Translations under genes and position numbers: made by a program | Shown here: positions 1-43,603 of the stretch, in pieces | Layout of the letters: the number at the start of each line of letters is the position of its first letter | How positions within the stretch are numbered: the stretch's first letter is position 1 | DNA from: Leptolyngbyaceae cyanobacterium M33_DOE_097 | GTDB lineage: Bacteria > Cyanobacteriota > Cyanobacteriia > Leptolyngbyales > Leptolyngbyaceae | NCBI GenBank assembly: GCA_015296075.1 | Contig: DVDV01000005.1 | Span: forward strand, 1 to 43,603 | Length of the DNA stretch: 43,603 bases | Direction: 5' to 3' | The notes under the pieces: generated by a model | Database searches by the model: none | The model's input: only the letters and a program-made list of their open reading frames with translations | What the model was told of the DNA's origin: nothing

Positions 1-182
1 AGAATGATTCTCATAAAAACGTCCGGTTTTAACGTTTATGAATGGCTGAAACCCGCATTCTGCCGTTTATAACATTGAGTGCACAAGTCTTTAGACACTC
101 TGGCTACAGTACAAATGTTTCAAAATGAGAATTGCTGGGTTAAACTTTCGTTGTTGACTGTTTTCTATCGCGTCTGTTTTTA

Positions 183-1094
183 ATGGCAAAGGGTTCTCTT
201 CCCGCTGATTGGATTGAACGGTTTACAGACCCTTATTCGGTGTTGGGGGTGTCTGTTACAGCCGACGATCGCCGTGTCTTAAAACGTTACCGGGCAGTGG
301 CTAAGCTCCTTCATCCAGACGCACTGGCTCTTTTGGACAGCGAGACGCAAGAGTTTGCGACTCAACTCTTTGCCAGAATTGTCAACCCGGCCTATCAAAA
401 GCTAAAGCAAGAGAAAAATCGCGCAGAAAGCTCTGCTTTGCTACGGTTGCAAGTGCGTCGCTTGTGCCGAGAAAGCGCATTTCAACCCCAGACTGACCGG
501 GCCAGCCAACTCATGACCCATCCAGCCAGTGCGGTAGATGTGTTTTACGAGCAAGCGATCGCAGAACTGGCAGAGATGCAATACGAGCCGTTGACTCGCT
601 TTGCTAGCATTACCCAGGAAATGAACGAGTTGAACCTGGTTTACCTTCAACTCAAGATGGGCGACATGGTTGTGCGCGAAAAACGCACCGGGCTTGTATC
701 TGCGACAGAAGCAAAGCCAATCAAGTTTACGCCTGCGGCTCAACGAAAGGAAGTCGAGACTGAAAGCTATGCTCGTCGTCATTATCGCCGGGCGCAGGAA
801 TATGCCAAAAAAGGCAATTGGGCACAAACCGTCCAAGAATTAAAGGATGCCATCAAGCTTGAACCCGACCAAAGCGAATTTCACGCTTTATTGGGGTATG
901 CCTACTTACAGCAAAATTTGACTGGTATGGCCACCGTTTACTGTCGGCAAGCTCTGAAGCTCAATCCCAAGCAGTCGCTCGCGCTCAAGTATGCCGATAA
1001 GGTCGGTGTTAAAGCAACCGAAACACCTTCTGCCCCTGACCCCTCGACCACTAGCAAGCGTGGGCTGTTTGGGGTGTTTCGAGCTAAGCCCTGA
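183..1094 (+). CDS. J-domain protein with C-terminal TPR repeats
   Basis: A 303-residue protein. Residues about 14-80 form a DnaJ-like J domain containing the HPD tripeptide (44-46) that stimulates the Hsp70 ATPase. The middle is helical and unassigned. Residues about 199-266 hold two TPR units ending in the usual Leu-x-Pro turns. There is no Gly/Phe linker or zinc domain, so this is not DnaJ itself but a J protein that probably brings DnaK to a partner bound by the TPRs. No signal peptide or membrane segment is visible, so it is probably cytoplasmic. The ATG has no clear Shine-Dalgarno. It stands alone, with a weak terminator-like repeat downstream. The J domain call is firm; the client is unknown. 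Confidence 0.85.
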   Translation: MAKGSLPADWIERFTDPYSVLGVSVTADDRRVLKRYRAVAKLLHPDALALLDSETQEFATQLFARIVNPAYQKLKQEKNRAESSALLRLQVRRLCRESAFQPQTDRASQLMTHPASAVDVFYEQAIAELAEMQYEPLTRFASITQEMNELNLVYLQLKMGDMVVREKRTGLVSATEAKPIKFTPAAQRKEVETESYARRHYRRAQEYAKKGNWAQTVQELKDAIKLEPDQSEFHALLGYAYLQQNLTGMATVYCRQALKLNPKQSLALKYADKVGVKATETPSAPDPSTTSKRGLFGVFRAKP

Positions 1095-1149
1095 TGTTGC
1101 TTGTAGGTCACTAGACCTGGCAGATGGATGATCACGCTTTTTGCGACGT

Positions 1150-1183
1150 AAGGCTTTTAGAATAATCAGACAAGCCTTTTATT
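1150..1183 (+). terminator. possible terminator after the J-domain gene
   Basis: AAGGCTT (1150-1156) and AAGCCTT (1172-1178) are perfect inverted copies separated by 15 bases and followed by a short T-rich stretch. The stem is short and the loop long, so the call is weak. Confidence 0.3.
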
Positions 1184-1521
1184 GAAGTCTTTTCTATATT
1201 TAATCTGGCTAAATTTAAATTAACTCAACTGTTCTCTTCGCTTGTTTGTCTAGAGCGACTGGAGGACTTGCGAGTATGTTGCGACAAGTGCTGTTAGATG
1301 AGGCAATGCCTGCACCTCCAAGACAGTCATCACTTCCACTCTGTTTCTCGGGTAAATCGTCTTTTTGCAGAGTAGATTCAGCGCATTTTCTGAGTTTAGT
1401 TTTTCTCAATTGAGCGATGATTTTAGATAACTGACCCTTGAAATATTTGGTGGGCGCAGTTTAAGACACGGGTAGGTCAATGCACTACCCGCAAAGAACG
1501 GAGTTTGAGAATCTCAATCAA
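1184..1521. other. intergenic stretch, nothing assigned
   Basis: About 340 bases between the J-domain gene and tRNA-Pro. I see no open frame with a plausible start or family match, and no strong hairpin or repeat. Confidence 0.5.
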
Positions 1522-1595
1522 TCGGGATGGCGGGATTCGAACCCACGGCCCCTTCGTCCCGAACGAAGTGCGCTACCAAGCTGCGCTACATCCCG
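1522..1595 (-). tRNA. tRNA-Pro (anticodon CGG)
   Basis: Read on the minus strand it folds as a cloverleaf. The acceptor stem is CGGGATG/CATCCCG, the D arm is GCGC/GCGC, the anticodon stem is CTTCG/CGAAG with loop TTCGGGA (anticodon CGG, reading the Pro codon CCG), and the T arm GTGGG/CCCGC carries the invariant TTCGAAT loop. The discriminator is A (position 1522) and CCA is not encoded, as is common in cyanobacteria. No intron is seen. Confidence 0.95.
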
Positions 1596-1799
1596 TCTTT
1601 AGCACTTGTCAATTTTAGCCTATGCAACGGGCAATCCTGTATAGATTTTTCGTGTAGTTGTTGTCGGTTGACTCGACGATAGCTCTAAACCACGTAATAC
1701 TGAAACCAAGGGTGCAACATAAGTTTATTAAAGTTAATAACAGTCTGGCGATCGCGCATAATTCAGGTTGCAACCTGCCACGGGCAGTAATGAGGAAGA

Positions 1800-2663
1800 A
1801 TGGCAAACCCACAGCATTTAGCCCTGATTCAGCAGGGTGTAGACGTATGGAATGAATGGAGACAGCTTAATCCCAAAATTCGTCCAGATTTGCGCGAAGC
1901 TGACCTCAGACAACTCAATCTGAAGTATGTCAACTTTGAGTATGCTGATCTGAGTCAGGCCAACCTGCGCGAAAGCAACCTCAATGGCGCCAATTTGACG
2001 CGATCGATTCTATATCGAGCCGACCTTTGCATGGCCGACTTGCAACGCGCTCAGATGGCAGAGGCTGATCTCTACAATGCGAGTCTCTACACCGCCAACC
2101 TGGTCGAGGCCAATTTGCGTGAAGCCATTTTCTACGAAGCTGATTTGCGCGAAGCAACCCTCTACAAAGCCGATTTACGTGAGGCAATCTTTTATGAGGC
2201 CGATCTCCGCGAAGTCACTTTAGAGGGCGCAAAACTGATTGGGGCAACACTCTACAATGCCAATCTTGCACGCGCCAATTTGATTCGTACAAACCTGTGT
2301 ATGGTTAGCCTGGTAGGAACCAACCTGCATCGCGCCAACTTACGGATGGCTAATCTGATGGGGGCAAACCTCTACAAAGCCATTTTGTTTGAGGCAGATC
2401 TCGGTCAGGCCGATCTACGAGAAGCCACGCTCAGTCTGGCAGATTTGCGTCGAGCCAACCTGAAAGGGGCTTACCTGTGTATGGCAAACCTGACTGGAGC
2501 CAATTTAACGGGGGCAGATTTCGCTGGCACGGATCTGTCGATGGCCAATCTTTGGAAGATTCAAATTGATGATGAAGCATTACTTGGTCGCCTGATGCAA
2601 TCCGCTGAAATCACCACCAGCACGCTGAAAGAGAAAAAGAGTACCCTCAGTCGGATTACCTAA
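1800..2663 (+). CDS. pentapeptide repeat protein
   Basis: A 287-residue protein. Residues 1-28 form a short leader with a Trp-Asn-Glu-Trp-Arg motif. From about residue 29 to 255 the sequence is an almost unbroken run of A(D/N)LxX pentapeptides, which fold as a right-handed quadrilateral beta-helix. A short helical tail follows. There is no signal peptide or membrane segment. The start is supported by a GAGGA Shine-Dalgarno a few bases upstream of the ATG. Cyanobacteria carry many such proteins and most have no known function; some mimic DNA or act in transport or signalling. The repeat strips are regular, with conserved codons such as GCCGATCTCCGCGAA recurring, which suggests internal duplication. 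The family is certain and the function unknown. Confidence 0.92.
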   Translation: MANPQHLALIQQGVDVWNEWRQLNPKIRPDLREADLRQLNLKYVNFEYADLSQANLRESNLNGANLTRSILYRADLCMADLQRAQMAEADLYNASLYTANLVEANLREAIFYEADLREATLYKADLREAIFYEADLREVTLEGAKLIGATLYNANLARANLIRTNLCMVSLVGTNLHRANLRMANLMGANLYKAILFEADLGQADLREATLSLADLRRANLKGAYLCMANLTGANLTGADFAGTDLSMANLWKIQIDDEALLGRLMQSAEITTSTLKEKKSTLSRIT

Positions 2664-2676
2664 CTTCGCATCGATC

Positions 2677-2700
2677 AAAAAAACTCCTGAGTCTCAGGAG
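2677..2700 (-). terminator. Rho-independent terminator of the DUF4278 gene
   Basis: On the minus strand a perfect 7-bp stem CTCCTGA/TCAGGAG (2700-2694 with 2690-2684) with loop GAC is followed directly by seven T. It lies 46 bases past the stop of the DUF4278 gene and 14 bases past the end of the convergent pentapeptide gene, so it may also stop that transcript. Confidence 0.85.
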
Positions 2701-2745
2701 CTTTGCTGTTGTTAGTCACGACTGCTAGAGGAAGAATCGAAAACG

Positions 2746-2919
2746 TTAGTGGTTATAGCTGACACCGCGGTAGCTGAGTTGTAGCGTAGCGCATGGTGCA
2801 ACACGTGCTGCGGAAAAGTGAACAGGCACTCCGCGATATTTGCCCATTTGAGCAGTAGGAGCTTGAGCAACTTCAGAAGCGGTGGACTGGTAGGGCTTGC
2901 CGAGGAAGGTGAGTGTCAT
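2746..2919 (-). CDS. DUF4278 domain small protein
   Basis: A 57-residue frame reading MTLTFLGKPYQ at the N terminus, GKYRGVPVHF in the middle and LQLSYRGVSYNH at the end. The LTxLGxxY and L(S/T)YRGVSY blocks match DUF4278, a small family found almost only in cyanobacteria and of unknown function. The ATG (2919-2917) is preceded at good spacing by an AGGAGA Shine-Dalgarno, and the gene ends shortly before a strong terminator, so it looks like a complete one-gene unit. The usual family order has YRGVxY near the N terminus; here the best copy is C-terminal and a degenerate copy sits in the middle. No signal peptide or membrane helix is present. The gene is real with high likelihood and its role is unknown. 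Confidence 0.8.
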   Translation of the reverse strand: MTLTFLGKPYQSTASEVAQAPTAQMGKYRGVPVHFSAARVAPCATLQLSYRGVSYNH

Positions 2920-3443
2920 GGGGGCTTTCTCCTGGTTGGGGGCGTTTGCTTGATGAGTTAATCATGCCGTTTTCTACGGTTCAAACGGGTGACTCAACCC
3001 CTCGTCAATTGGTGAACGTTAGCACTCCTTTCTTTGACTGAAATCAATCTGATCCATTCCCTAGATCACGAATGCTATTGATTAATATCACAATCAATGG
3101 GGCGATCATCACGCTTGACGGGCGAACAGCAGTTCGCCCCTACGATGGTGAAATATCCGATCGCGTTGAAGCCATGATCTTTTTTCGCTCTCTTTCAAAG
3201 CCGCTTCGTCCTTAGATTGTTGACGATCTCGCCTCTCCGAAAACCGCCATTCCACAACTTTTGCAACATTTAAGGGGTGATCCCCAAATATTTGCAACAT
3301 TCTCTGCTGAACGAGGGAGCCTCTTTAGAGAGTCGAGATAAGCTGTAGGCAAAGGATTTAGAGCCTGTGGCCGATCGCCAGTGGGTAAAGTTTGGCTAAC
3401 TGCGATCGCACGGCCACCGAGCTATGACTAAAGAGGAACCATC
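2920..3443. other. intergenic region with a dispersed palindrome
   Basis: This 524-base gap separates divergent genes and must hold both promoters, though I cannot fix a -10 or -35. The only clear structure is a perfect 8-bp dyad, GGGCGAAC (3120-3127), loop AGCA, GTTCGCCC (3132-3139), followed by CTAC. This form of GGGCGAAC/GTTCGCCC hairpin is a common interspersed repeat in cyanobacteria. No credible coding frame is seen. Confidence 0.5.
3120..3139. repeat. dispersed GGGCGAAC hairpin repeat
   Basis: Perfect inverted repeat with an 8-bp stem and 4-base loop. No T tract follows on either strand, so it is not a terminator. It resembles the short interspersed palindromes scattered in cyanobacterial intergenic DNA. 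Confidence 0.55.
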
Positions 3444-3794
3444 ATGAGCGAATTTCAAGACTTTTTGAGAAGACAGTACGTCCACGTTGCGATTGGCGAG
3501 TTTAAGCCCGGTAAGTTTGCCGAAGCTCAAGCCCTCTACGAACAGGCGGTTGCCACTTACCACCAGGGCTTTAAGGGCGCGTATTTACTGCAACAACCCG
3601 GCAGCGATCGCGGCATCTCGGTGATTTTTTGGGATAGCGTCGAAGAAATGGACACCAATCAGAGTGAGGCGATTCATCAGCAAATTCTGAAGCAAATGGC
3701 ACCCTTATTTGAGCATGCGCCAACCACTGAAATTTACGAAGTTGTATCTGAAATTAAACCGTCAGAAACAGAACGGTTAGAAGCACTCGTCTAA
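3444..3794 (+). CDS. ABM-like (dimeric alpha/beta barrel) small protein
   Basis: A 116-residue protein. Residues 11-100 have the strand-helix-strand-strand-helix-strand pattern of the ferredoxin-like dimeric alpha/beta barrel seen in antibiotic-biosynthesis monooxygenases and related stress proteins. Visible landmarks are the first strand (YVHVAIGEF), the helix EAQALYEQAVATYHQGF, and the strands GAYLLQQ and ISVIFWDS before the last helix. No catalytic residue can be named, and many members of this fold are not oxygenases. The ATG has an AGAGGA Shine-Dalgarno. It is cytoplasmic by appearance and stands alone upstream of the acyl-CoA synthetase/GNAT gene, 125 bases away. The fold is moderately sure and the function unknown. 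Confidence 0.65.
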   Translation: MSEFQDFLRRQYVHVAIGEFKPGKFAEAQALYEQAVATYHQGFKGAYLLQQPGSDRGISVIFWDSVEEMDTNQSEAIHQQILKQMAPLFEHAPTTEIYEVVSEIKPSETERLEALV

Positions 3795-3919
3795 GTGCTA
3801 TAGAGCCTCTGTGCCTAGCGAAAGCAACAGGAGAAAGCTGAGCTTAAAGAATCCCAAACGATACAGGGGTTCTCGCAACTCACGCTTAGCATGGAGGCAG
3901 TTCTGATCAGGCTGCAATT

Positions 3920-6697
3920 ATGCAAACTTCTGCGGTATCGGGGCGATCGCCCCTGATTGGTTGCGATCCGGCGTCTAGTCTGCTGAGTCAGAGCTACCAT
4001 CCCCTAGATGTTCTGTTCACACCCAAGAGTGTGGCTGTGATCGGAGCAACAGAGCGTCCTTTAAGTGTTGGGCGCACAGTCATGTGGAATCTGATTCGCA
4101 ACCCGTTTGGGGGGATGGTTTTTCCGGTAAACCCCAAACGAAAGAGCGTTTTAGGCATCAAGACTTACCCCGCGCTCGCGGAGGTACCCGAAGCGGTTGA
4201 TCTGGCCGTCATCGCAACTCCGGCAGCAACCGTGCCAGGGATTGTGCGCGAATGTGTGAACGCTGGCGTGAAAGGGGCGATCATCTTATCGGCGGGCTTT
4301 CGCGAGGCAGGGGCCGCTGGAATTGAACTTGAGCAACAAGTATTAGCAGAAGCCCGGCGTGGCAATCTCAGAATTGTTGGCCCTAACTGTTTGGGAATTA
4401 TGCGTCCTCAAACAGGGTTTAACGCCACCTTTGCCAGTGAGATCGCCCATCCTGGCAGTGTCGGTTTTATTAGCCAGAGTGGCGCATTGTGTACTGCCAT
4501 TCTTGATTGGAGCTTGCGCGAAAACGTGGGTTTCAGTGCGTTTGTGTCAATTGGGGCGATGCTCGATGTCAATTGGGGCGACTTGATCGATTACCTTGGC
4601 GATGACCCCTACACGCAGAGCATCATTCTCTACATGGAGAGCATTGGGGACGCGCGATCGTTTTTGTCGGCGGCGCGGGAAGTGGCACTCACCAAACCAA
4701 TCATCGTGATTAAAGCGGGGCGCACAGAAGCGGCAGCTCAAGCAGCCAAGTCACACACGGGGGCACTCGCTGGCAGTGATGAAGTGCTGGATGCGGCTTT
4801 TCGGCGGTGTGGCGTATTGCGCGTCTCCAGCATCAATGACCTGTTTAACATGGCCGAGGTGCTAGCCAAACAACCCCGTCCTAAAGGCCGTCGCCTCACC
4901 ATTCTGACCAATGCGGGTGGAGCCGGGGTCCTGGCAACCGATTCCCTGATTCGGGGTGGAGGCGAACTGGCTCAACTCACACCAGAGACAATTCATGAGT
5001 TAGATACCCTATTACCCCAACATTGGAGCCATCAAAACCCAATCGATATTCTGGGTGACGCCGATGCCGATCGCTATGCCAAAACTCTTGAGATTGCCGC
5101 CAAAGACCCCAACAGTGATGGGTTGCTGGTGATTTTGACGCCGCAAGCAATGACCGAGGCGGTGCAAACAGCGCAGGGTTTAGCCAATATGGTGCGATCG
5201 CCCGAAAGTCCGCTGAAGCACAAGACGGTGCTGGCAAGCTGGATGGGCGGTGACCAGGTCGCAGACGGAGAAGCCTTGTTAAACCAGGCCGGAATTTTTA
5301 CGCTGCCCTACCCCGACATGGCAGTGCAAGTGTTTAACTACATGGGTCAGTACAACTACAACTTGAGAGGATTGTATGAAACCCCGATGCTGTCTGAAAA
5401 TGGGGCAGAAAACTCGGCACAGGCGCGCGCGCTTTTAGAACAGGTGCGGCAGTGCGATCGCACGTTGTTAACCGAACCCGAATCGAAGCAGTTGTTAGCT
5501 TCCTATGGGATCCCTGTGGTAGAAACACGGGTTGCGATCGATGAAACGGAGGCAGTTGCTTTGGCCGATCGCATTGGCTACCCCGTTGTGCTGAAACTTT
5601 ATTCGGAGACAATCACGCACAAAACGGATGTAGGCGGGGTGCGGCTAAACCTGCCCGATGCGGATACGGTGCGGCGGGCATTTCAAGCGATCGCCCAATC
5701 GGTGACTGAAAAAATCGGACTAGAGCACTTTCAGGGTGTGACCGTGCAACCCATGTTGCGGATCCAGGGCTATGAATTAATTGTGGGATGCTCCTACGAT
5801 CCGCAGTTTGGCCCAGTGTTGTTGTTTGGTACAGGCGGACATTTAGTTGAAGTCTTTCGCGATCGCTCGCTTGCCTTACCACCGCTCACCACCACCTTGG
5901 CCCGCCGCATGATGGAGCAAACCCAGATCTATCAGGCACTCAATGGGGTGAGAGGGCAGGCAGCAGTCAATCTTGAGGCCCTGGAGCAACTACTAGTGCA
6001 TTTCAGCCATTTAGTTGTAGAGCAACGCCAGATCAAGGAGATTGACATCAATCCTTTACTGGTGTCGAGCGATCGCATGATTGCACTGGATGCCCGCGTT
6101 GTCTTACATGATGCCAACTTACCGCTTGAAAGCTTGCCCCGCTTGGCGATTCGCCCGTACCCTCTACACTACGTGCACCCCTGGCAAACAAAAGATGGGG
6201 TCGAGGTGGTGATTCGCCCAATTCGACCAGAAGATGAGCCATTGATGGTCAAATTTCACAACACCCTTTCCGAGGAAAGTGTCTACTTTCGCTATGCTCA
6301 CATGGTGAAACTAAGTCACCGCGTTGCCCACGATCGCCTGACCCGCATTTGTTTCATTGATTACGATCGGGTGATGGCGCTTGTCGTTGAAGGGCAGAAT
6401 CCTGCAACGGGCGAGTCAGAAATTTGGGCAGCAGGGCGGCTCACGAAGCTACATGGCCGACATCAGGCGGAATTTTCAATGTTAGTGAGCGATCGCATTC
6501 AAGGGCAGGGGGTTGGCACTGAGCTGTTGCGCCGACTGGTGCAGATTGGGCGCGACGAACAGCTAGAGAGCATCATTGCTGACATCTTGCCAGAAAACCG
6601 AGCCATGCAGCGGGTTGCTCAGAAACTAGGATTTCAGCTCCACCGAGCGGTTTCTGAAGATATGGAGCCAATGCTACGCGCCACTCTCGTTTTGTAA
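3920..6697 (+). CDS. ADP-forming acyl-CoA synthetase fused to GNAT acetyltransferase (PatZ/Pat-like)
   Basis: A 925-residue fusion. Residues about 30-160 are a CoA-binding Rossmann domain ([22 protein letters not shown]). Residues about 165-480 are the two succinyl-CoA-ligase-like domains, with the phosphohistidine motif [10 protein letters not shown]. Residues about 500-720 are an ATP-grasp domain ([19 protein letters not shown]). Residues about 755-915 are a GNAT domain with the acetyl-CoA motif [10 protein letters not shown]. This order matches enterobacterial PatZ (YfiQ), a protein lysine acetyltransferase that regulates enzymes such as acetyl-CoA synthetase. In PatZ-type proteins the synthetase half is often catalytically silent. 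Here the phosphohistidine is kept, so ADP-forming acetate-CoA ligase activity remains possible. It is cytosolic and appears monocistronic. An ATG start with a long non-conserved leader leaves the exact start uncertain. Confidence 0.88.
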
Positions 6698-6762
6698 GCG
6701 GTGCAGCATGCGACAATGCCTGTAGTGCTTTACAACAAAGCCGCTTGTTTTTGATTGTGACC

Positions 6763-6975
6763 ATGTCTGAAGCATTTACTCTTCAAGTCAACGGCGAAGA
6801 GCGCACCTGCTCGCCCCATACGTCACTACCGACTTTTTTAGAACAATTGGGGCTAAACCCCCGGTTAGTCGCCGTTGAGTACAACGGTGAGATTTTGCAT
6901 CGTCAATTTTGGGAAGAAACCGAAATTAAGGCGGGCGATCGCCTGGAAATTGTCACGATCGTCGGTGGCGGTTGA
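6763..6975 (+). CDS. thiS: sulfur carrier protein ThiS
   Basis: A 70-residue ubiquitin-like protein ending in VTIVGGG. The C-terminal glycine is adenylated and thiocarboxylated, and delivers sulfur for the thiazole ring of thiamine. Family landmarks are the N-terminal strand (LQVNGEE), LPTFLEQLGLNPRLVAVEYNGEIL, and GDRLEIVTIVGGG. I start at the ATG at 6763; an upstream TTG at 6745 would add six residues but lacks family support. The gene lies 65 bases after the acyl-CoA synthetase gene on the same strand and overlaps the convergent pseudouridine synthase by 23 bases. No other thiamine gene is in the window. In cyanobacteria ThiS is sometimes fused to ThiE or next to thiG; here it is alone. 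Confidence 0.9.
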   Translation: MSEAFTLQVNGEERTCSPHTSLPTFLEQLGLNPRLVAVEYNGEILHRQFWEETEIKAGDRLEIVTIVGGG

Positions 6976-7573
6976 CGGTTGGCGAACGGGTTGGTTGGCG
7001 TCGAAGTTGGTGCAGTTGGGCGACTTCGGCGGCGGTTAACTCGCGCCAGGTTCCGGGTTCTAAACCTGCCAGCCTGAGATGGGCGATCGCGACGCGCACT
7101 AACCGCAATGTCGGAAAACCAACCGCCGCTGTCATGCGTCGCACTTGGCGATTGCGCCCCTCCGTTAACGTCACCTCTAGCCATGCGGTCGGCACCGTCT
7201 TGCGAAAGCGAATCGGTGGATCGCGAGGTGGCAAGTCAGGTTCTTCGGGGAGAAGCCGAACCTGCGCGGGACGAGTGCGATAGCCCTGGATGACAACGCC
7301 TTGCTGAAGTTGGGCGATCGCGGCGGCATCGGGTTCACGCTCGACCTGCACCCAGTACGTGCGGGGATGCCCAAAATCAGGATGACTGAGTTGGTGTTGT
7401 AACTTGCCATCATCAGTCAGCAGCACTAGCCCTTCGCTGTCATGGTCAAGCCGCCCTACGGGATACACATCTGGCACAGCAATGTAGTCCTTTAGGGTGG
7501 GGCGTGTGATGCCTTCGTCGGTAAACTGGCACAACACGTTATAGGGTTTGTAGAACAACAGATAGCGGTTCAC
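6953..7573 (-). CDS. rluE: RluE/RsuA-family rRNA pseudouridine synthase
   Basis: A 206-residue enzyme converting uridine to pseudouridine in ribosomal RNA. The sequence begins at the catalytic domain (YLLFYKPYNVLCQF), without an S4 RNA-binding domain, as in RluE, which modifies U2457 of 23S rRNA in E. coli. The catalytic aspartate lies in GRLDHDSEGLVLLTDDG (near residue 43), and the RsuA-family motif EGRNRQVRRM is present near residue 138. The tail is Arg/Pro-rich. The 3' end overlaps thiS by 23 bases tail to tail. The family is certain; the RluE assignment rests on size and lack of S4 and could instead be a closely related paralogue. Confidence 0.88.
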   Translation of the reverse strand: MNRYLLFYKPYNVLCQFTDEGITRPTLKDYIAVPDVYPVGRLDHDSEGLVLLTDDGKLQHQLSHPDFGHPRTYWVQVEREPDAAAIAQLQQGVVIQGYRTRPAQVRLLPEEPDLPPRDPPIRFRKTVPTAWLEVTLTEGRNRQVRRMTAAVGFPTLRLVRVAIAHLRLAGLEPGTWRELTAAEVAQLHQLRRQPTRSPTVNRHRRS

Positions 7574-7594
7574 GATCGCCTGACCTAAAACGCC

Positions 7595-9472
7595 CTAGTT
7601 GATCCTGACACGGAAACGGCCAAACCCAAAATTGTTGCCTGCGGTGTTTGGCACTGTCCCAAAAGGAAAGAGGAGGGAACCATTGGGATTGGTTTGATTT
7701 TGACAGGGATTGCCATTCGGCAAAGGAGCCAGGGGCGAGAACACCTGTCCACCGGGTAGCGCCGGATTAGTGCCCTGTTTAATTTGGGGCGTATTTTCGA
7801 TCAACTGCGTTCCGAGGGGCACCTGGTCGCACACGTTTACATTTTGTGCGGCACTACCTCCGTCTGACAAGAGATAGACGGTGTACTCAATCTCATCGCC
7901 ACTTTGCAGCGACGCCCCATCTGGTAGGGTGAAGATCCCACTTGGCGGAAAGGCTGACCAACCTGCGGCATCGTCATCTGCGTCGTTGGGGTCATCCACA
8001 AACTGACTGAAGTTGACCCCTGGTAAGGGGCTACCCCCGCGCAAAATGTTGGAAATGCGTTTAACTAGCCGTAAAGTAGGGGCACCTGGCTCAGTTACGT
8101 TGGTGCGATCGCGCCCGGTGTTATCCCCCGTGTTGATTTCTCCAGGCGTGGTGACGGTTGCAACGTTCTCGACATCATTGGCGATCGCGGTTGGCAAGAC
8201 CGTCAGGTTAATCGCTGGTAGGGTTTCTCCTGGTGCCGCGATGCCAGCGTAGGTACAGGTGACTAATTGCCCGTTCGCACTACAAGTCCAGTTCGTGCCC
8301 GTTGCCGAAACAAACTGAAACCCATTTGGCAGGGTATCACTGACGGTAATCGCCCCGGTTGTGGCTCCCGCTGTCGCAGCATTTTGGACTGTCAGCGTGT
8401 AAACACCCGGATTGCCTACCAAGAATTCACCCTGGCTAGTTTTGGTAATTGATAGATCGGGGAGTGGGGTAATCGTCGTGACACGAAAGTCTTGAATCTC
8501 GTTGAAGTTGGTACGGCTGCCAGTCGAGCCTGCAAAACCAAAGATCAGTTGACTGGGTAACGGTCCCTGCCCCGGAATCGTGTTTAGATCAAACGCTGTG
8601 ATGACAGGTGAAAAGCCAGCGCCGCTGTCAACCTCAATCGTAATTTGGCTGCTCGGTGTCACCGTGATCCGTACCCGTCGTTGAGCCAACGCACGAGTAT
8701 TGTTTGCTGCCGAATAAATCGGAAATGGCACCCCGGTTACGTAAGCATATTGGGTCGCCTGAGAACCCCGGATCACGATCGCATTCTGCTGTGGCCCCAC
8801 ACCACCAACCCGTCCCTCACTTCCGTCAGAATACAACCCAAATGCATCAAACCCGATGCCGACATAACCACCCTGCAAACCAGGCACACCAGCAGGCTGA
8901 GTCGTTGACCCAGCGCGTTGAGCATAACCGAGAGAGCCACCAAACGCGCCTGCTCTGGTAGGTAAGGTGCCAGTGCCATCGGCAATGAAGAAGTTAATGC
9001 CGTCAGCTCCAGTGCCACCGTACTGAAATTGGTCAAAGGTAATCACTAAGCCGCTGGTTGACGGCACCGGGACTCGATAAAACACAAACCCCGCCTGGGC
9101 ATTTTGGGGTGACGTCAGGCGTAAAACACCTTGCCCGATCGGGTCTGTCGCTGTCCCAACCGGACACCCCGACAAAGGTTGCTGAATCGGAAAGTTACTT
9201 GGATCCGTAATCACGGGAGGATTGGTCGGCGTCGGGAGAGCCGCTGTCAAACAGGGGAAGTTTGATCGATTAGAACCAATCCCCGCAATCCAGTTAGGGT
9301 CTGCGGTAGCAGCTGAAAATTGCTCTTGGATCAAAACCGTTTGGGCAAGAGCAACGGATGTCCAAAAATTCCAAGCAAGAAAAACCGCGATCGCCCCTAT
9401 CCAGAGCGATCGACGGTTGATAAATCGTAGAAACTGACAAACTAAAAACGGCCAAGCAATAACCTTTTGCAT
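7595..9472 (-). CDS. secreted lectin-like/DUF11 surface protein with shared C-terminal module
   Basis: A 625-residue exported protein. A long signal peptide ends near residue 43 (WTSVALAQ). Residues about 45-340 resemble an L-type-lectin-like beta sandwich: GLVITFDQFQYGGTGADGINFFIADG, a GYVGIGFDAFG strand, and a late NFNEIQDFRVTTI strand. Residues about 343-460 are a DUF11 domain (LPDLSITKTSQGEFLVG; VSDTLPNGFQF). Residues 467-625 are a module shared with the next gene and ending FGRFRVRIN, with two cysteines (VCDQVP, NPCQN). It lies 271 bases downstream of the 714-residue paralogue, so it may have its own promoter. A sugar-binding surface or matrix role is an inference. No anchor, sortase motif or type I repeats are visible, so its route across the outer membrane is unexplained. 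Confidence 0.75.
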   Translation of the reverse strand: MQKVIAWPFLVCQFLRFINRRSLWIGAIAVFLAWNFWTSVALAQTVLIQEQFSAATADPNWIAGIGSNRSNFPCLTAALPTPTNPPVITDPSNFPIQQPLSGCPVGTATDPIGQGVLRLTSPQNAQAGFVFYRVPVPSTSGLVITFDQFQYGGTGADGINFFIADGTGTLPTRAGAFGGSLGYAQRAGSTTQPAGVPGLQGGYVGIGFDAFGLYSDGSEGRVGGVGPQQNAIVIRGSQATQYAYVTGVPFPIYSAANNTRALAQRRVRITVTPSSQITIEVDSGAGFSPVITAFDLNTIPGQGPLPSQLIFGFAGSTGSRTNFNEIQDFRVTTITPLPDLSITKTSQGEFLVGNPGVYTLTVQNAATAGATTGAITVSDTLPNGFQFVSATGTNWTCSANGQLVTCTYAGIAAPGETLPAINLTVLPTAIANDVENVATVTTPGEINTGDNTGRDRTNVTEPGAPTLRLVKRISNILRGGSPLPGVNFSQFVDDPNDADDDAAGWSAFPPSGIFTLPDGASLQSGDEIEYTVYLLSDGGSAAQNVNVCDQVPLGTQLIENTPQIKQGTNPALPGGQVFSPLAPLPNGNPCQNQTNPNGSLLFPFGTVPNTAGNNFGFGRFRVRIN

Positions 9473-9743
9473 GGTTGCTCACTACTCACCAAAGATGGGG
9501 GAATGAGCACCCTGATGATTTTTTGCAACCCGATGACTAAGGCGATCGCCTGATAACTCGGTAAAAGCACCTTAAACTGCCTTTAAGTTGCTCATCAGCA
9601 ATCTTCGGCAGAGATCAAAGACTCTCGATCTTAACGTGGTTTCTCAACTCCTGAATCACTGAGCAACGCCGCTTGACAGAACAAACAGTATTACTCCTCA
9701 CAGAAGGTCAATCAAGATCCGGTTTTTTCTGTTAAAAACCTCC

Positions 9744-11888
9744 TTAATTGATTCTGACTCGGAAGCGAACCAAACCAAAGTTGCTACCTGCGGTGTTGGG
9801 TACTGTCCCCACTCCATAGATAATCGCACCATTTGAATTATTTTGCGATGAGCAAGAATTACCTACTGGAAGGGGTGCCAGCGGCGAAAACTCAGTGCCA
9901 CCGGGCACAGCGGCGTTATTGGCCTGTTGAATCTGACCACTACCAGCCACCAGCGTTGTACCCTCTGGAACCAGGTCGCAGATGTTTACATTTGTGACTG
10001 GAGCGTTCCCCTCAGACAAGAAATACACTGTGTAAGTAATTTCGTCGCCTGAAGCCACCTGGACAGTGGGTGGTTCAATGTTGATCTGGCCTACTGGCGG
10101 AAACTGGTTCCAACCGGCAGAGTCATCATTGGCGGAGTTGGGGTCGTTGATGAACTGGTTAAACGGCACACCACCTAGCGGACTACCCCCACGAGTAATG
10201 TTGGTAATGCGCTTAACCAGTTGCAGACTTGCGTCAAGCGGAATCCGCGTGATTTTCGTGACAGTCTGCGGTACAGGTGCTCCCGTACCTGCCTGCGCCC
10301 GCACTTCACGATCCATAAAGGAGGTGCCGCTAATCACCGTTGTATCAGGCCCAGTGGCGTTGGGTCCGGGCGTAACACACAAGGTAAACGCCACAGTCTG
10401 GTTCGGCTGCAAAATCCCTGTATCAACTACACCATCACCATCGGTATCTGTTGCCGCGGGTTCATTTGCATCTAGTGAGCCATTGCCGTTTGGGTCGGTA
10501 AAAATTTGCACTGTGTAATTAGGGTCGGTTCCTTGTAGTGCCAAGTTAATGATATCGGTGGTGAAAAAGAGGTTGGTCACTGTGAATGGGTGGCAGACCT
10601 GAGCGCCAATTGTGGTCTGACGCTCTGTATCTGGAGTGATAACAAAGTTGCCCGCCCGTTGAGGTTGGACATCAAACAGCGGTAACTCCGGTCCAGTCTC
10701 ATTAATTCCGGTATTCGCTTCAAAAATGGTTTGGTTGTTACCTCTCAAAGTGATGTTGATTGTCCATATCCCGGCATCAGCAATAGCGTTCAAACCTGAG
10801 ATTGAGTCTCCACCTGTGTTAAGTGTGGCTCCTGCCCCGCCATTCCACAACGTACCTTGGGAAATTGTGCCAACCCGTGTGCCAATCCCTCCTGGAGGGC
10901 TAACATATTGCACCGACTGGTTAGCAGGGCCATCTAAGTCGAAGTTACGCAGAAAAAGATCAGAGGTGCCAGGTCCAGTCAAGAAATAAAGCGGGAAAGT
11001 AAGGGTTCGACCATTTCCCGGCGCACCGGGCGCAAACTCTAGCGAACCGCGAAATTGACCGAGCAGGAGGTCGGCAGCGCCTCCTGCGACTTGAATTACA
11101 AAACTGTTTTGGTCATCATTTCGTACAGACAGTGTCCCCCCATTAATGAATAGATCGCCTGTCTCACTCGTGACAACGTAGACACCAGGAGTTGTAATGG
11201 CAGGAAACACAATGTTTGTGCCATTAGGTGAAGCCGCATCTATAGTAAAGGTTGCGAGAACCGCCCCATCTGTACCGTTTGTACCAAAGGTTCGTAGGGT
11301 AAACCGGGTTGGGTCACAGTTTTGAGTATTACCAGGCAATGTACACGTAACTGTACCCGGGTCACCAGCATTGACTTGGTCGAGAGCACCGTTACTCTCA
11401 GCGTCTAACACAGTAATCGTCACTGCGCCAGAAACGGCTAAATCTTGAGGGGTAACACTAATGAAAGAACGGTGAAGGCGTTCATTAGGTGGGTTACTTG
11501 TATCAGTTCCAGTGCCTACGTTTGGCGTTGTGCAATTCGCACCCCCTGTTGGTCCGGCTGTGGTGTACCAGTCACCAATGTTGGCACAGCTTGCAGGGCC
11601 GTTTGTTTGAAAAAAGAGATCTGTCTGTTGCGGCAGAACTGATTGAGCGTTGGCAATGGAGGCAGTTAGGCAAGATGCCCCGATCGCCACAGTTCCTGCC
11701 AAAATTGATGAACACACGCGCCAGGGCGTGAGCCATGCGTTTGGTTGCTCGGATGCCACGGGCGCATCGGATGTCCAGGTTTGGGAGGCGGGTTCTGGTA
11801 ACAGCGGTGGCTGCTCGACGCGATCGCACTTCCCTGATGGTGTTCTCTTCACGATTCTCACTCTCACACTCCCAACCCTACCGTTCAA
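9744..11888 (-). CDS. secreted DUF11-type surface protein with shared C-terminal module
   Basis: A 714-residue exported protein. An 80-residue N-terminal stretch ends in a hydrophobic segment and cleavage-like site (LTASIANAQ). The body is rich in Gly, Asn, Thr and beta strand. Recognisable parts are PTVQVASGDEITYTVYFL and NVNICDLVPEGTTL (DUF11-like) and an Asp-rich stretch with NGNGSLDANEPAATDTDGDG, resembling a calcium-binding EF-like or thrombospondin type 3 loop. Residues 555-714 match the C-terminal module of the downstream gene and end FGLVRFRVRIN. The frame opens with a TTG overlapping the upstream stop by 11 bases. GTG codons at residues 8, 10 and 13 are alternatives, one with a GGGAG motif upstream, so the start is uncertain. 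It sits in the same transcription unit as the OmpA and barrel genes. Confidence 0.7.
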   Translation of the reverse strand: MNGRVGSVRVRIVKRTPSGKCDRVEQPPLLPEPASQTWTSDAPVASEQPNAWLTPWRVCSSILAGTVAIGASCLTASIANAQSVLPQQTDLFFQTNGPASCANIGDWYTTAGPTGGANCTTPNVGTGTDTSNPPNERLHRSFISVTPQDLAVSGAVTITVLDAESNGALDQVNAGDPGTVTCTLPGNTQNCDPTRFTLRTFGTNGTDGAVLATFTIDAASPNGTNIVFPAITTPGVYVVTSETGDLFINGGTLSVRNDDQNSFVIQVAGGAADLLLGQFRGSLEFAPGAPGNGRTLTFPLYFLTGPGTSDLFLRNFDLDGPANQSVQYVSPPGGIGTRVGTISQGTLWNGGAGATLNTGGDSISGLNAIADAGIWTINITLRGNNQTIFEANTGINETGPELPLFDVQPQRAGNFVITPDTERQTTIGAQVCHPFTVTNLFFTTDIINLALQGTDPNYTVQIFTDPNGNGSLDANEPAATDTDGDGVVDTGILQPNQTVAFTLCVTPGPNATGPDTTVISGTSFMDREVRAQAGTGAPVPQTVTKITRIPLDASLQLVKRITNITRGGSPLGGVPFNQFINDPNSANDDSAGWNQFPPVGQINIEPPTVQVASGDEITYTVYFLSEGNAPVTNVNICDLVPEGTTLVAGSGQIQQANNAAVPGGTEFSPLAPLPVGNSCSSQNNSNGAIIYGVGTVPNTAGSNFGLVRFRVRIN

Positions 11889-14124
11889 TTTGCAGATCTT
11901 CTTCTTGCACGATCAGCTCTAAGCCACGTGCATCGCGGAAAATGAACTCAACCCGGCGATCGCGGGCGTAATCAACGCGCGATGAGCCTTGCGAGACTCG
12001 TTGCGTTTCACCCTGCGATCGAATCGTCATCCGTTCGGGGGCAATGCCTTTACGAATTAAGTAGTTACGGGCTGATAAGGCTCGTCGTTGCCCAAGCGCC
12101 TTGTTATAAGCATCACTGGCGCGAGGATCGGTGTGCCCTTCAATGTCTACGACCAGCGCCGGATTTTCTAGCATGACCGCAGCGACCCGATCTAGCACCT
12201 TGGCCGTCGCAGGACTGATATTGGACTGATCGAGGGCAAAGTGAATCCGAGTTGGCACCTGAATCGTGATCGGCTCCTCTGGCACTGGCACTTCGGGTGG
12301 TGCGGGTGGCACATAGGCCGTCACGCACTGAGGAATCGAAGACGCAGACTGATCGGTCGGGGCCACAGCCGCTTGGTCGAGACTTTGAATCATAGCCGGG
12401 GCGGCTGGCTCAGACGTTCCATCGGTGGGATGGGTTGCGATCGCGCTGATCCGATCGCCCACCTGCAAATTCGCCACAGTTGCCTTAAATTTGCCATCTT
12501 CGCCAACAGTAGTAGTCGCTAATGGCTCTGCTAAGGCCGCGTAGCCAAACCGATCCAGTCCGCTGGCCCGATAAATCTCAATCTCCGAACCCGGATCAGC
12601 CGTGCCAAAGACTTCCACCGCCGTTGCCTGTTTTGGAGCCGCCAATAAGGGAGTATCTGCCGCCGAACCGACCTGAGTACCCAGGGCGTAAAACGTCTTG
12701 GAAACAAACTGCGGTGCATTCACAGCCGCATTGCCTGTGTCTTCGCGTCGATTTTGTGAATCACGCTGCGGGTTTGGCCCATCCGCTCGTTGATAGTCTT
12801 GAACGCCTGCCTGGTTTAACTGCACCAGGTCGATACTAAGTCCTTCCAGGTTGGTGAACTGGTTATTTTGAATCCGGTTGCCCACACTACGGGGGAAAGC
12901 CGTTACCACAACACCCGGCCCCGCCTGCACACGAATCTGGTTGCCTGTGACAACGTGGCGATCGCCCATCAGGTAAACCCCAGCCCGTCGCAACCGCCGA
13001 CTGTTATACACAATCTGGTTGTTCTCAACGGCGATCGATCCCTTTGGCTTAAACAAATAAACGCCACTGCCATCGTTACCGCAAACCAGGTTGCCAGCAA
13101 TCCTTGCCTGGTCAATATTGCCCTCCAGGCGAATCGCGTCGGGCATACCAGCGACACCGTTACCCGTAATCACATTTTCAGTCACCGACAGGTTACTCGC
13201 ATCTACCGCCGTAATAATCGCGCTGCCATCGTGGTTGGCGATCCAGTTGCGGCGAATCGTTGCGCCCGTCCCGTTAAACACCGAAACGCCAAAAGCCGAA
13301 CGGACAACGGGTGTCTCAGGTTGAGCGTTACCCGCCAGCGTCGGTGGAAAACCAAGCCAGTTGTCTTCAATGACGGCATTGCGGGCAGGTACATCATCGT
13401 CATAGAACGGCGCAAAGTTGGCCGGGGTTGGCTGCTTAGTGATATCCGGAGGTGGCAACCGATGGGCAATAAAAATATCGGCTGGAGGTGTTGTCGCCGT
13501 AGCCCGATACAACTCACGCCAGTCTAAGTGGCGCGTTTCCCAGCCACGAAAGTCAAAGAACTCGCCGCTCGTTGGGTCGCTCAAATCACCCGTAAAGCCG
13601 TAGATGCTCAGCCCCCGCACAGTGATGTTGTCAGCGGTGATTGTGATGCCGCGTCGAACTTCAAGATTTTCGATCGGGGTGATCGCCACCACTGGGGCAG
13701 GCGTTGGCAACTCGTTAATCACCTGACTTCCAGTGGCGTAACCGGGCTGAGTCGTGCCATCTAACACGATGCCATCACGGTTGAGGGGGGGCAGTTCACC
13801 CACCACTTGAATGGTTGTCTCGCCCACTGGCAGATTGAAATCAATCCGGGGGGCTTCGGTGTCTGCCTGTTGGGTCACCTGCGATCGCTCTTCGGGGCTG
13901 AGTTGCTCCAGCGTGAGGATGCCGTTGACGACTAAAATCGCTTCTCGCAGGGTCAAGCCCTGGTCGGGCGCGATCGCTCCATCAGCATTGCTATTGACAA
14001 CGGCACGAAACGAGGGAACTGGCGTAATCTCCTGCGCGATCGCAGCCGTTTGGTTCACAAAGAAGCTGCCCACCGTCGTTAAGCTCAGGGTCGCAGCAGT
14101 CAGCATTGAAACAGGTCGTTGCAT
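11878..14124 (-). CDS. exported beta-helix protein with C-terminal OmpA domain
   Basis: A 748-residue exported protein. The signal peptide ends near residue 30 (NQTAAIAQ). Residues about 40-130 resemble the opening of CSLREA/beta-helix proteins (NSNADGAIAPDQGLTLREAI). Residues about 155-450 are a parallel beta-helix with repeated NxI/NxWIxxN rungs (VRGLSIYG, VTENVITGNG, ARIAGNLVCGNDGSG). A carboxypeptidase-like beta domain follows (about 500-600). Residues about 625-735 are an OmpA C-like peptidoglycan-binding domain (IHFALDQSNISPATAKVLD; DIEGHTDPRASDAYNKALGQRRA). The protein is therefore probably tethered to peptidoglycan. Its ATG overlaps the upstream TAA as TAATG, indicating translational coupling with the barrel gene. 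The fusion of beta-helix and OmpA domain is unusual. Confidence 0.8.
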   Translation of the reverse strand: MQRPVSMLTAATLSLTTVGSFFVNQTAAIAQEITPVPSFRAVVNSNADGAIAPDQGLTLREAILVVNGILTLEQLSPEERSQVTQQADTEAPRIDFNLPVGETTIQVVGELPPLNRDGIVLDGTTQPGYATGSQVINELPTPAPVVAITPIENLEVRRGITITADNITVRGLSIYGFTGDLSDPTSGEFFDFRGWETRHLDWRELYRATATTPPADIFIAHRLPPPDITKQPTPANFAPFYDDDVPARNAVIEDNWLGFPPTLAGNAQPETPVVRSAFGVSVFNGTGATIRRNWIANHDGSAIITAVDASNLSVTENVITGNGVAGMPDAIRLEGNIDQARIAGNLVCGNDGSGVYLFKPKGSIAVENNQIVYNSRRLRRAGVYLMGDRHVVTGNQIRVQAGPGVVVTAFPRSVGNRIQNNQFTNLEGLSIDLVQLNQAGVQDYQRADGPNPQRDSQNRREDTGNAAVNAPQFVSKTFYALGTQVGSAADTPLLAAPKQATAVEVFGTADPGSEIEIYRASGLDRFGYAALAEPLATTTVGEDGKFKATVANLQVGDRISAIATHPTDGTSEPAAPAMIQSLDQAAVAPTDQSASSIPQCVTAYVPPAPPEVPVPEEPITIQVPTRIHFALDQSNISPATAKVLDRVAAVMLENPALVVDIEGHTDPRASDAYNKALGQRRALSARNYLIRKGIAPERMTIRSQGETQRVSQGSSRVDYARDRRVEFIFRDARGLELIVQEEDLQIER

Positions 14125-17100
14125 TAGGGTTGCCCTCCTTCAACGGTCGATGTGGCAGAGGTTGCATGAGTGGGAGAAGCAACTTCGGCATGAGGTGCCA
14201 TTTCAGTTGAATGAGATACCTCCTTTGCCTCTGGAGTCAGCATGGCTTGCGGTTCCTCCGGCGAATTTGCGATCGGCTGAGGATCGGGTTTTGATTCTTG
14301 CTGTTGCGGTGGGGCGGTCGGTTGTAGCCCAAACCCAAACAGGTCACTGAGTTTCAAGCTGAGATTGACATAAAGGCCACCCCGGTTGCGATCGCCAAAG
14401 TCATCATCCTGAGCCTTACCAAAGCTGTAACCCGCTGCGAGGCGCAGATTGGGGGTGACGTAGTAACCGATTTCGGTGACAAAGCCAAATTCATCAAACC
14501 CAACAAAGGATTGACTAATCCAACGTGCCTCGATCGCCGCATCCCAGCGGTAAGCAAATCGGTAAGACGCACGCAGCTGAGTCAGCGAAATCGAGTTTTT
14601 ACCAATCAGATCATCCGCCAAGTAAGATTTGGTATCGCGCAGCGCATACTTGGCGTAAAACTCCCAGCGGTAGTTGGGGGCATACAACGCTTCGATCGCA
14701 AACAGGTGAACTTCAGACCCGGTGCCGCTAAAGGTGAGGATGTCCTCTGGCAAGGTCGAAGGATTTTGCCGAAACTCGTAGCGCAACAACGCGTTGAACT
14801 TGTCATTGTTGGGGTCACGATAAGCTAGACCGACTTTCAGGTTGATGGTGTCACCCAACCCCTCATCTTGAATGAGCTGGTTGGCAAAGTTGGCCTGTTG
14901 GTAGCGCACCAACCCCGTTAAGGCGGGAGTAATCTTCCCAGCCGCCGCAGCTGAGATCACGAGACTGTCAGAAATCTCGGAGGTGCGATATTCAACCCGG
15001 GCACTCGCTTTGAATTTGGGGTCATCAGTATATTCCAACCCAACCGCATAGCTATCGCCTTCGGTGACACCCAACGAGGCTGAGCTTTGACCCACCGCAT
15101 AGGGTTGCGCAAACTGTTGCCCCGCAGTGGTGTAGGCAAAAATATCACCAAAAATCCGCTCGTAGGCCAGGTTCAGCTTTAACCCCGGTGTCAGTCGAAT
15201 TCGGTGATTCAGACCGATCGCCCCCTGACTGGTAAAGCCACTCACCCCATTCAAAATCGAGTAGCGCCCCGTCATGGTCGTGTTTTCGTCCAACTGGTGA
15301 TCCATCAACACATCCAGGCTGGTGATCGAGTTGGAGTCAAACTGCGAAGTTGAAGAGATGAACTGCTGCGCTACCCGCAACGTCACACCGGGATAAACCG
15401 CCCAATCTAAACCCACCGTTGTGCGATCGGGATACAGCGGATCTTCATCTCCTCCCAGATTGATTTCGTTTTGGGCGCGGAAGGTGAGCTGGTTAGTAAT
15501 CGGTAGATCTAAACGGCTGACAATTTGCTGGCTGTCTTCGTCGAGCTGGTCGGTCGCGTCGTCATTGCGAGAGCGATTGACGTAATCAACACTCAAGGCG
15601 GCGGCACCTAGTTTCTGCACGACTCCCGCGCGGAAGGTGGTGACATCGTTATCTACACGCTGACCAGGCACAGGGCCAGGGTTGGGGTTAAACAAGTCCA
15701 CTGGATTTGTGTTGACCTGCGTGGCAATCCCAAAGTTTTCTTCGCGATCAAACTGAAACTGGAGTTGAGTCGTTGGCGTGACTTTCGCAACAACTTCTGC
15801 CCCGTAGCGGGTCTGCCCCGGCGTGAAGATAAACGTTGCGTTGTTGGCAAAGTTTTCATCCACGGTGCGGTAGTAAGCCCGCCCGAAGACACTATCGGTA
15901 AACAACGGCCCGAAAATCTCCGCCCGAATCGCCGTTCCCTGAATGTTGCCACGGAAGACTGAGTCATTGTTGGAGCGCGCAATTTCTGCCAGAAAGCGGC
16001 CTTTTTCGCCTAACGGCACCCAGACATCAGCACCATACAGTTCAAAGGTTTGATCACCCTGATCCTGGTTCAAATAGGTGGCACCGATCCAGCTTTCTTT
16101 GCCAAACTCCCGCGAGAAGTTGTATTGCAGACGACCTGCATAGAGGTTGCCGCCACCATCGCCTTCGTATTGGTAAGTCACGACGATACGACGAACTAAA
16201 GTCCGACCAAACAGGTCAAACTCGGTGCGCAGAACCGGACGACGGAAGAGAATTGTGCCGCGATCGTAGTCAATCTCATAATCGGCGTTGCGATAGAGTT
16301 GCTTGACTTCGACCACCGTTCCCGGACGATTGAGTTCCTCGGTTTCAATCGTTACGACTTCACTACCACCGATCAGCAACCGCCGCGATAGGAAGTAGTA
16401 ACCACTGGTGCCATTAGGGGCGACAACATCCCGTTGAAAGCCCTCTAGATTGTTGGCATAGAGGGCTGTAATTTGCAGAGGCCCAAGGTTGTAGTTCCCC
16501 TTAAAGCCATGCAACTGGCGATTAGTGGCAGTAAAGAACTGCGAAGGTGCCGTCAACTCTGCGGTGCTATAGTCGCCCCACATGAAGTAATCGGTGCCAG
16601 CGCCCGCCACAGGCGAAGTCCGCTCCATACGGAAGTAGACGCTATCAATGGATGGGGTCAAATAGTCTGTTGTGGAGCTATCACCATAGACCGGATAGAC
16701 TTGATCGCAGAATTGCGGGTCACGGAAGAGGCGGGTAGTGCCATCACAGACCTGGTTTAACGGGCGCTGATTGTTAAATGCCCCGGTCAGTAACCAGCTA
16801 CCGACCCGACCCGTGGCAAAAACAGCGGTTGAGAAGTCAACACCAAAACCATCATCTAGCAGATCAGGGTCAAGAAAATCGCGGAAACTGCTGTAGAAAT
16901 CGGTGCCGCGTTCCCCAATCCGAATGTTGATGGAGCCAGACACAATGGGCTGCCGCAAATCGGTGATGAAGTCAATTTGGGTGTAAGCCTCTAACTCGCG
17001 CACCGTATCCGCTAAGGGATAAACACCGTCACGCGTCTCAAATGGCACGGTAGGAGAAACATCAGGATTGAGTAACGGAGGCTGGGTGGGAGGTCGCTGT

Positions 17101-17954
17101 TCAGAGGATTCGTTAAAACGCTCACGAACTGGCCCCGCAGGTGGTACGCCTTCGCCTGGTTGCAGTGTTTTAGTTTCTTTTAGTTCGACGGCGGCGCGAA
17201 TTCGGACTTTTTGAGCTTGCAGCGTCGATCGCAAATCAGCTGTAAATTTGCCGTTACGCGCTACCACCTGAAAACCCGGTCGATCTTTATCTTGATCAGC
17301 ACCGATAAATTCTCCAGCGCTGGCTGTCAAAGTGACGATCGCATCTTGAGCGAGTTCTTTGCCCTCATCATCAAGGATCAGACCTTCGATTTTGAGGGTA
17401 GATCGCCCGTCAGCCGGAATCTGGGGATTGCCTGTTGGCACAAAAATGATGCGGGCAGCCAGTTCTTTGACACGCAGCTTGGTCGAGACACTCGCCCCTG
17501 TCGCCGACTCTACGGTTAAGGTGTTTTCACCCATCTTAAGTGGCAGGTTGTACCACACCTGCGTGGTGCTGCCATCGGGGTTGGTTTGAGTTTGGGTCGG
17601 CGTTGTCGGATCAATTGCCGCACCATTCACTTTCACGGTAACGGTTTCGCCTGCCCCATACTGCACGACCAGATTCGTCGTTTTCTCGCCCGTAGTCTGG
17701 GCGGTTGGAGCCAAAATTTGAATCGGACTGGCAACTTGAGCTGGTGCTTCCTCAGACTCAGGCAGCGTATCAGTTTGAGCAACAGCAGGTTGCGCCGGTT
17801 GAAGCGCCTCTGCCTTGGGTGCTTCAGTTTGGGTCTGAGCAACCGGAATGCCATCGGTTTTCGGCATCGCCTGAGCATTGGCAATCGGAGCCAAAGCGAT
17901 CGCACCGACGAGCGATGTTAGAAATGCTAAATACGTGGTAGTGCTAGTTTGCAT
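14124..17954 (-). CDS. large outer-membrane beta-barrel protein with N-terminal Ig-like domains
   Basis: About 1276 residues. The signal peptide ends near residue 28 (IALAPIANAQA). After a low-complexity linker come two Ig-like domains, the second invasin-like (DGRSTLKIEGLILDDEGKEL; VTLTASAGEF). Residues from about 300 to 1200 alternate polar and hydrophobic strands typical of a large outer-membrane barrel, with short DYEIDYDRGTILFRRPV-type linker motifs and Tyr/Phe-terminated strands. The last strand (YVNLSLKLSDLFGFG) is followed by a 70-residue Pro/Glu/Thr-rich tail, which is odd for a BAM substrate. The ATG at 17954 is chosen because it follows the upstream TAA by one base and has GAGGGG upstream. 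An in-frame ATG 13 codons earlier overlaps that gene. No TonB box or POTRA domains are seen. Transport, secretion or adhesion are all possible. Confidence 0.75.
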   Translation of the reverse strand: MQTSTTTYLAFLTSLVGAIALAPIANAQAMPKTDGIPVAQTQTEAPKAEALQPAQPAVAQTDTLPESEEAPAQVASPIQILAPTAQTTGEKTTNLVVQYGAGETVTVKVNGAAIDPTTPTQTQTNPDGSTTQVWYNLPLKMGENTLTVESATGASVSTKLRVKELAARIIFVPTGNPQIPADGRSTLKIEGLILDDEGKELAQDAIVTLTASAGEFIGADQDKDRPGFQVVARNGKFTADLRSTLQAQKVRIRAAVELKETKTLQPGEGVPPAGPVRERFNESSEQRPPTQPPLLNPDVSPTVPFETRDGVYPLADTVRELEAYTQIDFITDLRQPIVSGSINIRIGERGTDFYSSFRDFLDPDLLDDGFGVDFSTAVFATGRVGSWLLTGAFNNQRPLNQVCDGTTRLFRDPQFCDQVYPVYGDSSTTDYLTPSIDSVYFRMERTSPVAGAGTDYFMWGDYSTAELTAPSQFFTATNRQLHGFKGNYNLGPLQITALYANNLEGFQRDVVAPNGTSGYYFLSRRLLIGGSEVVTIETEELNRPGTVVEVKQLYRNADYEIDYDRGTILFRRPVLRTEFDLFGRTLVRRIVVTYQYEGDGGGNLYAGRLQYNFSREFGKESWIGATYLNQDQGDQTFELYGADVWVPLGEKGRFLAEIARSNNDSVFRGNIQGTAIRAEIFGPLFTDSVFGRAYYRTVDENFANNATFIFTPGQTRYGAEVVAKVTPTTQLQFQFDREENFGIATQVNTNPVDLFNPNPGPVPGQRVDNDVTTFRAGVVQKLGAAALSVDYVNRSRNDDATDQLDEDSQQIVSRLDLPITNQLTFRAQNEINLGGDEDPLYPDRTTVGLDWAVYPGVTLRVAQQFISSTSQFDSNSITSLDVLMDHQLDENTTMTGRYSILNGVSGFTSQGAIGLNHRIRLTPGLKLNLAYERIFGDIFAYTTAGQQFAQPYAVGQSSASLGVTEGDSYAVGLEYTDDPKFKASARVEYRTSEISDSLVISAAAAGKITPALTGLVRYQQANFANQLIQDEGLGDTINLKVGLAYRDPNNDKFNALLRYEFRQNPSTLPEDILTFSGTGSEVHLFAIEALYAPNYRWEFYAKYALRDTKSYLADDLIGKNSISLTQLRASYRFAYRWDAAIEARWISQSFVGFDEFGFVTEIGYYVTPNLRLAAGYSFGKAQDDDFGDRNRGGLYVNLSLKLSDLFGFGLQPTAPPQQQESKPDPQPIANSPEEPQAMLTPEAKEVSHSTEMAPHAEVASPTHATSATSTVEGGQP

Positions 17955-17955
17955 A

Positions 17956-18939
17956 TTATCGCCGCCCCTCTTGGAAGGTAGGTGTGACTGCAAAATTCAT
18001 CCGCGCCAGACCGCCAGGCGAGAGCTTCACCATCCGAGCGGTGCTGTTTTTCTCAATGCGGTAGAGGTTGGGCGCAAGGGTGTAACCCGGCAAGCTAGTC
18101 AGGTCGAGGGTAGCTGTGCGTGTGCCTGCAACAACGTAAGCCAGCGAGAATAAGCCCTCGGCATCTGTCGTGACACGGTTGCCATCATCAAAGAACAGAA
18201 CCGCATTTGGCACACCAGGTTCGCCTGGTTGCTGTTCCCCGTCAAAGTTCTTATCAACGAAGACTCGACCAATAATCGTGCCGCAGTCTGAGAGAATGCC
18301 GGGACGAATCGCCAGAGCGAAGCTGGCCGTGCCACTGGTGACAGTCACCCCATTCGCCGTACCAGAAGCCACAGCCAGGTTCCGACCGTTGCCTCGAACT
18401 GCATCTGGCGTGAGCAGCGCCCCATAGCTGAGCGTCACAGTCTGATTGGGTGCGAGCGATGTCGCCAGAAAGAAGGTTACGGTTCGACCATCTTCATCGG
18501 GGGGCGGGTCGAGCAGCACAGGTGTGTTACCTAGAGCAGCACGAGCCGAGTTTTCGATGTAACGAACGCCAAAGGGCAATGTATCTATGACCTGCAAGTT
18601 GGTTACAGTCGTTGTGCCCGTATTGCGGACTTGAATCCGATAAACAACGGAATCACCCGGCTCAGCCGAAGCGCGATCGCCCGTTTTGAGAATGACCAAC
18701 TCTGAAGGGCTGGGTGTTGCCCGCACAGTTGTCGGATTTGAAGTCACATTCCGACTAGCTCCAGCTCCATCTGTAAAACCAGCCGTTGCTGTATTTGTAA
18801 TCGAAATATTTTGCCCTGCAGGAACATCTTGAGCCTGACCAGCCAGAAACATTCCTCCCATTAGGAGGCTGACCAGTAGACCGACTACGCCAAACCCCAA
18901 GCGTCGTAACCAACGCCTCGACGGTATAAAAAATTGCAT
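17956..18939 (-). CDS. exported DUF11/SdrD B-like protein
   Basis: A 327-residue exported protein and the first gene of the surface block. The N terminus is a signal peptide with Arg residues followed by a hydrophobic run, ending AGQAQD (near 38). Residues about 85-210 are a DUF11 domain (SELVILKTGDRASAEPGD; VIDTLPFGVRYIENSA; GYxALLTPDAVRGNG). Residues about 220-310 are an SdrD B-like/Cna-type beta sandwich with the Ca-loop-like motif VFVDKNFDGEQQPGEPGVPN and TTDAEGLFSLAYV. Both domains are structural modules of bacterial surface proteins. A GAGAGA Shine-Dalgarno precedes the ATG. The stop is one base before the barrel gene's ATG, so the two are coupled. It may be a stalk or chaperone-like partner of the barrel; this is inference. 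Confidence 0.78.
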   Translation of the reverse strand: MQFFIPSRRWLRRLGFGVVGLLVSLLMGGMFLAGQAQDVPAGQNISITNTATAGFTDGAGASRNVTSNPTTVRATPSPSELVILKTGDRASAEPGDSVVYRIQVRNTGTTTVTNLQVIDTLPFGVRYIENSARAALGNTPVLLDPPPDEDGRTVTFFLATSLAPNQTVTLSYGALLTPDAVRGNGRNLAVASGTANGVTVTSGTASFALAIRPGILSDCGTIIGRVFVDKNFDGEQQPGEPGVPNAVLFFDDGNRVTTDAEGLFSLAYVVAGTRTATLDLTSLPGYTLAPNLYRIEKNSTARMVKLSPGGLARMNFAVTPTFQEGRR

Positions 18940-19122
18940 CGAATCTCTCTCACACCAATCACACCATCAAACAAAAATGGGCAAACACGCCCGATCACCA
19001 GAAAACACCCTGAGCAAACAGACAGAAGAATGTATTACTGTATACAAGATCACACAAAGCTATTTAACACTTCTTAGCTGTAAATATTGCGTAAATCTTG
19101 GGAGGAAAAATATATTTTTGTC

Positions 19123-19161
19123 AAAGAATTCCGGAATATTCGTATATATTCGGAATTCTTT
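19123..19161. repeat. perfect 11-bp inverted repeat upstream of the surface operon
   Basis: AAAGAATTCCG (19123-19133) and CGGAATTCTTT (19151-19161) are exact inverted copies around a 17-base AT-rich centre. It could be a repressor operator for the divergent genes or a weak plus-strand terminator, because TTCTTG follows. Confidence 0.5.
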
Positions 19162-19308
19162 TTCTTGCGGCATATTATCGAAGTTCTCAAAACAAGGCAA
19201 GTTCTTCTAAAAAATTCATCCCCCGACTGGGGGTTTATTGAAGATTTGGCAAGCTTTGCCCTGAGCAGTTGAATACCTTACGGAAAAATGTTTTTTTTGC
19301 TTGCATGT

Positions 19309-19340
19309 GCTGGTTTCCAGCCTTCAGGGGTTGTACCCCT
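19309..19340. repeat. paired short hairpins
   Basis: GCTGG-TTT-CCAGC (19309-19321) is followed after four bases by AGGGGT-TGT-ACCCCT (19326-19340). An alternative outer pairing AGCC (19319-19322) with GGCT (19342-19345) competes with the first hairpin. The second hairpin is nearly the same as one at 40592-40608. Confidence 0.5.
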
Positions 19341-19483
19341 CGGCTACTCTTTATATTGGAATGCCAGACATGTTACAGATTATTCGTGTTAAATCAATTG
19401 ATAAATAAATGTATCAAGGGAAGCTTCACGGACTGACGTCATCCTTAGATACAGTTGAGGGAGAGGCAACTAGGTAACGCTTT

Positions 19484-19849
19484 ATGAGTGAGCTGATTTA
19501 TAACCCCGTTGAACCCACAGAAGCCGATCTACAGGTAATTTCTAGCCTTGTTTACAAAGCAGCTTACCAACGTAAGGCCGATTCGGTGCAATTGCTGGCC
19601 CTTCTGCGTCTATTAGAAGGTCTGCATCAAGAAATTCGAGATACGCTGTTTCAGGCAGCCCTGCCTAGCAGTCGGCACTCACTTTACGGACTGTTACGCG
19701 ATATTGAGACACATGGTGGGTGGCCTTATATCCATCGCATGAAGCTGCATGACTTACTGCAAAACTACCCCGAGTTTTTAGAAGAAGCGCAGAATATGAT
19801 GTTCGATCGCGAAGAGATTTCATCCGATGGAGAACTTACACCTGAGTAG
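19484..19849 (+). CDS. conserved cyanobacterial protein of unknown function
   Basis: A 121-residue acidic, largely helical protein. I do not recognise a named family. The central region (QLLALLRLLEGLHQEIRDTLFQAALPSSRHSLYGLLRDIETHGGWPYIHRMKLHDLL) is well formed, with amphipathic helices and conserved-looking Trp and Pro residues. There is no signal peptide or membrane helix. The ATG follows an AACGCTTT stretch without a strong Shine-Dalgarno, but the frame is clean and codon use matches the neighbours. It stands alone, with psbM convergent about 410 bases downstream. I judge it a real gene with a cytosolic product of unknown role. Confidence 0.7.
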   Translation: MSELIYNPVEPTEADLQVISSLVYKAAYQRKADSVQLLALLRLLEGLHQEIRDTLFQAALPSSRHSLYGLLRDIETHGGWPYIHRMKLHDLLQNYPEFLEEAQNMMFDREEISSDGELTPE

Positions 19850-20149
19850 GGTGAAATGAGTTGCAGGATCTTTTGATTGACTCCGCTTAATCTAATTTGT
19901 CTATCTATAAATTCTGTTAGGTCTTAACGGCACTTATTCATGCACTTTTGCTCATAACAATTCTCGTTGTGGTGTGAAATCTCTTTTCTTTCGGGGCAAA
20001 GCTTTCACGCTTCTGCTTTGGCCATCAACATTTCAAAATGGCCGTGGGTGACACGTATTTTCAGAAAAAGGTAGGCACAATTGGGCTTTTTTCAGAAGCA
20101 ATGGTTTTTGCTGCGATCGCTCGACTTTTGAGGCGATCTACCACACAAC
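19850..20149. other. intergenic stretch, nothing assigned
   Basis: About 300 bases between the convergent 121-residue gene and the psbM terminator. A short dyad GGCCAT/ATGGCC (around 20020-20045) without T tract is the only structure noted. No gene is supported. Confidence 0.45.
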
Positions 20150-20177
20150 AAAAAGCGCCAGGGAAAACCTCTGACGC
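20150..20177 (-). terminator. terminator of psbM
   Basis: On the minus strand GCGTCAGAGG, loop TTTT, CCCTGGCGC pair with one G-T wobble and one bulged A, followed by five T (the A run at 20150-20154). It lies about 85 bases past the psbM stop. Confidence 0.75.
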
Positions 20178-20261
20178 CTCTATTTAGGAATAAATTCGCG
20201 ACTAAACCATGATCGGCAATCGATGGTTTGAGCTTGGCATTGCGCAACAATCAAGCAAGCC

Positions 20262-20366
20262 TTATTCGGGATTCTTTTGCGTTTGAATGTAAAGCACAAT
20301 CAGAAACACCGCAGGAACTAGGACAAAGAGGATACTGGCGACAAATCCTAATTCATTAACTTCCAT
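20262..20366 (-). CDS. psbM: photosystem II protein PsbM
   Basis: A 34-residue single-helix membrane protein. It starts [18 protein letters not shown] and ends [10 protein letters not shown], which matches PsbM in length and in nearly every position of the transmembrane core ([23 protein letters not shown]). PsbM sits at the monomer interface of the photosystem II dimer in the thylakoid membrane and stabilises it. The ATG at 20366 and stop at 20262 give the usual size; no strong Shine-Dalgarno is visible. The gene is monocistronic with its own terminator. It is direct evidence that the organism carries out oxygenic photosynthesis. Confidence 0.96.
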
Positions 20367-20523
20367 AAACCCGCCTACTAACGTCAGTATTTACAAAATT
20401 AGAATACCACTGCGATCGCCCCCTTCTGGTGACACGAGCTTTGAATGACAGCGATTTGAGGGAGATTGCAATATTTCTTAAAAGTCTGGACAGACGAGAA
20501 AACAGAAGGGGGAGAAATTGAGT

Positions 20524-21600
20524 TTAGAGATCGCTTTCGCTGTCGGCTTGCATTTGCAGACGTACCATGCGGCCATTGCTATCGAGGGGTGTCTCTAAGA
20601 CATCGCTGGTGAGGTTGTTGAGGCACGCGAGCAGGGTACGCAGTTGAGGAGTGCTAGCACCGCTATCAACATACAACCGCTCTGAGAGGCTGCCTAAGCG
20701 CTTCCAGGCAAGATAGAGCTTGACCATCAGTTGCTCGACTTGCATAGCGTGGTTGACCAGGTCAGCGGTGGCACTGAGGCAACCGACCCGAAGAGCTTCT
20801 TCGAGGGCTTGCTCCAGGTTGAGGGCGCTGTTTTCAAAGGCTTGCACTTTGGTAGCCGCTTCGAGGTATTTCGCCAGGTAGCGGGCTTCGGCGGTCGCTT
20901 GCTTGACGGTATCGACATCGGGACTTTCAGCGATCGCCTCCCGAATCGGTTCTTGATGCGACTCTGGCAGTTTTTGCATCTCTTTGACGAGAGGAGCCAG
21001 GTAGCGGACGGGCAAGCTGTGGTTGGCGGCTTTTTCTTTCGCCACCGGGGGAATCATGTCAGAGGTCATCGCCGTCCACTCTTCGGAGAGCTGGCGCACC
21101 TCACGCCGAGTAATGCGATCGCCCCGTTTCACAGCATCACTGATGATCTGCTGCACTTCAGGGTCGGCCTTCGCTGTTTCAACAAAGGCACGTTTGCTGA
21201 ATTGGTTCACGTCTTCGGGTTCTAAAAACCCCCCTTCGACTAAGGTGTCGGCACTATCCGCCAGCGCCATCAGCGCATAGGCTTGACTTTTGCTGATATC
21301 TCGTTCTTTCAGCCAGTTCAAAAAGCCAGTGCCACGCCCGTCGCCGTACCATTTCTCGCGATCGCGCACCGTTTTGAGGATACGCCCGCGCCAGATGTCA
21401 GTTTGCAGGTCAAAGCGATCGCACACGAGCCACGCTTGCTCAAGCTGCTGCTGAAACTCTGGTTCAGGCAACTGGGCATCTTCAGGATTGGGTAAATCAA
21501 ATTCGAGGTCAGCCAATGCTTCGGGCACTGCGTTCAAGCGCCGCATTTGCACAACTTTAGGAGAGTCCGATGCCTGCACAATCAACCCCTTTTTCAACAC
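20524..21600 (-). CDS. unknown cyanobacterial protein with a possible helix-turn-helix region
   Basis: A 358-residue, mostly helical, acidic protein without signal peptide or membrane helices. I do not recognise a characterised family. Residues about 60-115 (WRGRILKTVRDREKWYGD, then FLNWLKERDISKSQAYALMALADS) look like the helix-turn-helix region of DUF3102/ParB-like proteins. Residues 150-180 contain a second basic helix pair (VKRGDRITRREVRQLSEEW). The C-terminal half is long amphipathic helices, suggesting oligomerisation. A DNA-binding or nucleoid/plasmid-partition-like role is inference only. It starts with ATG in a region of normal codon use, diverges from ndhO, and follows psbM's promoter by about 150 bases on the same strand. 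Confidence 0.7.
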   Translation of the reverse strand: MLKKGLIVQASDSPKVVQMRRLNAVPEALADLEFDLPNPEDAQLPEPEFQQQLEQAWLVCDRFDLQTDIWRGRILKTVRDREKWYGDGRGTGFLNWLKERDISKSQAYALMALADSADTLVEGGFLEPEDVNQFSKRAFVETAKADPEVQQIISDAVKRGDRITRREVRQLSEEWTAMTSDMIPPVAKEKAANHSLPVRYLAPLVKEMQKLPESHQEPIREAIAESPDVDTVKQATAEARYLAKYLEAATKVQAFENSALNLEQALEEALRVGCLSATADLVNHAMQVEQLMVKLYLAWKRLGSLSERLYVDSGASTPQLRTLLACLNNLTSDVLETPLDSNGRMVRLQMQADSESDL

Positions 21601-21757
21601 AGGCTGATCATTATTGCATGCTCGTCAAGGCTTCTGAGGTGGCGAACTCTATAGATAATCAGAATTCTTTTGTTCGCTTTTTCCAATTACATGAACCACC
21701 ATTTCGCTCCTTTCTGCCCTTACAATGCTGAAGGAAATGGTTGGGACAAAGTCAGAC

Positions 21758-21973
21758 ATGGCGATTAAACGTGGCGATTTTGTAAAAGCGGTTAAAGACA
21801 AACTCGAAAATAGCTTAGAAGCGCAAGCAAGCGACCCGCGCTTACCCTCTTACCTGTTTGAGACAGCAGGTGAAGTGGTGGATCTGTCGGGCGATTATGC
21901 CCTCGTAAAGTTTGGCATCACCCCAACTCCCAATATCTGGCTACGGGTCGATCAGCTCGAACCTTTCAATTAA
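21758..21973 (+). CDS. ndhO: NAD(P)H-quinone oxidoreductase subunit O
   Basis: A 71-residue subunit of the cyanobacterial and chloroplast NDH-1 complex, which moves electrons from ferredoxin to plastoquinone in cyclic flow and respiration on the thylakoid membrane. NdhO is a small peripheral subunit specific to oxygenic phototrophs. Diagnostic parts are the [23 protein letters not shown] start, [25 protein letters not shown], and [14 protein letters not shown] use the ATG at 21758, which gives the usual length; an in-frame ATG at 21725 would add 11 residues without family support. It diverges from the 358-residue unknown gene and precedes mdh by 260 bases. Confidence 0.94.
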
Positions 21974-22233
21974 ATCCAACAATTTTGCAGCTTGGATTTG
22001 GATATAGGGGAATTTGTTCAGCAATTTCCCCGTATGAACACTAATTTTTGTTGGGCTTGCAAGGTTTTAGGTGCATTAAGCGGCGCTGGCATACATCTTA
22101 GCTAAATCACCTGAATCCGCTTGCAGTATCGATGTTGCGTGATTTCGGGCAGAGGTTAAATTTTAGTGGCGATTCTCGATTGAACCTGGAAAACCCACGT
22201 TAGGATGGGGAGCTAGTTTCATCGGCTCCTCCT

Positions 22234-23214
22234 ATGCGTCTCAATCCTGCTCAGATTACCTGCGATACTACCCGCGTTACCGTTGTTGGCTCTGGGAATG
22301 TCGGTAGCGCCCTCGCTCAACGACTGGTCGAGAAGAATATTGCGAATGTGGTGCTGCTCGATATTGTCGAGGGTCGTCCCCAGGGGTTAGCCCTCGATCT
22401 GATCCAGGCGCGCGGCATTGAGGGGCACGATCGCCAAATTATTGGCACCAATGATTACGCTGACACCGCAGGCTCACAGGTGATCGTCATTACGGCGGGT
22501 TTGCCCCGCAAACCGGGGATGAGTCGCGATGACCTGATGCTGACTAACGGCAAAATTGTGTTGGATGTTGCAAACCGAGCGATCGCTCACTCACCCGATG
22601 CAATTTTTATTGTGGTGACAAACCCACTTGATCAGATGACCCATTTGACCTGGCGGGCCACAGGTTTGCCTGTGCATCAGGTAATGGGCATGGCAGGTGT
22701 GCTTGACTCAGCGCGTTTTCAGGCATTTATTGCGATGGAGTTGGGCGTTTCAACCAGTGACATCCACGCGACGGTGTTGGGGAGCCACGGTGATTTGATG
22801 GTGCCCCTGCCCCGCTACACCACCGTAAATGGTATTCCGATTACAGAATTGATGGATGCAGCGGCGATCGAGCGCTTAGTTCAACGCACTCGGCGCGGTG
22901 GAGCTGAGATCGTTGACTTGATGAAAACGGCGAGTGCCTTCTATGCCCCTGCGTCCTCTACCTGCGCCATGGTGGAGTGCATTCTCTACAATCAGCCCCG
23001 CATTCTGCCCGTGACGACCTACCTGCAGGGAGAATACGGCCTCAAAGATATGTTTGCCGGAGTTCCCTGTCGGCTCAGTTGTCGCGGCATTGACAGTGTG
23101 TTTGAGCTAAGCCTTACCGATGCTGAGCTAAATGCCTTGCACGAGTCAGCTCACGCCTCTCAAAATGGCATCGATCGCCTGGAGCAGTTGTTAGCTGATT
23201 ACCAACTGACCTAA
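22234..23214 (+). CDS. mdh: malate dehydrogenase (LDH-like)
   Basis: A 326-residue NAD-dependent enzyme interconverting malate and oxaloacetate, in the cytosol. The Rossmann motif GSGNVGS is at 19-25. Substrate-binding arginines are R92 and R98 in TAGLPRKPGMSR, and R161 in LDSARF. The catalytic His is H185 in GSHGDLMVPL. Arg at position 92, where lactate dehydrogenases have Gln, supports malate rather than lactate. The length and order fit the LDH-like MDH group of cyanobacteria. The ATG has a CTCCT-rich upstream region rather than a clear Shine-Dalgarno. A long inverted repeat lies 53 bases after the stop. Confidence 0.93.
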   Translation: MRLNPAQITCDTTRVTVVGSGNVGSALAQRLVEKNIANVVLLDIVEGRPQGLALDLIQARGIEGHDRQIIGTNDYADTAGSQVIVITAGLPRKPGMSRDDLMLTNGKIVLDVANRAIAHSPDAIFIVVTNPLDQMTHLTWRATGLPVHQVMGMAGVLDSARFQAFIAMELGVSTSDIHATVLGSHGDLMVPLPRYTTVNGIPITELMDAAAIERLVQRTRRGGAEIVDLMKTASAFYAPASSTCAMVECILYNQPRILPVTTYLQGEYGLKDMFAGVPCRLSCRGIDSVFELSLTDAELNALHESAHASQNGIDRLEQLLADYQLT

Positions 23215-23266
23215 AGTCTAGGAAAACACCTGACTCTCACGTAAGAATCTATAAGCGCCATATATC

Positions 23267-23311
23267 TTCACATTGCGGGAAAAAACTTTTTGAAAAACCT
23301 CGCAATGTGAA
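23267..23311. repeat. 11-bp inverted repeat downstream of mdh
   Basis: TTCACATTGCG (23267-23277) and CGCAATGTGAA (23301-23311) are perfect inverted copies flanking an A-rich 23-base centre that itself contains AAAAACTTTTT. No T tract follows, so it is either an operator for the downstream oxidoreductase gene or a structured 3' end of mdh mRNA. Confidence 0.5.
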
Positions 23312-23469
23312 CCTGGAACCATTTGTTGCCGTCCTACATCTAGTAAGCTGAAGGAGTGCGGCAACTTTGGAATTCTTCATAATTTGGCTTACTATGCTAC
23401 CATCTGTGTGAAAAATCAGTGGCATAGTCACGGTTTTTTAGTTTCTCTGTGGTGGAGGAGAGTACGGGA

Positions 23470-24537
23470 GTGCAAGATAGATTATCGTTAGGGGATTCAA
23501 ACAGCTCTGTGCAACGAAATCACCCTGACTTAGTTCGTGTTGGAGTGATTGGTGTCGGCAACATGGGGCAACACCATGTACGGGTGTTAAGTCTCATGAA
23601 AGAGGTTGAGTTAGTTGGTGTCGCCGATACCAATGTCGAGCGTGGTATCGAGACAGCTTACAAGTACCATATCCGTTATTTTGAAAATTATCGCGATATG
23701 TTACCCCACGTAGACGCGGTTTGCATTGCGGTGCCAACCCGTTTGCACCATACCATTGGTACGGTTTGCCTTGAGGCAGGCGTACACGTGTTACTCGAAA
23801 AGCCGATCGCGGCAACCATTTCTGAAGCGGAGTCTTTAGTGAACTGCGCCGCGTCTGCTAAGCGAATCTTGCAGGTGGGGCACATTGAGCGCTTTAACCC
23901 ATCCTTTCAGGAACTCAGTAAAGTTCTTAAAACCGAAGAGTTATTGGCTCTCGAAGCGGATCGCATGAGTCCCTACTCGGATCGCGCAAACGATGTCTCG
24001 GTCGTGCTCGATCTGATGATTCATGATATCGATCTGTTACTTGAGTTAACCGGTTCACCCGTCGTCAAACTGGCTGCTAGTGGCAGTCGGGGTGCAAATT
24101 CAGAATATTTAGATTACGTCACCGCCACCCTTGTCTTTGGCAATGGCGTGGTCGCGACTCTTACAGCCAGTAAGGTTACGCATCGCAAAATCCGGCGGAT
24201 TGCGGCTCATTGTCGGCGATCGCTGACTGAAGCCGACTTTCTCAGAAATGAGATCCTGATTCATCGGCAGATGAGTGCAAACAGCATGGCTAACCCGGCG
24301 CAAAGCCTCTACCGTCAAGATGGCATCATCGAGAAGGTCTACACCAGCAATGTTGAACCGTTGCGAGCAGAGTTAGAGCACTTTGTCAGTTGTGTCAAAG
24401 CAGGCACGCAGCCATCGGTTGGTGGCGAACAGGCGCTTAAAGCCCTGCGTCTGGCTAGCTCGATTGAGCAAATGGCGTTGGATGGTCAAATCTGGCAAGA
24501 TGCAAAGAACGCGAACTCTGAAGCGATCGCGGTCTAA
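23470..24537 (+). CDS. Gfo/Idh/MocA family NAD(P)-dependent oxidoreductase
   Basis: About 355 residues. The N-terminal Rossmann domain begins RVGVIGVGNMGQHHVRVL, and the catalytic-domain hinge motif is EKPIAATISEAESL (EKP, with the conserved lysine). The C-terminal half has the alpha/beta fold typical of the family (LDLMIHDIDLLLEL; ATLVFGNGVVATLTASK). Members oxidise or epimerise sugars, or reduce biliverdin-like and inositol substrates; the exact substrate cannot be read here. I place the start at GTG 23470 because GGAGGAG (23454-23460) lies nine bases upstream. GTG codons at 23449 and 23452 are possible but lack a site. A strong terminator follows. It is convergent with moaA. Confidence 0.87.
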   Translation: MQDRLSLGDSNSSVQRNHPDLVRVGVIGVGNMGQHHVRVLSLMKEVELVGVADTNVERGIETAYKYHIRYFENYRDMLPHVDAVCIAVPTRLHHTIGTVCLEAGVHVLLEKPIAATISEAESLVNCAASAKRILQVGHIERFNPSFQELSKVLKTEELLALEADRMSPYSDRANDVSVVLDLMIHDIDLLLELTGSPVVKLAASGSRGANSEYLDYVTATLVFGNGVVATLTASKVTHRKIRRIAAHCRRSLTEADFLRNEILIHRQMSANSMANPAQSLYRQDGIIEKVYTSNVEPLRAELEHFVSCVKAGTQPSVGGEQALKALRLASSIEQMALDGQIWQDAKNANSEAIAV

Positions 24538-24563
24538 GCAAACCTAGCTCAATTAACTTCCTT

Positions 24564-24593
24564 CAGGGGCATTCCAACGAGTGCCCCTGTTTT
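24564..24593 (+). terminator. terminator of the Gfo/Idh/MocA gene
   Basis: CAGGGGCA (24564-24571) and TGCCCCTG (24582-24589) form a perfect 8-bp stem followed by four T. The T tail overlaps the complement of the moaA stop codon, so it lies between two convergent genes and may act on both. Confidence 0.8.
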
Positions 24594-25581
24594 AACCGCC
24601 AATTTGTGACATTGTGCGGCTGTAGGTCGTACCTTTTGCGCCTGATTCACGCTGCTTAAAGTTAATCTCGGGCTTGAGTGCCAGTAACTCTTGCACCTGC
24701 TGGCGTATGTCCGCTAAGGGAACGCCCGCCCGATACGCTGTTTTAAGGTCGAGTTGCCCCCATTCATTTAAGAGACATGGACGTAGCCAGCCATCAGCCG
24801 ACAGCCGCATGCGATTGCAGCGATCGCAAAAGCACTCTGACATCTGGCTAATAAAGCCGAGCGTGCCCTTCGCGCCGGGAATTTGAAATACATCGGCTGG
24901 ACCATTGCCACGCACGGAGCCGTCAGTCAGACCCCAATGCGAGCGAATCTGTTGACGCAACGCCTCAGAACTGACCCAACCCCGATCTTGAAACAGGTCA
25001 TGGTTGCCAATCGGCATAAACTCAATAAACCGAATGTGCCACTCTCGCTCAAGGCTGAGGGCAGCTAGCTCCAACACTTCTGCGTCATTTACGCCTGGAA
25101 TCACCACCACGTTGAGCTTGAGTGGGTTAAAGCCAACCTCATAGGCTTTCAAAATTCCTTGCCAGACGTGTTGCCAGCGCGATCGCCCACGATTACCGAT
25201 AATTTGGTCAAAAACTTCTGGCTTGAGCGAGTCAAGGCTGATATTAATCCGCCGCAAACCTGCCTCGTAAAGCGCCTGGGCTTTTTCAACCAGCAAAAAC
25301 CCATTCGTCGTCATTGCGATGTCTTGAGTCTCCGGCAATGCTGCAATTTCCGCAACAATATCAACCACATCCGGGCGCAGCAGTGGTTCGCCTCCTGTGA
25401 GTCGAAACCGAGTAAACCCAACTGGAATAAAAACTTCACGAATCAGGGTCAATAGCTCAGTTTGGGTCAACAAATCTTGTTGCAACACATAACTCAGCTC
25501 GTCCCCATCGGGCATGCAATAGGTACAACGGAAGTTACACCGATCAATCAGGCTAATTCGGAGATAATCGACAACATTCAT
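24592..25581 (-). CDS. moaA: GTP 3',8-cyclase MoaA
   Basis: A 329-residue radical SAM enzyme that, with MoaC, converts GTP to cyclic pyranopterin monophosphate in molybdopterin synthesis. The N-terminal cluster motif CNFRCTYC supplies C15, C19 and C22. The C-terminal cluster motif [18 protein letters not shown] (CxxC-x13-C) binds the second cluster and GTP. The protein ends in SQIGG; the terminal Gly-Gly is needed for activity in known MoaA. The substrate-contacting GGEPLLR motif is present. Length is normal. No moaC or other moa gene is in the window. It is monocistronic, convergent with the oxidoreductase gene. Confidence 0.95.
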
Positions 25582-25723
25582 GCCTTTATTCTGCCGGATT
25601 CAGCCATTCTTTGGGACAGAGATAAATAGCAATCCATAATGCAGGCTCACCAAACTATCTATAGCAGTCTGAATAATTTGTGAAATGCAATATGGATCGC
25701 GATAGAGCGAACATTCACCAACT

Positions 25724-25759
25724 AAAAATGTGAGCGTTTTTGAACAATGCCTCTCACAT
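25724..25759 (-). terminator. probable terminator of the STAS gene
   Basis: On the minus strand ATGTGAG and CTCACAT pair (25759-25753 with 25734-25728) around an 18-base loop, followed by TTTT. The loop is long, so strength is uncertain. Confidence 0.5.
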
Positions 25760-25791
25760 CTTCAGTCAAGTTTTTATTAAGTGCGATCGCT

Positions 25792-26196
25792 TTAAGCGGC
25801 GAGGTGATGGCTTAAAAACAACTCCAGCCCTTGCTCAAACTGTACATCCCAGCCACCGCAGTTTAGCTCCTGCTGGCGCGTCCACTCTTGCTCAAAAGCA
25901 ACTCGCACAGGGTTACTCATTGACTGAATCGACAAAATCTTACCCAGTGTATTTGCCTTCACCAGACCGTTAATCAGCGCGCAAATCCCATGCCGATCTA
26001 CCTGTTCAACCCAAATTAGATCGACAATGACCGCTTCTTGGGCTTGCGCGATCGCCGCTTCAAGTTGTGTTTGAAATCCTGAACTCGTGCTTTGATTCAG
26101 TTCACCTGTGGGTTGTAGGACTAATGTGACAGGAGGCTCAAATAGCGGATCGCCCATCCCACTGGCGATCGCACCTCGGTCAATTGTTAGAGTCAT
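25792..26196 (-). CDS. STAS domain protein (anti-sigma antagonist-like)
   Basis: About 134 residues. A STAS fold is seen: strands VTLVLQPTGELN and AVIVDLIWVEQVDRHG, helix ICALINGLVKANTLG, strand LSIQSMSN, helix VRVAFEQ. STAS proteins usually bind a serine kinase/anti-sigma partner and are switched by phosphorylation of a Ser or Thr in a D-S/T-S-G motif. Here that motif reads DRHG, with no hydroxyl residue, so canonical phosphoswitching is absent. The start is ATG 26196 because GGAG lies six bases upstream; an in-frame TTG at 26226 has no site. It may be a structural or constitutive binding partner. There is no partner kinase or phosphatase gene nearby. Confidence 0.78.
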   Translation of the reverse strand: MTLTIDRGAIASGMGDPLFEPPVTLVLQPTGELNQSTSSGFQTQLEAAIAQAQEAVIVDLIWVEQVDRHGICALINGLVKANTLGKILSIQSMSNPVRVAFEQEWTRQQELNCGGWDVQFEQGLELFLSHHLAA

Positions 26197-26334
26197 AAAA
26201 CACTCCAGCCAAAAGATTAGCGTCAAGATTGAGTCAGCTGTGATCTCTTGCTCTTTTGCAACAGAAGACAGCCGTAAAGAATAAATTGTTCCGGCAGTAG
26301 AAGCACTTACAAACGCACCGGATTTTATTTCACG

Positions 26335-26472
26335 GTCGTCACTTCATGGCTTGGAAGGTAAAAACCATGAAGGTTGATCAAGGGGAAAGCCTTAACACCC
26401 TGTTAGACCATCGGACGACATGGGAAGTTCAGCAGTTGGCGAGAAAGCCGCCAGATACCAGGCAATTCTCGC
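26335..26472 (+). ncRNA. candidate structured leader RNA upstream of cbiD
   Basis: Three sets of perfect pairings are stacked in 138 bases. GTCGTC (26335-26340) pairs with GACGAC (26414-26419) and encloses CTTCATGG (26342-26349) with CCATGAAG (26365-26372). Beyond this, GCGAGAA (26439-26445) pairs with TTCTCGC (26466-26472), with an inner GCC/GGC pair. TGGCG/CGCCA (26437-26441 with 26449-26453) is a mutually exclusive alternative. A motif GCCAGATACC resembles the 3' box of cobalamin riboswitches, but the CAACTGT-type core is missing, so I do not call that class. Confidence 0.4.
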
Positions 26473-26615
26473 AGGGGCACTCATTGAAGACGATTCATCA
26501 ATCTAATCAGTCTTACCTTTAGTTTGCGTTAAGCCCCTAAAAAAGCGGTTGCGGCACATCACCAATATTCTGTGATTTATTTCAAGCAAACTAGAGAGGT
26601 GCATCACTTTAAATA

Positions 26616-26631
26616 TGTGAGCGATATCACA
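26616..26631. promoter_or_regulatory. CRP-type (SyCRP1-like) binding site
   Basis: TGTGA-GCGATA-TCACA matches the consensus TGTGA-N6-TCACA perfectly. It ends 21 bases before the cbiD GTG. That position is too close for classical activation from upstream and would fit repression, or a start site further upstream with the site in the leader. Confidence 0.55.
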
Positions 26632-26652
26632 GTTTTTATGAGTTGAGCCATT

Positions 26653-27795
26653 GTGGAAGATAGATTAATCAATTCTGAGCCGCCTCGTGCGGGTTACACG
26701 TTACCTGTGTTTGCCTGTGCCGCTGCGATCGCGGCTCTACGCCATCTGCAAGAATTGCGCCCGATCCCAGACGTTGCGGTGGATTTGCTCGAACCTGCTG
26801 AAATCGTCACGATCCCCATTGAGCAAGTGGCGCTGATTCACCCAAATGCGGCTCTCGCGATTACTCGCAGCGACCCTGGTGACAACCTCGACCTGACGCG
26901 CAATACCCCGGTTTGGGCGGTAGTGGAGTGGGGCACAGCCGAGCAAGCAGACGCGATCGCGATTGAAGGTGGGGCTGGTATTGGGATCCGTCAGGATGGT
27001 CAGAGTGCAATCTACGCCTATGCTGAAAGCCTATTACGCCGCAATTTAGAGAGCCATCGACCAGCATTCAGAAATCTGCGCGTGCAAATTATTTTGCCGG
27101 AAGGGCGATCGCTGGCAAAACGTACCTCTAATGAAGCATTTGGTGTGGTAGAAGGCTTGTCTCTCTTGGGGACGAGTGGCATTGCTCAACCGTTGAGTGC
27201 CTCTGGGCAGTTGGCAGAGTTCCGCCAAGAGTTGCAGGTCAAAGCAAAGGAGTATGACTGCCTCGTGTTTTGCATCGGTGAAAACGGCCTGGATCTAGCC
27301 CGTCAAACGGGGGTTCAGCCAGACCGCTTAATAAAAACCGCAAATTGGCTTGGATCTCTACTGGTCGAAGCAAGCCTGCAGGAACTTTCAGCCATTTTGT
27401 TGTTTGGTTATCACGGCAAATTGATCAAACTGGCGGGTGGCATTTTTCACACGCACCATTACGTCGCCGATGCCCGCCTCGAAATCCTGACGGCTCACTG
27501 TGTTAGAGCTGGCTTGCCGACGCACGAGTTACAAAGTATTTTGGCTAGCCCAACGACCGAGGCAGGGCTGCAGTACTTGCAAGCTTTAACGCAACAAACC
27601 GGAGTGGATTGGGTTACAGCGGTTTACAGCTCGATCTCCGAAGCAATTGATCAGCGTACAACCCGTTATATTCAGGCCCACAGTGAGCGATCGCCCCAAA
27701 TTGGCACCGTTTTATTTGATCAAAAACGCAAAATCATTGCCAAAAGTGCATCTGGGGTGAACCTGCTTGACCAAGTCATTGCTAGGTTAGAATAG
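26653..27795 (+). CDS. cbiD: cobalt-precorrin-5B (C1)-methyltransferase CbiD
   Basis: A 380-residue enzyme that methylates C1 of cobalt-precorrin-5B in the anaerobic-type cobalamin pathway. Family landmarks are the N-terminal GYTLPVFACAAAIAAL, the glycine-rich EGGAGIGIRQDGQSAI, GLSLLGTSGIAQPLS, and the late block LLFGYHGKLIKLAGGIFHTHHYVADAR, which is diagnostic. The GTG start at 26653 fits the family N terminus; an upstream Shine-Dalgarno is poor. It is followed after about 95 bases by guaA in the same direction. No other cob/cbi gene is in the window, which is usual in cyanobacteria, where the pathway is scattered. Confidence 0.92.
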   Translation: MEDRLINSEPPRAGYTLPVFACAAAIAALRHLQELRPIPDVAVDLLEPAEIVTIPIEQVALIHPNAALAITRSDPGDNLDLTRNTPVWAVVEWGTAEQADAIAIEGGAGIGIRQDGQSAIYAYAESLLRRNLESHRPAFRNLRVQIILPEGRSLAKRTSNEAFGVVEGLSLLGTSGIAQPLSASGQLAEFRQELQVKAKEYDCLVFCIGENGLDLARQTGVQPDRLIKTANWLGSLLVEASLQELSAILLFGYHGKLIKLAGGIFHTHHYVADARLEILTAHCVRAGLPTHELQSILASPTTEAGLQYLQALTQQTGVDWVTAVYSSISEAIDQRTTRYIQAHSERSPQIGTVLFDQKRKIIAKSASGVNLLDQVIARLE

Positions 27796-27889
27796 CAGGA
27801 ACAAGTTTCGTTCTATAACAACTTTTTAGTTAGAGCATTTTTTTAGGTTCCCTTTAGTCCACTTTTGCAGCACATTTCAGGACACGTTG

Positions 27890-29494
27890 GTGACACTGCA
27901 AACAGAAGAACAACCCCAGGTTGCATCCTTAGAGTTAAACCGCCAGATGATTATGATTCTGGATTTCGGTTCACAGTACTCTGAGCTGATCGCTCGCCGC
28001 ATTCGTGAGACGCAGGTTTACTCAGAGGTGTTGTCTTATCGCACCTCTGCCGAGCAGTTGCGCCAGCTTAGCCCCAAGGGCATTATTCTTTCGGGTGGTC
28101 CTAATTCGGTTTACGATGCGGGTGCCCCCCACTGCGACCCAGAGATCTGGAACTTAGGTATTCCGATTTTGGGTGTGTGCTACGGCATGCAGTTGATGGT
28201 GCAAGAGCTAGGTGGCACGGTCGAACGGAGCGATCGCGGCGAGTATGGCAAAGCCTCGCTCTATATCGATGATCCGACTGACCTTCTAACCAATGTCGAA
28301 GATGGCACCACGATGTGGATGAGCCACGGTGACTCGGTGACGAATCTGCCAGAAGGGTTTGAGCTATTGGCTCATACCGAAAACACGCCCTGCGCGGCGA
28401 TCGCTCACCAAGACAAAAAATTGTATGGCGTGCAGTTCCACCCAGAGGTCGTGCATTCGGTTGGCGGTCTGGCGCTGATCCGCAATTTTGTCTATCACAT
28501 CTGTGGTTGCGAACCGACCTGGACAACGGCTGCCTTTGTTGAAGAAGCAGTCCGCGAGATTCGGGCACGGGTTGGCGATAAGCGCGTTTTACTGGCTCTT
28601 TCGGGTGGAGTTGACTCCTCAACCCTTGCGTTTTTACTGCACCGCGCGATCGGGGATCAGTTGACGTGTATGTTTATCGACCAGGGCTTTATGCGGAAGT
28701 ATGAGCCTGAGCGGTTAATCAAGTTATTTGATGAACAGTTCCACATTCCCGTGCAGTATGTGGATGCCAAGCAGCGATTTTTAGACGCGATCGCGGGGGT
28801 AACTGATCCCGAAGAGAAGCGGAAGCGAATTGGGCACGAGTTTATTAGCGTGTTTGAAACCGAATCAAAACGGCTTGGCCCCTTTGATTATCTGGCTCAA
28901 GGTACGCTTTACCCTGACGTGATTGAATCGGCAGATACCAACGTCGATCCGCAAACGGGTGAACGCGTGGCTGTGAAAATCAAGAGCCACCACAATGTGG
29001 GCGGTTTACCAAAAGACTTACGGTTTAAGCTGGTTGAGCCTCTGCGGAAGCTGTTTAAAGACGAAGTGCGAAAGGTTGGGCGCAGCATTGGTCTACCCGA
29101 AGAGATCGTGCAACGGCACCCCTTTCCTGGCCCTGGTCTGGCCATTCGGATTTTGGGCGATGTTACGGAAGAGCGCCTTGAAATCTTGCGCGATGCTGAC
29201 CTGATCGTGCGGCAAGAAATCAACCGCAGTGGTAGCTATCACCAACTCTGGCAAGCATTCGCCGTCTTGCTGCCAATTCGCAGTGTGGGTGTGATGGGTG
29301 ACCAGCGTACCTACGCTTATCCCATCGTGTTGCGCTTTGTCACAAGTGAAGATGGCATGACGGCTGATTGGGCGCGTGTGCCGTATGACTTGTTAGAAAC
29401 GATCGCCACTCGCATCGTGAACGAAGTTCCGGGTGTGAACCGAGTGGTTTACGACATCACCTCTAAGCCGCCTGGCACGATCGAGTGGGAGTAA
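27890..29494 (+). CDS. guaA: GMP synthase (glutamine-hydrolysing)
   Basis: A 534-residue cytosolic enzyme that converts XMP to GMP using ATP and glutamine. The N-terminal class I glutamine amidotransferase domain (about 20-210) has GGPNSVY and the nucleophile motif GVCYGMQ, with HPEV later. The ATP pyrophosphatase domain (about 220-410) has the P-loop SGGVDSS. The C-terminal dimerisation domain ends [12 protein letters not shown] at 27890 is chosen (CAGGA upstream); a TTG one codon earlier is possible. The stop codon lies inside the first of two identical terminator hairpins. The closing codons GAG-TGG-GAG are part of the duplicated unit. Confidence 0.96.
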
Positions 29495-29537
29495 AACTCC
29501 ACGTTTTTTCGAGTGGGAGTAAAACTCCACGTTTTTT
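29482..29537 (+). terminator. duplicated terminator containing the guaA stop codon
   Basis: A 28-base unit (29482-29509) is repeated exactly at 29510-29537. Each has GTGG-g-AGT, loop AAA, ACTCCAC and then six T, so each is an intrinsic terminator with one bulged G. The guaA TAA (29492-29494) sits in the first hairpin. Confidence 0.8.
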
Positions 29538-29546
29538 AGAGTGTGG

Positions 29547-29579
29547 CTAGCCCTTTGCAATGCGAAGGGCTAGTTTTTT
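29547..29579 (+). terminator. third terminator after guaA
   Basis: CTAGCCCTT (29547-29555) and AAGGGCTAG (29565-29573) pair perfectly and are followed by six T. It lies ten bases after the duplicated pair. Confidence 0.88.
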
Positions 29580-29906
29580 ATATTGCATCAAGGCTAGAAG
29601 TTCTCAAAGCTAAGGACGGCTTGCAATCTAAAGCAACTGCCGCATGAATTAGGCGGACAAGAAATAAAACAGTCGCCACCCTGATCTCACAACATTTCAA
29701 AGTGCAGCTTCACGAACCTTGTCCTGCCAAATAATTAGCGACCAAATAAAAGTCAATTAAATTGCTTATGCCTGTGGAAAACGATTGCCAGGTGTGGAAA
29801 AACTCAGCAAAAGCTGTGGAAAACCTGGCAAATGTGTGGAAAACCCAAATTTTTCTTACGTTTTTGAAAACCTAAAAAGTCAACTTAATTATTTTTTAAT
29901 ATTTAC
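29580..29906. other. convergent intergenic region with DnaA-type boxes
   Basis: About 330 bases between guaA and the VOC gene without a coding frame. It contains four TGTGGAAAA boxes (29773-29843) and a strongly AT-rich stretch from about 29845 to 29906. Confidence 0.6.
29773..29843 (+). promoter_or_regulatory. array of four DnaA-box-like 9-mers
   Basis: TGTGGAAAA occurs at 29773-29781, 29793-29801, 29815-29823 and 29835-29843, all in the same orientation. The complement is TTTTCCACA, the form of DnaA box reported for cyanobacteria. Start-to-start spacing is 20, 22 and 20 bases, about two helical turns, so the boxes lie on one face of DNA. An AT-rich segment follows. This could be oriC or a DnaA-titrating or regulatory site. 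Confidence 0.65.
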
Positions 29907-30359
29907 TTAACCGACTGTAACACGATCGCCGATTTCATTAAATTCTCGACTGCCAAAAACGGCCTCTGGGTAACGATAGAACTTAAACTCCAGCAGATTA
30001 TAGAACGGATCTTGCAAAAAGAAAGTGCGATGCTCTAGCGGCATTCCAGGGAATCGATGCTTGGGGGCGATCGCAAACTCTAGCCCCTTTTTTTCGGCTC
30101 GGTCTAACAGCGCTTCCCAATCCGCTTCGTTAGGGAAAATCAGGCCAAAATGACGGGGATAGATGCCTTTTTGCGGAATCATTGCTTCCTCTGCCACATG
30201 CGCAACGAGTTGATGCCCATAAAGGTTCAGGATGACGGATACAGGACTTTCGCGCCCGATTTGGCACCCCAAACCCTCGCCATAAAATGCTTTCGTCTGA
30301 GGAATGTTAGCAACGGGAAAAGCCAAGTGAAAAATGGTTGGCGGTATCGACTGATCCAT
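29907..30359 (-). CDS. VOC (glyoxalase/dioxygenase fold) protein
   Basis: About 150 residues. The start FHLAFPVANIPQTKAFYGEGLGC and the later LEHRTFFLQDPFYNLLEFKFY give the paired beta-alpha-beta-beta-beta modules of the vicinal oxygen chelate superfamily. Putative metal ligands are the His in FHLAF, the His in the YPRHFGLIF strand, and the Glu in LLEFKFY. Members include glyoxalases, extradiol dioxygenases and resistance proteins; the substrate is not readable, but the PHLAFPV-type N terminus resembles glyoxalase-like dioxygenase proteins of cyanobacteria. I use ATG 30359; the frame extends to a TTG at 30419 without support. It diverges from the DUF92 gene by 63 bases. Confidence 0.8.
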   Translation of the reverse strand: MDQSIPPTIFHLAFPVANIPQTKAFYGEGLGCQIGRESPVSVILNLYGHQLVAHVAEEAMIPQKGIYPRHFGLIFPNEADWEALLDRAEKKGLEFAIAPKHRFPGMPLEHRTFFLQDPFYNLLEFKFYRYPEAVFGSREFNEIGDRVTVG

Positions 30360-30422
30360 AGTAAGCAGAAAGGAATTGAAACAATAGTGGCAAAATGAAG
30401 GGGCACAATCGTTCAGCAAGCC

Positions 30423-31232
30423 ATGTGGCCATTACTGCCCCCTCTATTATTCTTAAGCCTTGTGCCTATTTTTTCAGTATCCCTGACAAACTGGCTGATC
30501 GCCGTTGCAATCAACACGGTTTTAGCCGCGATCGCCTGGGTCGCCCCCAAAAAATTGTTGACTCCCGCAGGGCTGCTTCACGGTTGGATCTTGGGCGTGT
30601 TGATCTGGGGTACGTTGGGTTGGCAGGGGTATACGGTCGTGATGGTCTACTTTTTGGTTGGGTCGGCCGTGACGCGCATTGGCATGGCTGAAAAAGAAGC
30701 CGCCGGTATCGCCGAGAAACGCTCTGGTGCGCGTGGCCCCGAAAATGTTTGGGGTTCAGCTTTGACGGCTGCTCTGTGTGCAATCGGAGTATTCATTTTG
30801 CAAGCAGGCAACTGGGCGATCGCTCCAACCCTGGTTCCTCTACTGCTGCTTGCCTATGTGGCCAGCTTTAGCACCAAATTGGCCGATACCACCGCCAGTG
30901 AAATTGGCAAAGCCTATGGCAAAAGCACATTTCTGATTACGACGTTGCAACCTGTCCCGCGTGGGACTGAAGGCGCAGTCAGTTTAGAAGGGACAATCGC
31001 CGGGATTGTGGCAGCTATTGCGATCGCGTTGGTTGGTTGGGCTGTTGGCCTGATCTCGCTGGTTGGAGTGGCTGTCTGTACGTTAGCCGCATTCATCGCA
31101 ACTAACCTGGAAAGCGTGATTGGCGCAACGTTGCAAGAGAAGTTTGATTGGCTGACAAATGAGGTGGTGAATGTAATTAATACGCTGCTTGGGGCAGCGA
31201 TCGCGATTGCTGGGGGATGGTTGCTGCGGTAG
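30423..31232 (+). CDS. DUF92 membrane protein (VTE6-like phytyl-phosphate kinase homologue)
   Basis: A 269-residue integral membrane protein with six or seven hydrophobic helices. Conserved family blocks are TPAGLLHGWILGVLIWG, FLVGSAVTRIGMAEKE, RGPENVWGSA, SFSTKLADTTASEIGKAYGK, and PVPRGTEGAVSLEGT. These match DUF92/TIGR00297, whose plant member VTE6 and the cyanobacterial homologue phosphorylate phytyl phosphate to phytyl diphosphate for tocopherol and phylloquinone salvage from chlorophyll. The kinase role here is by family only. The ATG lacks a strong Shine-Dalgarno. It probably acts in the thylakoid or plasma membrane and stands alone. Confidence 0.85.
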   Translation: MWPLLPPLLFLSLVPIFSVSLTNWLIAVAINTVLAAIAWVAPKKLLTPAGLLHGWILGVLIWGTLGWQGYTVVMVYFLVGSAVTRIGMAEKEAAGIAEKRSGARGPENVWGSALTAALCAIGVFILQAGNWAIAPTLVPLLLLAYVASFSTKLADTTASEIGKAYGKSTFLITTLQPVPRGTEGAVSLEGTIAGIVAAIAIALVGWAVGLISLVGVAVCTLAAFIATNLESVIGATLQEKFDWLTNEVVNVINTLLGAAIAIAGGWLLR

Positions 31233-31415
31233 AAAAAACAGAGAGAGAAGCTAGGGAATCTTGCAGCAGGTGTGACCTCCATCCGATTGCGCTTTGCTTC
31301 CGTATTATTTAAAGATTTTGCTATCTGATAGGCCAAATCGGTTGTGTGGAATCCTATAGATTAAGAATGAAGTTATTCACTGTCACATCCACAACTGGCA
31401 CACAAGAGGGCACAT

Positions 31416-31973
31416 ATGCGTAGAGAGTTAATGCGGCTAGGGTCTCGCGTTGGTGGTGCTGTGCTGATGCTAACTCCGTTGCTGGCAGGAGTGCCCCCAA
31501 TTGAACCCGCGCTCGCTCAGGAAGGGGGGTGTTTTATGATCACCGCCTCGGGGCAGCGAGTCAATTTGACAAAGCTCTGCGGTGAGCCAGGCTCAGCCGT
31601 TCGCGCTGGGGTTCATACCGCTCGCATCAAGCGGCGCGAAGGCGGAACTCCGGTAATTGATGTGACGTTTAACGGCCTGCGGACATTTGAGATGTTGCTG
31701 GACACGGGTGCGAGTGGCACGCTGATCACGCAAGCGATGGCAAATGAGTTGAGAATTCCGGTTGTGGCGCGGGGTCAGTTTGGTATGGCGGATGGGCGCG
31801 TGGTTGTTCTGCCAATTGGGCGGGTCAGTTCGATCGCGATCGATGGCGCTGAAGCCCGCAATGTTCAGGTTGTGATTGCACCCGATACCGCAACAGGACT
31901 GTTGGGGCAAAACTTTTTTGGGCAATATGACATCAAAATTAAGCGGGATGTTGTGGAGTTTTATCGCCGTTAG
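31416..31973 (+). CDS. exported retropepsin-like aspartic protease
   Basis: A 185-residue protein with an N-terminal signal peptide (ending near PALAQE, residue 35) and a single retropepsin-like domain. The active-site motif is LLDTGASGT (Asp96), followed by [18 protein letters not shown], the flap region, and [22 protein letters not shown], typical of the TIGR02281/clan AA family found in proteobacteria and cyanobacteria. Such enzymes work as dimers. Cysteines at 39 and 55 may form a disulfide outside the cytoplasm. The substrate is unknown. ATG at 31416; a second ATG five codons later is possible. Its 3' end overlaps the convergent glycosyltransferase by 35 bases. Confidence 0.82.
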
Positions 31974-32922
31974 TGCGGGGTAAGACAGTTTCAAAACCAG
32001 CCACTTCTGCCAGGGTATAGAGGGGGCGTTGCTTAACTTCTTCGTAGATGCGCCCGATGTATTCGCCCAGGATGCCAATGCTAAACAGTTGCACGGCACC
32101 GAGAAAAAAGACAGCAGCGGCGATAATGGCGTATCCGGTCAGGCGTGACTCTGGTGAGGTAATGCGCCAATAAATCACTAAGGCCGCCATGACCAGGGCT
32201 AAACCAGCCGAGAATAACCCCAGGTAGGTTGAAATTCGCAAAGGCACAGTTGAGAAAGAAACTAAGCCAGTGATGGCAAGCTTGAGCGATTTGCGGAAGG
32301 TATATTTGATTTCGCCGCCATAGCGAGGGTCACGCTCGTAAGGCAATGCAATTTGTCGAAAACCGACCCACGATCGCAGCCCTCGCACGTAGCGATTGCG
32401 TTCGGGCATGTGGTTTAGCACGGTGACAACCTGGCGATCGAGGAGGCAAAAGTCGCCCGTATCGAGCGGAATTTCGACATCTGCAAGCTGTTGCAACAAA
32501 CGATAAAAAACGTAGGCGGTCAGGCGTTTGAACCAGCCTTCTTGATAGCGGCGGGTGCGTTGAGCGTAGATCACAGCATAGCCTTGCTGCCACAGCTTTA
32601 CCATCTCAGGAATTAGCTCTGGTGGGTCTTGCAAGTCTCCATCCATAACGATTACGGCGTCGCCACGAGCAAAATTTAAGCCAGCCGTAACGGCTGTTTG
32701 ATGCCCAAAGTTGCGGGCAAAGCTAAGGTAACAGATGCGCTCATCTTGCTGGTGCAGTTGGCGCAAACATTCTAAGGTGCGATCGCGGCTACCATCATAA
32801 ATTAGCACAATCTCCCACTGCCCCGGCACAGCCTCCATCAGGGATCGAAGGCGTTGATACAGCACAGGCAGGTTGACCTCTTCGTTATAAAGAGGAATCA
32901 CAATGGAGTAGTGCGATCGCAT
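31939..32922 (-). CDS. GT2 family glycosyltransferase with C-terminal membrane segments
   Basis: A 327-residue inner-membrane enzyme resembling polyprenol-phosphate sugar transferases (GtrB/DPM1 type). The N-terminal GT-A domain begins [15 protein letters not shown]. The DXD motif lies in [15 protein letters not shown], and the acceptor region is in [14 protein letters not shown]. Two transmembrane helices follow, about residues 235-255 and 265-285, then an amphipathic [10 protein letters not shown] tail. The nucleotide-binding motif usually reads DDGS; here it is YDGS, a change at a conserved position. The gene ends 35 bases inside the convergent protease and begins 4 bases after the stop of the pentapeptide membrane protein gene, so the two probably share a transcript. 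Confidence 0.88.
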
Positions 32923-32925
32923 GCG

Positions 32926-34245
32926 TTAGCGTCCCAGCTTATTGGGTATCCCCTCACAGCCGCCGGGTACGGTCTCTCTGGTTTTAGAGCCACCCCAGGC
33001 ACAGCAATAATAGCGCTGCTCTGGTGACATATTCAGCGCCCCCGCAAACGAAGCATCTTCGATGACTGCTCCGGTATGGGCACCTGAACGGTAGTCAGGC
33101 GGCTCGGTGCGGCTGCGAGGCGAAGCGGTTTCGACTTTGCCATAAAACAGGCGAGTCCCTTTCATATCAGCACCGCGCAGATCGGTCCCCACCAGGATTG
33201 AGCGCGACAGGTTGGCTTTAACCAGGTCACAGCGCATGAGTTTTCCCCGAATGATGTTGGCGTCGCTCAAGTCAGTCCAGCGCAAGTCTGTATCGGAGAG
33301 ATCAGCCCCAGCCAGCATCACACCCAGGTCAATCACGCGAATCCCATGCATGCGGTCTTCAGCATAGCCCCCAGTACCATCTAAAATGGCGCGTCCCAAG
33401 CGGCTATCGCGTTGCAGCGGGGTGAGTAAACGGGCACGGGACAAAAAGCGAATCACTTTGGCTTTCCCCGAAGCATCGACACTGCTGAGAATGGCAGCGG
33501 TTCTTCCTTCGGCGATCGCTCGTTCTTGAGGCCAGTCTTCTAGCAGCCCTTCTTCGTCGAGTACTAGCTCTGAAACACCCTGGAAAAAGCTATCAATTGT
33601 TTGTTGCTGAGTGATGATGTTTTGCTGAATGGTCAGGTTTCTGGAAATGACGTACTGCCGCCATGCAATGTAAACGGCTAAGACCGCAATCAGGATCTGT
33701 CCGAGGGCCCCAAATACCTCACCCAGAGCGCCAACCGCGTTCCAATCAGCAAGCTGATAGAGATAACGCAACCACTGAGGCAAACCTGCCAGGTTTAGTA
33801 ACCCCAAGATCGCCAAGATTAAGCCAAAACTCGCGATCAGGATCGGCGTTTCATTGTCGGTGAATAGCTCTCTCAAGATGGGGAGCAGGGGTTGCACCAA
33901 AAGCCGAATCGAGATCACAGCGGCAACAAACGCTCCGGCAAAGCTGACCCAGGGAATGCCGATGATAAACCCGATGCCCATGACCGCCAGCGCCACTAAA
34001 ACAATAGTGGTTTGCAGCAATTGCCCTTTTGTCGCATCACCATCATCCTGTTTAATCATGGCGACCGCCTCAGACGACAGGCTACGAGATACCTGGCGCG
34101 AAAGGTCAATCTTCTCAATCGAGCTTTCTCCGGCAAAGTCGTCGGCATCGTCTAAGTGAGGCTTGTTGGATTTAGCCGCAGGTAAATAAGAACCTTGATC
34201 GCCGTATGACGAGGCATTCGAGCGAAAGTTATCGGGATTGTTCAT
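32926..34245 (-). CDS. membrane protein with pentapeptide repeats
   Basis: About 439 residues. Residues 1-75 are polar. Residues about 80-180 hold four hydrophobic helices (LLQTTIVLVALAVMGIGFI; FVAAVISIRLLV; ASFGLILAILGLLNLAGL; ALGQILIAVLAVYIAWR). A linker with FFQGVSELVLDEEGLLEDWPQERAIAEGRTAAIL follows, then pentapeptide repeats (ADLSDTDLRWTDLSDANI; ANLSRSILVGTDLRGADM). The C-terminal tail has a CC pair and GGCEGIPNKLGR. The linker resembles the LEDWPQERAIAEGRT block in other cyanobacterial pentapeptide membrane proteins. I use ATG 34245; a TTG nine codons earlier is weak. Function is unknown. The gene runs into the glycosyltransferase gene. Confidence 0.8.
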   Translation of the reverse strand: MNNPDNFRSNASSYGDQGSYLPAAKSNKPHLDDADDFAGESSIEKIDLSRQVSRSLSSEAVAMIKQDDGDATKGQLLQTTIVLVALAVMGIGFIIGIPWVSFAGAFVAAVISIRLLVQPLLPILRELFTDNETPILIASFGLILAILGLLNLAGLPQWLRYLYQLADWNAVGALGEVFGALGQILIAVLAVYIAWRQYVISRNLTIQQNIITQQQTIDSFFQGVSELVLDEEGLLEDWPQERAIAEGRTAAILSSVDASGKAKVIRFLSRARLLTPLQRDSRLGRAILDGTGGYAEDRMHGIRVIDLGVMLAGADLSDTDLRWTDLSDANIIRGKLMRCDLVKANLSRSILVGTDLRGADMKGTRLFYGKVETASPRSRTEPPDYRSGAHTGAVIEDASFAGALNMSPEQRYYCCAWGGSKTRETVPGGCEGIPNKLGR

Positions 34246-34549
34246 CGCAACTATCGAGCAGAAACCTTGCAAATATTTGTTATAGAAATCCTATGTGATC
34301 CACACAGTTCCGGGTAGCTCTCTCACGAGGATTAATCATCTTCAAAACCTATACAGGCGATCGCCATCCGCCCCTGCATTTTTGGATGGGCGATCGCAAA
34401 CCATCGATTTCATCCTTTTCCTGTACGGGCGTTAGCGAAGCCATGCCGAAAGGCTATCGCCGAGAGGCTATATGGCCATTTGCCCCTACATTTCTCGGAC
34501 GGGCGATCGCCTTTTGCCCCTACATTTTCGGGTGGGCGATCGCTCTTGA
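34246..34549. repeat. HIP1-rich dispersed repeat region
   Basis: Three related units with consensus CCCCTACATTTNTCGGANGGGCGATCGC, or close to it, lie at 34371-34397, 34483-34510 and 34517-34543. The last two are 34 bases apart. The first unit forms a long imperfect hairpin with GGCGATCGCCATCC upstream (34357-34369). Between them is a GCGTTAGCGAAGCCATGCCGAAAGGCTATCGCC-type interspersed palindrome. No gene is seen. Confidence 0.6.
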
Positions 34550-35605
34550 TTAAACGGCCTGTTTTTCCGCCAGGGTTGCTTTGAGTTGAGCCGGGGCGAT
34601 CGCGCCAAATTCGGTAATGATGGCCGCAATCAAGTGAGCCGGAGTCACATCAAACGCAGGATTGTAAAACTCGGCTCCTGTGGGGCAGAGGCGCGTCTCA
34701 CCCACCTGGTAGATCTCAGTTGGGTTGCGCTGCTCAATTGGAATCTGCCGCCCATCGGCAAGTGAGAAGTCAATTGTTGAGAGGGGGGCTGCAACAAAGA
34801 AAGGAATGTTGTGAGCCTTGGCCGCTAACGCTACGCTGTAAGTCCCGATCTTATTCGCAGTATCACCATTAGCGGCAATGCGATCGGCACCGACCACGAC
34901 CGCGTGAATCACGCCCTGCTGCATACAGTGCGCCGCCATGTTATCGGTAATCACCGTGACAGGGATGCCCTCTTGCACACACTCCCAAGCGGTTAGCTTC
35001 GCCCCTTGCAAGCGAGGTCGGGTTTCGTCGGCAAACACACGTTCGAGTCGGCCTGCACTCCACGCTGAGCGAATCACGCCAAGTGCGGTGCCATAACCTG
35101 CGGTTGCCAGTGCGCCTGCATTGCAGTGGGTTAGGATGCGCAGTTTTTCAGGCAAATCAGGCAGGGCTTGCAAGCCGTAGTCGCCAATTTGCTGGCAGGT
35201 ACGCAAATCATCGGCCTGGATTGCCTGGGCGGTTTCGAGCAAAGCTGCCTTGATCTGCTCAACCGGAGCAACCGTTGACTGAGCCACTTTCAGCATGCGG
35301 GCGATCGCCCAAAACAAATTCACCGCTGTTGGACGGGTGGCGCGTAACCGTTCCGCAATGGCCTCAAGCTGAGTCAAAAAGGTGGCGCGATCGCTCGTTT
35401 CAATACTGCGTGCCCCCAGATACATGCCATAGGCAGCCGCGACTCCAATCGCCGGGGCACCTCTAACAATCATCGTTTTGATCGCCTGCGCCATCTGTTC
35501 ATAGTCCGTAATGGCAATAGTGGTATAGGTTGCAGGGATTTGGGTTTGGTCAATTAAAACGGCAGCGTCGTTCTGCCAGATAACGGGATAAATTGGATTG
35601 TTCAT
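34550..35605 (-). CDS. mtnA: methylthioribose-1-phosphate isomerase
   Basis: A 351-residue enzyme converting 5-methylthioribose-1-phosphate to methylthioribulose-1-phosphate in methionine salvage. Family motifs are [16 protein letters not shown] near residue 45, the catalytic Cys in [18 protein letters not shown], and the catalytic Asp in [21 protein letters not shown]. It belongs to the same fold as eIF2B subunits, but these active-site blocks and length distinguish MtnA. ATG at 35605. No other mtn gene is adjacent. Cytosolic and monocistronic. Confidence 0.95.
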
Positions 35606-35712
35606 GCGGTGCGATCGCCAGATTACGCAGTTTAACTTAGCAGATTCAGAGACCCGTGTTGCGCGTACACTCTCTAGAGAGAATACTGTTGAAGCATCCG
35701 TCTGAAATTTCT

Positions 35713-36327
35713 ATGCACCACTTTCGCCCCACTGGCTCCTCATTCAAGCGGTTTTTACGCGCACTCGTTTGGTTGAGTCCGGTGTCTCTCCTATTCGTCG
35801 CGTGTACCCCTACCATCACCTCTGAGTCGGTCGAAACAAACATTAAAACGGGGTTTCAGGATTTGACGGGGTTTGTGCTTGACAGCATCGATTGCCCAGA
35901 AAATATTGCAGCTCAAGCAGGCAAAACCTATGAATGCGCGGCGATCGCAACGGGAGAAAGCTTCAAAATTGTGGTCAAACCGACGGGTGAAGGGGCGCAG
36001 TTTAACTGGGAGCCAGTGCCAATGGCGATGAACGTCAATAATATTGAAACGCAACTGCGCGATTATGTGCAGGGCCGTAGTAAATTCGTCGTGGACTCGG
36101 TAAACTGTCCTAAGTTGATCTTGGCCGATCCAACCAAGGTTTATGAGTGTGAATTAGTCGCGGGTCAAGAACGTGGCATTGTGCGCGTCAAACCGACTGG
36201 CAAAGACACACAGTACGACTGGGAAATCGTCACAGAGAAGAACGCGGGTTCAACGAGTTCACCAGAGTTACCTCCCTCCCTCAATTCACCTGCTTCACCT
36301 GCACCCTTGCCCCCGCCCCCTCAGTGA
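35713..36327 (+). CDS. lipoprotein with two DUF4333 domains
   Basis: About 204 residues. A hydrophobic signal ends in a lipobox-like LLFVAC, with Cys near residue 30, suggesting lipid attachment. Two tandem DUF4333 units follow, each with the paired cysteines DSxxCP...YEC: DSIDCPENIAAQAGKTYECAA and DSVNCPKLILADPTKVYECEL. They are likely disulfide-bonded and exported. The C-terminal tail is Pro/Ser-rich. I use ATG 35713; a GTG at 35656 would precede the signal by 19 residues and lacks support. The ClpP-like gene starts 32 bases after the stop on the same strand, so they may be cotranscribed. Function is unknown; the family is known mainly from actinobacteria and cyanobacteria. Confidence 0.78.
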   Translation: MHHFRPTGSSFKRFLRALVWLSPVSLLFVACTPTITSESVETNIKTGFQDLTGFVLDSIDCPENIAAQAGKTYECAAIATGESFKIVVKPTGEGAQFNWEPVPMAMNVNNIETQLRDYVQGRSKFVVDSVNCPKLILADPTKVYECELVAGQERGIVRVKPTGKDTQYDWEIVTEKNAGSTSSPELPPSLNSPASPAPLPPPPQ

Positions 36328-36359
36328 ATTAGCCGCTCCGCCTCCTATCTCAACTTTTT

Positions 36360-37154
36360 ATGCCCTATTGCTTTGCTCAAGCACTATTCAGAGTTGCTTT
36401 GTCTATTTTTTGGTGCGCTTCCCCCCTCGCGATCGCCCAACAAGCAACAAGCCAACCCGCAACGGCGATCTCGAGAACACCAAAAACAGTTTTACAGACA
36501 GAAACAGACGATCTGGAGACAGACGATAAACCAGATCACGCTTTAGAGGCAGGCGTAGAAAGTTGGCTCTTGCAGCAGCGTGTCATCTTTATCAGTGGTG
36601 AAATTGAACCAGGATTAGCAGAAACCGTAATTGCTCAACTGCTTTATCTGGACGCTCAATCCGCCGCTGACATCTATCTCTACATCAACTCCAGTGGGGG
36701 TGAGATTCCGTCAGGGCTGGCGATCTTTGACACGATGCGATCGCTCAAGTCCGAGATTGTGACAGTCGGAATCGGTGAAGCCTCTTCGATGGCGAGCATT
36801 TTGCTGGCGGCTGGCACAAAGGGTAAACGAATGGCGTTGCCCCATGCTCGCATCATGATTCATCAACCATTGAGCGGGGTGATTGGGCAAGCCACGGAAA
36901 TCGAAATTATGGCAAGGGAGATGCTTTATCTAAAGGGCTTAATCAATCGTTTGTTGGCCGAGTTAACAGGGCAATCGCTCCAACGTGTTGAAGCCGATAG
37001 CGATCGCGACTTTTTTATGTCAGCGCAAGAAGCAAAAGCCTACGGGTTGATTGACCAGGTGACTGATAAGGTTCCTCCGACTGTTCCGCTCCAGCGATCG
37101 CAAGGTAATTTGCAACGGGACAGCGTGTCCCAAATGGTTCCCTCAACGCAGTAA
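36360..37154 (+). CDS. ClpP-like serine protease with signal-peptide-like N terminus
   Basis: A 264-residue protein. Residues about 61-240 are a ClpP fold with an intact triad: Ser143 in GEASSMAS, His168 in MIHQP and Asp213 in EADSDRD. ClpP normally forms a cytosolic tetradecamer fed by ClpC/X. Here residues 1-28 look like a signal peptide (ALFRVALSIFWCASPLAIAQ), followed by a 35-residue Thr/Asp-rich linker. No other usable start lies between 36399 (TTG) and the catalytic domain, so the leader seems genuine. It could be exported or be a membrane-tethered ClpP; a long pro-peptide is the alternative. It lies 32 bases after the DUF4333 lipoprotein gene and 249 bases before a secreted trypsin-like protease. 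Confidence 0.8.
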   Translation: MPYCFAQALFRVALSIFWCASPLAIAQQATSQPATAISRTPKTVLQTETDDLETDDKPDHALEAGVESWLLQQRVIFISGEIEPGLAETVIAQLLYLDAQSAADIYLYINSSGGEIPSGLAIFDTMRSLKSEIVTVGIGEASSMASILLAAGTKGKRMALPHARIMIHQPLSGVIGQATEIEIMAREMLYLKGLINRLLAELTGQSLQRVEADSDRDFFMSAQEAKAYGLIDQVTDKVPPTVPLQRSQGNLQRDSVSQMVPSTQ

Positions 37155-37403
37155 TTCTCAGAGCAAAGTTCCCTCACGTGAATGGCTGTTTCGACATGGC
37201 TGTTTCAACAAATAAAAATGCTGTTTTCTGCAAGGTCTATTTGTTGGCACTGGCTAAAATTTGTAGGTAATCACCGATCCTCATTTGCAGGGATACTAGC
37301 AAACCTGGCTCAGCCAAGCGTTAGTCACCGCATGAACTGGGGAATCGTTAAGAACTGAGACACCTTTTTGCCATTCAAACAACGCCGATCATAAGGGGGA
37401 AGT

Positions 37404-39437
37404 ATGAACCAGCCTTGGCACGCATTGGGAGGAATGCCTGGAGTGCTTGCAGGAACCGCCATCGTCGCGATCGCGGTGGGTTATCAAGATGTGGCTCAAG
37501 CACTGACGTTTAACGAAGTCCGTCAGATTGCCCGTCCGGTCACGGTGCTGGTGCGCAGCAAAGACAGCATCGGTTCCGGGGTGATCATTGCAAAACAGGG
37601 CAACATTTACACGGTTTTGACCAATCGGCATGTCGTCGAAGAGAGTACGGCTTACCAAATTCAAACGTCTGATACGACAATTCACTCAACCGTGAAAGTT
37701 GTCAGGCGGTTTCCAGAGGTTGATTTAGCCGTTGTGCAATTTGACAGTTCTAAAATCTACCCGGTTGCAACGCTCGGCAACTCTGACCAAATTAAGCAAG
37801 GCGACACCATTTTTTCGTTTGGCTATCCAGCCGCTTATGACACAACAACGCGCCGAGTTGACCCCAAATACTACGAAGCAGAAGGCATTATTCTGGCGAT
37901 CGATCCCACTCAAGCGCAAGGCTATGTAATCAAACACCGGGCTGATACACCCAGGGGCATGAGTGGCGGGCCATTGTTTGATGCCAAAGGTCGGCTGATT
38001 GCCATCAATGGCAAACACGGCTCAGCCTGGGAACTGAGAGAGGGTGTGCCAACGGCTGACAGCAGTGAGCGGGGCGAAAACCTGACCACCGGTCGAACCC
38101 TGGTGCAGGTTTACAACGGCGAGTGGTTCTCAATCCCAATCAATATTGCAGTGAAGCGATTGGCGAGCGTCAATGTCACCTCCGCCAGCTTGAAGATCGA
38201 TAACACGCCACCGCCCAACAACCAGGAGCGCATTGCCAAGCCCAAAAATGCGGGTGACTTTTACCTGCGGGCCAGCCTTGCCGCCCAAGCTGGCAAGACC
38301 GAAGCAGCGATTCGCGATTACAGCCAGACAATTCAACTCAACTCCGATTTTCTCGATGCGTATTTTCAACGGGGATTAGCGTACTTAAAGCTAAATCAGC
38401 CGCAACGGGCGATCGCCGACTTCACCGAGGTCATCAATCGACCCTCCGGAAATCTCAAGATCTACGCTTACAACAACCGGGGCAATGCTTACAGCCGTCT
38501 GGACAACTGGAAAGCAGCCGTTGATGACTATAACCAGGCCATTCGCCTCAACCCTGACGTGGCGAACTTTTACTACAACCGGGGCAACGCCAAAGACCGT
38601 CTCGGCGATTCCGATGGCGCAATCACGGATTACACCCAAACCGTACGCCTTAACCCCAAAGATGCGGAAGCCTATTTTCGACGGGGCAACGTACTCTCCC
38701 GCACACGGCAATACCAATCAGCGATTAAAGACTTCACCACAGCGCTGCGGCTTAACCCTAAAGACAAATCGGCCTTCAACAACCGGGGGTTAGCCTACAT
38801 GCGGGCAGGCAACTGGCAAGCGGCGATCGCAGACTATTCCCAGGCGATTCGGCTTGACCCCAAAGCAGGCGATTTTTATTACAACCGTGGGCTAGCCCAC
38901 GGACTCGCCAGCAACTTTAAGAGTGCCGTCGCTGACTATACCGAAGCAATTCGACTTAACCCCAAAGATGCCGAAGCCTATTTTCGACGGGGCAGCGCTT
39001 ACACACGCCTGGGCGATCTACAAGCGGCGATCAAAGATTTCAACCAGGTGATTCAACTCAACCCCGACGCAAAATTTGCTTACAACAATCGAGGGCTAGC
39101 TTTTGCCCGGATGGGGCAGTTGCAGACTGCCATTGCAGACTACACGAAAGCGATTCAGCTTGACCCGAAAGCAGCTGACTTTTATTACAACCGGGGGTTA
39201 GCTCGCACATCGACCAATGATGAGCCAGGGGCGATCGCCGACTTTACCGAAGCGGTGCGCCTGAATCCCAAAGATGCGGAAGCCTACCTGCGTCGGGGCA
39301 ACCTTTACGTGCGGACAGGCAAACAAGACAACGCGATCGCAGACTACCAAACAGCCAAGCAACTGTTTCAACAACAAAATCGACCAGAGGGTGTTAAGCA
39401 AGCCCAGGAGGCAATGCAGAAGCTTCAGGCGAAATAA
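37404..39437 (+). CDS. exported trypsin-like protease with eleven TPR repeats
   Basis: A 677-residue protein. The N-terminal hydrophobic segment (about 8-33, ending VAQALT) is a signal peptide. Residues about 40-215 are a trypsin-like domain with His76 (TNRHVV), Asp107 (PEVDLAVV) and Ser187 (PRGMSGGPL), so it should be active. A linker leads to eleven TPR units (about 279-655), each with the xxYxxRGxAxxxxGxxxxAIxDYxxAIxLxP pattern. The repeats fall into a three-unit superrepeat of 102 residues. No PDZ domain is seen, so this is not DegP/HtrA. The start has a GGGGGAAG Shine-Dalgarno. Periplasmic protein-binding protease activity is likely; substrates are unknown. Confidence 0.88.
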   Translation: MNQPWHALGGMPGVLAGTAIVAIAVGYQDVAQALTFNEVRQIARPVTVLVRSKDSIGSGVIIAKQGNIYTVLTNRHVVEESTAYQIQTSDTTIHSTVKVVRRFPEVDLAVVQFDSSKIYPVATLGNSDQIKQGDTIFSFGYPAAYDTTTRRVDPKYYEAEGIILAIDPTQAQGYVIKHRADTPRGMSGGPLFDAKGRLIAINGKHGSAWELREGVPTADSSERGENLTTGRTLVQVYNGEWFSIPINIAVKRLASVNVTSASLKIDNTPPPNNQERIAKPKNAGDFYLRASLAAQAGKTEAAIRDYSQTIQLNSDFLDAYFQRGLAYLKLNQPQRAIADFTEVINRPSGNLKIYAYNNRGNAYSRLDNWKAAVDDYNQAIRLNPDVANFYYNRGNAKDRLGDSDGAITDYTQTVRLNPKDAEAYFRRGNVLSRTRQYQSAIKDFTTALRLNPKDKSAFNNRGLAYMRAGNWQAAIADYSQAIRLDPKAGDFYYNRGLAHGLASNFKSAVADYTEAIRLNPKDAEAYFRRGSAYTRLGDLQAAIKDFNQVIQLNPDAKFAYNNRGLAFARMGQLQTAIADYTKAIQLDPKAADFYYNRGLARTSTNDEPGAIADFTEAVRLNPKDAEAYLRRGNLYVRTGKQDNAIADYQTAKQLFQQQNRPEGVKQAQEAMQKLQAK

Positions 39438-39652
39438 CTGACTGACTTTAGGCTGGCAAAGCAGCTATACGGAGTTGCGGTTCATTAAATTGAGTCGGGT
39501 AATTCCTCGCAAATCTTCAACAAAGTTGACAACGGCATAGGTAGTTACCCAGTAAGCCATTAAGAACCTGCTGAAACAGCTTGAATCACTAGACTTTCTG
39601 AAAGAGCTTGCTAAAATCTAAAGCAAATCTTAAGTTTGCAGGCAGGTCTTTC

Positions 39653-39892
39653 ATGATGGCAACAGTGATTGATGCTTCTACCATGCGCTTGCTCTGGAAT
39701 GTCGTTGAAGAAATCGGTAGCCACGATTTGCTCAGCCTTAATGATTCAGGTCTCATGCGCCTGGTCTTAGAAGAAGTTTCGCACCGGGTTTCGCTTGACG
39801 GTGAAGCCCGCTCCTCAATGGTGGACTACATTCGCTCTAAAACTGGCCTGATTCGTGACATTGCTGAATCACGCCGAATTCGTGAGTGCTAA
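39653..39892 (+). CDS. small conserved cyanobacterial protein of unknown function
   Basis: About 79 residues, starting MMATVIDASTMRLLWNVVEEIG. It is helical throughout, with no membrane segment or cysteines apart from the last residue. I do not recognise a named family, though the block DSGLMRLVLEEVSHRVSLDGEARSSMVDYIRSKTGLIRD looks conserved and well folded. An ATG at 39608 would add 15 residues but lacks support; the ATG pair at 39653/39656 has AGGTC upstream. It is convergent with the CRR6 gene, whose stop lies five bases beyond. Likely real, function unknown. Confidence 0.7.
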   Translation: MMATVIDASTMRLLWNVVEEIGSHDLLSLNDSGLMRLVLEEVSHRVSLDGEARSSMVDYIRSKTGLIRDIAESRRIREC

Positions 39893-39896
39893 AGAT

Positions 39897-40367
39897 TCAC
39901 ACAAACGCAAAAAAAGCATCATCAATCTCATACCCAAACATCTGCGTCATTGCTTTTAGCCGTGCAGTTCCCTCAATGCCGTGCTGCTTTAACCATGTCG
40001 CTAAAACAAATATTTTGTGCATGACGAAAATTTCGAGCGCTTCTGGGTTATAGATGATCCCATCTCTGGGATGAAATTGATGTGGCACTAACATCGCCAC
40101 ATATCGCGCCAGTTCACCTGTTTTCCAATCCAGGAAGAAGGGAAGCCAGGGGTAGCGTGCATCTAAACGAATAAACCAAAGCCGAATTTCAGAAATCTCG
40201 GATAACTCGCGCGGATCTTCCGGCGATCGCTCAAAATTGACCTGAAACTGCACCGTTTGTTCATGGCTCAGCAGATCTCCCTGCAACATCGATTCAATCA
40301 CATCTACCGCAGGCGAAAGATCAAGGGTGTTGATCTGCTCAGTTGAAAGGGCGATCGCAACAGTCAT
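39897..40367 (-). CDS. CRR6-like NDH-1 assembly factor
   Basis: About 156 residues. The middle block FQVNFERSPEDPRELSEISEIRLWFIRLDARYPWLPFFLDWKTGELARYVAMLVPHQF and the C-terminal GIIYNPEALEIFVMHKIFVLATWLKQHG match CRR6 (DUF1817), a protein required for assembly of NdhI into the NDH-1 complex in chloroplasts and cyanobacteria. It is soluble and found only in oxygenic phototrophs. ATG at 40367; the frame opens five codons earlier at a TTG without support. It fits with ndhO in this window as part of NDH-1 function, though the genes are 18 kb apart. Confidence 0.88.
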   Translation of the reverse strand: MTVAIALSTEQINTLDLSPAVDVIESMLQGDLLSHEQTVQFQVNFERSPEDPRELSEISEIRLWFIRLDARYPWLPFFLDWKTGELARYVAMLVPHQFHPRDGIIYNPEALEIFVMHKIFVLATWLKQHGIEGTARLKAMTQMFGYEIDDAFFAFV

Positions 40368-40807
40368 AAACCATCCATACAAACCTACAGGCTCTAGGTT
40401 AGCGGGTTGTGGGGATGAATACTATCGAGATTACAGCAAACGTCTATTGATGTAGCGATCGCTGGGACTGGTCAATCGATTAGGTATGACTCCGCCAGAG
40501 TTAGGCTAGGTTGGGAGGCAAAGCCTGCTTCTGATTTATAGCGCTACGCATAGAAGTTGGTACAAGAGGGTGTGGGAGCTGCGCTCCCAGCCAGGGGTTT
40601 CACCCCTGCACCCCGTCCTAACATTTTCCAGTATTGCTATAACTTTGTAATTAAGTCGTGCCTGAATGATTGCTTTATCGGCTGATTTAAAGCCGAGAAT
40701 TCTTGGCCGAACGTTAGCGCTGTTTGCCGTTTTGATGGCAAAGTTCCGATTTTCTGTCATCCACATCCCTAGAAGGCTGTCCCTCGCCATTCTCCCTAGA
40801 AAAATCG
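40368..40807. other. intergenic region with a three-way-junction repeat
   Basis: This 440-base gap lies between divergent genes and should hold both promoters. The notable structure is a compact set of three stems at 40568-40613 described separately. No supported gene is seen. Confidence 0.5.
40568..40613. repeat. compact three-stem palindromic element
   Basis: Outer GGGTG (40568-40572) pairs with CACCC (40609-40613). Inside are TGGGAGC-TGC-GCTCCCA (40573-40589) and CAGGGGT-TTC-ACCCCTG (40592-40608). All stems are perfect, so the DNA or RNA could form a three-way junction. No T tract follows. The second hairpin resembles the one at 19326-19340. Confidence 0.6.
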
Positions 40808-42811
40808 ATGTCTACCGCAGCTCAATCTCCTCCTAACAACTTGTTTTTAGTGTGTGGTCTTGGCAGCTTAGGGCAATACTGCGTCGGTAACTTAATCGAG
40901 TTTGGCGTGCCCGTCGTTGGTATTGACACCCATCATCCTCAACACTGGGAGATTCCCAACCTGCCTGAGCAGCTTGAGCAGCTTTTGGTCGGTGATTGTC
41001 GTCAGGCCGAAATTTTAGAAAAAGCAGGCATCCATCAATGTCGGGCGGTGCTACTCGTCACGAGTGATGAGCGCGTCAACATTGCGGCGGCATTTGTGGC
41101 GCGATCGCTCAATCCTAATGTGCGGTTGGTGGTGCGATCGGCCCAAGACAACCTGAACCATCTGCTCAATCAAGAACTGGGCAATTTTGTCGCCTACGAA
41201 GCGACTCAGCTCCCAGCGGCTAGCATCGCGATCGCGGCTTTAGGCAGCGATATTCAAAGTCTGTTTATGCTCGATCAGCAAGCGCTGCAAGTCATTTCGA
41301 CCCAAATTGAACCGGGGCATCGCTGGTGTAATGTGCGAAAGCTGCACGAATTACAGACCAGTACCCGGCGTTTGCTCGATCATCATGCTCCGGAGCGGCC
41401 TCAGACTCGCCAATTTTACGAATGGGAGCCAGATGAGCGGGTGCAAGCAGGCGACCACATTAGTTACATCGAAATTGTTAGCCGCCTGCCCTCGCTTGCC
41501 ATGCCAGAAACCGGGCGATCGCAGCAGGGTTTGTTACTCAATCTGGCAAAACGATTGCACTGGGGTGACGTGCGAGAAAAACTGGGTGAGCGTTGGAAAG
41601 AAAGTAGCCAGGTGCAACGCGCTGCAACCGTTTCGGGATTGTTGATGGCGGTTTTGTTACTGCTGTGCATGGCCTTCTACAAGCTGCAATATCCCAATAT
41701 TTCGTTGATGGGGGCACTCAACGTCGCGGTTTTGCTGCTATTTGGCAACTTTGATGGGGTCTACGCTGGCCTGGAGTTAATCGATCCGCCTTCGTGGTGG
41801 CTGTATCTGTTTAGCATTCTGATCATGCTGGCAGGCACACTCTTCATCGGGATCTTGTATGCCCTGTTAACCGAACGGGTGCTAGCGGCTCGGTTTCAGT
41901 TTGCCAAGCGGCGTCCCCCGGTTCCAAAAGCAGGTCATATTGTGATAGTCGGTTTAGGTCGGGTGGGGCAGCGGGTGGCCCAGCTCTTGCACGACCTCAA
42001 GCAATCGGTGGCTAGCCTCCACAGCAGTAATTTAGCCGCAGACGTTTTACCCGACATGCCCCTGGTTGTTGGCACCTTGAAAGACAACCTGAATAAAGTC
42101 AATATCGAAGGGGCAAAAGGCATTTTAGCCCTGACAGACGATGAAGTTGCCAATCTCGAATTGGGGTTGATGGCAAAGGCGCTGAATCCCAATTGCACCC
42201 TGGTAATTCGCTGTTTTGATGAGCGGTTTACGGATAGCGTTAGCCGCCTGTTACCCGATGCAAAAGTTGTGGGCATCTACGCTCAAGCTGCCGAAGTCTT
42301 TGTTGGGGCGGCCTTTGGCGAGAATATTTTGCACTTGTCTCGTCTGGGCGATCGCACCATGCTCGTTACCGAGTACAACATTGAAGCAACGGATACGTTG
42401 TGCGGCTATTTAATCTCTGAAATCACCTATGGCTACGGAATTGTGCCGATTCTGCATCAGCCTCCAGAAAAACCAGCGCAGTTTATGCCAAACGAAGACA
42501 AGCGCTTGAGTGTTGGAGATCGCCTGATTGTGCTGGCTGATATTGATGCTTTGCAACGGGTAGAGCAAGGCAAAATGGCACCCCGTCGCTGGCTGGTGCA
42601 TGTTGAGCAACTCCGACTCAGCAATACCCAGTTTGATGGCATGCAAGCGATCGCCCGGATCTCAGGATGTGATGTGGCGATCGCCAATCAGTTGATGAGT
42701 CACCTACCCGGCACGCTGGCTTGTCCGCTCTACAAACATCAAGCCCTGCGCCTGGTTCGCGCTTTGAGCAAAGTTCAGATTCGCGCACACCTGGTTAATC
42801 GGCCGACGTGA
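40808..42811 (+). CDS. RCK-pore-RCK channel-like protein
   Basis: A 667-residue membrane protein. Residues about 12-140 are a TrkA-N/RCK Rossmann domain (GLGSLGQ at 17-23). A short domain (to about 225) may be TrkA-C-like. Residues about 274-292 and 331-355 are transmembrane helices flanking a pore-helix-like segment (ALNVAVLLLFGNFDG). A second TrkA-N domain follows (GLGRVGQRVAQLL, near 380), then a TrkA-C domain at about 505-585. The overall plan is that of a two-TM ligand-gated K+ channel with two RCK units split by the pore. The selectivity filter, normally TVGYGD, reads LFGNFD, so K+ selectivity is doubtful. It may be an ion channel of other selectivity, or a sensor. ATG at 40808; it stands alone. 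Confidence 0.8.
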   Translation: MSTAAQSPPNNLFLVCGLGSLGQYCVGNLIEFGVPVVGIDTHHPQHWEIPNLPEQLEQLLVGDCRQAEILEKAGIHQCRAVLLVTSDERVNIAAAFVARSLNPNVRLVVRSAQDNLNHLLNQELGNFVAYEATQLPAASIAIAALGSDIQSLFMLDQQALQVISTQIEPGHRWCNVRKLHELQTSTRRLLDHHAPERPQTRQFYEWEPDERVQAGDHISYIEIVSRLPSLAMPETGRSQQGLLLNLAKRLHWGDVREKLGERWKESSQVQRAATVSGLLMAVLLLLCMAFYKLQYPNISLMGALNVAVLLLFGNFDGVYAGLELIDPPSWWLYLFSILIMLAGTLFIGILYALLTERVLAARFQFAKRRPPVPKAGHIVIVGLGRVGQRVAQLLHDLKQSVASLHSSNLAADVLPDMPLVVGTLKDNLNKVNIEGAKGILALTDDEVANLELGLMAKALNPNCTLVIRCFDERFTDSVSRLLPDAKVVGIYAQAAEVFVGAAFGENILHLSRLGDRTMLVTEYNIEATDTLCGYLISEITYGYGIVPILHQPPEKPAQFMPNEDKRLSVGDRLIVLADIDALQRVEQGKMAPRRWLVHVEQLRLSNTQFDGMQAIARISGCDVAIANQLMSHLPGTLACPLYKHQALRLVRALSKVQIRAHLVNRPT

Positions 42812-42946
42812 TCCCACAACGCTCTTCTGCCCCTGGCAATCTTCCCCTCTTTCTCCCCACATCGATCTCATCCATAATCCTTAAGAAGCAACCTCTTTGG
42901 CCCCAAAATCGGCAAAATGAGAATAATGTAAAAAAGGAAGAATAGT

Positions 42947-43378
42947 ATGCGTTTACTACATACGATGCTGCGGGTCGGCAATCTCGAAGAATCGCTAAAC
43001 TTCTACTGCAACGTGCTGGGAATGAAACTCTTACGCAAAAAAGATTATCCCGGTGGGGAGTTTACCCTGGCCTTTGTCGGCTATGGCGATGAAGCAAACC
43101 ATGCCGTTTTAGAATTAACCTACAACTGGGGTAAAAACAGCTATCAGATGGGTGATGCTTACGGGCATATCGCGCTTGGGGTCGATGACATCTACGCAAC
43201 GTGTGAAGAAATTCGCAGACAGGGTGGCAAAATTACCCGTGAGCCTGGGCCGATGAAGCATGGCACAACCGTCATTGCTTTTATCGAAGACCCCAACGGC
43301 TACAAAATCGAGTTGATTCAATTAGGAACACAGGGTTCAGCGCATCAATCAACTGAGGTAGCCGGTGCGAGTGCCTGA
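42947..43378 (+). CDS. gloA: lactoylglutathione lyase (glyoxalase I)
   Basis: A 143-residue cytosolic metalloenzyme that converts the methylglyoxal-glutathione hemithioacetal to S-lactoylglutathione. The four metal ligands known from E. coli GloA are in place: His5 (LLHTMLRV), Glu56 ([10 protein letters not shown]), His74 (AYGHIALGV) and Glu122 (YKIELIQ). The N-terminal [28 protein letters not shown] block is typical. It is about eight residues longer than E. coli GloA at the C terminus, with a Ser/Ala-rich tail. The start has a clear AAGGAAG Shine-Dalgarno. It is monocistronic. Confidence 0.95.
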
Positions 43379-43463
43379 TCGCGATCGCCTAAGCGGCTTG
43401 ACTCACAGCTAGTGGTCTGCCAAGCCAGCTTTGCCAGGTAGAGAAGGTTCTTTTGGTGAACTA

Positions 43464-43603
43464 CTAGGGCGTGTTTTAAAACCCTTTGAGATCCTTTGGT
43501 AGTCTAGAGTTAGCGCATTCAGAGTCTGACTATGATTCTTCCCTCCTATCGTCGTGGCGACTTAACCAATGCTCAATGGGAAAAATTGAAACCGCTCTTA
43601 CCA
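43464..43603 (+). mobile_element. left end of an insertion sequence, cut by the window edge
   Basis: The sequence from about 43464 (CTAGGGCGTGTTTTAAAACCC) resembles the terminal inverted repeat of IS5-type elements, and a transposase frame starts at 43532. The right end and target duplication lie outside the window, so the boundary is approximate. Confidence 0.6.
43532..43603 (+). CDS. IS5-type transposase (partial, N terminus only)
   Basis: Twenty-four codons are visible before the window ends, reading MILPSYRRGDLTNAQWEKLK and then PLLP. The block (S/P)YRxDLTxxQWxxLxPLLP is the typical N terminus (DUF4096-like) of IS5-family transposases that are widespread in cyanobacteria. The catalytic DDE region is beyond the window, so whether the copy is intact cannot be judged. 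The ATG lacks a clear Shine-Dalgarno. Confidence 0.75.
   Translation, partial: MILPSYRRGDLTNAQWEKLKPLLP

Follow-up and report, generated by a model that had tools for sequence, protein, structure and literature searches.

A helically phased array of co-oriented DnaA boxes 3' of guaA in cyanobacteria, a candidate DnaA-control site apart from oriC

The 43,603 nt stretch of DNA from Leptolyngbyaceae cyanobacterium M33_DOE_097 that was analysed here in full (contig DVDV01000005.1 of assembly GCA_015296075.1; hereafter the window) contains four identical copies of a 9-mer in the short non-coding segment between the gene for GMP synthase and a gene for a glyoxalase/VOC-family protein. The features of this region are as follows.

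27887 to 29494, plus strand: guaA, GMP synthase (Pfam GATase and GMP_synt_C), the conserved neighbour of the array in many relatives
29485 to 29575, plus strand: terminator-like hairpins (consensus matches only) separating guaA from the array, one of them duplicated and another of 14 pairs
29773 to 29781, plus strand: DnaA box 1, exact match to TGTGGAAAA
29793 to 29801, plus strand: DnaA box 2, exact match
29815 to 29823, plus strand: DnaA box 3, exact match
29835 to 29843, plus strand: DnaA box 4, exact match
29844 to 29906, no strand assigned: AT-rich flank, its first 60 bp 80% AT; most other guaA arrays are without such a flank
29907 to 30359, minus strand: gene for a glyoxalase/VOC-family protein (Pfam PF00903), convergent; this far side varies among genomes

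A preliminary description of this DNA had noted four copies of TGTGGAAAA (TTTTCCACA on the opposite strand) in one orientation, starting at 29773, 29793, 29815 and 29835, spaced by about two helical turns and followed by some 60 AT-rich bases, and in all these respects it was accurate. The copies are exact matches, all on the plus strand, with start-to-start distances of 20, 22 and 20 bp, each about two helical turns, and the 60 bases past the last box are 80% AT. The description had taken the 9-mer for the cyanobacterial form of the DnaA box, and it is indeed the same sequence as the box of the studied origins, as reported in PMC4674748. The convergence of the flanking genes (guaA plus, glyoxalase/VOC minus) and the absence from the window of dnaA and dnaN, both of which are found on other contigs, were likewise confirmed. 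Box counts given below refer to exact boxes only, unless stated otherwise. No further exact TGTGGAAAA occurs on either strand of the window beyond the four boxes; by chance 0.60 exact boxes would be expected there, and at least four were obtained in none of 100 shuffles. By a rough Poisson estimate, clusters as tight as this array are expected about 3e-10 times per genome.

The end of guaA overlaps a 28-bp tandem repeat (29481-29543; 2.2 copies, 97% matches), the unit of which consists of the last guaA codons plus the terminator-like hairpin, resembling a duplicated guaA 3' end. An RNA element at the array site was considered and rejected, the sole Rfam match in the window and in loci L005-L007 being a tRNA at 1522-1595.

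In the home genome the 9-mer itself is not enriched, as 64 exact copies of TGTGGAAAA compare with 62 of the reversed 9-mer, and clustering is its standout feature. The comparison of box clusters throughout the genome that had been proposed in the preliminary description was carried out and located them in four places, on contigs C9, C34, C126 and C435, the last being the contig of the window and the sole case in which a 100-bp span holds four exact boxes. C34 has three exact boxes and one TGTGGAAAG, and C126 a three-box cluster. On C9, four exact boxes in both orientations are found within 300 bp between dnaN (C9:1644-2786) and ndhJ, and a fifth lies inside ndhJ. The C126 array (C126:14429-14495, equivalent to L007:5430-5496), with spacings of 12 and 46 between its three boxes, is situated at the 3' end of a gene that is split across two overlapping ORFs and encodes an inosine-uridine nucleoside hydrolase.

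With its four DnaA boxes next to a segment of 80% AT, the site is suggestive of a replication origin, and the preliminary description had offered an oriC or, alternatively, a datA-like or other regulatory DnaA site. The first part of this proposal was not supported, and we regard it as highly improbable that the array is the chromosomal or a second origin. The dnaN neighbourhood together with this motif is, according to PMC4674748, the place of the cyanobacterial oriC, and since the dnaN-ndhJ cluster on C9 has both that place and that motif, the window array is probably not oriC. Adjacency to dnaN or dnaA, the usual situation of the origin in most cyanobacteria, is lacking, as dnaN, dnaA (C348:19255) and the array reside on three separate contigs (C9, C348 and C435), and the two box orientations that typify a cyanobacterial oriC are found at the home dnaN cluster but not in the array, where all four boxes are on the plus strand. 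A second, weaker DnaN-family match, on C176, has no box nearby. Conservation of an AT-rich unwinding element is also missing: the AT-rich flank was rejected for that role because the sequence following 49 arrays averages 59% AT, the window ranking 4th of 38. Around the home dnaA gene (L008, on C348), no TGTGGWWAR box was detected within 7.9 kb; a box pair just 3' of dnaA is present, judged from coordinates, in several genomes, G005, G012, G021 and G145 among them.

The relatives allow the same question to be asked of dnaN itself. Several closed or near-closed genomes with a guaA array also possess a box cluster at dnaN (G006, G007, G015, G023, G029, G033, G057 and G062), and one relative with a guaA array, G051, has no box cluster there. 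Within 800 bp upstream of dnaN, at 30 loci from closed or near-closed relatives, at least two exact boxes were found at 21, in both orientations at 20 of these 21, and no exact box at nine, so that dnaN is a good but imperfect marker of oriC. While the nine loci leave some room for an origin elsewhere, both orientations at 20 of 30 dnaN loci stand against an opposite-strand pair at 0 of 50 guaA loci. GC skew adds nothing on the place of the origin, since the home assembly is split into 437 contigs and no significant polarity emerged from 20 samples, each of 15 kb, taken from the closed relatives G033 and G007. The guaA position of G033 (1.75 Mb) scores the same as the best split (1.85-2.0 Mb) and dnaN scores negative, which would be compatible with an origin at guaA, but this split is non-significant and below the permutation mean, and the best split of G007 (1.65-1.8 Mb) is at neither guaA nor dnaN. 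Irregular or disturbed skew is described for some cyanobacteria in PMC7198777 and PMC5987646.

The position of the array next to guaA is conserved in many relatives. When 50 oriented guaA loci were picked by GuaA similarity, independently of boxes, a close pair of same-strand boxes was found to follow guaA, on the strand of that gene, in 38, the array lying 15-1,086 bp beyond the stop codon. No pair is found 3' of guaA in the other 12, and none of the 50 has an upstream pair or, on either side, an opposite-strand pair. In a second set of 80 guaA loci, a pair within 1.5 kb 3' of the gene was present in 13, including those of Elainella, Trichocoleus, Kastovskya, Phormidium tanganyikae, Kaiparowitsia and Leptolyngbya FACHB-8, and absent from 67; less than 1.5 kb of downstream DNA was available for nine of the 80, seven of them among the 67 negatives, and some of the 80 may coincide with contigs of the G genomes. 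Two loci of this set (L198 and L227) have arrays farther from guaA, and no record of Nostoc, Anabaena, Calothrix, Fischerella or Scytonema in it shows a downstream pair. By family, guaA arrays occur in 10 of the 25 examined (those fetched or among the matches listed, of 39 families). This tally uses the family labels that the tool assigned and draws on related, hence non-independent, genomes; of its ten positives, four (f7, f19, f28 and f38) were read from coordinates only. The tested genomes of the other 15 families have no guaA array, nor does G078, which belongs to the same family as G036, where the array is accompanied by two opposite boxes nearby; G041 also has a guaA array. The guaA position is not universal.

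One Chroococcidiopsidaceae locus (L204) has a co-oriented pair upstream of guaA and none downstream. One box of opposite orientation, located 15 bp ahead of the first, was seen in 2 of 38 arrays of the first set and 4 of 13 of the second; loci with this additional box, which creates a small inverted pair, are L080, L082, L200, L209, L219 and L225.

Across 49 distinct guaA arrays, in all of which the boxes are exact because the search required it, spacer sequences vary and the spacing is kept, most often as 21+20 (17 of 53) or 21+31 (15 of 53); the 20/22/20 four-box layout of the window is a local variant of these arrays. What lies beyond the array is far less constant. A VOC gene occupies the far side in the window; of 55 loci, 12 have a cation-efflux gene no more than about 1.05 kb away and 11 have DUF3318. 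The first ORF on that side, as called mechanically, runs convergently to guaA in 25 of 38 cases, is co-directional with it in 10 and absent in 3. Moreover, in two genomes an array with guaA-type spacing stands beside the cation-efflux gene (G022) or beside DUF3318 (G026), and guaA is located elsewhere without an array. From this varying far side, and from its persistence away from guaA in G022 and G026, the array seems to be kept for its own sake. In closed or near-closed relatives it is about 0.2-2.6 Mb away from dnaN, and a fixed distance or orientation relative to dnaN was rejected, as the coordinates vary and the orientation is mixed among the closed genomes compared.

Arrays of this kind extend beyond guaA. 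Two same-orientation boxes 14-44 bp apart, the pattern by which pairs were defined, occur in 50 of 58 relatives, where the reversed-pattern control gave 0 matches; pairs in opposite orientation were found in 13 of the 58. Across the class, 222 of 291 genomes have a close same-strand pair, compared with 4 matches in all for the reversed pattern. Consecutive same-strand boxes are separated by distances that peak at 11, 20-22, 30-33, 42-44 and 51-55 bp, and for helical phasing at 10.5 bp the vector length R is 0.87 when all 292 distinct distances are taken and 0.79 when the count is restricted to the 120 lying outside 18-23 bp, in a set that includes loci fetched by the 14-44 bp search and in which distances of 9-12 and 46-65 bp are unselected by it. 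In 166 distinct arrays the boxes tend to take the form C-TGTGGAAAA-C: of their 427 boxes, 297 are preceded and 304 followed by C, compared with 25 of 65 isolated boxes that are followed by C.

We favour the view that the array is a selected DnaA site outside oriC, to which we would assign a probability of roughly 0.85. The likely ligand would be DnaA, given the motif, its shared use at dnaN and the published binding of DnaA to the box: in PMC7198777, the DnaA proteins of three cyanobacteria are reported to bind the S. elongatus oriC with its boxes. It is on the positional conservation and the phasing that the other part of the preliminary proposal, a datA-like or other regulatory DnaA site, is upheld. 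A relic of common descent with no present function could account for the patchy distribution but hardly for box spacing and polarity that are kept across 10 families while the spacers diverge, and we give this explanation very little credence. A structural or nucleoid site, where DnaA or another factor would sit on the array in the service of chromosome organisation or segregation, accords with the helical phasing, the preferred polarity and the few sites per genome among the matches listed for relatives. This role is nevertheless improbable, as the motif is a DnaA box that is common to the dnaN region, and orientation relative to dnaN is mixed when the coordinates of closed genomes are compared.

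A second conserved site exists 5' of DUF2811. When 43 loci (3 from the home genome and 40 fetched) were clustered, the recurrent neighbours of arrays were dnaN, hemJ (UPF0093) and DUF2811, and in the home genome the C34 array is upstream of a DUF2811 ORF that is followed by hemJ. In a set of 30 genomes, one per family and picked for having at least one pair somewhere (f1 and pairless families such as f14 are outside this set), at least two boxes precede the best DUF2811 match in 21, one box in 6 and none in 3, and a downstream pair is found in one. The boxes mostly lie about 250-640 bp before the gene and always read TTTTCCACA on its strand; at the guaA and DUF2811 sites alike, TGTGGAAAA is read in the direction that leads away from the conserved neighbour. 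The short DUF2811 protein itself was detected in 30 of 30 cyanobacterial genomes searched and in 1 of 14 controls (Synechococcus elongatus); no paper on it was found in the open-access literature searched, and the idea that it has a known DNA-binding fold was dropped, as no Pfam or PDB sequence match supported it.

With its distance of about 250-640 bp upstream of the gene, the DUF2811 site would also fit transcriptional control. This is the main rival to our interpretation and has more in its favour at DUF2811 than at guaA: DnaA bound to the arrays would couple the neighbouring genes (guaA, the far-side gene, DUF2811-hemJ) to the replication cycle. Its appeal lies in the second conserved site being 5' of DUF2811, with hemJ next in several genomes, and in the statement in PMC7198777, citing others, that DnaA regulates genes from non-oriC boxes elsewhere. 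The guaA array, however, is placed 3' of the gene, 15-1,086 bp past its stop and, in the window, behind terminator-like hairpins; the far-side genes vary, and G022 and G026 retain a guaA-type array that has no guaA next to it. We consider transcriptional control unlikely.

Kept as it is beside guaA in many related cyanobacteria, the array looks like a genuine, uncharacterised DnaA-control site, and we hold the odds to be about even or slightly better that its job is the control of DnaA availability or activity, a view suggested by analogy with the systems discussed below. DnaA would bind the four co-oriented boxes, about 21 bp apart, on one face of the helix and with one polarity, and the bound DnaA might form an ordered, polar and cooperative complex. 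Such a complex could alter the amount of active DnaA available to oriC, and the simplest way would be titration, as with the DnaA-box clusters of B. subtilis; alternatively, it might shift the nucleotide state of DnaA, as do datA or DARS. Against a role in availability, four boxes are a small sink.

The DARS elements of E. coli reactivate ADP-DnaA, and their boxes presumably differ in number and order from those of the guaA array. The likeness is that DARS1 and DARS2, too, are few conserved non-coding DnaA sites per chromosome, as described in PMC4585315; DARS1, DARS2 and datA are credited in a 2025 report (PMC12371093) with a large fraction of the titration power of the E. coli chromosome. 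With datA, the array shares the character of a short non-coding DnaA-box site away from oriC. The location of datA is reported to be conserved between E. coli strains (PMC4585315, PMC5010248), and datA is described as acting with IHF in the inactivation of DnaA-ATP (PMC10950094). A fixed relative distance from oriC is, however, not a property of the guaA array, the distance of which to dnaN varies. In B. subtilis, DnaA-box clusters are described as titrating DnaA-ATP and repressing untimely initiation (PMC5010248, PMC4585315). The array resembles them in being a DnaA-box cluster outside oriC, in having consensus boxes away from oriC (the latter placed here by dnaN and its boxes) and in its conservation in related genomes (38 of 50 loci, 10 of 25 families). 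It differs in that the B. subtilis clusters are described as oriC-proximal, whereas the guaA array is about 0.2-2.6 Mb from dnaN, co-oriented and helically phased. A DnaA-box cluster near oriC that represses untimely initiation is also reported for Streptomyces coelicolor (PMC4585315), but this is an oriC-near cluster in a different phylum, while the guaA array is untied to the dnaN region. The box sequence of the array is identical to that of the dnaN-linked TTTTCCACA cluster of the cyanobacterial oriC, as given in PMC4674748; both orientations occur in 20 of the 21 dnaN-linked clusters with at least two boxes, whereas the guaA array has a single one.

The arrays carry a warning that, in cyanobacteria, a TTTTCCACA cluster alone is insufficient to call oriC. 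The putative oriC of N. punctiforme was called, according to PMC5987646, from a DnaA-box cluster that is two locus tags from dnaN and adjacent to neither dnaA nor dnaN. ChIP-qPCR with cyanobacterial DnaA, as presented in PMC6478999 and PMC7198777, covered oriC and one control region. Among the open-access papers listed in our searches we found no description of such cyanobacterial arrays, which is not proof of absence. Being few, short, conserved and non-coding, the arrays offer defined targets for asking what sets initiation in polyploid cyanobacteria, titration or a switching of DnaA, and for what reason some of these organisms can dispense with DnaA.

As a tentative extension, which we think doubtful as a whole, cyanobacteria may possess, besides oriC, a small and ancient group of DnaA 'control arrays' located 3' of guaA and 5' of DUF2811(-hemJ). 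These would have evolved apart from datA/DARS and from the B. subtilis clusters, would consist of boxes in one orientation and in helical phase, on which DnaA would assemble as a polar filament, and would have been lost where DnaA control was relaxed. If true, such a set would fill a gap in the picture of how polyploid cyanobacteria control initiation.

Three genomes without dnaA (G169, G175 and G181; 99% complete, best DnaA match with E values of 4e-5 to 8e-4) have 0 pairs each, which fits a link with DnaA and is suggestive only, the result being weak since 66 further genomes also have 0 pairs and since it is confounded by family. In all, 69 of the 291 genomes are without any close pair, though 281 of the 291 have DnaA above the cut-off; these zero-pair genomes are 33 of 35 in f2, 6 of 6 in f14, 7 of 8 in f16, 9 of 16 in f32 (including G169) and 14 scattered ones (including G175 and G181).

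Three co-oriented TGTGGAAAA boxes at the searched spacing were also found in 87 stretches of IMG/VR viral contigs, four of which (L373, L378, L389 and L395) have three such triples each; these may be phage origins, DnaA decoys or host DNA.
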